In this document: in pieces, positions 1-64,000 of the stretch
How positions within the stretch are numbered: position 1 is the stretch's first letter
How the letters are laid out: each line of letters begins with the position of its first letter
NCBI GenBank assembly: GCA_034522055.1
Contig: JAXHLS010000002.1
Coordinates: forward strand, 1,240,001-1,304,000
DNA length: 64,000 nt
Origin: Gammaproteobacteria bacterium
Lineage (GTDB): Bacteria > Pseudomonadota > Gammaproteobacteria > JAABTG01
Direction: 5' to 3'
Translations under genes and position numbers: made by a program
Notes under the pieces: model-generated
What the model saw: the letters and a program-made list of their open reading frames with translations, nothing else
Told to the model about the DNA's origin: nothing
Database searches by the model: none

Positions 1-2
1 TG

Positions 3-965
3 GTACAGTCCTTCGAGATCGTCGGGCGCGGCCACGAGAATCCCGCCATGCAGGAGCTGATACTGAGCATCAAGGCGGATGTGGAGGCCGGCAGCAACCT
101 GGCCGATGCCCTGGGCCGCCACCCCCTGTACTTCGATGCCCTCTACGTGAGTCTGGTGCGGGCCGGCGAGGCGGCGGGTATCCTCGAGTCCCTGCTGCAC
201 AAGATCGCCACCTACAAGGAAAAGACCGAGGCCATCAAGGCCAAGATCAGGAAGGCCCTGACCTACCCCATGGCGGTGATCGTGGTGGCCTTCGTGGTCA
301 CCGCCATCCTGATGATCTTCGTGATCCCTCAGTTCTCCGCGCTGTTCCAGGGCTTCGGTGCAGACCTGCCCGCCATGACCCAGTTCGTGGTGAATCTGTC
401 GGACGCCTTCGTGGCCTACTGGTACCTCATATTCGGCGGCATCGGTGCGGCCGTCTGGGCCTTCACGGAGGCCAAGAAGCGTTCCAAGGCCTTCAATCAC
501 GGCCTGCAGCGCCTGGCCCTCAAGATGCCCATCTTCGGCGACATCATCCGCAAGGCCACCATCGCCCGTTTCGCCCGCACCCTGTCCACCATGTTCGCCG
601 CCGGCGTGCCCCTGGTGGAGGCCATGGATTCCGTGGCCGGGGCCTCCGGCAACATCGTCTACTACGAGGGCACCATGAAGATGCGTGACGACATCGCCAC
701 GGGTGTTCAACTCCAGACCTCCATGCGCGAGACCAACCTGTTTCCCAACATGATGGTGCAGATGGTGGCCATCGGTGAGGAATCCGGCGCCCTCGACACC
801 ATGCTGGCCAAGGTCGCCGATTTCTTCGAGGAGGAGGTGGACAACGCCGTGGACAACCTGAGTTCCCTCATGGAGCCCATGGTGATGTCCATTCTCGGCG
901 TGCTCATTGGCGGCATGGTGGTGGCCATGTACCTGCCCATATTCAAGATGGGTTCCGTGGTGTAG
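3..965 (+). CDS. pilC: Type IV pilus inner-membrane platform protein PilC (5' truncated by window)
   Basis: Polytopic inner-membrane platform protein of the type IV pilus machine, which couples the PilB/PilT ATPases to pilin assembly. The frame is open from base 3, so the start lies outside the window; about 320 C-terminal residues are seen. They hold a T2SS-F domain with hydrophobic segments near the visible N-terminal third (AVIVVAFVVTAILMIFVIP) and at the C-terminus, and the family motifs GVPLVEAMDSVAGASGN and EEEVDNAVDNLSSLMEP. The next gene is pilD, the usual pilC-pilD order. The call is firm; the T2SS homologue GspF is less likely given pilD-coaE-zapD-yacG downstream. Confidence 0.95.
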   Translation, partial: VQSFEIVGRGHENPAMQELILSIKADVEAGSNLADALGRHPLYFDALYVSLVRAGEAAGILESLLHKIATYKEKTEAIKAKIRKALTYPMAVIVVAFVVTAILMIFVIPQFSALFQGFGADLPAMTQFVVNLSDAFVAYWYLIFGGIGAAVWAFTEAKKRSKAFNHGLQRLALKMPIFGDIIRKATIARFARTLSTMFAAGVPLVEAMDSVAGASGNIVYYEGTMKMRDDIATGVQLQTSMRETNLFPNMMVQMVAIGEESGALDTMLAKVADFFEEEVDNAVDNLSSLMEPMVMSILGVLIGGMVVAMYLPIFKMGSVV

Positions 966-1037
966 GACGACGCCGGGCGGCGGCCGGCACCCGCCCCGTC
1001 CGCCCTCGCCCGCCTCTCCCAGCGCGCCGCGCCTGTC

Positions 1038-1925
1038 ATGTCCATGGAACCCCTGCAATCCCTCTCCCCTGCCGTAATCTACGGCCTCGTAATGCTGCTG
1101 GGGCTGGTGGCCGGCAGCTTCCTCAACGTCGTGATCCACCGCCTGCCCGTCATGATGGAGCGGGACTGGCGACGCCAGTGCCGTGATCTGGAGGAGGAGG
1201 AAGCCGGCACTGCCCACGAGGAGCAGGACACCTTCAACCTGATGGTGCCGCGTTCGCGCTGCCCCGCCTGCGGCCATCCGATCGGGGCCCTGGAAAACAT
1301 CCCCCTGCTCAGCTATCTCCTGCTGCGGGGGCGTTGCCGCGCCTGCGGCACGCCCATCTCCCTGCGCTACCCACTGGTGGAACTGCTGGGGGGCGTGCTG
1401 GCGGTGGCGGTGGTGTGGCAGTTCGGGGTCACCTGGGCCGCAGCTGCCGCCATCGTCCTCAGCTGGTCGCTGTTGGCCCTGACTTTCATCGATCTGGACA
1501 CCATGCTGCTGCCCGACCAGATCACCCTGCCCCTGTTGTGGCTCGGCCTGCTGGTGAATCTAAACGACACCTTCGCCGCCCTGGGGAATGCGGTGGTGGG
1601 GGCGGTGGCGGGATACGGCCTGCTATGGCTGGTCTACCACGGCTTTCGCCTCATCACCGGCAAGGAGGGCATGGGCTACGGGGATTTCAAGCTCCTGGCC
1701 ATGCTGGGCGCCTGGCTCGGCTGGCAGGTGCTGCCGCTGGTTATCCTGCTGTCCTCGGTGGTGGGGGCCGTGACGGGCATCGCCCTCATCGTGGCCCGCC
1801 GCCGACAACGCAGCCAGCCCCTGCCTTTCGGGCCCTTCCTCGCCGCCGCCGGCTGGATCGCCCTGATGTGGGGCGAAGACATCATGGATGCCTACCTGGG
1901 CGGCGCCGCGCCGCCCCTCTTCTGA
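1038..1925 (+). CDS. pilD: Prepilin peptidase / N-methyltransferase PilD
   Basis: Bifunctional aspartic membrane protease that cleaves type IV prepilin and pseudopilin leaders and N-methylates the new N-terminus. The 295-residue protein has the N-terminal zinc module with two CxxC pairs (C75/C78 and C100/C103), then several membrane helices. The two catalytic aspartates lie in FIDLDTMLLPD and GMGYGDFKLL, as in A24 peptidases. It follows pilC by 72 bp. An in-frame ATG two codons downstream is an equally possible start, since neither has a clear ribosome-binding site. Confidence 0.96.
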   Translation: MSMEPLQSLSPAVIYGLVMLLGLVAGSFLNVVIHRLPVMMERDWRRQCRDLEEEEAGTAHEEQDTFNLMVPRSRCPACGHPIGALENIPLLSYLLLRGRCRACGTPISLRYPLVELLGGVLAVAVVWQFGVTWAAAAAIVLSWSLLALTFIDLDTMLLPDQITLPLLWLGLLVNLNDTFAALGNAVVGAVAGYGLLWLVYHGFRLITGKEGMGYGDFKLLAMLGAWLGWQVLPLVILLSSVVGAVTGIALIVARRRQRSQPLPFGPFLAAAGWIALMWGEDIMDAYLGGAAPPLF

Positions 1926-1943
1926 GCCCGCCCGCGCAACCCC

Positions 1944-2570
1944 ATGCCCCTGCGTCTCCGCATCGGTCTGACGGGCGGCATCGCCGCCGGCAAGTCCACC
2001 GTGGGTGCCCGCTTCGCCGCCCTCGGGGTGCCGGTCATCGATGCCGACGACGTGGCGCGGGAGGTGGTGCGACCCGGCACCGCCGGCCTCGCCGCCCTGG
2101 TGCGGCACATCGGCTCCGACATCGTGGACGGCCGCGGGGCCCTCGACCGCGGCGCGCTGCGGGAGCGCATATTCGCAGACCAGCGGCTGCGTCAGGCGGT
2201 GGAAGACATCATCCATCCCCGGGTCAGGGCGGTGCTGGTGACATGGATGGAGACCACCGACGCGCCCTACGGCGTCCTGGCGGTGCCGCTGCTGTTCGAG
2301 AGCGGCATGGACGCCCTGGTGGACCGGGTGCTGGTGGTGGACGTGCCCGAGGAGACCCAGCTCAGCCGCGTCATGGCCCGCGACGGCTGGGACGAGGCGG
2401 CGGCCCGCGGGGCGCTGGCCCGCCAGCTGGACCGCTGGGAGCGCCGCGCCCGCGCCCACGACTGCATTGACAACCGCGGTACAGTGGCAAAACTGGCGCA
2501 GGCCGTGGACGCCTTGCACCGCCAATATCTGAGCCTGGCCGAGGGCCATTTGCCTGCCCGCCATGAGTAG
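1944..2570 (+). CDS. coaE: Dephospho-CoA kinase CoaE
   Basis: Catalyses the last step of coenzyme A synthesis, ATP-dependent 3'-phosphorylation of dephospho-CoA in the cytoplasm. The 208-residue protein has the P-loop GLTGGIAAGKST at residues 8-19, the following VIDADDVAREVV segment typical of CoaE, and the lid-region pattern RVMARDGWDEAAARGALARQ. It starts 18 bp after pilD and belongs to the conserved pilCD-coaE-zapD-yacG cluster. Confidence 0.95.
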   Translation: MPLRLRIGLTGGIAAGKSTVGARFAALGVPVIDADDVAREVVRPGTAGLAALVRHIGSDIVDGRGALDRGALRERIFADQRLRQAVEDIIHPRVRAVLVTWMETTDAPYGVLAVPLLFESGMDALVDRVLVVDVPEETQLSRVMARDGWDEAAARGALARQLDRWERRARAHDCIDNRGTVAKLAQAVDALHRQYLSLAEGHLPARHE

Positions 2571-2604
2571 GCGAGAATCGGCGCACGCCGGCGGTTCGCC
2601 ACTG

Positions 2605-2711
2605 CAATCCCGCAATGGATTGATACCGGCGCCCACCGGACCATATACGCGGCCCGGCGGGGCTGATTCGACCCAGGACGGACCGAATCAGCGTTTACCT
2701 GAGGAAACGCT
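2605..2711 (+). promoter_or_regulatory. Three consecutive hairpins in the coaE-zapD leader
   Basis: The 180-bp gap between coaE and zapD contains three perfect stems: CAATCC/GGATTG (2605-2610 with 2617-2622), CTGATTCG/CGAATCAG (2663-2670 with 2684-2691) and AGCGTTT/AAACGCT (2690-2696 with 2705-2711). The last two share two bases, so they cannot both be fully paired, which is the geometry of an alternative-structure switch. No T-run follows, so simple intrinsic termination is not evident. Function is inferred only. Confidence 0.45.
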
Positions 2712-2764
2712 GAAGAATTCGGCGCTTTTCTGAACACACCGGACCCGAACCCTTGGGAAACGCC

Positions 2765-3526
2765 TTGAGTATCTACGAACAACCGCTGAATGAACGCGTT
2801 CGGGCGTTGTTACGCCTCGAATTCCTGTTCGAACAGGCGGAATACCTCATGTCGGGGAACAACGCCTGGGACAGCCGCGCGACCCTGAACACCCTCATCG
2901 AGGTGATGGCCCTGATGGGTCGGGCGGATCTGAAGACCGAGATCATCAAGGAACTGGAACGCCAGGGCGCCCTGCTGGAACCCCTCTACGACAAGCAGGG
3001 CGTCGACAACGACCGGCTGGACGACATCATGGGCTCCATCCGCCAGTTGCTGGTGGAGTTGCGCTCGCCCGACGGTGCCGCAGGCCAGGAGTTCCGCAAC
3101 AACGAACTCATCGCCGCCGTCAAGCAGCGTGCCAGCATCCCCGCAGGGACCTTGAGCTTCGACATCCCCATGTACCAGTACTGGCTGGAACGGACACCCG
3201 ACGAGCGTCGGGCCGCCCTCGAAGGCTGGTTCCAACCCTTCGAGCCCGTCAAGCGGGGCGTGAACCTGTGCCTGACCCTCATCCGCCAGAGTTCCAACGG
3301 CCGGCGCGAGACGGCGGTCAACGGTTTTTTCCAGCAAAGCCTCGATGCCGGCGTGACCTGCCAGATGGTGCGGGTGCTGGTGGACAGCGAGGCCCGCTGC
3401 TTTCCCGAGGTCAGCGGCGGGCGCCATCGATTCACGGTGCGTTTCATGGAACTGCCGGAGAGTGCCGGGCGACCCACCCAGGCCGGCCGCGACATCGACT
3501 TCGAACTCCAGTGCTGCGTCATATGA
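2765..3526 (+). CDS. zapD: Cell division protein ZapD
   Basis: Cytoplasmic FtsZ-associated protein that bundles FtsZ protofilaments at the division site. The N-terminus [20 protein letters not shown] and the later segments [33 protein letters not shown] and C-terminal IDFELQCC match the ZapD/YacF family; about 253 residues is normal length. There is no ATG near the expected start. I chose TTG at 2765 because GGGAAA lies just upstream; TTG at 2753 is the alternative. A rare start plus a structured leader suggests weak or regulated translation. The stop overlaps the yacG start (ATGA). Confidence 0.93.
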
Positions 3527-3702
3527 CCACCCGCGTCGCTTGTCCCACCTGTGGCAAGTCCGTGGAATGGTCGGAACGCTCTCCCTTCCGGCCCTTCTGC
3601 AGCGAACGCTGCAAGCTCATCGACCTCGGGGCCTGGGTGGACGAGCAGCACCGTATCCCCGGCGAGGCCCTGCCCCCGGAGCCGCCGGATCATGATCACT
3701 GA
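3523..3702 (+). CDS. yacG: DNA gyrase inhibitor / zinc-finger protein YacG
   Basis: Small 59-residue cytoplasmic zinc protein; in E. coli YacG binds GyrB and inhibits gyrase. The four zinc ligands are visible as CPTC near residue 7 and CSERC near residue 27, followed by the family signature [17 protein letters not shown]. The start is fixed by the 4-bp ATGA overlap with zapD, which implies translational coupling; longer frames extending upstream into zapD are spurious. Confidence 0.94.
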
Positions 3703-3708
3703 TCTGCC

Positions 3709-4212
3709 ATGGGTCGTCTGATCCCGCTGCTGGCGGGCCTCGCCCTGTGCGCGCCCGTGCTGCAGGCGCAATGGCAGTCGATGGGCGTGGGGGGGGACGG
3801 CCGGGCCAGCGCATTCTTCGCCGTGGTGGGCAACCCCGCCGGCGACCGCTTCGAGGTCCGCCGGCAGGACGACGGCACCGTCACGGGCCTGCTGGTGTTG
3901 CGAGAGGGGTTCGAGAGTTTTCCTCCGGACCATTGCCCCACCCTGGTGGTGGACATGAGTGCGCCCATCGGCCTCGCGGCACGCAACGGGCCCTGTCGCA
4001 TCGACGGCCACCGGGCCGGTTTCGTGTTCGGAACCATTGAAGACGGCCGCATCGGCTCCACCCATCTGGTGCGGCTGATGGATGGCCAGCAGGTGATGTT
4101 TCGCTTCCATGTGGACGGCCGAGGCTACCGCGAGACCCGCTTCCCCCTGCGCGGCTCCAAGAACGCCCTCACGAATCTGCTCGGCACCGATGTGGTGGTG
4201 GAGGTCCGTTGA
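3709..4212 (+). CDS. Secreted protein of unknown function
   Basis: A 167-residue protein with a clear Sec signal peptide (MGRLIPLLAGLALCAPVLQA, then QWQ). The mature part looks beta-rich and has two cysteines, in PPDHCPTL and RNGPCRID, which could form a disulfide in the periplasm. The C-terminal FPLRGSKNALTNLL segment looks like a substrate-binding or assembly motif, but I do not recognise the family. It lies 6 bp after yacG in the same direction and is probably read through from the pil cluster. No function is assigned. Confidence 0.75.
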   Translation: MGRLIPLLAGLALCAPVLQAQWQSMGVGGDGRASAFFAVVGNPAGDRFEVRRQDDGTVTGLLVLREGFESFPPDHCPTLVVDMSAPIGLAARNGPCRIDGHRAGFVFGTIEDGRIGSTHLVRLMDGQQVMFRFHVDGRGYRETRFPLRGSKNALTNLLGTDVVVEVR

Positions 4213-4318
4213 CCCCTTGAAGCAGGCCCGGGGAGACGCAATATTCCACACTTCCTTGGCCGTTCCGGCCCGTTGCCGGGCGCCAGAGCCATCATTCTCC
4301 CATCACAGGTAACAACCC

Positions 4319-5182
4319 ATGAGTGATTCTTCGTTCATCGCCGAGGCCACCGAACGGGACTTCGAAGCACGGGTCCTGCGACCCTCCTTCGAGGTACCGG
4401 TCCTGGTGGACTTCTGGGCCGACTGGTGCGCACCGTGTCGCGCCCTGGCACCCGTGCTCACCGCACTGGCGGAGGCCTACCAGGGCGCCTTTCTGCTGGT
4501 CAAGGTCAACACCGACGAACAGCAGGCCCTGGCGCAACACTATTCCGTGCGCAGTCTCCCCACCGTCAAGGTGTTCAGGAACGGCGAGGTGGTGGAGGAG
4601 TTCATGGGCGCCCAGCCCGAGGCCGTGGTGCGGGAGATACTGGACCGCCACGTGGAGCGCCACTCCGACAAGCTCCGTGCCGAAGCCGCCGCCCTGCATC
4701 AGGCGGGCGAACTGGAGGCGGCCCTCGCCACCCTGCGTGGCGCCCTGCAGGAAGACCCCGACAACACCCGCATCCATGCCGACCTGGTGCCCCTGCTGCT
4801 GGAAGCGGGGGCGCTGGACGAGGCCGAGGAGGTCATGAAGAAGGTGCCGGTGGACAAGGGTGTGGAGCCCGAGTTCAAGGCCCTGGCGGCCCGCATCGAG
4901 TTCGCCCGCGACACCGAACAGGGGGTGGATGCCGAGACTCTCGAGGCCCGTGTGGAGGCCGATCCGGCGGATCTGGACAGCCGCTACCAACTGGCGGTGC
5001 AGTACGTATCGGCGTCCCAATACGAGGAGGCCCTGGAGCAGTTCCTGGAGATCATGCGCCGCGACCGCGGCTTCCGCGACGACGCCGGACGCAAGGGCAT
5101 GCTGTCGGTGTTCCAGCTGCTCGACAACGGCGGCCCCCTGGTCTCCCGCTACCGCAGCCTCATGTCCGCCGTCCTTTACTGA
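4319..5182 (+). CDS. cnoX: Thioredoxin-TPR protein, CnoX/YbbN family
   Basis: Cytoplasmic thioredoxin-fold protein with C-terminal tetratricopeptide-like repeats; CnoX proteins are redox-regulated holdases that pass clients to GroEL/ES. The thioredoxin domain (residues 1-115) has WCAPC (C37/C40) and the cis-proline loop SLPTVK. E. coli CnoX lacks a normal CxxC pair, so this version should retain thiol-disulfide activity. The remaining 170 residues form the TPR region ending in the family tail FRDDAGRKGML...VSRYRSLM. AGGTAAC precedes the ATG. It appears monocistronic and is followed by repeats. Confidence 0.93.
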   Translation: MSDSSFIAEATERDFEARVLRPSFEVPVLVDFWADWCAPCRALAPVLTALAEAYQGAFLLVKVNTDEQQALAQHYSVRSLPTVKVFRNGEVVEEFMGAQPEAVVREILDRHVERHSDKLRAEAAALHQAGELEAALATLRGALQEDPDNTRIHADLVPLLLEAGALDEAEEVMKKVPVDKGVEPEFKALAARIEFARDTEQGVDAETLEARVEADPADLDSRYQLAVQYVSASQYEEALEQFLEIMRRDRGFRDDAGRKGMLSVFQLLDNGGPLVSRYRSLMSAVLY

Positions 5183-5246
5183 CCGCTTAGCGGCCCGGCG
5201 GCCGGAAGATCGCTCTCGCCAAGGCCGCCAAGGAACCTGTTTGATT

Positions 5247-5530
5247 GTCGGGATGAATCCCGACCTACATCCGTGCCGCAGGAACGGGCGGTGCGGGGTG
5301 TTGTGTCGATCGGGCTGTAGGTCGGGCTGTAGGTCGGGCTTCAGCCCGACACCAAACCCTGGCGGGTGGTACCCACCCGGCGCCGGGTATGCGCGGCGAG
5401 GTTTAATGTCGGAATGAATCCCGACCTACATCCGTGCCACAGGAATGGGCGGTGCGGGTGTATCTGTAGGTCGGGCTGTAGGTCGGGCTTCAGCCCGACA
5501 CCCAACCCTGGCGGGTGGTATCCACCCGCC
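5247..5530. repeat. 149-bp palindromic repeat unit, about two copies
   Basis: The 376-bp gap between cnoX and glnK is mostly repeat. The palindrome GTCGGGCTTCAGCCCGAC occurs at 5333 and again at 5482, exactly 149 bp apart, with the related palindromes GTCGGGATGAATCCCGAC (5248) and a mutated copy between them. The unit is the same as in the array at 55.0-55.5 kb and, inverted, at 42.1-42.4 kb. The sequence before it (5213-5236) holds a CTCTCGCCAAG...CGCCAAGG fragment resembling the inverted repeat at 23.5 kb. No gene is credible here. Confidence 0.85.
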
Positions 5531-5558
5531 TTGGCGAGATCAATCCCTGCCATCCCCG

Positions 5559-6053
<495 letters not shown>

Positions 6054-6121
6054 TCCCCGCGGCGGGCACCACGGGTATGATGCGTTTATCCTACTCCACC
6101 CCGGGTGCCCGGCGCATCGGG

Positions 6122-7015
6122 TCACCCCAACTGCGCCACCACCCCGGCCATCATCTGTTCCGCCTGGCGCCCGTAGCCGCCGCCGAAGAGGTTCAGGTGA
6201 TTGAGCATATGATAGGCGTTGTAGAGGTCGCGCCGCAGGGGGTAGCCCGGATCCAGGGGCCAGGCCTCGTCGTAGGCACGGTAGAAGGACTGCGGGAAAC
6301 GCCCGAAGAGTTCGGTCATGGCCACATCCGCCTCGCGGTCGCCGTAGTAGACCGCCGGATCGAAGATGACGGGCTCGCCCCCGTCCGTCACACCGAAGTT
6401 GCCGGACCACAGATCGCCGTGGAGCAGAGACGGCAGCGGCCGGTAGTCGGCAAACAGGGCGTCCAGGCGCGCCATGAGCCGCTCTCCCACCCGCTGCAAG
6501 CCGCCACCATGGCCCCTGTCCGCCGCCAGCCGCAGCTGGTAACCGAGCCGCTGGCGGCGCCAGAACGCCACCCACTCGTCGCACCAGGCATTGATCTGGG
6601 GGGTGGAGCCGATGGTGTTGTCGCGGGACCAGCCAAACTGGCCGGCGGTGCGCCGGTGCAGCCCCGCGAGTCCCTCCCCCAGGGCCGCCATGGCCGCAGC
6701 GGAAGCCGCTCCGCCCAGGGGCAGATACTCCATCACCAGGTAGGCCTGGCCGGCGGCGCTGCCGGTGCATACCGGCCGCGGCACCCGCACTGCGTCCGCC
6801 GCCGCCATCTCCGCCAGCCCCGCGGCCTCGGCCTCGAACATGTCGAGGCCTCCGGCATCGTTGAGCTTGACGAAAAGGTCCCCGGCCCCGCCGCCGATGC
6901 GAAAGGCCGTGTTGATACAGCCGCCGCCCACCTGGCGGCGCTCGGTGATGGTGAAGGGACGGGCGCTGTGGGCCGCCACGTCCGCCTCGATGGCCTGCCA
7001 GAGGGCCGTGGTCAT
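6122..7015 (-). CDS. Fructosamine kinase family protein
   Basis: Ketosamine/fructosamine-3-kinase of the aminoglycoside-phosphotransferase fold, expected to phosphorylate sugar adducts on amines and so start deglycation of proteins (YniA/FN3K family). Visible motifs are RQVGGGCINTAFRI (nucleotide loop), VMEYLPLGG (hinge), the catalytic loop LLHGDLWSGNFG and the metal-binding DPAVYYGDREADVAM. The 297 residues are full length. It follows nagZ by 31 bp in the same direction, so the two are probably cotranscribed. The physiological substrate is not known from sequence. Confidence 0.93.
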   Translation of the reverse strand: MTTALWQAIEADVAAHSARPFTITERRQVGGGCINTAFRIGGGAGDLFVKLNDAGGLDMFEAEAAGLAEMAAADAVRVPRPVCTGSAAGQAYLVMEYLPLGGAASAAAMAALGEGLAGLHRRTAGQFGWSRDNTIGSTPQINAWCDEWVAFWRRQRLGYQLRLAADRGHGGGLQRVGERLMARLDALFADYRPLPSLLHGDLWSGNFGVTDGGEPVIFDPAVYYGDREADVAMTELFGRFPQSFYRAYDEAWPLDPGYPLRRDLYNAYHMLNHLNLFGGGYGRQAEQMMAGVVAQLG

Positions 7016-7046
7016 GGTATCCGCCTATATGCTGGACTCGGACCCG

Positions 7047-8105
7047 TCATAACAGACCATCGTCCCCCAGATCCAGTTCGGGGGCCCGCTCCAGCTCCTG
7101 CAGCGCCGCCACCGCCGCCGTCCAGCGGCGTCGCTGGGATGCCTCCCCGAGGTCCACCGCGGCCCGGCCGTGCATGCGCACCAGGCGCGCCTGGGCCACG
7201 GGATCCGCGGCCGCCGGCAGGGCCTCCAGCACCTGCCGGGCGCCCGCGGCGTCGTTGCACACCACCAGCATGTCGCAACCCGCCTCGAGGGCGGCCAAGG
7301 CCCGCCGGGGATAGTCACCGGCCACCGCCGCGCCCGCCATGCTGAGGTCGTCGCTGAACACGGCGCCCGTGAAACCGAGGCGCTCCCGCAGCACCTCCCG
7401 CAGCCACAGCCGGGAGAAGCCCGCCGGCCGCGGGTCGACCCGGGAATAGACCACGTGGGCCGGCATCACGGCCGGCAGCCCGTAGTGGATGAGCCGCTCG
7501 AAGGCCAACAGGTCCTCGGTGCGGATATCCTCGAAAGGCCGTCCGTCTACCGGCAGCATGTCGTGGGAATCCCCCGCCACGGTGCCGTGGCCGGGGAAAT
7601 GCTTGCCCACCGCCGCCATGCCCGCCTCGTGCATGCCCCGCATCACCGCCCGGGCCAGCTCCGCCACCACCTCGGGGTCCTGGTGAAAGGCGCGGTCATC
7701 GATTACGGGACTCACGCCACGGTAGAGGTCCAGTACCGGGGCGAAGCTGAAGTCCACCCCCACCGCCCGCAGCTCCGCGGCCATCACCCAGCCTGCCTCC
7801 TCGGCCAGGGCGAGGGCCTGGCGGGGCCGCTCGTCAAAGCGCTCGCCGAAGCGCCGCGCCGCCGGCAGCCGGGTGAAGCCCTCGCGAAAGCGCTGTACCC
7901 GGCCGCCCTCGTGGTCCACCGCCACCAGCAGCGGCGGCCGGCGCAAGTCGTGGATCTCGGCCACCAGGGCCGCGAGTTGCTCCCTGGAGGCGTAGTTGCG
8001 GCTGAACAGGATCACCCCTCCCACCTGGGGATGCTGTAACATCCGCCGCTCTCCGGACCCCAGGACGGTGCCCTGGAGGTCCACCATGACGGACCCGAGG
8101 GACAC
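7047..8105 (-). CDS. nagZ: Beta-N-acetylhexosaminidase NagZ (cell wall recycling)
   Basis: Cytoplasmic family GH3 enzyme that removes GlcNAc from 1,6-anhydroMurNAc-peptides during peptidoglycan recycling. The 352-residue protein has VAVDHEGGRVQRF, the GH3 loop KHFPGHGTVAGDSH carrying the catalytic His/Asp pair, and FSDDLSM with the nucleophile Asp. The start is a GTG at 8105; an ATG six codons in (8087, MVDLQGTVL) is the alternative and gives a more usual N-terminus. First gene of a two-gene unit with the fructosamine kinase. Confidence 0.95.
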   Translation of the reverse strand: MSLGSVMVDLQGTVLGSGERRMLQHPQVGGVILFSRNYASREQLAALVAEIHDLRRPPLLVAVDHEGGRVQRFREGFTRLPAARRFGERFDERPRQALALAEEAGWVMAAELRAVGVDFSFAPVLDLYRGVSPVIDDRAFHQDPEVVAELARAVMRGMHEAGMAAVGKHFPGHGTVAGDSHDMLPVDGRPFEDIRTEDLLAFERLIHYGLPAVMPAHVVYSRVDPRPAGFSRLWLREVLRERLGFTGAVFSDDLSMAGAAVAGDYPRRALAALEAGCDMLVVCNDAAGARQVLEALPAAADPVAQARLVRMHGRAAVDLGEASQRRRWTAAVAALQELERAPELDLGDDGLL

Positions 8106-8205
8106 TCAGGCCACCCCCGCCACGGCCCGGCGGGCCTCAAAGAACGCGGGCAAGTAACCGCTAAACAAGTGGGCCATAAACGTCGACACGACCTCCTCGG
8201 GAACC

Positions 8206-8619
8206 ATGAACAAATTTTTCAAGATAACCGTACTGCCTTTGGTTTTCGCCCTCGTCCCGATAGCCGGCGTCCCGGCCGCGGATGGCGAGGCCCCCGGAGC
8301 GGCGCCCAAGTACCTCAAGTTGAGCCCCTCGTTCACGGTCAACCTCGCCACCACCGAGCGCCAGCGCTACATGCGGGTGGAAGCCCAGATCATGAGCCGT
8401 GACCAGGGCCAGCTCGACGCCGCTAAGGATCATATGCCTGCCCTGCGCCACGAACTCATCCTGCTCTTTTCGGACCAGACGCCGAAAGCGGTCAAGTCCG
8501 TCACGGGCAAGGAACGCCTGCGGGACGAGGCCCTGCGATCCATCAACGCTGTCCTGGAGCAGGAACTCGGCCGGACTCCGGTGGAGGCGGTCTATTTCAC
8601 CAGCCTCGTGATCCAGTAG
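8206..8619 (+). CDS. FliL-like protein with signal sequence
   Basis: 137-residue protein with an N-terminal hydrophobic signal (MNKFFKITVLPLVFALVPIAGVPAADG) and a C-terminal domain resembling FliL (KYLKLSPSFTVNLATTERQRYMRVEAQIM, then the ELILLFSDQTPKAVKSVTGKERLRDEALRSIN helix region). Classical FliL sits at the flagellar motor and affects stator function, but no flagellar gene is nearby and the signal looks cleavable. It stands alone, divergent from nagZ and convergent with the dppC-like gene. Family is reasonably sure, role is not. Confidence 0.75.
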   Translation: MNKFFKITVLPLVFALVPIAGVPAADGEAPGAAPKYLKLSPSFTVNLATTERQRYMRVEAQIMSRDQGQLDAAKDHMPALRHELILLFSDQTPKAVKSVTGKERLRDEALRSINAVLEQELGRTPVEAVYFTSLVIQ

Positions 8620-8641
8620 CCCCGGGGACGCTCCCCGCGGG

Positions 8642-9445
8642 TCAGGCGGGACGATAACGTACATCGAGGCGATCCCGCAGCCGGTCCCCCAACAGGTTGA
8701 CGGCGAACACCACCAGCATGAGGGCGATGCCCGGCACCAGCACCAGGTGGGGGGCCACCAGCACGTAGCGGGTGCCGTCCCGGATCATGCTGCCCCAGGA
8801 GGGCGCGGGCGGCTGCACCCCGAGGCCGAGGAAAGACAGGCCGGCCTCGGCGATGACGATGCCCGCCATGGCGAAGGTGGCCTCCACGATCAAGGGCGCC
8901 GCCAGCAGCGGCAACAGATGCCGCAGGATGATGACGGGTGGCCGGGTACCCAGGGCGACGGCCGCCTGCACGTGCTCGCGGTGCTTGATGGACAGGGCCT
9001 GGGCGCGGGCCAGCCGCGCGAAGCCCACCCACCCCACGGCCGCCAGGGCCACCACCACGTTGTCGATGCCGGGGCCGAGGATCCCCGCCAGGGCGATGGC
9101 CAGCAGGATCCCCGGGAAGGCCAGGAAGATGTCGATGATGCGCACCATCACGTGGTCCCAGATCCCGCCCACCCAGGCCGCGGACACGCCGAAGGCGGTG
9201 CCCACGACGATGGAGATGACCACCACCGAGGCCGCCACCATCAACGACGTGCGGGCTCCCAGCAGCAGCCGATCGGCGAGGGGGCGCCCCAGGTCGTCGA
9301 AACCGAGGAGGCCCAACCCACCGGGCCCTTCCAGGATCAGCGGGAGCCGAATGGCATCGCCATCCAGGGGCAACAGCGGGGCCACCAGGGCCACGGCCAC
9401 CCAGGCCATCACCACCGCCGCCGGAAGCCACAGCCGCAGGATCAA
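8642..9445 (-). CDS. ABC transporter permease, DppC/OppC type
   Basis: Inner-membrane permease of the peptide/nickel ABC importer family, about 267 residues with six predicted membrane helices. It has the DppC motif GFDDLGRPLADRLLLGARTS, the EAA loop region EHVQAAVALGTRPPVIILRHLLP and the end GLSFLGLGVQPPAPSWGSMI. The reading frame runs on upstream into the dppB-like gene, but the plausible start is TTG at 9445, overlapping the upstream stop as TTGA. No binding protein or ATPase gene is in the window, so the transport system is incomplete here. Confidence 0.88.
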   Translation of the reverse strand: MILRLWLPAAVVMAWVAVALVAPLLPLDGDAIRLPLILEGPGGLGLLGFDDLGRPLADRLLLGARTSLMVAASVVVISIVVGTAFGVSAAWVGGIWDHVMVRIIDIFLAFPGILLAIALAGILGPGIDNVVVALAAVGWVGFARLARAQALSIKHREHVQAAVALGTRPPVIILRHLLPLLAAPLIVEATFAMAGIVIAEAGLSFLGLGVQPPAPSWGSMIRDGTRYVLVAPHLVLVPGIALMLVVFAVNLLGDRLRDRLDVRYRPA

Positions 9446-10368
9446 GGGGTGCCTATCCTCACCCGCGGGTCCAGCACCCCGTAGGCCAGGTCCGTGAGAG
9501 TATTGATGACCACATAGGCCAGGCTGATAACCAGGATGCAGCCCTGCAGCACCGGGTAATCCCGGCGCTGGATGGCCTCCACCGTCAACTGCCCGATGCC
9601 GGGCCATGCGAACACCGTCTCGGTGATCACCGCCCCTCCCAGGAGCGTACCCAGTTGCAGACCCACCACGGTGATCACCGGCAGCGCGGCATTGCGCAGG
9701 CCGTGGCGCACCACGATGGTCAACTCGTCGAGACCCTTGGCCCGGGCGGTACGGATGTAGTCCTCCCCCAGCACGTCCAGCAGCGCCGAGCGCACCATGC
9801 GCGAGAGGATGGCGGCCATGGCCGTGCCCAGGGTGACGGCGGGCAGCACCAGGGACGCCGGCCCCTCCCAGCCACTCACCGGCAGCCACCCCAGGTGGAC
9901 CGAGAACAGCAGGATGAGCAGGGGCCCGAGGACGAAGTTCGGAATGGACACCCCCACCATGGAGAAGGTCATGGCGCCGCTGTCCCAGGCGCTGTCGGGG
10001 CGTACCGCCGCCACCAGCCCCAGGGGCACGGCCAAAACCAGGGCCACCACCAGGGCGGCGACGGCCAGCACCACGGTGGCGGGGAGGCGCCCGGCGATGA
10101 CCTCCATCACCGGCTGCCGGGAATGGAGGGAATCGCCCAGGTCACCCCTCACCAGCCCCGAGAAATAATCCGCCAACTGCACGGGCAGGGGCTGGTGGAG
10201 ACCCAGGGCCCGTTCGAGTTCCACCCGATCCGCGGGCCGGGCACCCTCCCCCAGCATCACCTCCACCGGATCCCCCGGCACCAGGTGGATGAGCAGGAAC
10301 ACCAGCACCGAGACGCCCGCCACCACCACCAGGGCCGACAGCAGTCGCGACAGCAGCCCGTGGATCAC
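9442..10368 (-). CDS. ABC transporter permease, DppB/OppB type
   Basis: 308-residue partner permease of the dppC-like protein. It shows the family N-terminus ([20 protein letters not shown]), the periplasmic loop with [13 protein letters not shown], and the coupling EAA motif [29 protein letters not shown] followed by [16 protein letters not shown]. The start overlaps the lipB stop by 4 bp, so it is read in one transcript with ybeD and lipB. The substrate (peptide, nickel or opine) cannot be told without the binding protein. Confidence 0.9.
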
Positions 10369-11015
10369 CGCGGACCTTCCAGGAGTTCCAGGAACGACCG
10401 CGCCAGCCGCCGGCCGGCCTCGGCCTGGTCCCAGGGGATCCCCAGGGCCCGCAGGGAGGTGACCGGCTGACCGGGGTAGCCGCAGGGATTGATGCGGGTG
10501 TAGGGGGCGAGGTCCATATCGACGTTGAGGGCCACCCCATGGTAGCTGCAGCGGCGCCGCACCCGCAGCCCGAGGGCAGCCACCTTGGCACCCGCCACGT
10601 AGACTCCCGGGGCACCCTCCCGCCGCGCCGCCACTACGCCCGCGGTGGCGAGCAGCCGGATCACGGCCTCTTCCAGCAGGCCCACCAGGGCCTTGACCCC
10701 GAGGCCGCGGCGGCCGAGGTCCAGGAGGGTATACATGACGGCCTGCCCGGGGCCGTGATAGGTCACCTGCCCGCCGCGGTCACTCTGCACCAGGGGGATA
10801 TTCCCCGGGGCCAGCACATGCTCCGGCCGGCCCGCCTGGCCGAGGGTGAACACGGGCGGGTGCTCCACCAGCCACATCTCGTCGAGCGTCGCGGCATCCC
10901 GCTCATCGGTGAACGCCTTCATCCGCGCGAGCACGTCGAGGTAATCCACCCGCCCCAGTTCCCGGACCACCGGCGGCCGGGAGACCGCGAGGGCCTCAGA
11001 GGGCGAAGCGCACAC
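10365..11015 (-). CDS. lipB: Octanoyl-[acyl carrier protein]:protein N-octanoyltransferase LipB
   Basis: Transfers octanoate from acyl carrier protein to lipoyl domains, the first step of protein lipoylation. The 216-residue protein has [11 protein letters not shown], the signature [12 protein letters not shown], the catalytic lysine in [23 protein letters not shown] and the catalytic cysteine in RINPCGYPG. The start is GTG at 11015, 20 bp inside ybeD. The ybeD-lipB pair is standard in gammaproteobacteria, but lipA does not follow; two ABC permease genes do. Confidence 0.95.
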
Positions 11016-11268
11016 GACTGTCGGCGGTGAGATCCATGTAGATGGCGTCCAATTGGGCGCGACTGGTGGCCTGGATGGTGACGGTCACCGCCAGGTAGCG
11101 CTGCTGGCCGCTGGCTCGGGTGGTCACTTCGTCGATGTGATGGGCCGGCACGTGGCGGCCGATGAGTTCCACCACCAGGGCCTCCAGGTCGTCATCCATG
11201 CGCCCCATGGCCTTGATGGGAAAGGAACAGGGGAAACTCAGCAGGCTGTCGTCGTCGGTTGCGGACAT
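10996..11268 (-). CDS. ybeD: DUF493 family protein YbeD
   Basis: Conserved 90-residue cytoplasmic protein with the ACT-like ferredoxin fold of the YbeD family ([12 protein letters not shown]...[15 protein letters not shown]...[17 protein letters not shown]). It is almost always upstream of lipB, as here, with a 20-bp overlap. A role in lipoate metabolism or allosteric control has been suggested for the family but is not proven. Confidence 0.92.
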
Positions 11269-11535
11269 TACGGATGTGCATTTGCAGAAGATGGCGCGAT
11301 GTTAGCGGCTTCGGCCGGCGCCCACCAGAAGCCCCGGGGCCCACGCCCGCCGGCGGCGGCCCGAGCGCAGGGAAACCGCCACCATCACGCCCTGAAATGA
11401 GGGGGCCTTGTGTGGTAAGGATGATGGCGCTGCCCGAGGGTGGCCGCACCGCCATGATCCGACGGGATAGTGACTTTGCCTGCGGATGCCTGATAACCTG
11501 CCGGGGCCGCTCCGCGCCGTGGAAATTCTTGATTA

Positions 11536-12789
11536 ATGAAGAGACTGGATGATTATCGCCTGACCTGGGACCAGCAGGAACTGGTACCCCTGATGATCGG
11601 GGGCATGGGGGTGGACATCTCCGCCGCCGAACTGGCCCTCGAGGCGGCCCGCCTCGGCGGCGTCGGTCACATCTCCGATGCCATGGTACCGACGGTCACC
11701 GACCGCCGCTTCCGCACCCGCTACGTCAAGGACAAGCTCAAGAAGTACAAGCTCAACGTCGCCAGCTCGGACAAGTCCGGGGTGAAATTCGACCTCGGCC
11801 AGCTGGCCGATGCCACGCGCATGCACGTGGGCCGCACCATGGAGGCCAAGACGGGCGCGGGCATGGTGTTCATCAACTGCATGGAAAAGCTGGGGATGAA
11901 CGACCCGAAGGCCACCCTGCGGGTGCGCCTCACGGCGGCCCTCGACGCCGGCATCGACGGCATCACCCTGAGTGCGGGGCTGCATCTCGGCTCCTTCGAG
12001 CTCATCTCCGACCACCCGCGCTTCCGCGATGCCAAGCTCGGCATCATCGTGTCGTCGGTGCGCGCCCTGGTGTTGTTTCTCAAGCGCGCCGCGCGCCTCG
12101 ACCGCCTGCCCGACTTCATCGTGGTGGAGGGCCCCCTGGCGGGTGGCCACCTCGGCTTCGGCGAGGACTGGCGGGAATACGACCTGTGGGACATCTTCCT
12201 CGAGGTCAAGCACTATCTGCAGGCCCAGGGGCTCGATATCCCCCTGATCCCCGCGGGCGGCATCTTCACGGGCGCCGACGCGGCACGCTACATGGCCGCC
12301 GGCGCCGCCGCGGTCCAGGTGGCCACCCGTTTCACCGTGACCCGCGAGTGCGGTCTGCCCGATAAGGTCAAGCAGGAATACTTCAAGGTGAACGAGGACG
12401 AGATCGAGGTCAACCTGCTGTCCCCCACGGGCTACCCGATGCGCATGATCAGCTCGTCGCCCGCCATCGGCGCCGGCACCCGCCCTAACTGCGAGGCCTT
12501 CGGCTACCTGCTGGACCGCACCGGCAACTGCGCCTATATCGAGGCCTACAACCGCGAGGTGGAGCGCCACCCCGATTCCAAGTCCATCAGCGTCCCCGAC
12601 AAGACCTGCCTGTGCACCCACATGCGCAACTTCGACTGCTGGACCTGCGGTCACTACGCCTACCGGCTCAAGGAGACCAGCCACCGCCAGCCCGACGGCA
12701 GCTATGCGGTGCTGAGCGCCGAGGAGGTATTCAACGACTATCGCTACAACATCGAGCCCGCGGTGCTGCCCCTGGCGGCATCGAGCTGA
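11536..12789 (+). CDS. Nitronate monooxygenase-family flavoprotein with C-terminal cysteine cluster
   Basis: 417-residue TIM-barrel protein of the nitronate monooxygenase/2-nitropropane dioxygenase family. FMN-binding features are MIGGMGVDIS near the N-terminus, VVEGPLAGGHLGFGED (the barrel glycine loop with the conserved HxG-type histidine) and IPAGGIFTGADAARYMAAGAAAVQVATRF. The last 80 residues are an extension containing SPAIGAG, then CLCTHMRNFDCWTCGHYAYR with four closely spaced cysteines, suggesting zinc or Fe-S binding. This is longer than the usual 320-360 residues. It ends 1 bp before djlA, convergent. Substrate unknown. Confidence 0.85.
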   Translation: MKRLDDYRLTWDQQELVPLMIGGMGVDISAAELALEAARLGGVGHISDAMVPTVTDRRFRTRYVKDKLKKYKLNVASSDKSGVKFDLGQLADATRMHVGRTMEAKTGAGMVFINCMEKLGMNDPKATLRVRLTAALDAGIDGITLSAGLHLGSFELISDHPRFRDAKLGIIVSSVRALVLFLKRAARLDRLPDFIVVEGPLAGGHLGFGEDWREYDLWDIFLEVKHYLQAQGLDIPLIPAGGIFTGADAARYMAAGAAAVQVATRFTVTRECGLPDKVKQEYFKVNEDEIEVNLLSPTGYPMRMISSSPAIGAGTRPNCEAFGYLLDRTGNCAYIEAYNREVERHPDSKSISVPDKTCLCTHMRNFDCWTCGHYAYRLKETSHRQPDGSYAVLSAEEVFNDYRYNIEPAVLPLAASS

Positions 12790-13587
12790 TCAGTAACCCT
12801 TGGCCTCGCGGATGGCCTCGTAGGCGGCCTTGATCTCCTGGGTCTTCTCCGTGGCCACCTTGATCATCTCCTCCGGCAGCCCCTTGGAGACCAGCTTGTC
12901 CGGATGGTTCTGGCTCATGAGGCGGCGGTAGGCCTTCTTCACGGTGTCGGCATCGGCATCGGGCTTGACGCCCAGCACCGCGTAGGCGTCCTGCAGGCTG
13001 AGGCCGCGGATGTTGCGGTCCGGGCCGTGGCGGAAATGGCGCTCGGCCTTGACCCGGCCCTCCACCACATCGAATTCCCGCTGGTCGAAACCCAGGGTCA
13101 TGCCGATGTGGTGGAGCAGCTGGCGCTCTTCGGGGTGCACCGCCCCGTCCGCATAGGCGGCCTGGAACTGGATCTCCAGGAACAGGCGCAGCAGGCTGTG
13201 ACGGCGCCGGCACTCGCGACGCAGCTGGTGGAGCACCGCATCGAGGTCGAAATCGGCGCCCTTGCCCTGGTTGAACAACCGTTGGGCCAGGCGCCGTTGC
13301 TCGGCCCCCAGGCCCATCTGGTTCATGATCGCCCGGGCGACTTCGATCTCGTCCTCGCTGACCCGCCCGTCCGCCTTGGCGAGCCGCCCCATGACGCTGA
13401 AGGTGGCGGTGAAGAAGGCGGTCTGGACGCGCTCACGCTCGTTGAGGCCGCCGTCGTAATCCAGGCGTTCGGTCTTGTCCAAGCCGGCGTCGAAGTTATG
13501 GCCCAGGGCGGCGCCGATGAGGGCGCCCAGGGGACCGCCCAGCATGAAACCGAAGGCCCCGCCGAAGACCTTGCCCCACCAAGCCAT
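12790..13587 (-). CDS. djlA: Co-chaperone DjlA (membrane-anchored J-domain protein)
   Basis: 265-residue inner-membrane DnaJ-like co-chaperone for DnaK. It has an N-terminal glycine-rich membrane segment (residues 4-30, GKVFGGAFGFMLGGPLGALI), a central TerB-like helical domain (about 55-180) and a C-terminal J domain (about 200-265) with the HPD motif in NHPDKLVSKGLPEEM. The architecture and length match DjlA. It is convergent with the nitronate monooxygenase gene; their stop codons are back to back at TGATCA. Confidence 0.94.
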   Translation of the reverse strand: MAWWGKVFGGAFGFMLGGPLGALIGAALGHNFDAGLDKTERLDYDGGLNERERVQTAFFTATFSVMGRLAKADGRVSEDEIEVARAIMNQMGLGAEQRRLAQRLFNQGKGADFDLDAVLHQLRRECRRRHSLLRLFLEIQFQAAYADGAVHPEERQLLHHIGMTLGFDQREFDVVEGRVKAERHFRHGPDRNIRGLSLQDAYAVLGVKPDADADTVKKAYRRLMSQNHPDKLVSKGLPEEMIKVATEKTQEIKAAYEAIREAKGY

Positions 13588-13589
13588 CT

Positions 13590-13734
13590 CTAACGTTCAT
13601 GGGGCGAGGCGCCCCATGCCAAAAGGATGAAAGGCCCGCTCGCCCCGGAACGTTCCCTCACCCCATCCCTCTCCCAGAGGGAGAGGGGGAGGTAGCGTGC
13701 CTGCGGCACATCTTTCACGTTAAAGGCCCCTGCC
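13590..13734. repeat. Dispersed double-hairpin element, divergent copy B
   Basis: The gap between djlA and the CbiM-like gene is nearly all repeat. The first hairpin is CATGGGGCG/CGCCCCATG, unlike the CATGGCGATACGCGC arms of copies C and D but still perfectly self-complementary. The second half (CCCTCACCCCATCCCTCTCC, then a mirror GGGAGAGGGGGAG) and the end TTTCACGTTAAAGG agree with the other copies. Confidence 0.8.
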
Positions 13735-13739
13735 CTGCA

Positions 13740-14411
13740 TCAGGGCGTCTTGTCGGTGAGGTAGCTGCGGTCGTCGAAGGTGGACAGCAAGGCGGGCCAG
13801 TAGCTCACGAAGATGGCCACCAGCATGCCCGTTATCCAGGCCTCCCCGAACATCATCAGGGGCGCGAAGGCGAGGTAATCCGACACCAGGTAGCCCGCGG
13901 CATAGGCGCCCGTCATGGCCAGCACCAAGGCGATCCCCGTCACCTGGGCCAACACCGCCAGGGCGGCGCCGAAGAACCCGTTGACGAAGATATACACGAA
14001 GACATGATGGGGCAGGCGACGCTGTACCAGACGCAAAAGCCCATGACTCACCAGGATGGGGAACCCGCTCTTCAACAGCAGGTTGACGGCGAAGACCTGC
14101 GGATCCCCGCCCAGGGTGATATAGCTGCCCAGCAGCGCCACGAAGGCTGCCAGCAGGGCCAGCCGCCATCCGAACATCAGGGTGAGGAGGGTGGCGCCGA
14201 CGAAATGGAAACCCAGCCCGGCATCCACGCTGGCCTTCAGGGTCCACATCACCATGAGGATCACGGTGCTGGCGAAATAGGGATGCATCAGGCCATCGTC
14301 GGCCAGCCTGCGCCACCTCGCACCCATCAGGGCTTGGCGCAGGACCAGGGCCAGGACGACCCAGGCCAGGGCCGACAGCCATCCGTTCAATTGGTCAGCT
14401 GCGATGAGCAT
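13740..14411 (-). CDS. CbiM/ECF-type integral membrane protein
   Basis: 223-residue polytopic membrane protein with six or seven hydrophobic segments. The pattern HFVGATLLTLMFGWRLALLAAF near the middle and VNLLLKSGFPILVSHGLLRLV resembles the energy-coupling-factor permease family of CbiM/NikM-like proteins (COG3235), which bind or move divalent metals or act in cobalamin uptake. The ECF ATPase and other subunits are not in the window. Flanked by two copies of the same dispersed repeat. Fold assignment is moderate; substrate unknown. Confidence 0.75.
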   Translation of the reverse strand: MLIAADQLNGWLSALAWVVLALVLRQALMGARWRRLADDGLMHPYFASTVILMVMWTLKASVDAGLGFHFVGATLLTLMFGWRLALLAAFVALLGSYITLGGDPQVFAVNLLLKSGFPILVSHGLLRLVQRRLPHHVFVYIFVNGFFGAALAVLAQVTGIALVLAMTGAYAAGYLVSDYLAFAPLMMFGEAWITGMLVAIFVSYWPALLSTFDDRSYLTDKTP

Positions 14412-14446
14412 GGGGACGTTGTACCATAATCGAGGTCTATCGGTTG

Positions 14447-14584
14447 CTAACTCTCATGGCGATACGCGCCGCCCGAGATGATGAAAGAGGAGCGCCTATC
14501 GCCATATACGTTCGCTCACTCAACCCCTCTCCAGAGGGAGAGGGGCAGAGGGGGAGATCGCGCTTCGCGACTTTCACGCTAAAC
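14447..14584. repeat. Dispersed double-hairpin element, copy C
   Basis: Copy with first hairpin arms CATGGCGATACGCGC and GCGCCTATCGCCATA (two mismatches), second hairpin CCCCTCTCCAGAGGGAGAGGGG, and the CGCTTCGCGACTTTCACG end. It lies between the CbiM-like gene and the RND operon; with copy B it brackets the CbiM-like gene. The rest of the 314-bp gap is covered by the promoter entry at 14681. Confidence 0.85.
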
Positions 14585-14680
14585 TGTCCGCATGAGCGGA
14601 GCTTGGCAACCATCATAAGGGAATTCACCGTCCATGTATGGATACCGGCCGCTCGTTTTTACCTCGTTTCCCAATCGCAG

Positions 14681-14714
14681 TAAAGTATATTATTATCTTC
14701 TAATATTTATCCTC
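14681..14714 (+). promoter_or_regulatory. AT-rich promoter/operator region of the RND efflux operon
   Basis: A 34-bp run of almost pure A+T just upstream of the membrane-fusion gene, sharply unlike the GC-rich surroundings. It contains a perfect dyad ATATTA-8 bp-TAATAT (14687-14692 with 14701-14706), the sort of site bound by TetR- or MarR-like repressors, and several TATAAT-like hexamers. CGGAG follows at a good ribosome-binding distance from the ATG at 14726. No regulator gene is adjacent; the LysR gene downstream of the operon is a possible but unproven partner. Confidence 0.5.
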
Positions 14715-14725
14715 GGAGTATTCCT

Positions 14726-15802
14726 GTGATGACTCGAAGACTCGCGGTCGCGTGCACCCTGCTGTTCATGACCGCCGGCCCGGCCCCGGCAACCGCCGCC
14801 GAGCCCGCCCCGCTGCCTTTCGCGACGGTGGCGGTGGATTATCAGGAGGTGGTGCGCATCGATAGCTTCAATGCCACCATCGAGGCGGTCAACCGTTCCA
14901 CCGTATCCGCCCAGACCTCCGGCCAGGTCAACCAGGTCAATTTCGACGTTGACGATTATGTCCCCAAGGGCGAGGTACTGTTGCGGCTCAGGGACACGGA
15001 GCAGCAGGCTCAGCTCAATCAGGCCGAGGCCAGCCTCCAGGAGGCCCGCGCCCGCTACGCCGAGGCCCGTGATCAATTCCAGCGCATGGAAAAACTGTTC
15101 GAGGACAACAACGTCTCCCGTTCCGAGATGGACCGGGTGCGGGCCGAACTCGACGCCGCCCGGGCGCGCCGTGATGCCGCCGAGGCCGGTCTCGCCCGCG
15201 CCAGAGAGCAGCTCGACTACACGGTGGTGAGGGCGCCCTTCGGCGGTATCGTGGTGTCCCGCCACGTGGAGCAGGGAGAAACGGTGAATCCGGGCCAGCC
15301 CCTGATGACGGGTTTTTCCCTGGAGCAACTGCGGGCCGTCACCGAGGTGCCCCAGAACCTCATCGGCAACATCCGGGAGGAATCCCGCGCCCGGGTGCTG
15401 ATCCCCGGACCGCAGGGTCGCGAACTGCCGGCGGTCAAGCTGACCTTCGCCCCCTACGCCGACACCAGCACCCATACCTTCCGTATCCGCGTCGATCTGC
15501 CGCCCGGTGAGGAAGACATCTATCCCGGCTCCTTCGTCAAGGTGGGCTTCATCACCGGCCGCGACCGGGCGCTCCTGGTGCCCGCCGACGCCGTCGCCTT
15601 CCGCAGCGAGGTGCGGGCCGTCTACGTGGTGGACGACGCCGGCCGCATCAGCTTCAGGCAGGTGCGTCTCGGGCGCAATCTGGGGCCCCACATCGAGGTG
15701 CTGGCGGGTGTCGAGGCCGGTGAAAAGGTGGCCCTCGACCCGGTACGTGCCGCCACCTACCGCAAAGAGCAGGGCCGCCGCGGCGACGGGGAGGCGTCCT
15801 GA
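14726..15802 (+). CDS. RND efflux periplasmic adaptor (membrane fusion protein)
   Basis: 358-residue periplasmic adaptor that links an RND pump to an outer-membrane channel. It begins with a signal sequence (LAVACTLLFMTAGPAPATAA), then a lipoyl half-motif (ATIEAVNRSTVSAQTSGQV), an alpha-helical hairpin (about residues 85-150, rich in A/E/R), the second lipoyl half (TVVRAPFGGIVVSRHVEQGE) and beta-barrel and membrane-proximal domains. No lipobox cysteine is seen. It is 2 bp before the RND pump gene. No TolC-type channel gene follows. Confidence 0.93.
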   Translation: MMTRRLAVACTLLFMTAGPAPATAAEPAPLPFATVAVDYQEVVRIDSFNATIEAVNRSTVSAQTSGQVNQVNFDVDDYVPKGEVLLRLRDTEQQAQLNQAEASLQEARARYAEARDQFQRMEKLFEDNNVSRSEMDRVRAELDAARARRDAAEAGLARAREQLDYTVVRAPFGGIVVSRHVEQGETVNPGQPLMTGFSLEQLRAVTEVPQNLIGNIREESRARVLIPGPQGRELPAVKLTFAPYADTSTHTFRIRVDLPPGEEDIYPGSFVKVGFITGRDRALLVPADAVAFRSEVRAVYVVDDAGRISFRQVRLGRNLGPHIEVLAGVEAGEKVALDPVRAATYRKEQGRRGDGEAS

Positions 15803-15804
15803 CG

Positions 15805-18800
15805 ATGGCTGAGGAACTCGGCTTCTCGGGGCGCGTCGCCCGCAGCTTCTACCGCTCGGAGATCACCCCCCTGCTGGCCCTGGTGGGGCTGCTGCTGGGG
15901 CTGTTCGCCATTATGGTGACACCGCGCGAAGAAGAGCCCCAGATCAATGTCACCTTCGCCAACGTCTTCGTGCCCTTTCCGGGGGCCTCCAGCGAAGAGG
16001 TGGAAAGCCTCGTCAGTACCCCGGCGGAGCAGGTGTTTTCCGAAATCGAGGGCGTCAAGCACGTCTATTCCGTCTCGCGGCCGGGCATGGCGGTCCTGAC
16101 GGTGCGCTACGAGGTGGGCGAGAACCGCACCGACGCCATCGTCAGGCTCTACGAGAAGATCTTCTCCAACCAGGACTGGCTGCCGGACAACCTCGGTGTC
16201 GGCGAACCCATCGTCAAGGCCAAGGGCATCGACGATGTGCCCATCGTCACCCTCACCCTGTGGACCGAGAGCGAAGATAAGGGCGCCCACGAACTCCAGA
16301 AGGTGGCCCACGCCATCGAGGCCGAACTGAAGCGGGTCGCCGGCACCCGCGAGGTCTACACCGTGGGGGGGCCGGACAACGTGGTCCACGTCACCCTGGA
16401 CCCGGTGCGCCTGGCGGGTTTCGGCATCGCCATCTCGGACCTGCGGCAGTCGCTTGCCGCCGCCAACACCACCCTGGCGGCGGGCGCCGTCACCCGGGAC
16501 AATCTCGAGATCATCGTGCAGGCGGGGGAGTTCCTGGTGGATGTGGACGGCATCGCCTCCCTCATCGTGGGCGTCCATGAGGGCGCGCCGGTGCATCTGC
16601 GCGACGTGGCGGACATCCGCCTGGGCGCCGACCAGCCCGAGAGCTACGTCTGGACGGGGGCGGGCCCGGCCGCCCCCGACAACGGTATGGCGCTCTCCGG
16701 CAAGTACCCGGCCGTGACCGTGGCGGTGGGCAAGCAACCCGGCACCAATGCGGTGGCGGTGGCCGCCCAGGTCATCGAGCGCTTCGAACAATTGAAGGGT
16801 GTGTTCGTCCCCGACGACGTGCAGGCCACCATCACCCGCAACTACGGCCTCACGGCGGATCAGAAGGCCAAGAAGCTCATCACCAAGCTGGCCTTCGCCA
16901 CCGCCTCCGTGGTGCTGCTGGTGCTCATCGCCCTGGGCTGGCGCGAGGCCATCATCGTCGGCACCGCCGTCGTGATCACCCTCATGGCCACCCTGTTCGC
17001 CTCCTGGGCCTGGGGCTTCACCCTGAACCGGGTGTCCCTGTTCGCCCTCATCTTCTCCATCGGCATCCTGGTGGACGACGCCATCGTGGTGGTGGAAAAC
17101 ATCCACCGTCACATGCACATGGGGGGCAGGACCCTGCGGGAGTCCATCCCCCTGGCGGTGGACGAGGTGGGCGGCCCCACCATCCTCGCCACCTTCACCG
17201 TCATCGCCGCGCTGCTGCCCATGGCCTTCGTCACGGGCCTCATGGGCCCTTATATGAGCCCCATTCCCATCAACGCCAGCTTCGGCATGCTGTTGTCCCT
17301 GATCATCGCCTTCGTGGTCACACCGTGGCTCTCCCTCAAGATCCTCGGCCCCCTGGACACCGCCCACGCCGGCCAGGGCGCCCATGACGAAGACAAGGCG
17401 CCGGGGGCCCTGGACCGGCTGTTCAGAACCACCCTGACCCCCTTCCTCCAGGGACGTGGCGGCGCCGCCAAACGCTGGCTGATGCTGGGGGGAATCCTCA
17501 TCCTCATCGCCCTGTCCCTGAGCCTGGCGGTGTTCCAGTCGGTGGTCCTCAAGATGTTGCCCTTCGACAACAAGTCGGAGTTCCAGGTGGTGGTGGACAT
17601 GCCCGAAGGCACGGCAGTGGAGCGCACCGCCCACGTCCTGGATGAACTCACGGCCTATCTCGCCACGGTACCCGAGGTCACGGACTTCCAGGTCTACGCG
17701 GGCACCGCGGCCCCCATCAATTTCAACGGTCTGGTACGCCAGTACTACCTGCGGGAAAGCGCCGAGCTCGGCGACATCCAGGTGAATCTGGTGGACAAGA
17801 GTCTGCGCGATCGCGAGAGCCATGCCATCGCTCAGGCGGTGCGCGGCCCGCTGCAGGAGATAGGCGAAGGCTTCGACGCGGTAGTCAAGGTGGTGGAGGT
17901 GCCCCCCGGACCGCCCGTTCAGGCCCCCCTGGTAGCGGAGATCTACGGCCTCAGCTATGAGGGCCAGTCGCGGGTGGCCAAGGCCGTGCGCGAGGTCTTC
18001 GAGGCCACTCCCGACATCGTCGACGTGGACGACAGCGTGGTGGCGCCGGCGCCCAAGCTGGTGGCCCGCATCGACCAGCACAAGGCCGCCCTGCTGGGGG
18101 TGCCGCAGCAGGTGGCCGTATCCGCCATCCGCTCGGTGCTGGCGGGCGAGGACATGAGCTATCTCCATGGCGGCAAGGTCAAATACCCGGTGCCCGTGCG
18201 CGCGGAGTTCTCGGTGGCGGACAAGGCCGATACCAGGAGCCTGCTGAAGCTCAGGGTGCGCAGCAACGACGGCACCCTGGTGCCCCTGTCGGAGTTCGTG
18301 ACCCTGGTGGAGACCCGGCGGGAGAACTCCATCCACCACAAGGATCTGTTGCCCGTGACCTACGTCACCGGCAACATGGCGGGCGATCTGGATAGTCCCC
18401 TCTACGGAATGTTCGAAATCTTCGCAAGCCTCGGCGACATCACCGTGGAGGGCGACTACACCCTGGACCAGTTTCTGTTCAGCCAGCCGGAGAACCCCTA
18501 CACCTACAGCATCAAATGGGACGGCGAGTGGCAGGTCACTTTCGAGACCTTCCGCGACATGGGGATCGCCTACGGCGTGGGCATGATCCTCATCTACCTC
18601 CTGGTGGTGGCCCAGTTCCGCTCCTACCTGACGCCGCTGATCATCATGGCCCCCATCCCCCTGACCATCATCGGCGTGATGCCGGGACATGCCCTGCTGG
18701 GGTTCCAGTTCACGGCCACCTCCATGATCGGCATGATCGCCCTGGCGGGCATCATCGTACGCAACTCCATCCTGCTGGTGGACTTCATCAACCAGACGGT

Positions 18801-19035
18801 GGAGGCTGGCAGCTCTTTCCAGGAGGCCGTGATCCAGGCCGGGGCCGTACGCGCCAAGCCCATCGTCCTCACGGGCCTGGCAGCCATGATCGGGGCCTTC
18901 TTCATCATCGACGATCCCATCTTCAGTGGTCTGGCCGTGTCGTTGATCTTCGGCATCCTGGTCTCCACCGTCCTCACCCTGGTGGTGATCCCCGTGATGT
19001 ACTACGCCTTCAACTACCGCAAACTGGGCAGCTGA
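15805..19035 (+). CDS. RND efflux transporter, inner-membrane pump
   Basis: 1076-residue proton-driven pump of the AcrB/HAE superfamily with two repeats of a membrane bundle and a large periplasmic loop. The first helix is followed by the porter sequence VFVPFPGASSEEVESLVSTP. TM4 keeps the proton-relay pair in GILVDDAIVVVENIHRH. In TM10 the lysine of AcrB is replaced by arginine (AGIIVRNSILLVDFINQ). Likely substrates are hydrophobic compounds or drugs, but this clade is distinct from AcrB. Translationally linked to the adaptor gene. Confidence 0.93.
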   Translation: MAEELGFSGRVARSFYRSEITPLLALVGLLLGLFAIMVTPREEEPQINVTFANVFVPFPGASSEEVESLVSTPAEQVFSEIEGVKHVYSVSRPGMAVLTVRYEVGENRTDAIVRLYEKIFSNQDWLPDNLGVGEPIVKAKGIDDVPIVTLTLWTESEDKGAHELQKVAHAIEAELKRVAGTREVYTVGGPDNVVHVTLDPVRLAGFGIAISDLRQSLAAANTTLAAGAVTRDNLEIIVQAGEFLVDVDGIASLIVGVHEGAPVHLRDVADIRLGADQPESYVWTGAGPAAPDNGMALSGKYPAVTVAVGKQPGTNAVAVAAQVIERFEQLKGVFVPDDVQATITRNYGLTADQKAKKLITKLAFATASVVLLVLIALGWREAIIVGTAVVITLMATLFASWAWGFTLNRVSLFALIFSIGILVDDAIVVVENIHRHMHMGGRTLRESIPLAVDEVGGPTILATFTVIAALLPMAFVTGLMGPYMSPIPINASFGMLLSLIIAFVVTPWLSLKILGPLDTAHAGQGAHDEDKAPGALDRLFRTTLTPFLQGRGGAAKRWLMLGGILILIALSLSLAVFQSVVLKMLPFDNKSEFQVVVDMPEGTAVERTAHVLDELTAYLATVPEVTDFQVYAGTAAPINFNGLVRQYYLRESAELGDIQVNLVDKSLRDRESHAIAQAVRGPLQEIGEGFDAVVKVVEVPPGPPVQAPLVAEIYGLSYEGQSRVAKAVREVFEATPDIVDVDDSVVAPAPKLVARIDQHKAALLGVPQQVAVSAIRSVLAGEDMSYLHGGKVKYPVPVRAEFSVADKADTRSLLKLRVRSNDGTLVPLSEFVTLVETRRENSIHHKDLLPVTYVTGNMAGDLDSPLYGMFEIFASLGDITVEGDYTLDQFLFSQPENPYTYSIKWDGEWQVTFETFRDMGIAYGVGMILIYLLVVAQFRSYLTPLIIMAPIPLTIIGVMPGHALLGFQFTATSMIGMIALAGIIVRNSILLVDFINQTVEAGSSFQEAVIQAGAVRAKPIVLTGLAAMIGAFFIIDDPIFSGLAVSLIFGILVSTVLTLVVIPVMYYAFNYRKLGS

Positions 19036-19428
19036 AACCGGTACGCCCCCCCGGGGTCCAAACGCGTTCCACCCGGCCCGGCCATGGCAGTGGCCGGGCA
19101 CCCGTGATGCGCGCCCGCCCGGACCCGCCGTATATCCGCCGCCGCCGCCGCCGCCACGGCCCGGGCGCTTTCAGAGTCCCGAGTCGAATCAGACATTTAC
19201 AAAGAAATGCAGATCCTATACCGTTAAGCGAAGGGCGCCGTGCCCCATTGGGGCGCCGGCCGATCCGAAACGCCTGGACCAGGCAGCTACGGGCGATGGC
19301 CGTGCGGCTCCGCAGGATGAGGCGCTTTCCGCCTTCCACGGGGCCACGTTACAGACGGACGGCCCGCGGTCTCCCGGGCGCCCGGTCCGTCCGCGGTCAA
19401 ACCCGCATATCAACCCACGTGAACGACT
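19036..19428. other. Intergenic region between the RND operon and the LysR gene
   Basis: A 393-bp gap without a credible gene; open frames here lack family features and a ribosome-binding site. It contains a run of about six CCG/GCC triplets around 19136-19156 and then a locally AT-richer stretch with ATTTAC (19195-19200) and TATACC (19217-19222), 16 bp apart, a weak candidate promoter for the LysR-type gene. Confidence 0.5.
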
Positions 19429-20340
19429 ATGGCCGACCGACGCTTGCAGGTGTTTCATACCGTTGCCCGGTTGCTGAGCTTCACCAAGGCGGCGGAAGCG
19501 CTGCACATGACCCAGCCCGCGGTGACCTTCCAGGTACGCCAGCTCGAGGACTATTTCAACACCCGCCTGTTCGACCGCACCCACAACCGCATCAGCCTCA
19601 CCGAAGCGGGCCAGCGGGTCTACGGCTTCGCCGACCAGATCTCCAGACTCTACGACGAGATGGAAGGCTCGGTACGGGAACTCACGGGAGATATCAGCGG
19701 CGTGCTGATGATCGGGGCCAGCATGACAGTGGCCGAGTACATGCTCCCGGCCCTCCTCGGCGACTTCAAGAAAAAATATCCCGAGGTGAATATCCGGCTC
19801 AAGGTATCCAACACCGAAGGCATCGTCTCCATGGTGGAGGACAACGAGATCGATCTCGGGGTAGTGGAGGCACCGGTGAGCAACAAGAACCTGGCCGTGG
19901 AATTGTGCCGCGCCGATCAGCTTGTGGTGGTGGTATCTCCCGAGCACGAATTGGCATCCCGCGACCATGTCGAAGTATCGGAGCTGCTCAACCACCCGTA
20001 CATCTGTCGCGAGGAGGGGTCCGGAACCCGCGAGGTGATCCATGAATACCTGCGCTCGGCGGGCCTGTCCACCAGCGAGCTCAACACGGTGATGGAACTC
20101 GGCAGTCCCGAGGCCATCAAAGGCGCCGTGGAGGCCAACATGGGCATTTCCGTACTCTCACGCACCACCTTGAGCAAGGAGCTGCGGTTGGGGACCCTGA
20201 CGGCGATCCCCCTCGAGCCACTCCTGGAGCGCCCATACTCCTTCGTGCACCAGAAGCAGAAATTCCGGGTACGGGCGATGGAGGAATTGCTGAACTTCGC
20301 CCGCCACTACTGCAGCACCCATCAATCCGACGATCTCTGA
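19429..20340 (+). CDS. LysR-type transcriptional regulator, CysL/YeiE-like
   Basis: 303-residue DNA-binding regulator. The N-terminal winged helix-turn-helix is visible at residues 1-65 (FHTVARLLSFTKAAEALHMT and QPAVTFQVRQLEDYFNTRLF), followed by a periplasmic-binding-protein-like effector domain starting GDISGVLMIGASMTVAEYMLP, the arrangement of the CysL-like subgroup. Members act in sulfur, anion or carbon-fixation metabolism. It stands between the RND operon and a gene of unknown function on the same strand. The effector is unknown. Confidence 0.88.
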   Translation: MADRRLQVFHTVARLLSFTKAAEALHMTQPAVTFQVRQLEDYFNTRLFDRTHNRISLTEAGQRVYGFADQISRLYDEMEGSVRELTGDISGVLMIGASMTVAEYMLPALLGDFKKKYPEVNIRLKVSNTEGIVSMVEDNEIDLGVVEAPVSNKNLAVELCRADQLVVVVSPEHELASRDHVEVSELLNHPYICREEGSGTREVIHEYLRSAGLSTSELNTVMELGSPEAIKGAVEANMGISVLSRTTLSKELRLGTLTAIPLEPLLERPYSFVHQKQKFRVRAMEELLNFARHYCSTHQSDDL

Positions 20341-20400
20341 CGTGCCGGGAGCCGACCATCGATACCCGCGCCCCGGGCAGCCCCAGCTAACACCCGACCC

Positions 20401-20787
20401 ATGTTCGTGAAGAACAGACCGAGCGATCCGCGGGAACGGGAGTTACTGGACCGGTTCCGATGCCTGTCGCCCGAGCAACAGGACACCCTGGTGGCCTTCG
20501 CGGCGTTTCTCGCCGAGCGCGCAGACACCCAGGAACCAGCGGACCAACCGCTGCCCCCTCCCGAGTCCATCCCGCGCCCGGCCCAGGAATCGGTGGTCAA
20601 GGCCATCAAGAGGCTCACTCATACCTACCCCATGGTGGAGCGTTCCAAGGTTCTCGGGGAAACCTCCGATCTGGTGAGTCAGCATGTCCTCCAGGGCCGC
20701 GATGCGGCAGCGGTCATCGATGATCTGGAGCAGATATTCCGCCGCCATTACGAACGGCTGGTGGAGGAACGCGGGGCCAATCGATGA
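20401..20787 (+). CDS. Conserved small protein of unknown function, coupled to a PerM-like gene
   Basis: 128-residue soluble protein, mostly helical by composition, with a proline-rich linker (PADQPLPPPESIPRP) at about residues 45-60. The N-terminal part (RERELLDRFRCLSPEQQDTLVAFAAF) resembles a short helical module found in several regulators; the C-terminal half has KAIKRLTHTYPMVERSKVLGE. I do not recognise the family. Its stop overlaps the start of the transporter gene by 4 bp (ATGA), which supports its being real and functionally linked. Confidence 0.75.
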   Translation: MFVKNRPSDPRERELLDRFRCLSPEQQDTLVAFAAFLAERADTQEPADQPLPPPESIPRPAQESVVKAIKRLTHTYPMVERSKVLGETSDLVSQHVLQGRDAAAVIDDLEQIFRRHYERLVEERGANR

Positions 20788-21866
20788 TCAGCGTCCTCAA
20801 GGACTGGTTCCACCGCTATTTCTCGGACCCTCAGGCCATCGTCCTGACCGTCCTGCTGCTGGGTGGTTTCACCATCGTGCTCACCCTGGGCTCCATGCTC
20901 GCGCCCGTGCTGGGCAGTATGGTCATCGCGTACCTGCTTGAAGGGCCCATCTACCAGTTGGAAAAGCGCCACGTACCGCGCCTGGTGGCGGTGACCTTCG
21001 TCTATCTGATATTCCTGACGACGTTGCTGTTCATCATCTTCGGGCTCATTCCCCTGCTGTCGCGTCAGGTGACCCAGCTGGTCCTGGAGTTACCCAACAT
21101 GGTGGTGCAGGGGCGCCAACTGTTGCTGGAATTGCCCGGGCGCTACCCTGCCCTGATATCCACGGACCAGGTGTACGAGATCACGGGCCGCCTCAAGACC
21201 GAACTGGGGAGCCTCGGCCAACAGGTGCTGTCCTTTTCTTTGTCCTCCATTCCGGGCCTCATCACCCTCACCGTCTACCTCATCCTGCTACCGCTGCTGG
21301 TGTTTTTCTTCCTCAAGGACAAGCAGTCCATCGTCGACTGGTTCACCAGCTTCCTGCCCAAGGAGCGCAGCCTCGCCACCCGGGTGTGGCGGGAGATGGA
21401 CCAACAAATCGGCAACTACGTGAGGGGTAAGTTCTGGGAGATCCTCATCGTCGGTGCGTCCACCTACGTCACCTTCCAGCTCATGGGCCTCAACTATGCG
21501 CCCCTGCTCGCGGTGGTGGTGGGCCTGTCGGTGATCATCCCCTACATCGGTGCCACCGTGGTCACCTTTCCCATCGCCCTGGTGGCCTTCTTCCAGTGGG
21601 GCTGGGGCGAGCAGTTCGGGTGGCTGGTGGGGGCCTACCTGATCATCCAGGCGGTGGACGGCAACGTGCTGGTGCCGCTGCTGTTTTCCGAGGCCGTGAA
21701 CCTCCACCCCATCGCCATCATCGTGGCGGTACTGGTATTCGGTGGCCTGTGGGGCCTGTGGGGGGTGTTTTTCGCCATTCCCCTCGCCACCCTCGTGAAG
21801 GTGCTCCTGAGCGCCTGGCCGCGGGCACGATCGGCACCGGCGGCGGAGCGACTGCCGGCGCTCTAG
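20784..21866 (+). CDS. AI-2E family transporter (PerM-like)
   Basis: 360-residue inner-membrane protein with about seven to eight helices, of the AI-2E exporter/PerM family. Typical features are the N-terminal pair of hydrophobic segments, a long cytoplasmic/periplasmic central part (RQLLLELPGRYPALISTDQ), VYLILLPLLVFFFLKDK, and the signature VVGLSVIIPYIGATVVTFP with a late GLWGVFFAIPLATLVKVLL. Family members have been linked to autoinducer-2 or sodium/proton transport; substrate here is open. Start is fixed by ATGA overlap with the preceding gene. Confidence 0.9.
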   Translation: MISVLKDWFHRYFSDPQAIVLTVLLLGGFTIVLTLGSMLAPVLGSMVIAYLLEGPIYQLEKRHVPRLVAVTFVYLIFLTTLLFIIFGLIPLLSRQVTQLVLELPNMVVQGRQLLLELPGRYPALISTDQVYEITGRLKTELGSLGQQVLSFSLSSIPGLITLTVYLILLPLLVFFFLKDKQSIVDWFTSFLPKERSLATRVWREMDQQIGNYVRGKFWEILIVGASTYVTFQLMGLNYAPLLAVVVGLSVIIPYIGATVVTFPIALVAFFQWGWGEQFGWLVGAYLIIQAVDGNVLVPLLFSEAVNLHPIAIIVAVLVFGGLWGLWGVFFAIPLATLVKVLLSAWPRARSAPAAERLPAL

Positions 21867-21996
21867 TTAACTCTCATGGCGATACGCGCCGCCCGAGATA
21901 ATGAAAGAGGAGCGCGTATCGCCATGTTCGTTCCCTCACCCCATCCCTCTCCCAGAGGGAGAGGGGGAGTTCGTGCTTCGCGATTTCACGTTAAGG
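21867..21996. repeat. Dispersed double-hairpin element, copy D
   Basis: The cleanest copy: TTAAC at the left end, perfect 15-bp arms CATGGCGATACGCGC and GCGCGTATCGCCATG separated by 22 bp, a second perfect hairpin CCCTCTCCC-AGA-GGGAGAGGG, then GTGCTTCGCGATTTCACGTTAA. It begins at the stop codon of the PerM-like gene and ends 10 bp before the phoH-like stop, so it fills the space between the two convergent genes and may serve as a bidirectional transcription stop. Confidence 0.88.
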
Positions 21997-22006
21997 CCCA
22001 TCAATA

Positions 22007-23422
22007 TCACAGTTCCGTAGCGGCGAAGTCCGCGAGGCGGGAGCGTTCGCCCCGGCGCAGGGTGATATGGCCGCTGTGGGCCCAGTCCTTGAAACGGTCG
22101 ACCACGTTGGTGAGGCCCGAGGTGGTCTCGGTGAGATAGGGCGTATCGATCTGCCCCACGTTGCCGATGCAGACCACCTTGGTGCCCGGCCCCGCCCGGG
22201 TCACCAGGGTCTTCATCTGCTTGGCCGTGAGGTTCTGAGCCTCGTCGATGATGATGTAGCGGTTGAGGAAGGTGCGGCCGCGCATGAAGTTAAGGGAGCG
22301 GATCTTGATGCGCTTGGTCAGCAGATCATTGGTGGCCTGGCGGCCCCATTCGCCGCCCACCTCGGAGTCCGTGAGCACCTCCAGGTTGTCCATCAGGGCC
22401 CCCATCCACGGCGTCATCTTCTCCTCTTCGGTGCCCGGCAGGAAGCCGATGTCCTCCCCGACGGGGACGGTGACCCGGGTCATGATGATCTCCCGGTAGA
22501 GCTTGTCCTCCAGGGTCTGAACGAGACCGGCGGCCAGCGCCAGCAGGGTCTTGCCGGTGCCCGCCGTGCCCAGCAGGGACACGAAGTCGATGTCCGGATC
22601 CATGAGCAGGTTGAGGGCGAAGTTCTGCTCTCGGTTGCGTGCCGAGATCCCCCACACGGCATTGCCGGCGTGCTGGTAATCCACGGCCAGCTGAATCACC
22701 GCACTGGCGTCGTCCGCCACGCCGCGCACCAGTACCTCGAAGGGCCGTTGCCCCTCCAGGTACAGGCATTGGTTGGGATACCACTGGCCCGTGATATCGC
22801 CAGAGACCCGGTAGTAGGTGCGGGTCCCCTCCTGCCATGACTCGAGATGCTCGCCATAGCGCGTCCAGAAGTCCTCCGGCAACCGGCTCTCGCCGGTGTA
22901 GAGCAGGTCGACGTCGTCCAGCACCTTGTCATTGGAATAATCCTCCGCGGGGATGCCGAGGGTATGGGCCTTGATGCGCAGGTTGATGTCCTTGGACACC
23001 AGGACGATCCTGCGGTCCCGGCGCAGCTCCTGCAGCCATATGCTGGTGGCGAGGATGGAATTGTCGGGACGGTTGCCGGGCAGGGTATCCGGCAGCTGGA
23101 TGGTATGGGGGCGGGTCTGGAAGAACAGGCGGCCCGTCGGCCCACCCTCGTCACGGCCGGGATTCTCCACATGGGGCAGAAGAAGTCCCTCCTCGATCGC
23201 CGTGACATCGGCGTCATCGATGATCTCGTCCAGGAAGCGGCTCACCTGCCGCACGTTGCGGGCCACTTCCGATACGCCCTTCTTGGCCGCATCCAGTTCC
23301 TCCAGGACCACCATGGGCAGGAACACATCGTGCTCCTGGAAACGGAAGAGGGAACCGGGATCATGCATGAGAACGTTGGTATCCAGCACGAACACCTTCC
23401 TCGTCGCCCTCACGTCACTCAT
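22007..23422 (-). CDS. PIN domain-PhoH fusion ATPase
   Basis: 471-residue cytoplasmic protein joining an N-terminal PIN ribonuclease-like domain (KVFVLDTNVLMHDPGSLF with the first acidic metal ligand; VSKDINLRIKA with a later one) to a C-terminal PhoH ATPase domain (about residues 230-470) with Walker A LLGTAGTGKTLLALAAG and Walker B RYIIIDEAQNLT. Such PhoH2-type proteins are RNA helicase/nuclease candidates. The frame is open far upstream, but ATG at 23422 preceded by GGAG fits homologues; ATG at 23437 is possible. Confidence 0.93.
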   Translation of the reverse strand: MSDVRATRKVFVLDTNVLMHDPGSLFRFQEHDVFLPMVVLEELDAAKKGVSEVARNVRQVSRFLDEIIDDADVTAIEEGLLLPHVENPGRDEGGPTGRLFFQTRPHTIQLPDTLPGNRPDNSILATSIWLQELRRDRRIVLVSKDINLRIKAHTLGIPAEDYSNDKVLDDVDLLYTGESRLPEDFWTRYGEHLESWQEGTRTYYRVSGDITGQWYPNQCLYLEGQRPFEVLVRGVADDASAVIQLAVDYQHAGNAVWGISARNREQNFALNLLMDPDIDFVSLLGTAGTGKTLLALAAGLVQTLEDKLYREIIMTRVTVPVGEDIGFLPGTEEEKMTPWMGALMDNLEVLTDSEVGGEWGRQATNDLLTKRIKIRSLNFMRGRTFLNRYIIIDEAQNLTAKQMKTLVTRAGPGTKVVCIGNVGQIDTPYLTETTSGLTNVVDRFKDWAHSGHITLRRGERSRLADFAATEL

Positions 23423-23508
23423 ACCGGCCAGCTCCATCTCGCTAATCAGGAAAACTCTGAATAATCTGCCTCGCCAGCAGACTTCATGGGTGTAGAGAAG
23501 AAGTGTTC

Positions 23509-23606
23509 CTCTCGCCAAGATCGCCAGGAACGCCAAGGGATTGGGCCAAGGCATTAGGGGAATGACAGAAACTCTCCCCTTGGCGATCCTGGCGTCTTGG
23601 CGAGAG
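23509..23606. repeat. 31-bp imperfect inverted repeat
   Basis: Arms at 23509-23539 (starting CTCTCGCCAAGATCGCCAGG) and 23576-23606 (ending GGCGTCTTGGCGAGAG) are complementary except for one indel and one mismatch, with a 36-bp loop. Fragments of the same sequence occur near 5213 and as a 20-bp tandem repeat at 54981. It lies in the 247-bp gap between gcvR and the phoH-like gene, both on the minus strand. It could be a folded RNA, a transcription stop, or a mobile-element relic. Confidence 0.75.
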
Positions 23607-23669
23607 CCCACCCATTGTTCGTTGTGGAAAAACCAACCCGAAACATCCGGCCCGCCGGCCGCAAGGACC

Positions 23670-24218
23670 CTACTTGACGGGGGCCAGCATGGCATCCAGG
23701 TTCAAGGCGTCACAGAAATCCATGAACTCGCCACGCAGGGCGGCCACCGACATGTCGGCGGGCACACCTACCGTCATGTGCAGGGAGAACATGGGCGTGC
23801 CCGTGTGGGGCGCCGCATAACGCCCGGTGTAGAGGTCCTCGACGTTGATATCGCGACTGGAGAAGAATTCCGCGATGTCGTGGACGATGCCGGGATGGTC
23901 GAGGGCCACCACCTCCACGGCATAGGGGATCAGAGAAGTGGAATCGGCCCGTTCCTCGGTACGCCGGGTGATCACCGTCAGGTCGAGCTTGTCCTGCAGG
24001 CGTATGAGGTGGTCCTCGGCCTTGGCCACGGCGCTCCAGTTGCCCGATACCATCATGATCACGGCAAATTCGCTGCCAAGCACCGTCATGCGGCTGTCCA
24101 GGACGTTGCAGCCGCAGTCCAGGACCGCCTCCGAGATCCTGTTGACGAGGCCGGGCTGATCACGGCCCAGGGCCGAGATGACGAGGAGGTTTTCGCTGCT
24201 GGTGGAGGTGTCGGCCAA
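23670..24218 (-). CDS. gcvR: Glycine cleavage system transcriptional repressor GcvR-like
   Basis: 182-residue protein made of two ACT domains. The first starts ENLLVISALGRDQPGLVNRISEAVLDCGCNVLDSRM (in two blocks) and the second at YAVEVVALDHPGIVHDIAEFF. In E. coli GcvR binds glycine and antagonises GcvA at the gcv operon; it has no DNA-binding domain. No gcvA is in the window. It is divergent from dapA, as in the common gcvR-dapA-bamC-purC neighbourhood, where bcp is often between; bcp is absent here. Confidence 0.9.
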   Translation of the reverse strand: MADTSTSSENLLVISALGRDQPGLVNRISEAVLDCGCNVLDSRMTVLGSEFAVIMMVSGNWSAVAKAEDHLIRLQDKLDLTVITRRTEERADSTSLIPYAVEVVALDHPGIVHDIAEFFSSRDINVEDLYTGRYAAPHTGTPMFSLHMTVGVPADMSVAALRGEFMDFCDALNLDAMLAPVK

Positions 24219-24452
24219 TCGGTTGTCTCCTGAACTCGTTGTGCTACCTGACCGGAAGGACCCCGGACGCGCCCCGGGATTCCGTCACATTGGGACTCGC
24301 CCCGCAGTTTAACGGAGAAGCCGCCTCGGAAAGTATACCGCAAGGGTCAGTCCGTCATAAGGTACGCCACCGTCCGGCTTGGGCCCCGTTGTTGCGGCGC
24401 ACACCTGGGGCAAGTACGATGACAGACTTTTCTCGGAATCGCGGTGTCTTCC

Positions 24453-25331
24453 ATGTTTCAAGGCAGTATCGTCGCCCTGGTGACCCCCATGAAGGAGGAC
24501 GGGCAACTGGCAGAGGATGCCCTCGCCCGCCTCATCGACTGGCATGTGGCGCAGGGCACCGACGGCCTGGTGATCGCCGGCACCACCGGTGAATCCGCCA
24601 CCCTCGACGAACAGGAACACTGCCACCTGTTGCGTCTCGCCATGGAAATCAACGCCGGCAGGCTGCCCCTGATCGCCGGCACCGGGGCCAACTCCACCCG
24701 CGAGGCCATCGCCCTGACCCGCTGTGCCCGGGACGCCGGCGTGGATGCGTGCCTGCTGGTGACGCCCTACTACAACAAGCCGACCCAGGAGGGCCTCTAT
24801 CGCCACTTCACGGCGGTGGCCGAGGCGGTGGACGTGCCTCAGATCCTCTACAACGTGCCGGGGCGGACGGCCTGCGACATGGTGCCGGAGACGGTGGCCC
24901 GCCTCGCGTCCGTGGCCAACATCATGGGCATCAAGGAGGCCACCGGCGACATCGGCCGGGTGACCCGCATCCGCGAGCTCTGCGGCCCCGACTTCGCCAT
25001 CTACAGTGGCGAGGACGGCAACGCCCTGGACGCCATGGTGGCGGGCGCCCAGGGGGTCATCTCGGTCACCGCCAACGCCGCGCCCGGGCCCATGCACGAG
25101 ATGTGCCGCCTGGCCCTGGCCGGTGAAGAGGCCGCCGCCCGGGAGATCGACGCCCGCCTGCGGCCCCTCCACGACGCCCTGTTCCTGGAGTCCAACCCCA
25201 TTCCCGTCAAGTGGGCGGTCGCCGAGCTGGGCCTCATGCCCGCCGGCATCCGGCTGCCCCTGACCCCCCTGTCCGAGCAATTCCATGACTCCGTGCGCGG
25301 CGCCCTGCGCCATGCCGGCATGATCGACTGA
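24453..25331 (+). CDS. dapA: 4-hydroxy-tetrahydrodipicolinate synthase DapA
   Basis: Condenses pyruvate with aspartate semialdehyde in lysine and diaminopimelate synthesis. The 292 residues equal the E. coli length when started at ATG 24453 (MFQGSIVALVTPM); a GTG at 24444 is the alternative. Active-site features are GTTGESATL, the YYNKPTQEGLYRHF loop with the catalytic tyrosine, YNVPGRTACD and the Schiff-base lysine in GIKEATGD. Followed by bamC after 14 bp. Confidence 0.96.
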   Translation: MFQGSIVALVTPMKEDGQLAEDALARLIDWHVAQGTDGLVIAGTTGESATLDEQEHCHLLRLAMEINAGRLPLIAGTGANSTREAIALTRCARDAGVDACLLVTPYYNKPTQEGLYRHFTAVAEAVDVPQILYNVPGRTACDMVPETVARLASVANIMGIKEATGDIGRVTRIRELCGPDFAIYSGEDGNALDAMVAGAQGVISVTANAAPGPMHEMCRLALAGEEAAAREIDARLRPLHDALFLESNPIPVKWAVAELGLMPAGIRLPLTPLSEQFHDSVRGALRHAGMID

Positions 25332-25345
25332 GTACCAGAATCCCC

Positions 25346-26473
25346 ATGAGTCCAGCCACACCCTTTCGCATTCTCTCCACCGCCTCGGCCGTGGTCGCCC
25401 TGCTCCTGCTTTCCGCCTGCGACTCCGTGCCCAAGCTGGGCGGGGTGGTGAAGGACAAATCGGCAGAGTACAAGTCCAGCCGCAGCGAGCCTCGGCTCGA
25501 GGTGCCGCCGGACCTCAGCTCCTCCACCATCAGGGACTCCATGGTGGTACCCAATGCCGGCGCCACCTTCTCCGAGTTCTCGGATGAACAGGGACGACCA
25601 GGGGCCGGCGACGAGGTGCTGGTGGTGCCCGAGGGCGTGGAAGTGGCGCGGGACGGCGACAAGCGCTGGCTGGTGCTCGAAGGCCCCCCCGCCAATTACT
25701 GGAACCGGGTGCGCGACTTCTGGCTCGAGCAGGGCCTGCTGATCCAGATGGACAACCCCGCCATCGGCATCATGGAGACCGACTGGGCGGAGAACCGGGC
25801 CGACATCCCCAGCGACTTCATCCGCAACACCATCGGCAAGGTCTTCGACTCCCTCTACTCCGCGGCCACCCGGGACAAGTTCCGCACCCGTTTCGAGCGT
25901 GGCTCCGAGCCCAACACCACCGAGGTCTACATCACCCACCGTGGCGCCGAGGAGAAGGTGCAGGGGGATTCCACGTTGTGGCAGCCGCGGCCCTCGGACC
26001 CGGAACTCGAGGCGGAAATGCTGCACCGTCTCGTAGTGTTCCTCGGCGTCAACGAGCAGCGCGCCGACCGCATGATAGCCCAGACCCGGGAGCGCGAGCC
26101 GCGGGCCAGCCTGGAACGCCGCGGCGACGGTGACGTGGCCCTGGTGGTCAAGGACCGCTTCTCCCGGGCCTGGCGGCGCACCGGGCTGGCCCTCGACCGG
26201 GTGGGCTTCACGGTGCAGGACCGCGACCGTTCCCGCGGCCTCTATTTCGTGCGTTACGTGGACCCCCTGGCCACCGGCAGCGACGATGTGAGCCTGTTGT
26301 CCAAGCTCAATTTCTGGTCCGACGACGAAGACGACCGCAAGGTGGAGTACCTCATCAGCCTGCAGGAACAGGAGGCCACCACCGACGTCATCATCCTGGA
26401 CAAGGAAGGCCAGGTGGAACGCAGCGAGACCGCCAACCGCATCCTCTCCCTGCTCCACGAGCAACTGCGCTGA
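25346..26473 (+). CDS. bamC: Outer membrane assembly lipoprotein BamC
   Basis: Lipoprotein of the BAM complex that inserts beta-barrel proteins in the outer membrane. The signal peptide ends in lipobox LLSAC (C25). The next residues form the long flexible segment that binds BamD ([17 protein letters not shown] is the conserved core), then two helix-grip domains, the first with [20 protein letters not shown] and the second with [20 protein letters not shown]. 375 residues is typical. It lies between dapA and purC as in enterics. Confidence 0.94.
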
Positions 26474-26493
26474 AGGCGCCGCAAACCCCGACC

Positions 26494-27207
26494 ATGGAAA
26501 AAGGCGAGCAACTCTACGCGGGCAAGGCCAAGTCGGTCTTTCTGTGCGATCGGCCGGACCATTTAGTGCTGGAGTTTCGCGACGACACCTCGGCCTTCGA
26601 CGGCGAGAAGAAGGAAGAACTGGCACGCAAGGGGTTGGTGAACAACCACTTCAACGCCTTCATCATGGAGCACCTGGCGGCGGCGGGGGTGGCCACCCAT
26701 TTCGTGGCACGCCTGTCGAATACCGAGTCCCTGGTCAAGCGCCTCGACATGTATCCCATCGAGTGTGTGGTACGCAATGTCACCGCGGGCAGTATCTGCC
26801 GCCGCCTCGGGGTGCCGGAAGGCCGGGACCTGGACCCGCCCACCTTCGAGTTCTTCCTCAAGAACGACGCCCTCCATGATCCCATGGTGAACGAATACCA
26901 TATCCGTGCCTTCGGCTGGGCGCCGGACGCGGCGGTGGAGCGCATGAAGGAGCAGACCTTTCGGGTCAACGATATTCTCAAGAGACTGTTCCGTTCCGCC
27001 GGACTCCTGCTGGTGGACTACAAGCTCGAGTTCGGGGCCTTCGACGGCGAGGTGCTGCTGGGCGACGAGTTCACCCCCGACGGCTGCCGGCTGTGGGACC
27101 TCGAGACCCGCCGGAAGCTGGACAAGGACCGCTTCCGCCAGGGTCTCGGCGGCGTGGTGGAGGCCTACGAGGAAGTGGCCGGCCGCCTCGGCGTGCCCCT
27201 GCCCTGA
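26494..27207 (+). CDS. purC: Phosphoribosylaminoimidazole-succinocarboxamide synthase PurC
   Basis: Purine biosynthesis enzyme joining CAIR with aspartate, using ATP. The 237-residue protein has the N-terminal YAGKAKSVF, the nucleotide region [20 protein letters not shown], the CAIR-site [15 protein letters not shown] and the acidic motif [14 protein letters not shown]. It is the last gene of dapA-bamC-purC and is followed by a hairpin at 27214-27231. Confidence 0.96.
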
Positions 27208-27213
27208 TCCCCT

Positions 27214-27231
27214 CGCCCCGTTCCCGGGGCG
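27214..27231 (+). terminator. Hairpin after purC
   Basis: CGCCCC-GTTCCC-GGGGCG, a 6-bp G+C stem seven bases after the purC stop. No T-run follows, so it may only pause transcription or protect the 3' end. A dispersed repeat begins soon after. Confidence 0.35.
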
Positions 27232-27257
27232 CCATAACACGACGCCGATTCCTTTGG

Positions 27258-27350
27258 CACGAATGTAGGTCGGGATTTATCCCGACAATCAAACAGCTTT
27301 CTTGGCGCACGCCGCGGGCGAGACATTCATCTGCGGATGCTGCGAACGAG
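27258..27350. repeat. Partial copy of the 149-bp repeat family
   Basis: Contains GGCACGAATGTAGGTCGGG and the palindrome GTCGGGATTTATCCCGAC (27269-27286), then a tail CGAGACATTCATCTGCGGAT and GCTGCGAACGAGC that recurs in diverged form right after the array at 55.5 kb (55511-55545). It fills the gap between the convergent genes purC and der. Confidence 0.7.
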
Positions 27351-27354
27351 CTCT

Positions 27355-28758
27355 TCAACGCTTCTTCGCGAGATATTTCTTCATGCGCTTGCGTTTGTGC
27401 TCCTGGCGCGGTGTCAGCTTGTTGCGCCGGCCCTCGTAGGGGTTGGCCCCGGTCTTGAACTCGATGCGTATGGGCGTGCCGGCGAGCTTGAAGGTGCGCC
27501 GGAAGTAGTGCTCCAGGTAGCGCTTGTAGTCACCCGGCAGGGACTCGGTCTGGGTGCCATGGATGATGATGGCCGGCGGATTGGTGCCGCCCTGGTGGGC
27601 ATAACGCAACTTGATGCGCCGGCCACGTACCGTGGGCGGCGGATGGGCCTCCACCGCCAGCTGGAGCTGGCGGGTCAGCACGGGCGTCGGCAGCTTGCGG
27701 GTGGCGGATGCCCAGGCCGTCTCGGCCGCCCCGAAGAGATCCCCTACGCCGGTACCGTGCAGCGCCGATATGAAATGAATGGCGGCGAAATCGATGAAGG
27801 CGAGACGCCGGTCGAGTTCTTCCCGCACCCGCTCGCGCTCATGGGGCTCCAGTCCGTCCCACTTGTTCACGGCGATGATGAGGCCCCGCCCCGCCTCCAC
27901 CACATGCCCCAGGATATGGGCATCCTGCTCGGTGACGCCGCCCCGGGCATCCACCAGCATCACCACCACATGGGCCACCTCGATGGACTGCAGGGTCTTG
28001 ATGATGCTGAACTTCTCGATACTCTCCCCGACCCTGGAACGACGCCGCACGCCGGCCGTGTCGATGAGGGTGTAATGACGCCCCCGGCGTTCGAAGGGCA
28101 CCCGGATGCTGTCCCGCGTGGTGCCCGGCATGTCGTGGGCCACCACCCGCTCCTCACCCACGATACGGTTTACCAGGGTGGACTTGCCGACGTTGGGGCG
28201 CCCCACCACGGCGATACGGATCCCGGCCTGCTCCTCCGGCGGCTCCGCTACGACGGGCGGCAGGATATGATTCACCCCGGCCATCAGGCGCCCCACGCCG
28301 CTGCCGTGGGCGGCGGAGATGGTATGGGGCTGCCCCAGGCCCAGGGCGTGGAACTCGGCCGCCGCCACACCGGCATCCAGGCCCTCGGTCTTGTTCACCA
28401 CCAGGAACAGGGGCTTGCCCAGGGCCCGCAGGCGGGCGGCGATGGCGTCATCGGCGGCACTGGGGCCGGCGCGCCCGTCCACCAGGAACAGGACGACGTC
28501 GGCCTCGTCCAGGGCCTGCTCCGCCTGCTGGAGGATCTTGGTATCGATGTCGTGGCGTTCATCGGTCATGCCGCCGGTGTCCACCACCACCACGGGCCGG
28601 CCCTCGATGCGGGCACGGCCGTACTGGCGGTCACGGGTCAACCCCGGTTCGTCGGCCACCAGGGCATCGCGACTCGCAGTGAGCCGGTTGAAAAGGGTGG
28701 ACTTGCCTACGTTGGGCCGGCCGACGATGGCCAGGACGGGGATGGTGGCTGTGGCCAT
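27355..28758 (-). CDS. der: Ribosome biogenesis GTPase Der (EngA)
   Basis: Essential double GTPase for 50S subunit maturation. The 467-residue protein has two complete G domains: the first with [14 protein letters not shown] and VVDTGGM, the second (starting about residue 180) with [25 protein letters not shown] and NKWD, then a KH-like domain. It ends in a strongly basic tail ([14 protein letters not shown]). Downstream end of the minus-strand block beginning at rlmN. Confidence 0.97.
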
Positions 28759-28856
28759 GGGGGCATTAACGCGCGGGCGCGCGGCCCGGGCCGCATGGGG
28801 CCGTGGCCGGCGTGGGACTCGGGAGAGACAAGGGCGCGCAGCGGCCGGTCACGGGT

Positions 28857-30020
28857 CTACGGTGCCTCGAAGGCGGTGATCCTGCCGCTGTTGCCATAAA
28901 CGTACAGACGGCCATCCCGGCCCGTCGCCGGGGCCGAGGCGATGCCATCGTCGTCCACCCGGGTACGCGCCACGAAGCCCCCATCCTCCACCGAGAGCCA
29001 GTGCAGCAAACCCTCTTCATCCCCCACCACCACGTAGTCGCCCACCCGTACCGGCGCCGTGATACGCCGCTTCTCGAGATCGGTCTGGCGCCACAGGGAA
29101 TTGCCCGAGAAGCGATCGAGCGCCCACACGAAGCCATCCGCATCGCTCACGTAGACCGCGGCGGCATCCACCGCCACTCCGGCGTGGGACGACAGGTCGC
29201 GGTCCCACAGCACACTGCCCGACAACAGGTCCAGGGCGGCCACCCGACCCTGAAAGGCCGTCACATAGACCGCGTCATCCACCACCACCGGACGGCTGTC
29301 CATGTCCACCATGCGCTCCAGCTCCGAACGGCCGCGGGGAATGGCCACCTGCTGCTCCCATTCGACGCGGCCGTCCCCGGCCAGCAGCGCCACCAGGCGC
29401 CCGCCGTCGAAGCCGTTGAGGACCAGTTCGCCGGCGATCACCGGCTCGCCGGTGCCCCGCAGGCTGAGCACCGGCACCGGGCTGTCATAGATCCAGCGGC
29501 GTTTGCCGGTGCGGCCATCGAGGCCGAACAACCGGCCGTCCAGGGTGCGCACCGCCACCACACCGGCACCGATCGCGGGGGGAGCGAGAACCTCGCTGGA
29601 GACGCCCGCCTGCCAGCGCTGCTCGCCGGTGGCGACATCGAGGGCAAACACCTCACCCTTGTTGGTCCCCACCACCACCAGCCCGTCCCCCACGGCGGGA
29701 CCGCCGCTGACGGGACGCTCCAGCTCGACCCGCCAGACGGATTCGCCCGTGGCGGCGTCGTAGGCGCCGACCCGGCCATCCGCGCCCGCGCCGTAGACCC
29801 GATCCCCGGCCACCGCCGCCTGCAGCCCGGAATGCAGCTCGCCCACCCCGTCCCCCACGTCCCGGGACCAGCGGACCTGCAGGGGGATGGCGTTCTCGAC
29901 AGAGGCCAGTTCGGGCAGGTCGCGCCCGCCACCCCGGTCCATCCAGCCGCTCACCGTGCTGCAACCGCCCAGGAGAGCGGCCAGCAGAGACACCAGGCAA
30001 CCACGCAGAAAACGGTTCAT
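28857..30020 (-). CDS. bamB: Outer membrane assembly lipoprotein BamB
   Basis: Eight-bladed beta-propeller lipoprotein of the BAM complex. The signal peptide ends in lipobox LLGGC (C20). PQQ-like blades recur through the 387 residues, for instance GRVGAYDAATGESVWRVELE, KGEVFALDVATGEQRWQAGV and GRVAALDLLSGSVLWDRDL. Starts inside the yfgM stop (4-bp overlap) and precedes der, the usual yfgM-bamB-der order. Confidence 0.96.
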   Translation of the reverse strand: MNRFLRGCLVSLLAALLGGCSTVSGWMDRGGGRDLPELASVENAIPLQVRWSRDVGDGVGELHSGLQAAVAGDRVYGAGADGRVGAYDAATGESVWRVELERPVSGGPAVGDGLVVVGTNKGEVFALDVATGEQRWQAGVSSEVLAPPAIGAGVVAVRTLDGRLFGLDGRTGKRRWIYDSPVPVLSLRGTGEPVIAGELVLNGFDGGRLVALLAGDGRVEWEQQVAIPRGRSELERMVDMDSRPVVVDDAVYVTAFQGRVAALDLLSGSVLWDRDLSSHAGVAVDAAAVYVSDADGFVWALDRFSGNSLWRQTDLEKRRITAPVRVGDYVVVGDEEGLLHWLSVEDGGFVARTRVDDDGIASAPATGRDGRLYVYGNSGRITAFEAP

Positions 30021-30670
30021 GACGCCCCGTCCCCGGGGATCGCGTCGCCCGCGAGATCGTCCAGCTTCATCTGCAGCAGCACCCGGCCGCTGCTGTTGGT
30101 CGTCAGCTCGAGGGCGCGTTGGTAGGCGCTCCGGGCGCCCGCGCGGTCACCCCGGGCGGCCAGGATATCGCCGCGGATCTCATCCGCGATGCCGTCGAAG
30201 GCCCCCACCGCCACCCCTGCGAGGGCCGCCTGCGCACTATCCAGATCACCCCGATCCAGATGCATCCGAGCGAGCCGCAGGGCGGCCACGTGTTTGAGTT
30301 CCTCGACCTCGGCCTTCTCCCGCACGGCCTCGAGCTGCGCCACGGCCTGATCGACTTCACCGCCCTGGTAGTACATGCGGGCCAGGCTGAGACGCGCCAG
30401 GTCGGCGTAGCCGATGCCGCCATACTCCGCAGCCAGGTGCTCGGCCACGTCCACGGCGCCGCCGCGGTCGCCCACGGCCGCCCGCCCGCTCATCTGCTCA
30501 TAGAGGATCGAGGCGGCAGCCCCCTGATTGTCCTGGTAGGTGGTCCAACTGCGCCAACCCACCAGGCCGCCTACCCCCAGGACGATGCCGATCACCACGG
30601 CCACGCCGTTTTCCTTCCACCACTTCTTGATGGCTTCGACCTGTTGTTCTTCGCTGTCGAGGGAACTCAC
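30017..30670 (-). CDS. yfgM: YfgM family TPR membrane protein
   Basis: 217-residue single-pass inner-membrane protein, an accessory of the SecYEG translocon and PpiD in E. coli. The N-terminus EEQQVEAIKKWWKENGVAV leads into one membrane helix (VIGIVLGVGGLVGW) and a periplasmic TPR-like domain rich in A/L/E/R. Between hisS and bamB as expected. Confidence 0.92.
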   Translation of the reverse strand: MSSLDSEEQQVEAIKKWWKENGVAVVIGIVLGVGGLVGWRSWTTYQDNQGAAASILYEQMSGRAAVGDRGGAVDVAEHLAAEYGGIGYADLARLSLARMYYQGGEVDQAVAQLEAVREKAEVEELKHVAALRLARMHLDRGDLDSAQAALAGVAVGAFDGIADEIRGDILAARGDRAGARSAYQRALELTTNSSGRVLLQMKLDDLAGDAIPGDGAS

Positions 30671-30734
30671 CTAAACCTCCAGTGGCGGCCGGCCCCAGGG
30701 GCGGACTGCCGATTCGAATATGGATTGACGGCCT

Positions 30735-32042
30735 TCATGCGGGCAGCCCCGTCGCCCGACTGCCGGGCACTTCGGCGGCCACCAGGCGCCCCAGGCGCTG
30801 CGCCACCGCCGCGAAGGCCACGTCTTGCTGGGGGGCACCGCCGCGCAGATCCTTGAACGCCACCTCGCCCCGGGCGAGCTCGTCCTCGCCCATCACCAGG
30901 GCCACGCGGGCGCCGCTGGCGTCGGCCTTTTTCATCTGACTCTTGAAGCTGCCGCCGCCGCAGTGCACCGTGAGGCGCAGGCCGGGCACGGCGTCACGCC
31001 ACTGTTCCGCGAGGGCGACGCCTTGCTCCCCCACGCCCTCTCCCACCATCACCAGATAGGCGTGGGGGATGTGGTGTATGGGCTCCACGCCGGCCTGGCG
31101 GATGAGGGCCACCAGCCGCTCCAACCCCATGGCGAAACCCACCGCCGGCACCGGGCGTCCGCCCAGTTGCTCCACCAGGCCGTCGTAGCGACCACCCGCA
31201 CACACGGTGCCCTGGGCCCCGAGCTCCGTGGTGGTCCACTCGAACACGGTGCGGGAATAGTAGTCCAGACCCCGCACCAGCAAGGGGTTGAGACGGTAGG
31301 CCACGCCCGCCGCCTCCAGGCGCGCACACAGGGCGTCGAAGTGTTCCCGGGACTCGCCATCCAGGTGATCCAGCAGCCGCGGGGCGGCGGCGATGAGTCC
31401 CGCCATATCCGGGTTCTTGCTGTCGAGGATGCGCAGGGGGTTGGTGGCAAGGCGCCGCCGGCTGTCGTCGTCCAGGCGGTCCTCATGGGCCCCCATGTAG
31501 GCCACCAGCTCTTCCCGGTAGGCGCGGCGGGACTCGGGCGACCCCAAAGAGTTGAGCTCCAGGGTGAGGCCGCCGAGCCCGAGTTCGCGCCACATGCGGG
31601 CGGTCATGAGGATGAGTTCGGCGTCCACGTCCGGTCCCGCCAGGCCGAAGACCTCCGCCCCGATCTGGTGGAACTGGCGATAGCGTCCCTTCTGCGGCCG
31701 CTCGTAGCGGAACATGGGGCCCTGGTACCACAGCCGTTGCTGGCCCCGCACCAGGGCGTTCTGAATGGCCGCCCGCACACAACCCGCGGTACCCTCGGGG
31801 CGCAGGGTCAGGCTGTCGCCGCTACGGTCGGAGAAGGTATACATCTCCTTCTCGACGATGTCCGTCACCTCGCCGATGGAACGGCTGAACAGCTCGGTAC
31901 GCTCCAGCAGGGGCAGCCGTACCTCGTCGTAGCCGTAGGCGCCCAGGGTACCCGTCACCACCCCTTCGAGGTGCTGCCAGAAGGGGGTGTCGGCGGGGAG
32001 GATGTCGTTCATCCCCCGTATGGCCTTGATGGCGTCGCTCAC
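30735..32042 (-). CDS. hisS: Histidyl-tRNA synthetase
   Basis: Class II aminoacyl-tRNA synthetase of 435 residues. Motif 2 is [16 protein letters not shown], the histidine-specific motifs are [15 protein letters not shown] and [14 protein letters not shown], and motif 3 is in [10 protein letters not shown]. Near the start lies IRGMNDILP. It follows rodZ by 51 bp; ispG, normally between them, is missing here and found at 38.7 kb. Confidence 0.97.
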
Positions 32043-32093
32043 GGGATTATCGGGTCGGTTCCAGGGTGGGCGCCGCGCTGCCGTCCGGGGACG

Positions 32094-33095
32094 TCACTCG
32101 CCGCCCAGGGTGAAGCGTGCCAGCCCTCTGTCTATGAAGGGACGATGATCGAAAGACCGGTCATTGTACTCGACCTCCACCTCGTGGGCATATCCGAGGA
32201 CGACCCCCAGGGGCGGCTCCCCGGTCACGTCCACGGTATCCCCGCCCTTGGCGGTGCCGAAGAACAAGGACTCGCCGGTGGCATCCCTGACCTCCACCCA
32301 GGAGTCGTGCACGAAGCTCATCTCCAACCGGCCGGCGGGGACGGCAGGCTCTGCCACGGCCGTCGCGGGCTCGTCCGGCGGCGCCTGCGCATCCCCGCCC
32401 GTCTCACCCTCGGCGGCGGGTTCGGTCTCTACCACTTCGGCGGACTCCGGCGCCTCTGACCGGGCTTCCACACCCTCCTCGCGCGGGGCCTGTGCCTCCT
32501 CGGGCGGGGATGTGGGTTCAGGCGCATCGGGCAGCACCTCGGACTCCATGGGGGCATCCACGAAGGGCGCGGGCGGGGGCGGCAACACCACCGGCCGGTC
32601 GGCCCGCTCCACCGCCTCGGGCAGGGCCCGCCCCGCCTCTTCCACGGGCTCCGGCTCCAGGCGCGGCTCCAGCGCCTGCTCGCGGTGGGAGAACCACCAC
32701 ACCCCCACCAGCACCGCCAGCAACACCGCCAGGACGTAAGTCACCAGCTTGACCGGCACGTCGCTGCTACGGATCTGGGGCCGCGAGGTGATGTCGGGGA
32801 TGAGGGCCGGGGCGTCGTAACCGAAGCGATCATAGGCCTCCAGCAGGGGCCCCGCCGGCACCCCCACGGTGCGGGCATAGCCCCGCAGGTAGCCGCGCAC
32901 GAAGGTGGGGCCGGGCAGCTGGTCGTAGGCGTCGTTCTCCAGCGCCTCGAGGCGGGGCGGGTCCAGCCTCAACTGGGCGGCCACGTCTTCCAGGGACAGC
33001 TTGCGGGAGATGCGGAGTTCCCGCAGGCGGGCGCCCGGGCCACCGGCCGGGGCGGTGTGGAGTTCGTCCTGGTGCTCCTGCTGGCTTGCCGTCAT
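32094..33095 (-). CDS. rodZ: Cytoskeleton protein RodZ
   Basis: Bitopic inner-membrane protein that links MreB to the elongation machinery. The 333 residues comprise an N-terminal helix-turn-helix (about 20-90, LRISRKLSLEDVAAQLRLDP), one membrane helix (VKLVTYVLAVLLAVLVGVWW), a long P/E/A-rich linker and a C-terminal periplasmic DUF4115 domain (MSFVHDSWVEVRDATGESLF). The first four bases overlap the pilW stop. Confidence 0.95.
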   Translation of the reverse strand: MTASQQEHQDELHTAPAGGPGARLRELRISRKLSLEDVAAQLRLDPPRLEALENDAYDQLPGPTFVRGYLRGYARTVGVPAGPLLEAYDRFGYDAPALIPDITSRPQIRSSDVPVKLVTYVLAVLLAVLVGVWWFSHREQALEPRLEPEPVEEAGRALPEAVERADRPVVLPPPPAPFVDAPMESEVLPDAPEPTSPPEEAQAPREEGVEARSEAPESAEVVETEPAAEGETGGDAQAPPDEPATAVAEPAVPAGRLEMSFVHDSWVEVRDATGESLFFGTAKGGDTVDVTGEPPLGVVLGYAHEVEVEYNDRSFDHRPFIDRGLARFTLGGE

Positions 33096-33850
33096 CGCGA
33101 CTGAACCTCATCGAGCAGACGCGTCTCCTCGGCATCCGGGAAGCGCCCGCGCAGCGCCAGGGCATAGCTCGATGCGGCGTCCTGGGCGCCGAGCTCGGTC
33201 TCCACCCGATAACCGAGCCACAGGCTCTCCGGTGTGGGCGACCCCACCTCGGCGTAACGCTGGAGGTAGGCGCGGGCGGGCAGGTAACGACCTTCATCGA
33301 AGCTCAGGTGCGCCATGGCGAGCAACGCCACGGGCTGCTTCGGGTTCAGCCTCAATGCCTCGCGGAAGTAACGCTCCGTCTTGTCGAGGTCCTGCTGCAG
33401 GCGCATGCACAGGCCGGCATTGGTGTAAGCGGTGTCCCGGTTCTTGTTGAGGGGGTTCTCAGCCGCCAGGATGAACTCCCTTTCACCCTCCTCGAAGCGG
33501 CCGCGCCGGCACAGGAACTGGCCATAGTTGTTGTGGGCGGCGGCGAAGTCCGCATCGTAGCCGATGGCCTTCTGGAAGTGCTCCTCGGCCAGCGCCGGCT
33601 GCTCGAGCTGTTGTCTCAGCAGGGCCATGGCGTTATGGGCATCGGGGGAGCTGCCGTCGATATCCAGGGCCCGCTGGAGGCGATTCAGGGCCACATCGTA
33701 TTGCCCCTGTTTCATGTACGCGATACCCAGTTCCACATAGTTTCCGACGACGTTCGCCGTGGCCCGATCGGACTCCCGCACGGGCGTGGTGTTGCATCCC
33801 GCGGCCAGCAGGACCGCGAGCAGCAGACAGAGGGACGATAGCGGCTTCAT
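33092..33850 (-). CDS. pilW: Type IV pilus biogenesis/stability lipoprotein PilW (PilF)
   Basis: Outer-membrane pilotin needed for secretin PilQ assembly. From ATG 33850 it is 252 residues with lipobox LLAAGC (C19) followed by six TPR-like repeats (ELGIAYMKQGQYDVALNRLQ, NNYGQFLCRRGRFEEGEREF, ALLAMAHLSFDEGRYLPARA). An ATG at 33874 would add eight residues. It follows rlmN by 61 bp and overlaps rodZ, the conserved order. Confidence 0.93.
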   Translation of the reverse strand: MKPLSSLCLLLAVLLAAGCNTTPVRESDRATANVVGNYVELGIAYMKQGQYDVALNRLQRALDIDGSSPDAHNAMALLRQQLEQPALAEEHFQKAIGYDADFAAAHNNYGQFLCRRGRFEEGEREFILAAENPLNKNRDTAYTNAGLCMRLQQDLDKTERYFREALRLNPKQPVALLAMAHLSFDEGRYLPARAYLQRYAEVGSPTPESLWLGYRVETELGAQDAASSYALALRGRFPDAEETRLLDEVQSR

Positions 33851-33911
33851 GGGGAACGAGGGGCCCTTAATCATTGAATGACCCGGCATGATGCGGGAGG
33901 CCGGGACGTTG

Positions 33912-35036
33912 TCAAGTAATGGAGACCCGCAGGCCCTCCTTGGCCGGGGTCGCGAGCGCTGGCCAGCGCAGGTGGCGGCGCGAGCGATCCGACACCTTGC
34001 CCACCAGCTGGCCGCACGCCGCATCGATATCGTCGCCGCGGGTGCGCCGGGTGATGGTGATGATACCCGCTTTCATGAGGCGATCCCGGAAGGCATCGAT
34101 GACATGGGGGGGTGAGCGGCGGTAAGCGGTGCCGGGAAAGGGGTTGAAGGGGATGAGATTGACCTTGCAGGGCATGCCCTGGAGCAGGCGCACCAACTGC
34201 CGGGCATGCTCCGGCTTATCGTTGACGCCGTCGATCATCACGTACTCGAAGGTCACGTGGGTCTTCGGCCCATGCTCCGAATAGCGTTTGCACGCGGCCA
34301 TGAGTTCGGCGATGGGGTACTTGCGGTTCAGCGGCACGAGCTCGTCCCGCAAAACGTCGTTGGCGGCGTGGAGGGATACCGCGAGGCTCACCGGACTGCG
34401 CACCGCCAGCCTGTCGAGAGCCGGCACCACGCCCGCCGTGGACAGGGTGACACGCTTGCGCGACAGGCCGAAGGCGAGATCGTCCAGCATCAGATCCATG
34501 GCCCGCGTCACGGCGTCGAAGTTGGTGAGGGGCTCGCCCATGCCCATCATCACCACATTGGTGATGACCCGGTTATCGCGGTCCCAGCCATCCAGGGCCG
34601 CATGGGCCAGCCACACCTGGCCGATGATCTCCGACACCGTGAGGTTGCGGTTGAAACCCTGGCGCGCCGTGGAACAGAAGCTGCAATCGAGGGCACATCC
34701 CACCTGGGAGGAGACGCACAGGGTGCCGCGGTCCGGTTCCGGGATGAATACCATCTCGATGCAATCCCCGCCCGCGAGCCGCAGCACCCACTTGTGGGTG
34801 CCGTCCCGGGATGATTCGTGAAGCGCCACCTCGGGCAGTTCCATCCCGGCCAGCCCGGACAACCGCTGGCGCAGCGCCATGGACAGGTTGGTCATGGCGT
34901 CGAGGTCCGTGCAGCCGTGATGGTACAACCACTTGAGGATCTGCTCCGCCCGATAGGGCTTCTCGCCCAGACCGACGAAAAACGCCGCCATGTCGGCACG
35001 GTTCATGTCGAACAGGTTGGCGCGGACCCCCGTCAT
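33912..35036 (-). CDS. rlmN: 23S rRNA / tRNA adenine-C2 methyltransferase RlmN
   Basis: Radical SAM enzyme that makes m2A2503 in 23S rRNA and m2A37 in some tRNAs. From ATG 35036 it has 374 residues. The cluster motif is CALDCSFC (CxxxCxxC), the conserved S-adenosylmethionine region is [14 protein letters not shown], and the methyl-carrier cysteine is in [12 protein letters not shown]. The first codon lies one base after the stop of the ndk remnant. Confidence 0.96.
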
Positions 35037-35037
35037 G

Positions 35038-35151
35038 TCAGCGGCTGCACCCACAGATATCGGCGGGCTCGAAACGGCTGTAGAGGGCACCGGTGAGGTT
35101 CCTGGCCACGGCATGCGGCTTGCTGATGGGAAGGGTGCGTGCTACCGCCAT
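35038..35151 (-). pseudogene. ndk: ndk remnant: first ~32 codons of nucleoside diphosphate kinase
   Basis: A 37-codon frame reading [20 protein letters not shown], then [12 protein letters not shown], then five unrelated codons and TGA. This is clearly the N-terminus of Ndk, whose family consensus runs M-A-x-E-R-T-L-S-I-I-K-P-D-A-V-x-K-N; the invariant K-P is kept but conserved E, S, I and D are changed to A, P, S and H. About three quarters of the gene, including the active-site histidine region, is gone. It sits just upstream of rlmN, exactly where ndk is found in other gammaproteobacteria. A short product could be made but would not be a kinase. Confidence 0.85.
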
Positions 35152-35215
35152 GAACGGCCTCCGCCGACCGTGGGCCATGGGTTAGCGATGGAACCATGGA
35201 GAGACGGATGGATCA

Positions 35216-35701
35216 TCAGTAGCGGCCGTGCTGCTTGGAGATATAGTTGCTCATCTCCACATACTGCGAATTCATGCGGCGCAGGATGTCGTGTACCACC
35301 GACACGATGCCCCGCATGGCCTTGTAGACCACCCAGGGATTCCCCGCCACCAGTTCCTCGAAGCGCTCACGATCAAAGGAACAGATCCTGGTGGGCCCGA
35401 GGGCGCGCAGGGTGGCGCTGTGAGGCCGGCCGTCGATGAAACTCATCTCGCCGGTAAGGTCGCCCCGTCCGAGGATGTGTAGCACCGTCCACTCGCCACC
35501 GCCGGTGTCCCGGGTAACGGCCAGGCGCCCCTCTACGATCATATGCAGGCTCTGGCCCGTCTCCCCCTCCTCGAACAAGACCTCCTCGTCTTCCAGCACC
35601 CGGCAGTTACTGATGGATGCCAGCACCTGCACTTCGTCGTCGTCCATATCGGAGGTGAAAGGTGATGCCCGCAGGGCCGCGAATTCGTCATCGGTGCTCA
35701 T
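35216..35701 (-). CDS. Cyclic nucleotide-binding domain protein
   Basis: 161-residue protein with one Crp-type cNMP-binding beta-roll and no DNA-binding domain. The barrel runs from NCRVLEDEEVLFEEGETGQS to GRGDLTGEMSFIDGRPHSAT (phosphate-binding cassette with GEMSF and R near HSATL). The C-terminal 45 residues are helical. Start ATG 35701 is preceded by AAAGGAGAGG, a strong ribosome-binding site. It lies between the isc remnant and ndk remnant, where hscB, hscA, fdx or iscX would be. It may sense cAMP or c-di-GMP and act through a partner. Confidence 0.88.
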   Translation of the reverse strand: MSTDDEFAALRASPFTSDMDDDEVQVLASISNCRVLEDEEVLFEEGETGQSLHMIVEGRLAVTRDTGGGEWTVLHILGRGDLTGEMSFIDGRPHSATLRALGPTRICSFDRERFEELVAGNPWVVYKAMRGIVSVVHDILRRMNSQYVEMSNYISKQHGRY

Positions 35702-35893
35702 TTCCTCTCCTTTAGGGGAAATACGCAAAGGGGGAAGGATACTTAAACGACGAGCCCAGAACCAGTGCCCCGCTTGTGCCGGAAAGTGGGGAGGGTTACC
35801 GGAGGCAGCGTGCCCGGCGCGGCCTGTGGTCGCGCGTCATGGGTGCGCCGGGGAGACGACCCGGCGGGTGGAGCAAGCCGCCCCCCGGTCGGG

Positions 35894-35910
35894 CCGGGCG
35901 GAGCGCCCGG
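35894..35910 (-). terminator. Strong G+C hairpin downstream of iscA
   Basis: A perfect 7-bp stem CCGGGCG-GAG-CGCCCGG 24 bp after the iscA stop, within a 233-bp gap that shows no iscU, iscS or fdx remains in the minus frames I translated. No T-run follows, so termination efficiency is uncertain. Confidence 0.35.
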
Positions 35911-35934
35911 ATTCCGATCCGTGCCGCGGCGTCC

Positions 35935-36261
35935 CTACTGAATGGCGAAGCTCTCCCCGCAACCGCACTCGTTCACGGCATTGGGGTTATTGAACTTGAA
36001 CATGGAGTTCAAGCCCTCGCGGACGAAATCCAATTCCACCCCCTCGAGGGCCGACAGGCTGTCGGCATCGACGATGAGCTTGACACCATGGCTCTCGAAT
36101 ACCCTGTCTTTGTCGCCGATCTCGCGCGCGAAGTCCATGACGTACTGATAACCGGAACAGCCGCTCTTGGTTATGCCGAGGCGCAGGCCACGCGCGTCCT
36201 GTTCCGCCTTCAGCATGTTCTTCACGTGGGCGGCCGCACTCTCGGTGATTGAAATGCTCAT
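35935..36261 (-). CDS. iscA: Iron-sulfur cluster assembly protein IscA
   Basis: A-type carrier protein of 108 residues from ATG 36261. The three iron/cluster-ligand cysteines are present: C in KSGCSGYQYVMDF and CGC in NECGCGESF. SISITESAAAHVKNML and LDFVREGLNSMFKFNNPNA fit IscA better than ErpA or SufA. It follows iscR by 49 bp; the scaffold and desulfurase genes normally between them are absent. Confidence 0.93.
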   Translation of the reverse strand: MSISITESAAAHVKNMLKAEQDARGLRLGITKSGCSGYQYVMDFAREIGDKDRVFESHGVKLIVDADSLSALEGVELDFVREGLNSMFKFNNPNAVNECGCGESFAIQ

Positions 36262-36310
36262 ATCGTTCGACTCCGTAATAGAGGGCACGTCAGGCGTGCC
36301 GCCCGGGCCC

Positions 36311-36802
36311 TCAGCCGAGGTCCACTTCGACGCGGTTGCTATCCCGCCTGCCGCTCGTCACACCCAGGCGCTGGTCCTGGATAGCCGCCACTTCCTGAAT
36401 GCCACCGCGCTGAACCAGATCGTCCAGGGAGATCCCCTGGAGAAAATGATAGATCTGGTCGCTCAGTTCGCACCACAACTCGTGGGTCAGGCAGCGCTGA
36501 TCGCCCTGGCAGTTCTGCATGCCGCCACAGCGGGTGGCATCCACGGACTCGTCAACGGCGGTGATGACGTCCGCGACATTGATATCCACGGCGTCGCGGC
36601 CCAGCCGGTAACCGCCGCCGGGACCACGGGTACTGTTCACGAGCCCCTGCTTGCGCAGGCGCGAAAAGAGCTGTTCCAGATAGGACAGGGAGATCCCCTG
36701 GCGCTGGGAGATGTCAGACAAAGTGATGGGGGCGGTATCGGAATGCAACGCCAGGTCCAGCATGGCCGTTACGGCATATCGCCCTTTGGTGGTTAGCCTC
36801 AT
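36311..36802 (-). CDS. iscR: Iron-sulfur-dependent transcriptional regulator IscR
   Basis: 163-residue Rrf2-family regulator that senses [2Fe-2S] status. The N-terminal winged helix ([20 protein letters not shown], with [20 protein letters not shown]) is intact, and the cluster ligands are present in the C-x5-C-x5-C arrangement of IscR ([19 protein letters not shown]) with the ligand histidine. So it should bind a cluster and regulate. It is next to cysE, as usual. Confidence 0.95.
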
Positions 36803-36859
36803 AGGTCAACTCGCTGCGTTGGTAGCCCGGAAAACCTGAGCCTTGCATATCCCAGCAAT

Positions 36860-37654
36860 TCAGTCAACTATTTTGGACGGCAGGCCCTCGTGGCCGGCCT
36901 GCTCCGCTTCCTTGCCGCTGGGCTCCAGTTGGCAGTCCCCCAGCCGGGCCGCCTCCTCGCCACCCACCTCCTTGAGAATGCGGCACATGTCCTCCATGCG
37001 GCCGTCCATGGCATGGATGTGGTCCAGCATGAGGTTGATGGCGTGGGCCACCGGATCCTCCATGTCTTTGGTCACGCCGTAGGCGTCGAAGCCGATCTTG
37101 CGCGAGATGGCCTGGCGGTGCTCCACCGGCCCCCCACCCTCGGCCCGTTGCACGATATGGCCCGGGATCCCCACCACCGTGGCGCCGTCGGGTACATCCT
37201 TGACCACCACCGCATTGGAACCAATGCGGGCCCCCTCCCCGATGGTGATGGGCCCCAGCACCTTGGCCCCTGCCCCCACCACCACATTCGATGCCAGGGT
37301 GGGATGGCGCTTGCCCTTGCGCCACGTGGTGCCGCCCAGGGTCACCCCGTGATAGATGGTGCAGTCGTCGCCGATCTCCGCCGTTTCGCCCACCACCACT
37401 CCCATGCCGTGGTCGATGAAGAAGCGCCGCCCGATGCGGGCCGCCGGATGGATCTCGATGCCGGTGAGCCAGCGCGTCAGGGTGGACGACAGGCGTGCCA
37501 GCCAGCGCAGGCCCTGGTTCCACAGCCAGTGGTTCAGGCGATGCATCATCACCGCGTGGAGTCCGGGGTAGGTGGTGAGCACCTCGAAGGCGTTGCGGGC
37601 CGCCGGATCGCGGCTGAATACGCTGCGGATGTCTTCCTTTATGCTCTCGAACAT
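36860..37654 (-). CDS. cysE: Serine O-acetyltransferase CysE
   Basis: Makes O-acetylserine for cysteine synthesis. From ATG 37654 it has 264 residues. It begins [20 protein letters not shown], has the left-handed beta-helix hexapeptide region with [15 protein letters not shown] and GVTLGGT, and VGIPGHIV near the end of the fold. The C-terminal 75 residues extend beyond the minimal EpsC-type enzyme ([20 protein letters not shown]). Upstream neighbour of iscR, the common cysE-iscR arrangement. Confidence 0.94.
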
Positions 37655-37853
37655 CTGATTACACCTGCCGGCCTGCATGGAATGCCACACGGACGGGGCG
37701 TTTCACGAGGCCGTCCGCGCCAAGACCCCACTATAGCAGGCCGTCCCCGCCCCAAAGGCCCTGACGCCCGTGCCCCATCCCGCCCGCGGGATGGTCACGG
37801 GCCGAGGATCCCGTATCATGCGCCGCCACAACGTCAAGCGGGAGCCAAGCACC

Positions 37854-38090
37854 ATGTCCGGAAAGACCGGCGACACGACAGAACAGGATCAGTCCCCCCT
37901 CAGCCTGTGGCAGGTCACCAAGAGCGTGATGTGGGCCTTTCTCGGGATCCAGAAGGACGCCACCCGCGAGCGGGACCTCAGCCGCGGCAAGCCCATCCAT
38001 TTCATCATCATCGGCCTCACGGCGACCATCCTGTTCATCGCCGTCGTGGTGGGCGTGGTGTCGCTGGTCATGAGCCTCGCCCAACCCTGA
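37854..38090 (+). CDS. DUF2970 small membrane protein
   Basis: 78-residue protein with a soluble N-terminus (SLWQVTKSVMWAFLGIQKDATRERD is the family core in two parts) and one C-terminal membrane helix (FIIIGLTATILFIAVVVGV). GGAG lies 10 bp before ATG 37854. The family is found mainly in proteobacteria and has no known function. Convergent with the Nudix gene. Confidence 0.85.
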   Translation: MSGKTGDTTEQDQSPLSLWQVTKSVMWAFLGIQKDATRERDLSRGKPIHFIIIGLTATILFIAVVVGVVSLVMSLAQP

Positions 38091-38127
38091 ACCCAGGGGT
38101 CAGGGTTGCATTATGCGGCCCCGCGGC

Positions 38128-38556
38128 TCATTCGAGGAAATCCACGGCCGTGCGCAGCAGATCCAGGGTGGTGGCATTGACGGGCAACCCCGCCAGCTCA
38201 TGGGGCGCGAGCCAGCGGGCCTCCAGGGCATCATCTCCGGGGCTGGGGTCCCCCGCCAGGTACTCGGCCAGCACATCCACCACGACGTAGTGGTGGCGCA
38301 CCCGACCGGCCTCGTCCCGCTCCACCCGGTCGAAGGCATAGATGGGGCGCCCGGCCCGCACCCTGATCCCGCTCTCCTCCAACACCTCCCGTTCGGCCGC
38401 CGCGGCCAGGGTCTCACCCAGGTGCACGCTGCCGCCGGGAATCGCCCACTGACCCGCATTAGGCTCGTCCCGACGGCGCACCAGCAGCACCCGACCGCCA
38501 TGGATCACCACCGCCCCCACCGCCGCCAGGGGGGCCCCCGGATATTCCTTGCCCAT
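38128..38556 (-). CDS. Nudix hydrolase
   Basis: 142-residue ADP-ribose pyrophosphatase-like Nudix protein. The Nudix box reads GGSVHLGETLAAAAEREVLE then ESG, with the catalytic glutamates present. The remaining sequence (LLVRRRDEPNAGQWAIP before the box) fits housecleaning or NUDT1-like enzymes. Substrate unknown. It is divergent from ispG. Confidence 0.92.
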   Translation of the reverse strand: MGKEYPGAPLAAVGAVVIHGGRVLLVRRRDEPNAGQWAIPGGSVHLGETLAAAAEREVLEESGIRVRAGRPIYAFDRVERDEAGRVRHHYVVVDVLAEYLAGDPSPGDDALEARWLAPHELAGLPVNATTLDLLRTAVDFLE

Positions 38557-38666
38557 GTCCTGCTCGATCCCCTCGCCCTGGTCGAAAGACCGTAGTTTCC
38601 CATGCTGGGACCGCCGGTGGGCAGTGGTTTAGAATCCTGTGACATCCCAGATCACAGGAACGGGCC

Positions 38667-39893
<1,227 letters not shown>

Positions 39894-39918
39894 AGGGCCC
39901 GGTCCGGGGGGTGCCCGT

Positions 39919-40890
39919 CTACAACCGGATCTCCAGGCCATCATAGGCGGAGGATACGTGGAGGGGATGCTTGCGCCTGGAAATCTCCTCGTAACGGCGG
40001 GTCTCCTGCAGCAGCCGATAGAGGGTGGCGTCGTCGTTGACCGGCTCGTGGTGGAACATGCACAGGTGCCTGGCGTGGGCACGGTGGCACAGCTCCACCC
40101 CCATGATGTTGCTGGAATGGCCCCAGTCCTCCTTCACCGAGACGGTGTCGGCGAGGGAATACATGGCATCGAATATCACCAGATCGGCGTCCTTGAAGAA
40201 GGCCGCCACCTCGGCCAGCGCCGCCTCGTCCCCGTGCTTGTGCTCGCTGTCCGTGGAATAGACCACCGATTTGCCGCCCCGCTCGATGCGGTAACCGTAG
40301 GAATCCCCGCCGTGGAGTTGGAGGTGGCCGGTCACCCGGAAACCGGCGATGTCCAGCGGCTGACCCGCCGGCATGACATGGAAGTGGATATCGGCCCCCA
40401 GGGCATCGAAGGGGACGGGAAAGCTGGGCGGCCCGTGCTGACGCCGAAAGGCCTCTTCGAGGCCCGCGTGGCAACCATGGATATGAATGGTGTTGCCGGG
40501 AATGAAGGCCGGCACGAAGAAAGGGAAGCCCATGATGTGGTCCCAGTGCATGTGGGACATGAGCACGTGGTAGGTGCGGGGGCTGCCCCGTTCCGCGAGG
40601 ATATGGTTGCCCAGCTCCCGGGCCCCCGAGCCCAGGTCGCAGATGAGCTCCTCGTCCTCCCCCGCCGCGATCTGCACGCAGGGCGAATTGCCACCGAAGG
40701 TATGGGACACGGAGAAGGGGAGTTCCTCTCGAATGAAGCGCTCGAGGGCATCATCGTCGTCGAAGCGCCGGCCCGCCGCCTGGCGCAACGCCGCCTTCAG
40801 CTTATCCTGGATCATGGCACTGTCGGCCGCCTTCGGCAGAGAACCGCGGGTGCCCCAAAAGCGAATGACAAGGCCGGCGTCAGCGGGCAC
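39919..40890 (-). CDS. MBL-fold metallohydrolase
   Basis: 323-residue metallo-beta-lactamase fold protein. Metal ligands appear in SHMHWDHIMGFPFF (HxHxDH), in LQLHGGDSYGYRI, in YSTDSEHKHGD (Asp) and a late histidine in FHHEPVNDD. The fold and the N-terminal GTRGSLPKA are like phosphodiesterase/RNase Z-type members that act on cyclic nucleotides or related substrates. Start GTG at 40890 lies 11 bp inside the STAS gene, which suggests translational coupling and shared function. Confidence 0.88.
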   Translation of the reverse strand: MPADAGLVIRFWGTRGSLPKAADSAMIQDKLKAALRQAAGRRFDDDDALERFIREELPFSVSHTFGGNSPCVQIAAGEDEELICDLGSGARELGNHILAERGSPRTYHVLMSHMHWDHIMGFPFFVPAFIPGNTIHIHGCHAGLEEAFRRQHGPPSFPVPFDALGADIHFHVMPAGQPLDIAGFRVTGHLQLHGGDSYGYRIERGGKSVVYSTDSEHKHGDEAALAEVAAFFKDADLVIFDAMYSLADTVSVKEDWGHSSNIMGVELCHRAHARHLCMFHHEPVNDDATLYRLLQETRRYEEISRRKHPLHVSSAYDGLEIRL

Positions 40891-41254
40891 CGTAGGCCTC
40901 GGCCGCCTGGGGCGAGAGGGCGGCGAGGGCCGCGGGGACGTCGTCGAACATGCGAATCATGAGGTGGAAACGACTGATCTCCAGGATCTCCCTCACCACC
41001 GAGGTGGGCTTGGCCACCACCATCACGGCATCCTGAGCCTGGACCCGCTTGGCCGCCATCATCAGCGCCCGCAGCCCCACGCTGCTGATGTATTCCACCT
41101 CGCTGAGGTCGATGACCAGGCGCTCACCATCCGCCTCGCAGGAGTCCACCTGGATCAGCAGGGCGTTCTTAAGCTGCTCCGATGTCTCATGGTCCACGCG
41201 ACCACGGGCTGAGAGGACCACGGTGTCCGCGAAGCGCTGGGATTCTATGTCCAT
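40880..41254 (-). CDS. STAS-domain protein (anti-sigma factor antagonist type)
   Basis: 124-residue single STAS domain from ATG 41254. The phosphorylatable serine site is visible in VIDLSEVEYISSVGLRALM and the preceding strand region VVLSARGRVDHETSEQLKNA. Such proteins are phosphorylated by serine kinases and switch partners. No anti-sigma kinase or phosphatase (SpoIIE-like) is nearby; only the MBL protein gene follows, with an 11-bp overlap. Confidence 0.9.
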   Translation of the reverse strand: MDIESQRFADTVVLSARGRVDHETSEQLKNALLIQVDSCEADGERLVIDLSEVEYISSVGLRALMMAAKRVQAQDAVMVVAKPTSVVREILEISRFHLMIRMFDDVPAALAALSPQAAEAYGAR

Positions 41255-41413
41255 ACCCGGGCCCTGGATTGGGAATGAAATGCCGAGGCCAAAGAGTAAA
41301 CCAAGGCCCCGGCCGGGGAAACTGTCACGCCGACAGATTGTGGCCCGCTGCCGGATCCGGTAACTTTTGCCCGCACAGTGGTTCAGGATACGGAATTCGG
41401 AGGGGAATACCTC

Positions 41414-41962
41414 GTGTCGAGAACAATAGCCATAAGCATCCTGGTGACCATGCTGGCCACCTGGCGGGCGGCCCATGCCGTAGACGGATTCACCCTGGCG
41501 TTGGGGCAAGACGACGACGAAGATATCGACCGCTACGGCCTCGCCATCCAATGGGAGTGGGAGCGCCAATGGTTCGCCGCCGGGAACTGGTACCTGGGCG
41601 GGTTCTGGGAGTTCGGCCTCAGCCATTGGGACGGCGACCGGGGCCGCACCGGCAACGATAACCTCACGGAGGTCGGTATCACCCCCGTGTTTCGCCTCCA
41701 GCCCCACCACCCCCCGGCGGGCGGCCTGCTACCGTTTCTCGAATTCGGTATCGGTGCCCACCTGCTGTCCGATCTCAGCATCGACGACAAGCGCTTCGGT
41801 ACATCGCTCAACTTCGGCAGCCACCTGGGCGCCGGCACGCGCTTCGGCCCCCGCCATCAGTACGAACTGACCTACCGCTTCCAGCACCTCTCCAACGCCA
41901 GCATCAAGGACCCGAACCGGGGCATCAACTTCCATATCGTCCAACTCAAATATTGGTGTTAG
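41414..41962 (+). CDS. PagL-like lipid A 3-O-deacylase (acyloxyacyl hydrolase family)
   Basis: Outer-membrane beta-barrel enzyme family that removes the 3-O acyl chain from lipid A. GTG at 41414 preceded by GGAGGGG gives 182 residues with a signal peptide (SRTIAISILVTMLATWRAAHA). The C-terminal motif is FQHLSNASIKDPNRGINFHI: histidine and serine of the PagL catalytic triad are present (HxSN). As I recall the Pseudomonas enzyme, the third catalytic residue is a glutamate after PNxGI; here that place is asparagine. Ends in an aromatic-cysteine (YWC) instead of plain YxF. Confidence 0.85.
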   Translation: MSRTIAISILVTMLATWRAAHAVDGFTLALGQDDDEDIDRYGLAIQWEWERQWFAAGNWYLGGFWEFGLSHWDGDRGRTGNDNLTEVGITPVFRLQPHHPPAGGLLPFLEFGIGAHLLSDLSIDDKRFGTSLNFGSHLGAGTRFGPRHQYELTYRFQHLSNASIKDPNRGINFHIVQLKYWC

Positions 41963-42385
41963 GGGGCGCGCCCGATAGGGGGATAGGGAAATGGGAAAGG
42001 GAATAGTGAAAAGATTAACATCGGTGTGCCGGGTCTGCTGGCGCCGGAACGGTGGGGCTGCTGCGCCTTTTCAAACCGCCACTCCTCCCTGACCTTCTCC
42101 CTTTTCCGCGTCACTCGCGTCTTTCGCGGTCACGCTTTTTAATGGGTGTCGGGCTGAAGCCCGACCTACAGCCCGACCTGCAAATACCCCCACCGCCCGT
42201 TCCTGCGGCACGGATGTAGGTCGGGATCCATCCCGACATTAACGCCCGCCGCGCATACCACGGGCCGGGCCGGAACCATCCGCCAGCGTTGGGTGTCGGG
42301 CTGAAGCCCGACAGAGACACCACCACCGCCCGTTCCTGCGGCACGAATGTAGGTCGGGATTCATCCCGACATCCCGACATCCAAC
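41963..42385. repeat. Intergenic region with inverted copies of the 149-bp repeat
   Basis: A 423-bp gap without a gene. GTCGGGCTGAAGCCCGAC appears at 42148 and 42295, 147 bp apart, and GTAGGTCGGGATTCATCCCGAC-like palindromes lie at about 42212-42236 and 42349-42373. Relative to 5.3 and 55.0 kb the unit is on the opposite strand. The first 170 bp (41963-42130) hold a GCGTC(T)TTTCGCG fragment related to the repeats around zntB and nothing else I can name. Confidence 0.8.
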
Positions 42386-42850
42386 TCAGCCCACATAGCG
42401 TCCCGCCACGGCCACCACCACGGTGATGAGACCGAGGACCAGATTGACGGCCACGATGATGCGTATCTGGTTCAGGTTCCTGCCGGCTTCCGGCCAGTCC
42501 TGAACGGCTATGGCGCGGCGCATCCGCTTGAAGGGCACGAAGTAAAGATGCCCGTAGATGGCCATCATCAGCAGGCCTATGGCGTTCATGGTATGGATGA
42601 AGGGGCGTGCCTCGGCGAAACCACCGTAGGGGCCGAGCACCAACCAGTAGCCCGTCACCAGCAGCAATGCGATGGCGATCCACACCCAGAAGAAGAAGCG
42701 CTGGAATGTGGCCTCCCACAAAGGCAGGCGCAGGGGCGGCTCCAGCACGCTGGCGGCGGCCGGACGCAAGGCCATGTAGGCGAAGAACATGCCACCGACC
42801 CAGACCAGGGCCGCCAGCAGGTGCAGGGTAATGGCAATGGCTATAAGCAT
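42386..42850 (-). CDS. CopD-family membrane protein
   Basis: 154-residue inner-membrane protein with four hydrophobic helices. The signature HLLAALVWVGGMFFAYMALRP (in helix 1, with conserved His and Trp) is that of the copper-resistance D/CopD-like family, some of which carry heme or copper. ATG 42850 is preceded by AAGGGGAAA; an upstream in-frame extension is not supported. Exact role unclear. Confidence 0.8.
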   Translation of the reverse strand: MLIAIAITLHLLAALVWVGGMFFAYMALRPAAASVLEPPLRLPLWEATFQRFFFWVWIAIALLLVTGYWLVLGPYGGFAEARPFIHTMNAIGLLMMAIYGHLYFVPFKRMRRAIAVQDWPEAGRNLNQIRIIVAVNLVLGLITVVVAVAGRYVG

Positions 42851-43113
42851 CTGTTTCCCCTTGATTAATATGACTATTACCGAGTCCACGGCGCCGTCAC
42901 GCCGCGCCTCGTGATGGATATGGAACCGGGGCGCGGACCGCCCCCGGTCATTGCGGATGCCGGCCGCCATGGTAAAGCATGGGCGGGCGGTTAAGACATG
43001 CCATTACAGGGGAAAGCCTTATCCCGACATCCCCCGGCTGCCGCGCGCCGATGGTCCGGAGACCGCTCCATCCCCCTCCCCTGGAACGCCTGCCCCTGGG
43101 ACTCCTGCATTCC

Positions 43114-43851
43114 TCAATCCTCGCTCTGCTGCTTCAACCAGCCCCGCAGGCGCTTCACCACGCCATCCACGCGATCCGTGAAAAAGTGGTTCGCGCCGGC
43201 CACCTCCAACTGGCGGAATCCATCCCCCCGCCCGGAACCGGCGGCGGTCCGCCGTGCCGAGGCATTGGCGGTCACGCGTCCATGGCTGCGCCCGCTCCAG
43301 ATGTCGAAAACCGGCACCGCAATCCCCGGTAACAGGCGGTTGAAGGCGAGATGCGGCAGGCCCGGCGGCGGCGCGGCGTTGAGGACCGCCAGCCCCGCCA
43401 CCGGGGGCTCCGCCCGCCCGTCGAGGTAAAGGCCGGCGAGGATGGCCCCCCAGCCGTGGCCCACCATGTAGATATCCGAGGGCCGGCGCCGGTCGCGGGT
43501 GCGGGCCCGCACCGCCTCCACCAGGTTACCCGTCTCGGTGGCCAGGGTACCCGGCGCGTTGAACGCCGCCGCGTGGTCCAGGATCCGCGCCCTGATGTCC
43601 ACCACCTCCCAGCCGTGACGGGCAAGGCCCGCGGCGATGGCATCGGCCAGGGCCGTGGCCCGCGGGTCGAGGCCGTCGGGCAGCAGCATCACCACCCCGG
43701 CGCGTTCCTCAGAAACGCTGGCCGTGAGCCGCGCCGCCAGCACGGCATCGCCCACCGGCAACTCGATTTCCTCCGTGGCCTGCCCCGTTCCGGTCACCAG
43801 GCCGAGGGTGAATACCGCCGACAGCCACCTCAACCAACGACGGCGTGGCAC
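43114..43851 (-). CDS. Secreted DUF3530 alpha/beta-hydrolase-like protein
   Basis: 245-residue protein with a signal peptide (WLRWLSAVFTLGLVTGTGQA) and an alpha/beta-hydrolase fold. The nucleophile elbow is MVGHGWGAILAGLY, where the usual serine of GxSxG is a tryptophan (GHGWGA), and a late conserved segment is EVAGANHFFTDR. So the catalytic serine appears to be missing, as often in DUF3530. Start is GTG at 43851. Likely periplasmic; function unknown. Confidence 0.8.
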   Translation of the reverse strand: MPRRRWLRWLSAVFTLGLVTGTGQATEEIELPVGDAVLAARLTASVSEERAGVVMLLPDGLDPRATALADAIAAGLARHGWEVVDIRARILDHAAAFNAPGTLATETGNLVEAVRARTRDRRRPSDIYMVGHGWGAILAGLYLDGRAEPPVAGLAVLNAAPPPGLPHLAFNRLLPGIAVPVFDIWSGRSHGRVTANASARRTAAGSGRGDGFRQLEVAGANHFFTDRVDGVVKRLRGWLKQQSED

Positions 43852-43951
43852 GGCGACGAGCCTTGGATTTCATGACAATTAAACACGGGCTACTGAAAAA
43901 GACTGGGGGATCGGGTATCTTGCGTCTTTTTTTGACGGGAGTGCAAATACC

Positions 43952-44638
43952 ATGGCTGCTGAACTCATCGCGCCGTCCATCCTGTCCGCCGACTTCGCCC
44001 GCCTCGGGGAAGAGGTGGACAACGTCCTGAAGGCAGGCGCCGACATCGTCCATTTCGATGTCATGGACAACCATTACGTGCCCAATCTCACCATCGGCCC
44101 CCTGGTGTGCGAGGCCCTGCGCCAGCATGGTGTCACCGCGCCCATCGACGTGCATCTGATGGTAAAGCCGGTGGACCGCATCGTGCCGGATTTCGCGGCC
44201 GCCGGCGCCACCTACATCACCTTCCATCCCGAGGCCTCGGACCACATCGACCGCACCATCCAACTGATCCGCGGCGAGGGCTGCAAGCCCGGTCTGGTGT
44301 TCAACCCGGCCACGCCCTTGAGCTACCTCGAGTACGTCATAGACAAGATCGACATGATCCTGCTGATGTCGGTGAACCCGGGCTTCGGCGGCCAGAGCTT
44401 CATACCCTCGACCCTGGACAAGCTGCGCCAGGCGCGGGCCATGATCGAGCGTTCCGGACGGGACATCCGTCTCGAGGTCGACGGCGGCGTGAAGGCGGAC
44501 AACATCGGGGAGATCAAGGCCGCCGGGGCCGACACCTTCGTCTCCGGCTCCGGCATCTTCGGCAAGGGCAACGACAGTGATCCCCACCGCTACGATTCCA
44601 TTATCCGCAAGATGCGCGAGGAGATGGCCTCCGTCTGA
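43952..44638 (+). CDS. rpe: Ribulose-phosphate 3-epimerase
   Basis: Pentose phosphate/Calvin cycle enzyme, 228 residues, TIM barrel. [17 protein letters not shown], the metal site [26 protein letters not shown]-like stretch [24 protein letters not shown] and [11 protein letters not shown] are all typical. It is followed after 33 bp by gph. GGGAG precedes ATG 43952. Confidence 0.96.
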
Positions 44639-44671
44639 CGCCGCCAGGCGACAGACCGCGGCACCGCGACC

Positions 44672-45343
44672 ATGAATACCCACCCCCGCATGATCCTCAT
44701 CGATGTGGACGGCACGCTGGTCGACAGCGTGCCGGACCTGGCCTATTGCGTGGACGAGATGATGCGCGCCCTGGGACGGACGCCTCACGGCGAGGCCAAG
44801 GTCAGGAACTGGGTGGGCAACGGGGTGGAGAAGCTGGTGAAGCGCGCCCTGGCGGACGACCTGGACGCCGAGCCACCGGCCGCCGACTTTGAGCGCGCCT
44901 ATCCCATCTTCCTCGATCTCTACGCCCAAAACACATCTACACGCTCCCTGCTGTATCCCGGGGTGAAGGAGGGCGTCGATTACCTCAAGGCGGCGGGATA
45001 TCCCCTCGGCTGCGTCACCAACAAGGCGGAACGGTTCACCCTGCCCCTGTTGCGCTCCCTCGGGCTCCACGACGACTTCGGCATCATCGTCGCCGGCGAC
45101 ACCCTGGAGCGCAAGAAGCCCGACCCCCTGCCCCTGCTCCATGCCGCCGCCCACTTCGGCGTGCCACCGGAGGAGTCACTGATGGTGGGAGATTCCGTCA
45201 GCGATGTCACCGCGGCGCGGGCCGCGGGCTTCGGCATCGTGTGCATGAGCTATGGCTACAACCATGGCGTGGACATCCGCGAGGCCGCACCCGATGCGGT
45301 GATCGACAGCCTGGCGGAGCTGCGCGACATTCTCGAGACCTGA
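44672..45343 (+). CDS. gph: Phosphoglycolate phosphatase Gph
   Basis: HAD-family hydrolase, 223 residues, that clears 2-phosphoglycolate. Motif I is [17 protein letters not shown], motif II near GCVTNKAE, motif III lysine in [10 protein letters not shown] and motif IV in [12 protein letters not shown]. Between rpe and trpE, the standard arrangement. Gph can serve photorespiratory or DNA repair-derived phosphoglycolate; autotrophy is not shown by the window. Confidence 0.94.
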
Positions 45344-45353
45344 GGCCACGTCC

Positions 45354-46859
45354 GTGGATCCCCAGCGCCTGCAGGAGTTCGCCGCCCGGGGCTACAACCG
45401 GGTGCCGGTCTACCGGGAGGTGCTGGCGGACCTGGACACCCCCCTGTCCACCTATCTGAAGCTGGCGGAGGGGCCCTACTCCTATCTCTTCGAGTCGGTC
45501 CACGGCGGCGAGAAGTGGGGGCGTTACTCCATCATCGGCCTGCCCGCCACGGGCCGCCTCGAGGTGCGGGGCCGGCACATCGAGGTGTACGACGGCGATA
45601 CCGTGGTCGAGCAGGCCGATGCCGATGACCCGCTGGCGTGGATCGCGGCCTTCGAGGCGCGCTTCAAGGTGCCCCGCATCCCCGAACTGCCCCGCTTCAC
45701 CGGTGGCCTGGTAGGCTATTTCAGTTACGATACGGTGCGTTACATCGAGCCCCGGCTCGGCCCCTGCCAGGCCCCCGATCCCCTGGGGGTGCCGGACATC
45801 CTGCTCACCCTCTCCGATGAGGTGGTGGTATTCGACAACCTCAAGGGCACCCTGTACCTGCTGGTGCATGTGGACCCCGCCACCCCTGAAGCCCTCCAGC
45901 GGGCCGAGGCCAGGCTGGACGCCCTGGAAGAGCGGCTGCGCAGCGCCCCCCTGCCGGCCCGCGAGCCCGCCCCCGCCGGCGGCCCCGGGGTGGCGGAGAC
46001 GGACTTCGTGTCGGGCTTCACCCGCGCCGGCTTCGAAGCGGCGGTGGAACGGGCCAAGGAATACATCGTCGACGGAGACATCATGCAGGTGGTGCTGTCC
46101 CAGCGTCTCACCACCCCCTTCGCGCCGCCGCCCCTGGACCTCTACCGCGCCCTGCGCTGCCTCAACCCCTCCCCGTATCTGTTCTTCCTCGATCTCGGGG
46201 GCTTCCATATCGCCGGCTCATCGCCGGAGATCCTGGTACGGGTGGAGGAGGGCCGGATCACCGTGCGCCCCATCGCCGGCACCCGGCCGCGGGGGGGCGA
46301 CGAGGACGCCGATCGGGCCCTGGAGGCCGAGCTGCTGGCGGATCCCAAGGAACTGGCAGAACATCTCATGCTCATCGACCTCGGGCGCAACGACGTGGGC
46401 CGGGTGGCCGAGACGGGCACGGTGGAACTCACGGAACGCATGGTGGTGGAGCGCTATTCCCACGTCATGCATATCGTGTCCAACGTCACGGGGCGCCTCA
46501 AACCGGGCCTGGGGCCGGTGGACGCCCTGCGCGCCACCTTCCCGGCCGGCACCCTGAGCGGCGCCGCCAAGGTGCGGGCCATGGAGATCATCGACGAACT
46601 CGAACCCGTCAAGCGCGGGGTCTACGGCGGCGCCGTGGGTTACCTGAGCTGGCAGGGGGACATGGATACCGCCATCGCCATCCGCACCGCCGTCATCAAG
46701 GACGGCGAGCTGCACATCCAGGCAGGGGCCGGCATCGTCGCCGACTCCGTGCCCGCCACCGAGTGGGAGGAGACCATGAACAAGGGCCGCGCCATATTCC
46801 GCGCCGTCGCCATGGCCCACCAGGGGCTGCGCCCCCTGTCCCGCGACGAAAGGGCCTGA
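45354..46859 (+). CDS. trpE: Anthranilate synthase component I TrpE
   Basis: Converts chorismate and ammonia to anthranilate. 501 residues starting at GTG 45354 (10 bp after gph). The allosteric tryptophan-site motif is near residues 33-45 ([18 protein letters not shown]), and the chorismate-binding domain has [39 protein letters not shown] and [17 protein letters not shown]. Its partner trpG is 13 kb downstream. Confidence 0.96.
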
Positions 46860-46875
46860 GTCCCGCGCACCGCCC

Positions 46876-47922
46876 ATGCCCGCCCCGCCCAGCGCCGCCT
46901 CAAAGCGATCCCTCGCTGTCCTCGCCCTACTGGCCCTGCTGCTGGCCCTACCATGGGGGCATCTCATGGCGGCGGGCGCCGTGGTCAACCTGCAGGTGGA
47001 GAACGACCTCTTCGGCAACGGCCTCGACCGTCACTACACCAATGGATTCCGCCTCAACTACCTCACCCGGGAGTACCAGGCCCCCGGCTGGATGCGGTTC
47101 CTCGGGGACTATCTGCCGGGGGTGGATGCACGCTGTACCGACTGCGGCCAGCGCACCAGCCTGTCCCTCGGTCACAATATTTACACCCCGGAGGACATCA
47201 CCACCCCCACCCTCATCGAGGACGACCGTCCCTACGCCGGCTGGCTCTACGGCAGCATCGCACTCATGTCCCGTCACGGTGGCCCGGCCGCCGCCGGGCT
47301 GAGCTGGGAGCGCCTCGACACCTACGTGCTCAACCTCGGCGTGGTGGGGCCCTCGGCGCAGGGCGACACCCTCCAGAAGGAATGGCACGAACTCATCGAC
47401 ACCCGCCAGCCCCGCGGTTGGGACAACCAACTCCGGGACGAGCTCACCGTCAACGCCTACCACAGCCGCCAGTGGCGCCACACCGCCTGGAAGACCATCG
47501 GACTCCAGGCCGATGTCATGCCCCACCTGGGCTATGCCCTGGGCAACGTGCATATCATGGGCGGGGCCGGACTGACCCTGCGTCTCGGCAACAGCCTGCG
47601 CGGGGACTTCGGCCCGCCGCGCATCCGTCCCAGCCTGCCGGGCGGGGGGTTTTTCACACTCGCCCGGGACGGCGTGGAATGGTATCTGTTCGGCGGCGTG
47701 GAGGGCCGGGTGGTGGCCCGCAACATCTTCCTCGATGGCAACACCTTCCGGGACAGCCACAGCGTCGACCGCAAGCCCCTGGTGGCGGATCTCCAGTTCG
47801 GCCTGGTGGTGACCTGGGAGTCCCTGCGCCTGTCCTTCACCAACGTGTTCCGCAGCGACGAGTTCGACGGCCAGCAGGGTGACAGCCAGTTCGGCGCCAT
47901 CAGCCTGTCCTGGAGCCGGTAA
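46876..47922 (+). CDS. LpxR-like lipid A 3'-O-deacylase (DUF2219)
   Basis: 348-residue outer-membrane beta-barrel enzyme family that removes the 3'-acyloxyacyl group of lipid A. Signal peptide SLAVLALLALLLALPWGHLMAAGA. Family motifs are NLQVENDLFGNGLDRHYTNG (active-site N-D and T), YTPEDITTP, DDRPYAGWLYGS and the active-site histidine segment KEWHELIDTRQPRGWDNQL. The C-terminus ends in SLSWSR. Just downstream of trpE by 16 bp and first of an accessory block. Confidence 0.9.
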   Translation: MPAPPSAASKRSLAVLALLALLLALPWGHLMAAGAVVNLQVENDLFGNGLDRHYTNGFRLNYLTREYQAPGWMRFLGDYLPGVDARCTDCGQRTSLSLGHNIYTPEDITTPTLIEDDRPYAGWLYGSIALMSRHGGPAAAGLSWERLDTYVLNLGVVGPSAQGDTLQKEWHELIDTRQPRGWDNQLRDELTVNAYHSRQWRHTAWKTIGLQADVMPHLGYALGNVHIMGGAGLTLRLGNSLRGDFGPPRIRPSLPGGGFFTLARDGVEWYLFGGVEGRVVARNIFLDGNTFRDSHSVDRKPLVADLQFGLVVTWESLRLSFTNVFRSDEFDGQQGDSQFGAISLSWSR

Positions 47923-48000
47923 GCGAACCCGTCCCAACGGGCGCAGTTGACACGGCTTGCCGGGCGGTTATGCTCGCGCTACTCATACCAGGCTTCGGCC

Positions 48001-48513
48001 ATGCCATCACGATCCACTTCAACGCAGACGGAGCCATCCCGGGCGAGCGGCTCGGGCCGCAGCATAGTGGGCTGGCGCGAGTGGGTGGGTCTGCCGGAGT
48101 TGGGGATCCCGCGCATCAAGGCCAAGGTGGACACGGGGGCCCGCACCTCCTGTCTCCATGCCTACTTCGTGGAGCCCTTTCGGCGCGACGGCGCGGATTG
48201 GGTGCGCTTCGGGGTACATCCCCTGCAGGGCAGGACCGAGCCGGTGGTGCAATGCGAGAGTCGGCTGCTGGACCGGCGCCTGGTGTCGGATTCGGGCGGC
48301 CATCGCGAGCAGCGCTTCGTCATCGCCTCCCTGGTACGCATCGGCAGGCAATCCAAGCGCATCGAGATCACCCTGACGGACCGCGATACCATGCGCTTTC
48401 GCATGCTGCTGGGGCGCTCCGCCCTGGCGGGTGACTACCTGGTGGATTCCGCGGCATCCTATGCCGCCGGAAAGACCCTGACCGAACATCTCAAGACCGA
48501 GGAGGCCTCTTGA
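48001..48513 (+). CDS. rimB: RimB-like retropepsin-type peptidase (RimK partner)
   Basis: About 170 residues from ATG 48001 (ATG 47947 would add 18 poorly conserved residues). The core begins [20 protein letters not shown] and has the aspartic-protease-like [13 protein letters not shown]. Annotated in databases as an ATP-dependent zinc protease; in Pseudomonas RimB works with RimK to control glutamylation of ribosomal protein S6. Its stop overlaps the rimK start (TTGA). Confidence 0.87.
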
Positions 48514-49415
48514 AAATCGCCATACTGTCCAGGAACAGCAGCCTGTACTCCACCCGTCGCCTGGTGGAGGCCTGCAAGGCCCGGGGCCATGAGCCCCATG
48601 TGCTCGACGCCCTGCGCTGCTATATGAACATCACCTCCCATCGGCCCAGCATCCACTACAAGGGAGAGCAGCTGCAGGATTACGATGCGGTGATCCCCCG
48701 CATCGGGGCCTCGGTCACCTTCTACGGCACCGCGGTGTTGCGCCAGTTCGAGATGATGGGGGTGTATCCCCTCAACGAGTCGGTGGCCATCACCCGCGCC
48801 CGGGACAAGCTGCGCGCATTGCAGTTGCTGGCCCGCAAGGGCATCGGCCTGCCGGTGACGGGCTTCGCCCACAAGCCCGACGACATCGAGGATCTCATCT
48901 CCATGGTGGGCGGCACGCCCGTGGTGATAAAGCTCCTGGAGGGTACCCAGGGGATCGGCGTGGTACTGGCGGAGACCAAGCAGGCGGCGGAGAGCGTCAT
49001 CGAGGCCTTCATGGGCCTCAAGGCCAACATCCTGGTGCAGGAATTCATCGCCGAGGCAGGGGGTGCCGATCTGCGCTGCTTCGTCATCGGCGAGAAGGTG
49101 GTGGCCTCCATGAAGCGCCAGGGCAAGGAGGGCGAGTTCCGCTCCAACCTGCACCGTGGCGGCACCGCCAGCCTGGTGCGCATCACCCCCGAGGAGCGCT
49201 CCACCGCCGTGCGGGCGGCCCGCACCATGGGGCTCAACGTGGCGGGCGTGGACATCCTGCGTTCCAACCACGGGCCGGTGGTGATGGAGGTGAACTCCTC
49301 CCCCGGCCTCGAGGGCATCGAGCGGGCCTCGGGCAAGGACGTGGCCAGCCAGATCATCGCCTTCATCGAGAGCAACGGCAAGATGGGGAAGACCCGCACC
49401 CGCGGCACGGGATGA
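48510..49415 (+). CDS. rimK: Alpha-L-glutamate ligase RimK
   Basis: 301-residue ATP-grasp ligase that adds glutamate residues to the C-terminus of ribosomal protein S6 in E. coli. Start TTG 48510 with GGAGG upstream. Visible: [20 protein letters not shown] (pre-ATP-grasp), [61 protein letters not shown], and [18 protein letters not shown] near the end. Overlaps rimB by 4 bp and the AstE-like gene by 4 bp. Confidence 0.95.
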
Positions 49416-50452
49416 AGCGACAGCCCTTCGTGCTGGCCGGCACCGCCGTGGCCGCCGGCCATCGCGCCACCCTCGAGATCCCCCTGGCGGGACTCTACAC
49501 CCACACCCCTATCTACATGCCGGTGCAGGTAGTCCATGGGCGCCAGGAGGGGCCGGTGGTGTTCGTCAGCGGCGCCATCCACGGCGACGAGATCAACGGC
49601 GTGGAGATCATACGCCGTCTGCTGCGCTCGCCGCTGTTGAGACGCATGAACGGCACCCTCATCGCCGTGCCCATCGTCAACATCTACGGCTTCCACAGCC
49701 GCTCCCGCTACCTGCCGGACCGCCGCGACCTCAACCGCTCCTTCCCGGGCTCCGGCAGCGGCTCCCTGGCCGCCCGCCTCGCCGACACCTTCCTCAGCAA
49801 CGTGGTGCGGGCCGCCGACATCGGCATAGACCTCCACACCGCGGCCATCTACCGCGAGAACCTGCCCCAGATCCGCGCCGACCTCACGGACCCCATCCTG
49901 GCACCCCTGGCACGCACCTTCGGCGCCCCGGTGCTACTCCATTCCGCTGCCCCCGAGGGCTCCCTGCGCCGCGCCGCCGCGCAGGAGGGGATCCCGGTGA
50001 TGGTGTACGAGGCCAGCGAGGCCCTGTATTTCGACGAGGTGGCCATCCGCGTCGGGGTGCGGGGGATATTCCATGTGCTGCGCGCCCTGGACATGCTGCC
50101 CAAACCCAAACGTTCACCCCGCCACACCGTGATATTGCGCACCAGCTCCTGGGTGCGGGCGGAGAAAAGCGGCATCCTGCGGATCTTGGTGCGCCTCGGC
50201 GCGGCCGTGGAACGCGGCACCGTGATGGGAGTCATCAGCGATCCCTTCGGCGAGGGCGAGACCCAGGTGGTGGCGCCGGCCGCCGCCGTGATCATCGGCC
50301 GCAGCAACCTGCCCCTGGTATTCGAGGGCGAGGCCCTGTTCCACCTCGCCCGCACCCGCCAGGCGGGTGACGTGGAGGAACGCTTCGAGGCCACCCAGGG
50401 CATCGTCGACGAACCGCCACCGGGTCTGGTGGACGAGCCACCCATCGTCTAA
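49412..50452 (+). CDS. Succinylglutamate desuccinylase/aspartoacylase family protein
   Basis: 346-residue zinc carboxypeptidase-fold amidohydrolase (M14, AstE/AspA-like). Zinc ligands lie in [17 protein letters not shown] (His and Glu) and IDLHTAA (His); [18 protein letters not shown] is the substrate-binding loop. C-terminal 110 residues form a beta-barrel extension. The family cleaves acyl-amino or amino-acyl amides. Overlaps rimK by ATGA. The usual third member of the rimB-rimK locus. Confidence 0.92.
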
Positions 50453-50462
50453 GGTGACAGCC

Positions 50463-51926
50463 ATGCCGACGCCAGATGCCAGGCCGGATCCCTGGAAGAC
50501 CTACGACCCCGGCCCCCACTACGACGAGCTGTTCAGCTCCAAAGGGGCCCCCCGCCAATGCACCCGCGCCCTGGTGAGCTTCCTGCGCCGCCTCGGCGCC
50601 GAGGAGTTGGAACTGCGCCGCCACTCGGCGGAACTGGCCATCCGCAGCATGGGTATCAGCTTCACGGTGTACAGCGAAGGCGACAACATCGATCGCCAGT
50701 GGCCCTACGACATCATCCCACGGGTCATCCCCGAGAAGGAGTGGCGCACCATCGAGGAGGGCCTCAAGCAGCGCCTCACGGCCCTCAACCATTTCATCGA
50801 CGATGTCTACAACGACCAGCGCATCATCAAGGAGAAGGTGGTGCCGCGGGCCCTCATCGCCAGTTCGGGCAACTACCGCAAGGAATGCGAGGGCATGAAG
50901 CCGCTATACGGGGCGTGGGCCCACATCTGCGGCTCGGACCTGGTGCGGGACGGCGACGGCACCGTCTACGTGCTGGAGGACAACCTGCGGGTGCCCTCGG
51001 GGGTGTCCTACATGCTGGAGAACCGCAAGGTCACCAAGCGGGTGCTGCCGGAGCTGTTCGAGACCCAGCGCATCCTGCCCATGACCGCCTACACCACCCA
51101 GTTGTTCGACACCCTGGCCTCCCTGTCGCCACGACCCGCCGACTACCCCGAGGTGGTGGTGCTGACCCCGGGGATCTACAACTCCGCCTACTTCGAGCAC
51201 TCCTACCTGGCACAGCAGATGGGCGCGGAGCTGGTGGAAGGCCCGGACCTGGTGGTGGCCGAGGACGACTGCGTCTACATGAAGACCATCGACGGGCTGT
51301 CCCGGGTGGATGTCATCTATCGCCGCATCGACGACTTGTTCCTCGACCCCGAGGCCTTCAAGGCCGACTCGATGCTGGGCGTACCGGGACTCATGCGGGC
51401 CTGGCAGGCGGGCAACGTGGCCCTGGCCAACGCCCCGGGGGCCGGCGTGGCGGACGACAAGCTGGTCTATACCTATGTGCCCGACATGATCCGCTTCTAC
51501 CTGGACGAGGACCCCATCCTGCCCAATGTGCCCAGCTTCCGCTGCAACGAGGACCAGACCCTGGAGCACGTGCTCGCCAATCTGGACAAGCTGGTGGTGA
51601 AACCGGCCAACGAGTCCGGCGGCTACGGCATTCTCATGGGACCGGCCTCCAGCGCACGCCAGCGCAAGGAGTTCGCGGCCCTGCTGAAGAAGAACCCCCG
51701 CAACTACATCGCCCAACCGCTGCTGGAGCTGTCCACCGCCCCCACCCTCACCGCGGACGGCATCGAGCCGCGCCACATGGACCTCAGGCCCTTCATCCTG
51801 CACGGCCAGAAGCAGTACGTGACCGCCGGCGGCCTCACCCGGGTGGCCCTGGTGAAGGGCTCCTACATGGTGAATTCATCCCAGGGCGGCGGCAGCAAGG
51901 ACACCTGGATCGTGACGAGAGACTGA
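50463..51926 (+). CDS. Circularly permuted ATP-grasp type 2 protein (DUF404/DUF407)
   Basis: 487-residue member of the circularly permuted ATP-grasp family, expected to form peptide or amide bonds using ATP. Signature segments are YVLEDNLRVPSGVSYMLENR, DVIYRRIDDLFLDPEAF, VVKPANESGGYGILMGPA, YIAQPLLELSTAPTL and PRHMDLRPFILHG. Start ATG 50463, 10 bp after the AstE-like gene; an upstream extension in the same frame overlaps that gene and is spurious. In other genomes it is next to alpha-E and Anbu genes, as here. Confidence 0.94.
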   Translation: MPTPDARPDPWKTYDPGPHYDELFSSKGAPRQCTRALVSFLRRLGAEELELRRHSAELAIRSMGISFTVYSEGDNIDRQWPYDIIPRVIPEKEWRTIEEGLKQRLTALNHFIDDVYNDQRIIKEKVVPRALIASSGNYRKECEGMKPLYGAWAHICGSDLVRDGDGTVYVLEDNLRVPSGVSYMLENRKVTKRVLPELFETQRILPMTAYTTQLFDTLASLSPRPADYPEVVVLTPGIYNSAYFEHSYLAQQMGAELVEGPDLVVAEDDCVYMKTIDGLSRVDVIYRRIDDLFLDPEAFKADSMLGVPGLMRAWQAGNVALANAPGAGVADDKLVYTYVPDMIRFYLDEDPILPNVPSFRCNEDQTLEHVLANLDKLVVKPANESGGYGILMGPASSARQRKEFAALLKKNPRNYIAQPLLELSTAPTLTADGIEPRHMDLRPFILHGQKQYVTAGGLTRVALVKGSYMVNSSQGGGSKDTWIVTRD

Positions 51927-51931
51927 CCATC

Positions 51932-52876
51932 ATGCTATCCCGGGTCGCAGAACGACTGTACTGGCACGGCCGCTACATGGAGCGGGCGGAGAACACCGCG
52001 CGCCTGGTAAACGTCAACGCCCTGCTCATGCTCGACCTTCCCGGCGCCGTGGACGTGAGCTGGCACAACCTCATCGACATCTCCGACAGCGAAAAGGCCT
52101 TCGCCAGCCACTACCAGAAGCTGGACGAGCGCAACGTCATCCGCCACATGCTCGCCGACGCCCGCAACCCCGGGTCCATTCTCACCTGCCTGCGCATGGC
52201 GCGGGAGAATGCCCGCACCACCCGTGAGATCCTGCCCACCGAAGCCTGGGAGATCCTCAACGCCACCTATCACCATGTGCGGGACTCCGGGTCCACCGGG
52301 GTGGCCCGCAAGAACCGTCACGCCTTCCTCAATCAGGTCATCGCCGCCTGCCAGGAACTGGCGGGCCTCTACGATGGCGTGCTCTCCCGCGGGCCGGCCT
52401 ACTGGTTCACCCAGCTCGGGCGTCACGTGGAACGGGCCGACATGACCTCCCGCATCCTCGACGTGGGCTCGGCGCCGCTGCTGGCCATCCGCAGCGAGGC
52501 GGCGACGGATGATCCCATCGAGAACGCCCTATGGCTGAACGTGCTGCGCTCCCTGTCCGCCTACCAGATGTACCGCCAGAACGTCCACGACCGGGTCAAC
52601 GCCGAGGATGTGGTGGCCTTCCTGCTGCTGGACGAGGACTTCCCGCGCTCCGTGACTTTCTGCCTCAACCGTCTCAACCAGCACCTCGAGCGACTGCCGC
52701 GGGCCGACGACGCCCGGCGCACCACCGGCCACGCCCTGCGTCAGGTCCGGGCGGCGGACATCCAGGGTCTGCTGGGCCACGACCTGCACGCCTTCATCGA
52801 CGAAGTCCAGACCACCATCGCCGCCGTCCACGAGGGCATCGCCGATACCTGGTGGCCCCGGCCCAGCCCACCGTGA
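51932..52876 (+). CDS. Alpha-E domain protein (DUF403)
   Basis: 314-residue all-helical protein. The N-terminus MLSRVAERLYWHGRYMERAE and later RHVERADMTSRILDVGS show two conserved E/R-containing helices that give the family its name. It nearly always accompanies the permuted ATP-grasp protein and is thought to be part of the same peptide-forming system; no reaction is proven. Starts 5 bp after the ATP-grasp gene and overlaps the next gene by GTGA. Confidence 0.92.
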   Translation: MLSRVAERLYWHGRYMERAENTARLVNVNALLMLDLPGAVDVSWHNLIDISDSEKAFASHYQKLDERNVIRHMLADARNPGSILTCLRMARENARTTREILPTEAWEILNATYHHVRDSGSTGVARKNRHAFLNQVIAACQELAGLYDGVLSRGPAYWFTQLGRHVERADMTSRILDVGSAPLLAIRSEAATDDPIENALWLNVLRSLSAYQMYRQNVHDRVNAEDVVAFLLLDEDFPRSVTFCLNRLNQHLERLPRADDARRTTGHALRQVRAADIQGLLGHDLHAFIDEVQTTIAAVHEGIADTWWPRPSPP

Positions 52877-53883
52877 AGACCTTCCGCTGCAGCTGCGGCA
52901 ACCGTATCTTCTTCGAGAACACCCATTGTGTGAGCTGCGGGGCGCCCCTCGGCTTCGACCCCGCCCGCCTCGACCTGGTCCCCCTGAGGCGGCTCTCCGG
53001 GGGGCTGCTGGAGGCCCCGGACGGTCATCTCTACCGGCCGTGCCGCAACAGCAGCGAGTATCGGATCTGCAACTGGCTGGTGGATGCCGGCAGCGACCGG
53101 CCCTATTGCGACTCCTGCGACCTCACCCGCACCATCCCCGCCCTCGACTACGACAACAACCTGGCTCTGTGGAGCCTGCTGGAGGAGGCCAAGCGCCGCC
53201 TGGTCTACACCCTGCTGGTGCTGGATCTCCCGGTGGTGAGCCGCAGCGTCGACCCCACCGCCGGCCTCGCCTTCGACTTCCTGGAGGACCGGGGCCGCAA
53301 CCCGGCGGTGCTGGAGGAACACGTGCTCACCGGCCACGCTCACGGCGTCATCACCCTCAACGTGAGGGAGGCCGACCACCTGGCCCGGGAGACGGAGCGC
53401 CACCGCCTGGGGGAGACCTACCGCACCCCCCTCGGCCACCTGCGCCACGAGAGCGGCCACTACTACTTCGAGCGCATGATCTACGGCACCAGCCGGCTGG
53501 CGGAATTCCGGGCCCTGTTCGGCAACGAGCAGGCCGACTACGCGGCGGCCCTGGCGCGCCACTACGCCGAGCCTCCGGGGCCACCGGGCTATGCCTACAT
53601 CAGCGCCTATGCCATGTCCCACCCCCTGGAGGACTGGGCCGAGTGCTGGGCCCATTACCTGCACATGATGGATACCCTGGAGACGGCGGCGGCCTTCAAG
53701 CTGCTGGACGGCGCCCCGAGCCTGTGGGACTTCGACCATGCCGTCACCCAGTGGCTGGACTTCGGCATCGCCCTCAACGCCCTGAACCGCAGCCTGGGGA
53801 TGCTGGACCCCTATCCCTTCGTACTCACCCGGCCTGTGGTGGAGAAGCTGCGTTTTCTCCATCAGCTCGTTCATCCCAGCTGA
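52873..53883 (+). CDS. Zinc-binding metallopeptidase family protein
   Basis: 336-residue protein with an N-terminal zinc ribbon (FRCSCGN and HCVSCGAPLG; then YCDSCDLT) and a C-terminal metallopeptidase-like domain with HLRHESGHYYFER (HExxH-like HESGH) and HPLEDWAECWAHYLHMM (third ligand region). Start GTG 52873 overlaps the alpha-E stop. A transglutaminase-like cysteine protease occupies this role in many Anbu loci; here a zinc peptidase does. It converges with and overlaps the anbu gene by 59 bp. Confidence 0.9.
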   Translation: MKTFRCSCGNRIFFENTHCVSCGAPLGFDPARLDLVPLRRLSGGLLEAPDGHLYRPCRNSSEYRICNWLVDAGSDRPYCDSCDLTRTIPALDYDNNLALWSLLEEAKRRLVYTLLVLDLPVVSRSVDPTAGLAFDFLEDRGRNPAVLEEHVLTGHAHGVITLNVREADHLARETERHRLGETYRTPLGHLRHESGHYYFERMIYGTSRLAEFRALFGNEQADYAAALARHYAEPPGPPGYAYISAYAMSHPLEDWAECWAHYLHMMDTLETAAAFKLLDGAPSLWDFDHAVTQWLDFGIALNALNRSLGMLDPYPFVLTRPVVEKLRFLHQLVHPS

Positions 53884-54598
53884 AGGCCCAGGCGATGGGG
53901 GGCAGGCGATTGAAGGCGGCGTTCAGGCTCTCATCCCATACCCGCTTGATCTCCCTGAGATACTCGCTGTCCGCATCGAAACGGTGGTAGCGCCGCAGCC
54001 CCAGCCGATCGCGCTCGTAGATCTGGATCTCGAAGGGCGGCCCCACCGTGAGATTACTGCGCATGGTGGAATCCATGGACACCAGGGCCGCCAGGGCCAC
54101 CTTGTCCAGGGGCGTGGCGTTGGTGATGATGCGGTCCAGAATGGGCTTGCCGTACTTGGTCTCGCCGATCTGCAGGTAGGGAGTGTCGCTGCTGGTGGTG
54201 ATGTGGTTGCCCTGGGGGTACACCATGAACAGGCGCGGCTCCTCGCCGCCGATCTGACCGCCGACGATGAAGCTGGCCTCGAAGGTCCGCTCCGGGGATG
54301 CATACTTGCCCTGCACCGCCACGCTCAAGGACCCGATATAGTCCGCCACGTCCTCCATGTGGGACACGTTCATGAGGGTGACATCGGCCCGCTGCTTGAT
54401 GTCCCGCTTGATGCGCTGGATGACCCCCTGGGTGGTGGCGAGGTTACCCGCGGACAGGATGACCACCTGGCGCTCGCCCTCCTTGCCGAAGCAGAACATC
54501 TTGCTGTAGGTGGCGGCCATGTCCACGCCGGCGTTGGTGCGGGAGTCGGAGCAGAAGACCAGTCCGTCATGTACATTAACTGCAAGGCAATAAGTCAC
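53825..54598 (-). CDS. Anbu: proteasome-like peptidase (HslV superfamily)
   Basis: 257-residue Ntn-hydrolase of the Anbu family (COG3484), which forms open or helical ring assemblies related to HslV. Start GTG 54598 gives M-T-Y-C, so removal of Met leaves the catalytic N-terminal Thr. CLAVNVHDGLVFCSDSRTNA, the GNLATTQGVIQRI helix, FIVGGQIGGEEPRLFMVYP and SMDSTMRSNLTVGPPFEIQI match the family. On the opposite strand to the ATP-grasp/alpha-E genes; tail-to-tail overlap of 59 bp with the metallopeptidase gene. Confidence 0.93.
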   Translation of the reverse strand: MTYCLAVNVHDGLVFCSDSRTNAGVDMAATYSKMFCFGKEGERQVVILSAGNLATTQGVIQRIKRDIKQRADVTLMNVSHMEDVADYIGSLSVAVQGKYASPERTFEASFIVGGQIGGEEPRLFMVYPQGNHITTSSDTPYLQIGETKYGKPILDRIITNATPLDKVALAALVSMDSTMRSNLTVGPPFEIQIYERDRLGLRRYHRFDADSEYLREIKRVWDESLNAAFNRLPPIAWAFSWDERADGENAASPPQAG

Positions 54599-54662
54599 GG
54601 CACAGGCTCGACACTTCGGAGCGGCAAGGTTAGTCCAGGGCCGGGGTGGCGTCAAAAAGGGT

Positions 54663-54938
54663 GACCACGAAATACTCGAAATAACACGAAAATTTGGGGG
54701 GCAGGGGCGCCTCAGGCAGGACCAGGCCGCGGTAACCCGCCGGGGCCGAGACATTCGGCAACGGGGGCAAAAGCGAGTTAACTACGAAATACGCGAAAGG
54801 CGCGAAAGGTACGGCGGGGAACCGCGAAATACCCGAAATAACACGAAAATCTGTCGGGCAGGGGCGCCCCTGGATGCCGGGTCAAGCCCGGCACGACAAG
54901 ATGGGCGCGGCGGCACACGCCGGGACGCTCGGTTTTTT
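54663..54938. repeat. Left copy of the duplication flanking zntB, first part
   Basis: Part of the 1185-bp gap between anbu and zntB. Diverged copy of 56772-57007: both have ACGAAA-type repeats (CCACGAAATACTCGAAATAA here), GGCAGGGGCGCCTCAGGCAGG, GGGGCCGAG..TTCGGCAACGG, AAGCCCGGCA.GACAAGATGG and a GGGACGCTC..TTTTTT end. The left copy has about 35 extra bases. No gene is credible. Confidence 0.8.
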
Positions 54939-54980
54939 CGCGGCTCGTCAGCAGAATTCGTGGGTATATGAAGAAGAATT

Positions 54981-55020
54981 TTCTCTCGCCAAGACAAGTA
55001 TTCTCTCGCCAAGACAAGTA
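54981..55020. repeat. 20-bp perfect tandem duplication
   Basis: TTCTCTCGCCAAGACAAGTA occurs twice back to back. Its core resembles an arm of the inverted repeat at 23.5 kb. It directly precedes the 149-bp array. Confidence 0.9.
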
Positions 55021-55500
55021 GGTCGGACAAGGTCGGGCTTCAGCCCGACACCAAACGCTGGCGGATGGTACCCACCCGGCGCGAGGTATGCGCGGCAGGC
55101 TCGAATGTCGGGATGAATCCCGACCTACATCCGTGCCAATGGAGCAGGCGGTGGTGGTGTATCTACAGGTCGGGCTGTAGGTCGGGCTTCAGCCCGACAC
55201 CAAACGCTGGCGGATGGTACCCACCCGGCGCGAGGTATGCGCGGCGGGCTTGAATGTCGGGATAAATCCCGACCTATATCCGTGCCAATGGAGCAGGCGG
55301 TGGTGGTGTATCTACAGGTCGGGCTGTAGGTCGGGCTTCAGCCCGACACCAAACGCTGGCGGATGGTACCCACCCGGCGCGAGGTATGCGCGGCAGGCTC
55401 GAATGTCGGGATGAATCCCGACCTATATCCGTGCCAATGGAGCAGGCGGTGGTGGTGTATCTACAGGTCGGGCTGTAGGTCGGGCTTCAGCCCGACACCC
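55021..55500. repeat. Tandem array of 149-bp palindromic repeats
   Basis: GTCGGGCTTCAGCCCGAC starts at 55032, 55181, 55330 and 55479, exactly 149 bp apart: three full units and a partial one, nearly identical to each other. Each unit also holds GTCGGGATGAATCCCGAC (or one variant). Because 149 is not a multiple of 3 and the repeated open frames shift from unit to unit, these are not genes. The array lies inside the left duplication block next to zntB. Confidence 0.92.
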
Positions 55501-55550
55501 AACTCACCGCGAGCGAAACATTCACCCACGGATTCTGCGGACGAGCCTTT

Positions 55551-55700
55551 TTCGCGTCTTTCGCGCCTTTCGTAGTTAAACCGCTTTTTGCCGTTTCCAG
55601 TCCGTTGAACATACCAGTCGGGCTTCCCAAGCTCACCCCAACACACACATCCCTCTCCAATCTTTCGTGTTATTTCGTGTCTTTCGTGGTTCCCGCTCCA
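55551..55700. repeat. Left copy of the duplication flanking zntB, second part
   Basis: TTCGCGTCTTTCGCGCCTTT then CGTAGTTAAACCGC, CCGTTTCCAG.CCGTTGAACATACC, CACCCCAACACAC and TCTTTCGTGTTATTTCG match 57006-57145 in the same order. With 54663-54938 it forms one block that is contiguous on the right side of zntB but split here by about 610 bp containing the 149-bp array. Promoter elements for zntB may lie in 55700-55783. Confidence 0.85.
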
Positions 55701-55783
55701 CTTTTCGAGTCTTTCGTAGTTCAGGGACGGTCCCATGGTGGTGGTTTACACTCGTCCCATGCCAGCGATAGGGAGAATGCCCC

Positions 55784-56755
55784 ATGACTGACGACGGCCT
55801 GGTGACGGCCCATATCCTCGATGGCCACGGCGGCAGCCGCGAGATCGCCTGGTCCCGGATCGCCACGTGGTCACCGGACGAAGGCCCATTGTGGGTCCAT
55901 CTGGACTATACCGACCCGGCTGCCGCGCGCTGGCTGTGGGAGGACAGCGGCCTCGACGAGGTGGCGGTGGAGGCCCTGCTGGCGGAAGAGACCCGCCCGC
56001 GAGCGGTGAACCATGGTGCCGGCCTGCTGGTGACTCTGCGGGGCGTCAACCTGAACCCCGGAGCAGACCCCGAGGACATGGTCTCCATCCGCCTGTACGT
56101 GGACGAGCACCGCGTCATCAGCACCCGCAAGCGCCGCCTGCTGTCGGTGGAGGACATGCGCGGGGCCATGGCCCGGGGCATGGGCCCCACTTCCTCTGCC
56201 GACCTGCTGGTGCAACTGGCCGAGGGGCTGGTGGGACGCATGGCCGAGGTCATCTCCGATATCGACGACCGCGTGTCCGAACTGGAGAACGACCTCGATG
56301 CCGCCGACCACCGGCAACTGCGTCCCACCATCGCCGGCCTGCGCCGCCAGATCATCGAACTGCGCCGCTACCTGGCCCCCCAGCGGGAGGCCCTGGCCCG
56401 GTTGTGGGCAGAAAAGGCCGGATGGCTGAACGACAGCAACCGGCTGCACCTGCGGGAGATCGCCGACCGCATGACGCGTTACGTGGAAGAGCTGGACATG
56501 GACCGGGAACGGGCGCTGCTGGCCCAGGAATACCTCGCCAACAGCCTGGCCGAGCAGATGAACAACCGCATGTACGTACTGTCCCTGGCCGCCGCCATCT
56601 TCCTGCCTCTGAGTTTCATCACCGGCCTGCTGGGCATCAACGTGGGCGGAATCCCCGGCACCGAGAACCCGTGGGCCTTCCTGGCAGTGGTGATCGCCAT
56701 CGCCGCCATCGGCGCAGGCCAGTTCCTCTACCTCCGCCACCGGCGGTGGTTCTAA
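55784..56755 (+). CDS. zntB: Zinc transporter ZntB (CorA family)
   Basis: 323-residue CorA-superfamily channel. Cytoplasmic N-terminal domain (LWVHLDYTDPAAARWL) with a long helix, then two C-terminal membrane helices. The signature is GINVGGIPG, the ZntB variant of the CorA GMN loop, found between YVLSLAAAIFLPLSFITGLL and the last helix. It should move zinc or other divalent cations with protons. Isolated: diverged repeats flank both sides. Confidence 0.92.
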   Translation: MTDDGLVTAHILDGHGGSREIAWSRIATWSPDEGPLWVHLDYTDPAAARWLWEDSGLDEVAVEALLAEETRPRAVNHGAGLLVTLRGVNLNPGADPEDMVSIRLYVDEHRVISTRKRRLLSVEDMRGAMARGMGPTSSADLLVQLAEGLVGRMAEVISDIDDRVSELENDLDAADHRQLRPTIAGLRRQIIELRRYLAPQREALARLWAEKAGWLNDSNRLHLREIADRMTRYVEELDMDRERALLAQEYLANSLAEQMNNRMYVLSLAAAIFLPLSFITGLLGINVGGIPGTENPWAFLAVVIAIAAIGAGQFLYLRHRRWF

Positions 56756-56771
56756 AGGGACAACGGCGATT

Positions 56772-57145
56772 AACCACGAAAGACACGAAAAATCCGAAAA
56801 TTTTAAGGGCAGGGGCGCCTCAGGCAGGTACGGGCCGAGCCAACCTGCCGGGGCCGAGGCGTTCGGCAACGGCGGCAAAAGCAGGGAACCACGAAAGACC
56901 CGAAATAACGCGAAAATTTTTAAAACAGAGGTAACCCTGGATACCGGGGCAAGCCCGGCATGACAAGATGGGCGCGGCAGCACACGTCGGGACGCTCAGT
57001 TTTTTTTCGCGTCTTTCGCGCCTTTCGTAGTTAAACCGCTTTTCGCCGTTTCCAGCCCGTTGAACATACCTATCGGCGTTCCCAAGCCCACCCCAACACA
57101 CATCCCTCTTCAATCTTTCGTGTTATTTCGAGTCTTTCGTGGTTA
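56772..57145. repeat. Right copy of the duplication flanking zntB
   Basis: This 406-bp gap between zntB and the convergent mscS-like gene holds no gene. It matches 54663-54938 and then, without interruption, 55551-55700. It contains several ACGAAA(G)ACACGAAA-type runs in one half and TTTCGTG..TTTCG runs in the other, so the ends are partly inverted with respect to each other. Confidence 0.85.
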
Positions 57146-57161
57146 AACCGCTTTTCACGCT

Positions 57162-59570
57162 TCAGGAATCGGGCGCCGCCCCCTCCGGTGGCGGCGACCA
57201 GGTGCGGACGTGGAGATCGCGCTGGGGGAACGGGATCTCGATGCCGTGCTCGCGGAATGCCTTCTCGACGGTGAAATAGAGGTCACTCTTGGTCGACATC
57301 AGCATGTCCACCTCCCTCAGCATGCACCACAGTTCGAAGTTCAGGGAATTGTCACCGAAGCCGATGAACATCACCTTGGGCTCCATGAGGCCGATGACGC
57401 CGTGGACCACCAGGGGATGGTCGTAGGCGGCCTTCTGCATGATCTCCTGCACCTTGTCCACGTCGGATCCGTAGGCCACCCCCACTGGCAACTTCAGTCG
57501 GCCGTAAGGGTCGGAGAGCATCCAGTTGGTCACCTGGTTGGAGATGAGTTCGGAATTGGGCACGATGACGTCGGCGCGGTCGAAGGTCTGGATCTGTGTG
57601 GAACGGATGCTGATGCGCTTGACGTAGCCCTGGGTGGCCCCTACCACGATCCAGTCGCCGGTGCGGATGGGGCGCTCCATGAGCAGGATGAGGCCTGAGA
57701 CGAAGTTGTTCACCACATTCTGCAGGCCGAAGCCGATACCCACCGACAGGGCACCGGCGATGAGGGCCAGATTGGTGAGTTGCAGGCCCGCCATGGAAAG
57801 GGCCACCAGCACCGCGATGGCGATGCCCACATATCCACTGGTGGTCACCAGAGCCTCCTTGGCCCCGCGATCCATGCGCACCTTTGCCAGCCAGCGCTGT
57901 TCCATCTGGTTCTTGAACCAGCCGATGAGGGTCAGCATGAGGGCGAACACCAGCACCGCCCCCAGCAATTCGCCCGGTACCAGCCGGAAGTTGCCGATAT
58001 CGAAGCCTTCGGAGATATAGCGGTAGATGACCCTGAAGCCGTCGTCGGACAGGCCCCAGATGTTCAACAACACGGCCAGCAGGCCCACCCACAGCATGAG
58101 GATGATCAGCAGCCGCAGCCAGCCGATGCCGGGCACGTAGTCCCCGGGACCGATCCCGAGAGTACGGCGGATGCCGGCCGCCACCCGGCCCTGACCCTCG
58201 TCGAGGCTATCGAAGGCCTCCTCCACCAGCTGCAGCAGTACCGCCAGGCCACCCATGGCGAACAGGGTCTGCAGCGCGCTCCTTACCACGCCACCGGCCA
58301 GATTGCGGTAACCGAGGAGTTCGGCCCCGAGGATGGCGACGAAGCTCAGCACCAGCACCCCCCGCAGCAGCCAGTGGGTACGGAAATACTCGAGATATCC
58401 GGCGAGCCAGATGAGCCATACGATATTGGCCACCAGGAAGGCGATATAGATATCGCGGGCCAGCAGGTAGACATCCTCGTGAAGGGCCTCCACCAGCGGC
58501 GTGTAAAACAGCAGACTTCCCACCAGCATCACCAGCCACAGCACCTGGAGGCGCTGGCTCAACGGGAACGCAACATCCTCTGCAAGGCCGAACACCGGCC
58601 CCGCCGGCAGGCAGGGCTTCAATAGCGTCCGGGTCAGCAGCACGGCCACCGCCAGGGCGAGTAGGCCGTAGGCCAGATAGGTGATGAAAGGAGGATCGAT
58701 GGCGCCACGGGTGGCCAGCCACAGGGCGACGCTCACCGGGGCCAGGGCCAGGAATTCCGGCGCCTGGCGGGCCCCGCAGGCCTTCAGGGACAACATCAGG
58801 CGCCCGAGGGCCGTGACAGGCGCGGCAGTACCGGGGTCGCCGAGCACCAAGCGGCGGCGGATGACGACCCCGGCCGCGAAGCCCAGCAGTCCTACGGCCA
58901 CCACACCCGACAGTTCGGCGGTCTCGAGGCCATTCAAAGCGCTGGCGCGCCGCGTCAATTCGGCGATGGAACTCCCCCAGCGGTCCGGGTGGTAGATATT
59001 GGCGGAGACCACCTCCAGGACGTGGGGACCGCGGGCCAGCAGGCGCTGGGCCAGCTTGCGCTGCTGGACGGCGTTGACGGTCTGCAGCAGCTCCTCCGCA
59101 CGCAGGGTGAGCAGACGGCAGAGGGCCAACCGTTCCTCTAAGCCCGCCAGCTCCGCCTTGAGGGCCTGGCGACGCTGTCCCAGGGCCTCCGACTCGGTCT
59201 CGGGAGGCGGGGGAGGAACGGTCGCCGCAGCGTCGGCGGCGCCATCGGCCGCGGGTGCCGGCGCCGCCGGGGCGGCCGGTTGGAGGATCTCCTGCTCCTT
59301 CTGCAATCGCGCGATGGCCAGTTCCGTATCCGCGACACACTTCAGAGCCCGGGTCCGTTGCTTGTCGATATCGCCCCGCAGTTCATCGAATACCTCGATG
59401 CTGGTGGCCACGGTGATGGTCTGGGCGGCACTGGCCAGCTCTTTGAGCCGTTCCTCGGCCCTGAGCACTTCTTCGTTGGTCGCCTGGGCAAGGGCCACGA
59501 GGACCACGGCACCCATGAGCGAGCCCCCCAGCAGGTAGCGCCAGGACAGGCAGGCCTTCACGAGGCCCAT
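57162..59570 (-). CDS. Large MscS-family mechanosensitive channel
   Basis: 802-residue protein. After a signal-like N-terminus (YLLGGSLMGAVVLVALAQA) it has a periplasmic coiled-coil region of about 180 residues with an Ala/Pro-rich linker, about eight to ten membrane helices, and the MscS channel core: pore helix GALSVGIGFGLQNVVNNFVS, beta domain with RPIRTGDWIVVGATQGYVKRI and IVPNSELISNQVTNW, and C-terminal FAIY-like region. The size is between MscS and MscK/MscM, so it is an MscK-like channel. Convergent with the zntB block and divergent from trpG. Confidence 0.9.
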   Translation of the reverse strand: MGLVKACLSWRYLLGGSLMGAVVLVALAQATNEEVLRAEERLKELASAAQTITVATSIEVFDELRGDIDKQRTRALKCVADTELAIARLQKEQEILQPAAPAAPAPAADGAADAAATVPPPPPETESEALGQRRQALKAELAGLEERLALCRLLTLRAEELLQTVNAVQQRKLAQRLLARGPHVLEVVSANIYHPDRWGSSIAELTRRASALNGLETAELSGVVAVGLLGFAAGVVIRRRLVLGDPGTAAPVTALGRLMLSLKACGARQAPEFLALAPVSVALWLATRGAIDPPFITYLAYGLLALAVAVLLTRTLLKPCLPAGPVFGLAEDVAFPLSQRLQVLWLVMLVGSLLFYTPLVEALHEDVYLLARDIYIAFLVANIVWLIWLAGYLEYFRTHWLLRGVLVLSFVAILGAELLGYRNLAGGVVRSALQTLFAMGGLAVLLQLVEEAFDSLDEGQGRVAAGIRRTLGIGPGDYVPGIGWLRLLIILMLWVGLLAVLLNIWGLSDDGFRVIYRYISEGFDIGNFRLVPGELLGAVLVFALMLTLIGWFKNQMEQRWLAKVRMDRGAKEALVTTSGYVGIAIAVLVALSMAGLQLTNLALIAGALSVGIGFGLQNVVNNFVSGLILLMERPIRTGDWIVVGATQGYVKRISIRSTQIQTFDRADVIVPNSELISNQVTNWMLSDPYGRLKLPVGVAYGSDVDKVQEIMQKAAYDHPLVVHGVIGLMEPKVMFIGFGDNSLNFELWCMLREVDMLMSTKSDLYFTVEKAFREHGIEIPFPQRDLHVRTWSPPPEGAAPDS

Positions 59571-59827
59571 GTCACACCAGGCTTACGCATCCTCGACCTC
59601 GACTTGTTCACACCTGCGCCCCCGGCGCTGCTACCGTGGAACCCTGTCTGCGGCGCCCTTCTGCGAGTCGGCACCGCCGACCGGGATGGGCGTCCACATG
59701 CTCAATGGGGCAGCCAATTCTGCTAATCTTCCCGCTTCGCGGAGCCCCGGCATCCGCGTAGAAGGTTAACCCACGGAGGGGGTAGACCCCCAAGAGAATT
59801 CGCCATCGACACCCAAGGTCGTGCCCC

Positions 59828-60415
59828 ATGCTGCTGATGATCGACAACTACGACTCCTTCACCTACAACCTGGTGCAGTACTTCGGCGAATTGGGCGCCG
59901 AAGTCGAGGTGCGCCGCAACGACAAGGTATCGGTGGCGGACATCGCAGACCTCGGGCCCGAGCGCATCGTCATCTCCCCCGGCCCCTGCACCCCCAACGA
60001 GGCGGGGGTCTCCATGGCGGTGATCCGCCACTTCGCCGGCCGCGTGCCCATTCTGGGGGTGTGCCTGGGTCACCAGTCCATCGGCCAGGTGTATGGCGGC
60101 AACGTGATCCACGCGAAACATATCATGCATGGCAAGACTTCCATGATTCACCATACCGGCCAGGGCGTATTTGCCGGGCTCGAGAACCCCTTCGAGGCCA
60201 CACGCTATCACTCCCTGGTGGTGGACGAGGCCAACCTGCCGGCATGTCTGGAGGTCACGGCGTGGACCGAGGACGAGACGGGCCGGCGCGAGGAGATCAT
60301 GGGCTTTCGCCACCGCGAGCTGGCGGTGGAGGGGGTGCAGTTCCACCCCGAGTCCATCCTCACCGCCCACGGCCACGACCTGCTGCGGAATTTCCTCACC
60401 AACCCACCCCACTGA
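59828..60415 (+). CDS. trpG: Anthranilate synthase component II TrpG
   Basis: 195-residue class I glutamine amidotransferase that supplies ammonia to TrpE. N-terminus [20 protein letters not shown], nucleophile cysteine in [11 protein letters not shown], catalytic His-Glu in [10 protein letters not shown]. Separated from trpE by 13 kb and starts the second trp segment. May also serve para-aminobenzoate synthase, as in many species with a single PabA/TrpG. Confidence 0.95.
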
Positions 60416-60432
60416 CCGCCTAGGGAAACCCC

Positions 60433-61458
60433 ATGGATATCAAGCAAGCCATCGATCACGTCACCCGCCGCATCGACCTCCAGGCCACGGAAATGACCGA
60501 CGTGATGCGCGCCATCATGACCGGCGAGGCCACCCCCGCCCAGATCGGCGGTTTCCTGGTGGGGCTGCGCATGAAGGGCGAGACGGTGGCCGAGATCGCC
60601 GCCGCCGCCGGCGTCATGCGCGAGTTGGTCACGGGTGTGACGGTGGACCACCCCAACCTGGTGGACATCGTGGGCACCGGCGGCGATGGTGCCGGAACCT
60701 TCAACATCTCCACCACCAGTACCTTCGTGGTGGCCGCCGCCGGTGGCCAGGTGGCCAAGCACGGCAACCGCTCCGTCTCCAGCAGTTCCGGCAGCGCCGA
60801 CGTCCTGGAGCAGGCCGGTGTCAACCTCGAACTCAACCCGGAACAGGTGGCGCGCTGCGTGGACGAAGTGGGCGTGGGGTTCATGTTCGCGCCGTTGCAC
60901 CACAGCGCCATGCGGCATGCCATCGGGCCGCGCCGCGAGATGGGGGTGCGTACCCTGTTCAATCTCCTCGGGCCCCTCACCAACCCCGCCGGCGCCCCCA
61001 ACCTGCTGCTGGGGGTCTACGACGACCATTGGGTGGAACCCATCGCCGAGGTACTCCACACCCTGGGCGCCCACCACGCCATGGTGGTGCATTCCGAGGA
61101 CGGCCTGGACGAGATCAGCATCGGCGCCGCGACCCGGGTGGCGGAACTCAAGGAAGGGCGGGTGCGCACCTACACCGTCGAACCCGAGGCCCTGGGGGTG
61201 GCCCGCGGGGACCTCTCCGCCATATGCGTGGCCTCGGCCACCGAGAGCCTGGCTCTGATGAAAGAGGTACTGGACGGCCGCCGCGGCCCGGCGCGGGACA
61301 TCACCGCCCTGAACGCCGGCGCCGCCATCTACGTGGCCGGCCTCAGCCCCACCCTGGAGGCCGGCGTCGAGCGCGCCGTTGAGGTGCTGGACAGCGGCGC
61401 CGCCCGGGGGCGCCTCGATGCCCTGGTGGACCTGACCTGCTCCTTCAAGACGGCGTGA
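60433..61458 (+). CDS. trpD: Anthranilate phosphoribosyltransferase TrpD
   Basis: 341-residue enzyme for the second tryptophan step. Substrate motif [16 protein letters not shown] (PRPP loop), [18 protein letters not shown], and [13 protein letters not shown]. 17 bp after trpG. The expected next gene trpC is displaced by a 2-kb membrane-protein gene. Confidence 0.96.
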
Positions 61459-61480
61459 GTGTCGCGGGCAGGGCGCCGGA

Positions 61481-63448
61481 GTGAGCAGAACCCTCCCCGC
61501 CTGCGTCCTGCTGGCACCGCTGCTACTCCTGACGGTCCTGGTCTACTGGCCGGGCCTCGGAGGCCCCCTGGTGCTGGACGACCTCGCCAACCTCGAGGCC
61601 CTGAGTGCCTACGAGTCCGGGCGCGCCAGTGCCCTGGACGTGGTCACCGGTTACGGTGAACGCGTCTTCCACCGCCCCGTGGCCATGGCCAGCTTCCTCG
61701 CCGACCAGGAACTCCACGGTGGCCGTGTACGGACCCTCAAGTACAACAACCTGATGATCCACCTGCTGTGCGGCGCCCTGCTGTTCTGGCTGGCGGGCAG
61801 GCTGCTGGACCGGCCGGGCCTGGCGCCCGGGCCCCGGGCATGGTGGCTCGCCCTGTGGGCGGCCGCCTTCTGGCTCAGCGCGCCCCTGATGGTCAGCACC
61901 GTACTCTACGCCGTGCAGCGCATGGCCCAGCTCGCCACTCTGTTCACCCTGGCCGGCCTGCTCCTCTTCGTGCTGGGCCGCGACCACCTCGCCATGGAAC
62001 GGCGCCGCGGCTGGGGCCTCATCGCCCTCGCCTTTCTGATTTGCTGGCCCCTGGCCGCCCTCAGCAAGGAAAACGGCGTGCTGATGCCGGCCCTGGTATT
62101 GGTGCTGGAGGTGTTCTTCCTGCGCTTCGCGGGTACCGGAAAGGCCCGCAGGCCCCTGCTCCTGCTTCTCGGCCTCGCCGCCGTGGCGCCTGCGGTGCTC
62201 GCCCTCGGATACCTCGCCACCCACCCGGGCTGGCTGGAACAGGTGTATTCCCACCGTCCCTTCGGCCCCTGGGATCGGCTGCTGAGCCAGGCCTGGATTC
62301 TCGTAGACTACCTGCTCAACCTGTTTTCCCTGCCCGGCGGCTCGGCCCTCGGCATCTACCACGACGACCAACCGGTGTTGGCCCGGGCCTTCGCGCCCCC
62401 CTTTCCGGGGCTGCTGCTGCTGGGCTGGCTCGCCATACCACCCCTGGCCTGGTGGCTGCGCCGGCGAGCCGTCGGGCCTTTGCTGGGTGGCGTGGTGTTC
62501 TTCATGACGGCCCATCTGTTGGAATCCACGGTGCTGCCCCTGGAACTCTATTTCGAGCACCGCAATTACCTGCCGGCCACGGGCCTGCTCATCGGTATTG
62601 CCGCCACGGTACCCATGCTGCTCGCACGGCTGCACCGGCTACGGCCGGTCCTTCCCGTGATGCTGGTACTCATGTTGGCGTTCAATCTTGTGCTCACCGC
62701 GGCGCGGGCAGACATATGGTCCAGCAAAGAGGCCCTGCTGGATTATCATCTGGAGGCCCATCCCGGGTCCCTGCGGGTCCATTCCTCCACCGCCAACCTG
62801 TACCTGGCCGCTGGCCGCCACGAGCAGGCCCTCGTCCATATGGACGAGGCCGCGGACACCATCGCCGGCCGCCACCACGCCGCGGCAGTGGGCATTCAGC
62901 GCCTCGCCGTGGCATGCCATGGCGGGCGTGTGATCCCTCCCGCCCAATGGCCGCAAGGGCCGTTGAAGGACACGCCCTACGCCATCAACACCGTCAACAT
63001 GCTGGTGACGGCCGTGGAACAGGGCGAGTGCCCCGGTTTTCCAGCCGCCGCAATGCTGGATTATCTGGGGCATAACGCCTATTTCCAGCGCCCCCGCCAC
63101 CGCTGGAACCTGGCCCTGCTCGAGGCCCGGCTGGCGGCCCGGGCCGGGCTTCCCGACGCCGCAGCGCAGCGGTTCCTGACGGCCTACACCCTGCGCCCCC
63201 GCCAGCCGGAGCCGGCATTGCGCGCGGCCCGGCTATGGCTGGAGGCGGGGAAATCAAGCCCGGCGCGGTCGGTACTGGACGACATCGCACCCACGGTGGA
63301 GTCCTGGCCCTCTGCATTGCGGCGTGAGTACCGCCGCCTGCGGGAACGAGTCGAGGGTCTGCCGGCGACAAATGCGGGCAGTCGGGCCTCGGGTCTTGAA
63401 CCACACGCGTATCCCGCGAACAGCCATAGCCGCGTATATTTTGATTAG
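61481..63448 (+). CDS. GT-C fold/TPR membrane protein, probable glycosyltransferase
   Basis: 655-residue protein with about ten membrane helices (residues 1-410) and a C-terminal region of about 210 residues with TPR-like helices (LRVHSSTANLYLAAGRHEQA, DAAAQRFLTAYTLRPRQPEP). Near the N-terminus an acidic pair GPLVLDDLANLEAL follows helix 1, as in GT-C transferases, and EHRNYLPATGLLIG resembles the conserved loop of TMTC/DUF1736-type protein O-mannosyltransferases. I infer lipid-linked sugar transfer to a protein or pilin. The start is GTG 61481, 23 bp after trpD. Confidence 0.75.
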   Translation: MSRTLPACVLLAPLLLLTVLVYWPGLGGPLVLDDLANLEALSAYESGRASALDVVTGYGERVFHRPVAMASFLADQELHGGRVRTLKYNNLMIHLLCGALLFWLAGRLLDRPGLAPGPRAWWLALWAAAFWLSAPLMVSTVLYAVQRMAQLATLFTLAGLLLFVLGRDHLAMERRRGWGLIALAFLICWPLAALSKENGVLMPALVLVLEVFFLRFAGTGKARRPLLLLLGLAAVAPAVLALGYLATHPGWLEQVYSHRPFGPWDRLLSQAWILVDYLLNLFSLPGGSALGIYHDDQPVLARAFAPPFPGLLLLGWLAIPPLAWWLRRRAVGPLLGGVVFFMTAHLLESTVLPLELYFEHRNYLPATGLLIGIAATVPMLLARLHRLRPVLPVMLVLMLAFNLVLTAARADIWSSKEALLDYHLEAHPGSLRVHSSTANLYLAAGRHEQALVHMDEAADTIAGRHHAAAVGIQRLAVACHGGRVIPPAQWPQGPLKDTPYAINTVNMLVTAVEQGECPGFPAAAMLDYLGHNAYFQRPRHRWNLALLEARLAARAGLPDAAAQRFLTAYTLRPRQPEPALRAARLWLEAGKSSPARSVLDDIAPTVESWPSALRREYRRLRERVEGLPATNAGSRASGLEPHAYPANSHSRVYFD

Positions 63449-63639
63449 TAAAATGCCTCATGGTCGACGGGCCGGCACCATCCTGCAGGGACTCTTCTGC
63501 GCAGCGCCCTCCCGGGGCCCCGGCGATGCGCGCGAATTGCAATGGCTTGAGGGCCCTGGCCGACGGCTGAAGGGACCGTAAGGGTCCGGCTCGGGTTAGA
63601 ATGGACCGCATCGACCGGCCATTACCAGGGAACGCCGAC

Positions 63640-64000
63640 ATGACCGATACACCGGATATCCTGCAGAGGATCCTCGACCACAAGGCCATCGAGGTCATGG
63701 AGCAGGCAGAACGCCTGCCCCTGTCAGAACTCAAACACAGGCTGACCTTCGCCCCGCCGGTGCGGCCCTTCGAGGGTGCCATACGCGGGTGCCTGGCGAA
63801 GGACCAGGCAGCCGTCATCGCCGAGGTGAAAAAGGCCTCCCCGTCCCGGGGTCTGCTGCGGGCCGACTTCGACCCGGCGGCCATCGCCGCCAGCTACGAG
63901 CGCGGTGGCGCCACCTGCCTGTCGGTACTCACGGACCGCGAATTCTTCCAGGGCGGCGAGGAGTACCTGCGGGAGGCCCGGGAGGCCTGCACCCTGCCGG
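63640..64000 (+). CDS. trpC: Indole-3-glycerol phosphate synthase TrpC (3' truncated by window)
   Basis: First 120 codons only. ATG 63640 with CAGGGAA upstream. The TIM barrel begins [20 protein letters not shown]; the catalytic and substrate region [20 protein letters not shown] (IAExKxxSPS) and [12 protein letters not shown] are diagnostic. It is 191 bp after the GT-C gene and so has its own likely promoter or reads through. The window ends inside the gene. Confidence 0.95.

Follow-up and report, generated by a model that had tools for sequence, protein, structure and literature searches.

What is the 37-codon open reading frame that ends one base before rlmN, and how did it come to lie there? 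The frame is on the minus strand of the window, the whole 64,000-nucleotide stretch of DNA analyzed here. The initial annotation read it as a truncated ndk remnant upstream of rlmN, closed by a premature stop. An ndk fossil is indeed found at this place. The gene, however, has not been cut short from one side: the missing part is internal and in frame, both ends are kept, and the stop together with the last ~10 codons is the C-terminus of ndk itself.

Identity of the frame and the deletion junction

The identification was made against G001, the single congeneric genome in the comparison (a 290-contig assembly with 3% contamination). At the same place G001 carries a cyclic-nucleotide-binding-domain gene, an intact ndk of 143 codons and rlmN, in identical order and orientation, and the flanks of the remnant locus are 85-86% identical between the two genomes. 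Aligned to G001, the DNA matches through the upstream gene and the first 28 ndk codons, with no gap inside that part of ndk; the match picks up again at the end of ndk, in its last codons. The stretch absent relative to the G001 gene is exactly 318 bp, or 106 codons, and is in frame. The remnant is thus made up of the first 26-28 and the last 9-11 codons of ndk, fused in frame (Table 1).

Table 1. Features at the ndk remnant locus, with positions in the window.
Feature	Position	Strand	Basis or remark
rlmN, intact, 374 aa	33912..35036	-	Pfam RlmN_N and Radical_SAM; dN/dS 0.053 against G001
ndk remnant, 37 codons and native stop	35038..35151	-	in-frame 318-bp internal deletion
Surviving 3' part of ndk and native TGA	35038..35073	-	third BLASTN match to G001, query 678-717
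TTCGAG (Phe-Glu) at the deletion junction	35068..35073	-	twice in G001 ndk, codons 27-28 and 133-134
Surviving 5' part of ndk, codons 1-28 including the junction repeat	35068..35151	-	gap-free alignment to G001 ndk
Cyclic-nucleotide-binding-domain gene, just upstream	35216..35701	-	Pfam PF00027, 79 bits; dN/dS 0.094; synteny

The case for descent from ndk rests on synteny and the close relative, because the Pfam NDK match (PF00334) of the remnant is weak by itself, at 17.4 bits under a cut-off of 27 bits. When G001 Ndk was searched against the whole genome, the sole match was the remnant locus (E 5.9e-5, 66% identity, residues 1-32). Against the two ends of G001 Ndk joined in frame, the remnant is identical at 26 of 37 positions with a BLOSUM62 score of 126; the top score of 100,000 shuffles was 30, in a control for which the join was picked after the alignment had been seen. 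Compared with bacterial ndk genes (NDK/Nme family, PF00334), the remnant shares the position, the orientation, the start region, the C-terminal codons and the native stop. It differs in the deletion of 106 of 143 codons, a figure of 74% that corrects the earlier estimate of about 75% and places the loss inside the gene, and in the neutral substitutions in the codons that are left. The 37 codons fall short of the full Ndk domain of ~140 residues, the center of which is deleted. Also absent is the catalytic-histidine motif N-x-x-H-G-S-D, located at residue 114 in G001 Ndk (NAVHGSD).

The two TTCGAG copies in G001 ndk are separated by 318 bp and share their codon phase; a single copy is left at the junction in the window. 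The junction ends in G001 read CGTTTCGAGGGCGCC and TTCTTCGAGCCCGCG, and the window sequence reads CGTTTCGAGCCCGCC. Short direct repeats are a known source of deletions that create bacterial pseudogenes. The present case resembles such pseudogenes in that one deletion joins two repeat copies, one copy stays and neutral decay follows. What sets it apart is that the reading frame happens to be preserved, along with the native stop and the boundary to rlmN, which leaves something that still looks like a tidy small ORF. The repeat alone is not strong proof of the mechanism, because it is short and, at spacings above 50 bp, G001 ndk holds 62 pairs of 6-base repeats, of which 38 are in phase. We regard deletion between short direct repeats as the likely, rather than proven, mechanism.

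The explanation that we consider highly probable is that the 37-codon frame is an ndk pseudogene, generated by an in-frame internal deletion of 318 bp and left to decay neutrally thereafter. The ancestor would have lost 106 codons between the two in-phase TTCGAG copies, one close to each end of ndk; replication slippage or end-joining at this microhomology would be the simplest route. The deletion would have taken nearly the whole nucleotide site together with the catalytic histidine, and judging from the chemistry of the family such a product could not be an NDP kinase. An in-frame deletion leaves the native stop and the TGA-C-ATG junction in place, and should therefore be non-polar on rlmN. 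The stub, seen in one genome only, would then have decayed without constraint, as is indicated by the substitution counts given below. PMC12934123 also lends support to the ndk pseudogene explanation.

Two side observations concern gene order and the G001 sequence. A short tandem duplication in G001 (GGACCCGCTGAC...) spans the ndk stop and the rlmN start, and the N-terminus of its RlmN differs from that in the window. Elsewhere in the window, an ispG-like ORF, named by eye (38667-39893, plus strand), lies away from the rodZ-hisS stretch in which E. coli carries ispG; G001 is colinear with the window over that part.

Selection on the surviving codons and the age of the loss

Both flanking genes are under strong purifying selection, as judged from their dN/dS values against G001 (Table 1). 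For the first 28 codons of the remnant, the dN/dS with both branches combined is 0.46. Polarization with four outgroup genomes, which are distant, rests on 12 changes; it assigned 9 nonsynonymous and 3 synonymous changes to the window branch, and 0 and 2, respectively, to the G001 branch. These codons hold ~63 nonsynonymous and ~21 synonymous sites, which puts the window branch at the neutral ratio. The comparison of nonsynonymous to synonymous changes between the remnant and the flanking genes gave a Fisher p of about 0.001-0.003. The surviving codons carry missense changes at residues that do not vary among the five relatives examined (E4A, S8P, D13H and others). Eight residues in the first 28 codons differ from G001, rather than the four conserved residues counted in the initial annotation.

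Since the 9:3 count equals the neutral ratio, the remnant apparently went unconstrained for a large part of the time since the lineages of the window and G001 parted, although the numbers are small. These few changes suggest that ndk was lost early on the window branch and that the loss is old relative to the G001 split, at odds with the earlier description of a recent loss. Most of the window-branch changes in the surviving 5' part (minus strand) go from A/T to G/C, again in very small numbers. A mutator or base-composition footprint of the ndk loss was considered and dropped, as the differences are balanced over ~8.9 kb of aligned flank (348 vs 354).

Then, could the frame have been kept open for the sake of rlmN? 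The peptide itself would be non-functional, while translation of the stub would bring ribosomes to restart at rlmN one base on. Continued translation would also be consistent with the strong ribosome site of the remnant and with a frame free of stops and frameshifts. Its start has an anti-SD match of -9.5, the best of six ndk starts compared (the others range from -5.4 to -6.6), the match of rlmN itself is weak at -3.7 kcal/mol here and -3.2 in G001, and the TGA-C-ATG junction is preserved as in G001. The intact frame, however, is what chance would give: 76-90% of simulated neutral histories with 8-20 substitutions (substitutions only) stayed stop-free, so the open frame of the remnant is unsurprising. 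One deletion in three would be in frame by chance, a share that rises between in-phase repeats, and the ORF is known from a single genome. We consider such a lead-in role rather unlikely. Rfam returned no RNA feature within the window, and a scan for promoters and terminators gave nothing useful.

It is very improbable that the organism truly has an intact ndk here and that the deletion is an assembly or sequencing artefact. The position of the deletion between short repeats would suit such an error. The surviving ends, however, bear neutral missense changes at invariant residues, which are not expected from the mere mis-join of an intact gene; moreover, the locus lies inside a 3.7-Mb contig and the missing ndk segment was not found elsewhere in the genome. 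The junction sequence was also scanned for in viral contigs and was not found in them.

ndk across the class and candidate replacement kinases

The claim that ndk precedes rlmN in many gammaproteobacteria is borne out by the relatives, in which ndk lies directly upstream of rlmN at 18 of 20 ndk loci; the same holds for at least 74 of 80 rlmN loci. An intact gene thus occupies the orthologous position both in G001 and in members of the class. A single scan of genome_contigs gave no record that came nearer than 64% in RlmN. The absence of ndk is not rare, because 39 of 367 good genomes in a class-wide sample, this genome included, gave no ndk match. Several of the genomes without ndk are near-complete (G077, G179, G079, G108, G125 and others) and some are single-contig; G079 had no match to ndk, PPK2 or PPK1. 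When the rlmN loci of 16 other ndk-less genomes were inspected, two of which were fragmented or at a contig end with little upstream DNA, none carried a convincing ndk remnant. The present genome is like these in being near-complete yet devoid of ndk, and differs in that a remnant can still be read at rlmN. Absence is common but the fossil is not, and a readable ndk stub is unusual.

The same comparison of ndk-rlmN junctions, proposed in the initial annotation, led us to reject as scarcely credible the reading of the frame, which is complete, has a ribosome site and adjoins rlmN, as a conserved short leader peptide gene merely resembling the Ndk N-terminus: relatives hold full-length ndk at that spot, the 37-codon peptide is conserved in none examined, the 16 other ndk-less genomes have no such peptide at rlmN, and the ORF evolves neutrally and matches both Ndk ends.

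With the ndk pseudogene as the preferred reading, the question becomes how NTPs are made. The genome searched comprises 5.14 Mb in 7 contigs and is 98% complete. A second ndk, for which the initial annotation had proposed a search, was found neither with PF00334 nor with G001 Ndk across the whole genome, the remnant locus being the only Ndk match. Genes for adenylate kinase (adk), pyruvate kinase (pyk) and PPK1 (ppk1) are present, and a cell with no other ndk presumably leans on adenylate kinase, pyruvate kinase and the like.

PPK2 of the P. aeruginosa type phosphorylates NDPs. G001 has two two-domain PPK2 genes and two single-domain genes of this type (TIGR03707), with loci L130 and L131 noted. 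The present genome has two two-domain genes, assigned by NCBIfam to polyphosphate:AMP phosphotransferase (G000:C2:419386-420906 and G000:C6:830150-831601), and the two NDP-type genes of G001 were not found in it. We rejected the idea that a gain of polyphosphate:NDP kinases (PPK2, TIGR03707) compensates for the loss, as G001 has two and this genome only the AMP type. Relative to G001, the genome is without ndk and without two further candidate NDP-phosphorylating genes, a comparison to be read with care given the 290 contigs and 3% contamination of G001. It is distinctly improbable that ribosomes continue to reach rlmN by way of the start and frame of the stub, and that this lineage, being without the NDP-type PPK2 enzymes of G001 as well, makes all its NTPs by unspecialized kinases.

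Meaning of the loss

A literature search on this ndk-rlmN loss returned no paper. This kind of fossil is fairly ordinary; what is new is the internal in-frame nature of the deletion, the junction repeat, the neutral decay and the absence of NDP-type PPK2. The locus raises the question of whether an in-frame loss of ndk was favored because rlmN is spared, and that of which kinase supplies NTPs when both ndk and NDP-type PPK2 are missing. It offers a readable case in which a near-universal housekeeping kinase was lost from a non-reduced genome of 5.1 Mb: comparison with a close relative shows where the deletion ended on either side, how much is missing and how the remainder has decayed. The absence of ndk from ~10% of the sampled class suggests that its loss has been tolerated repeatedly.
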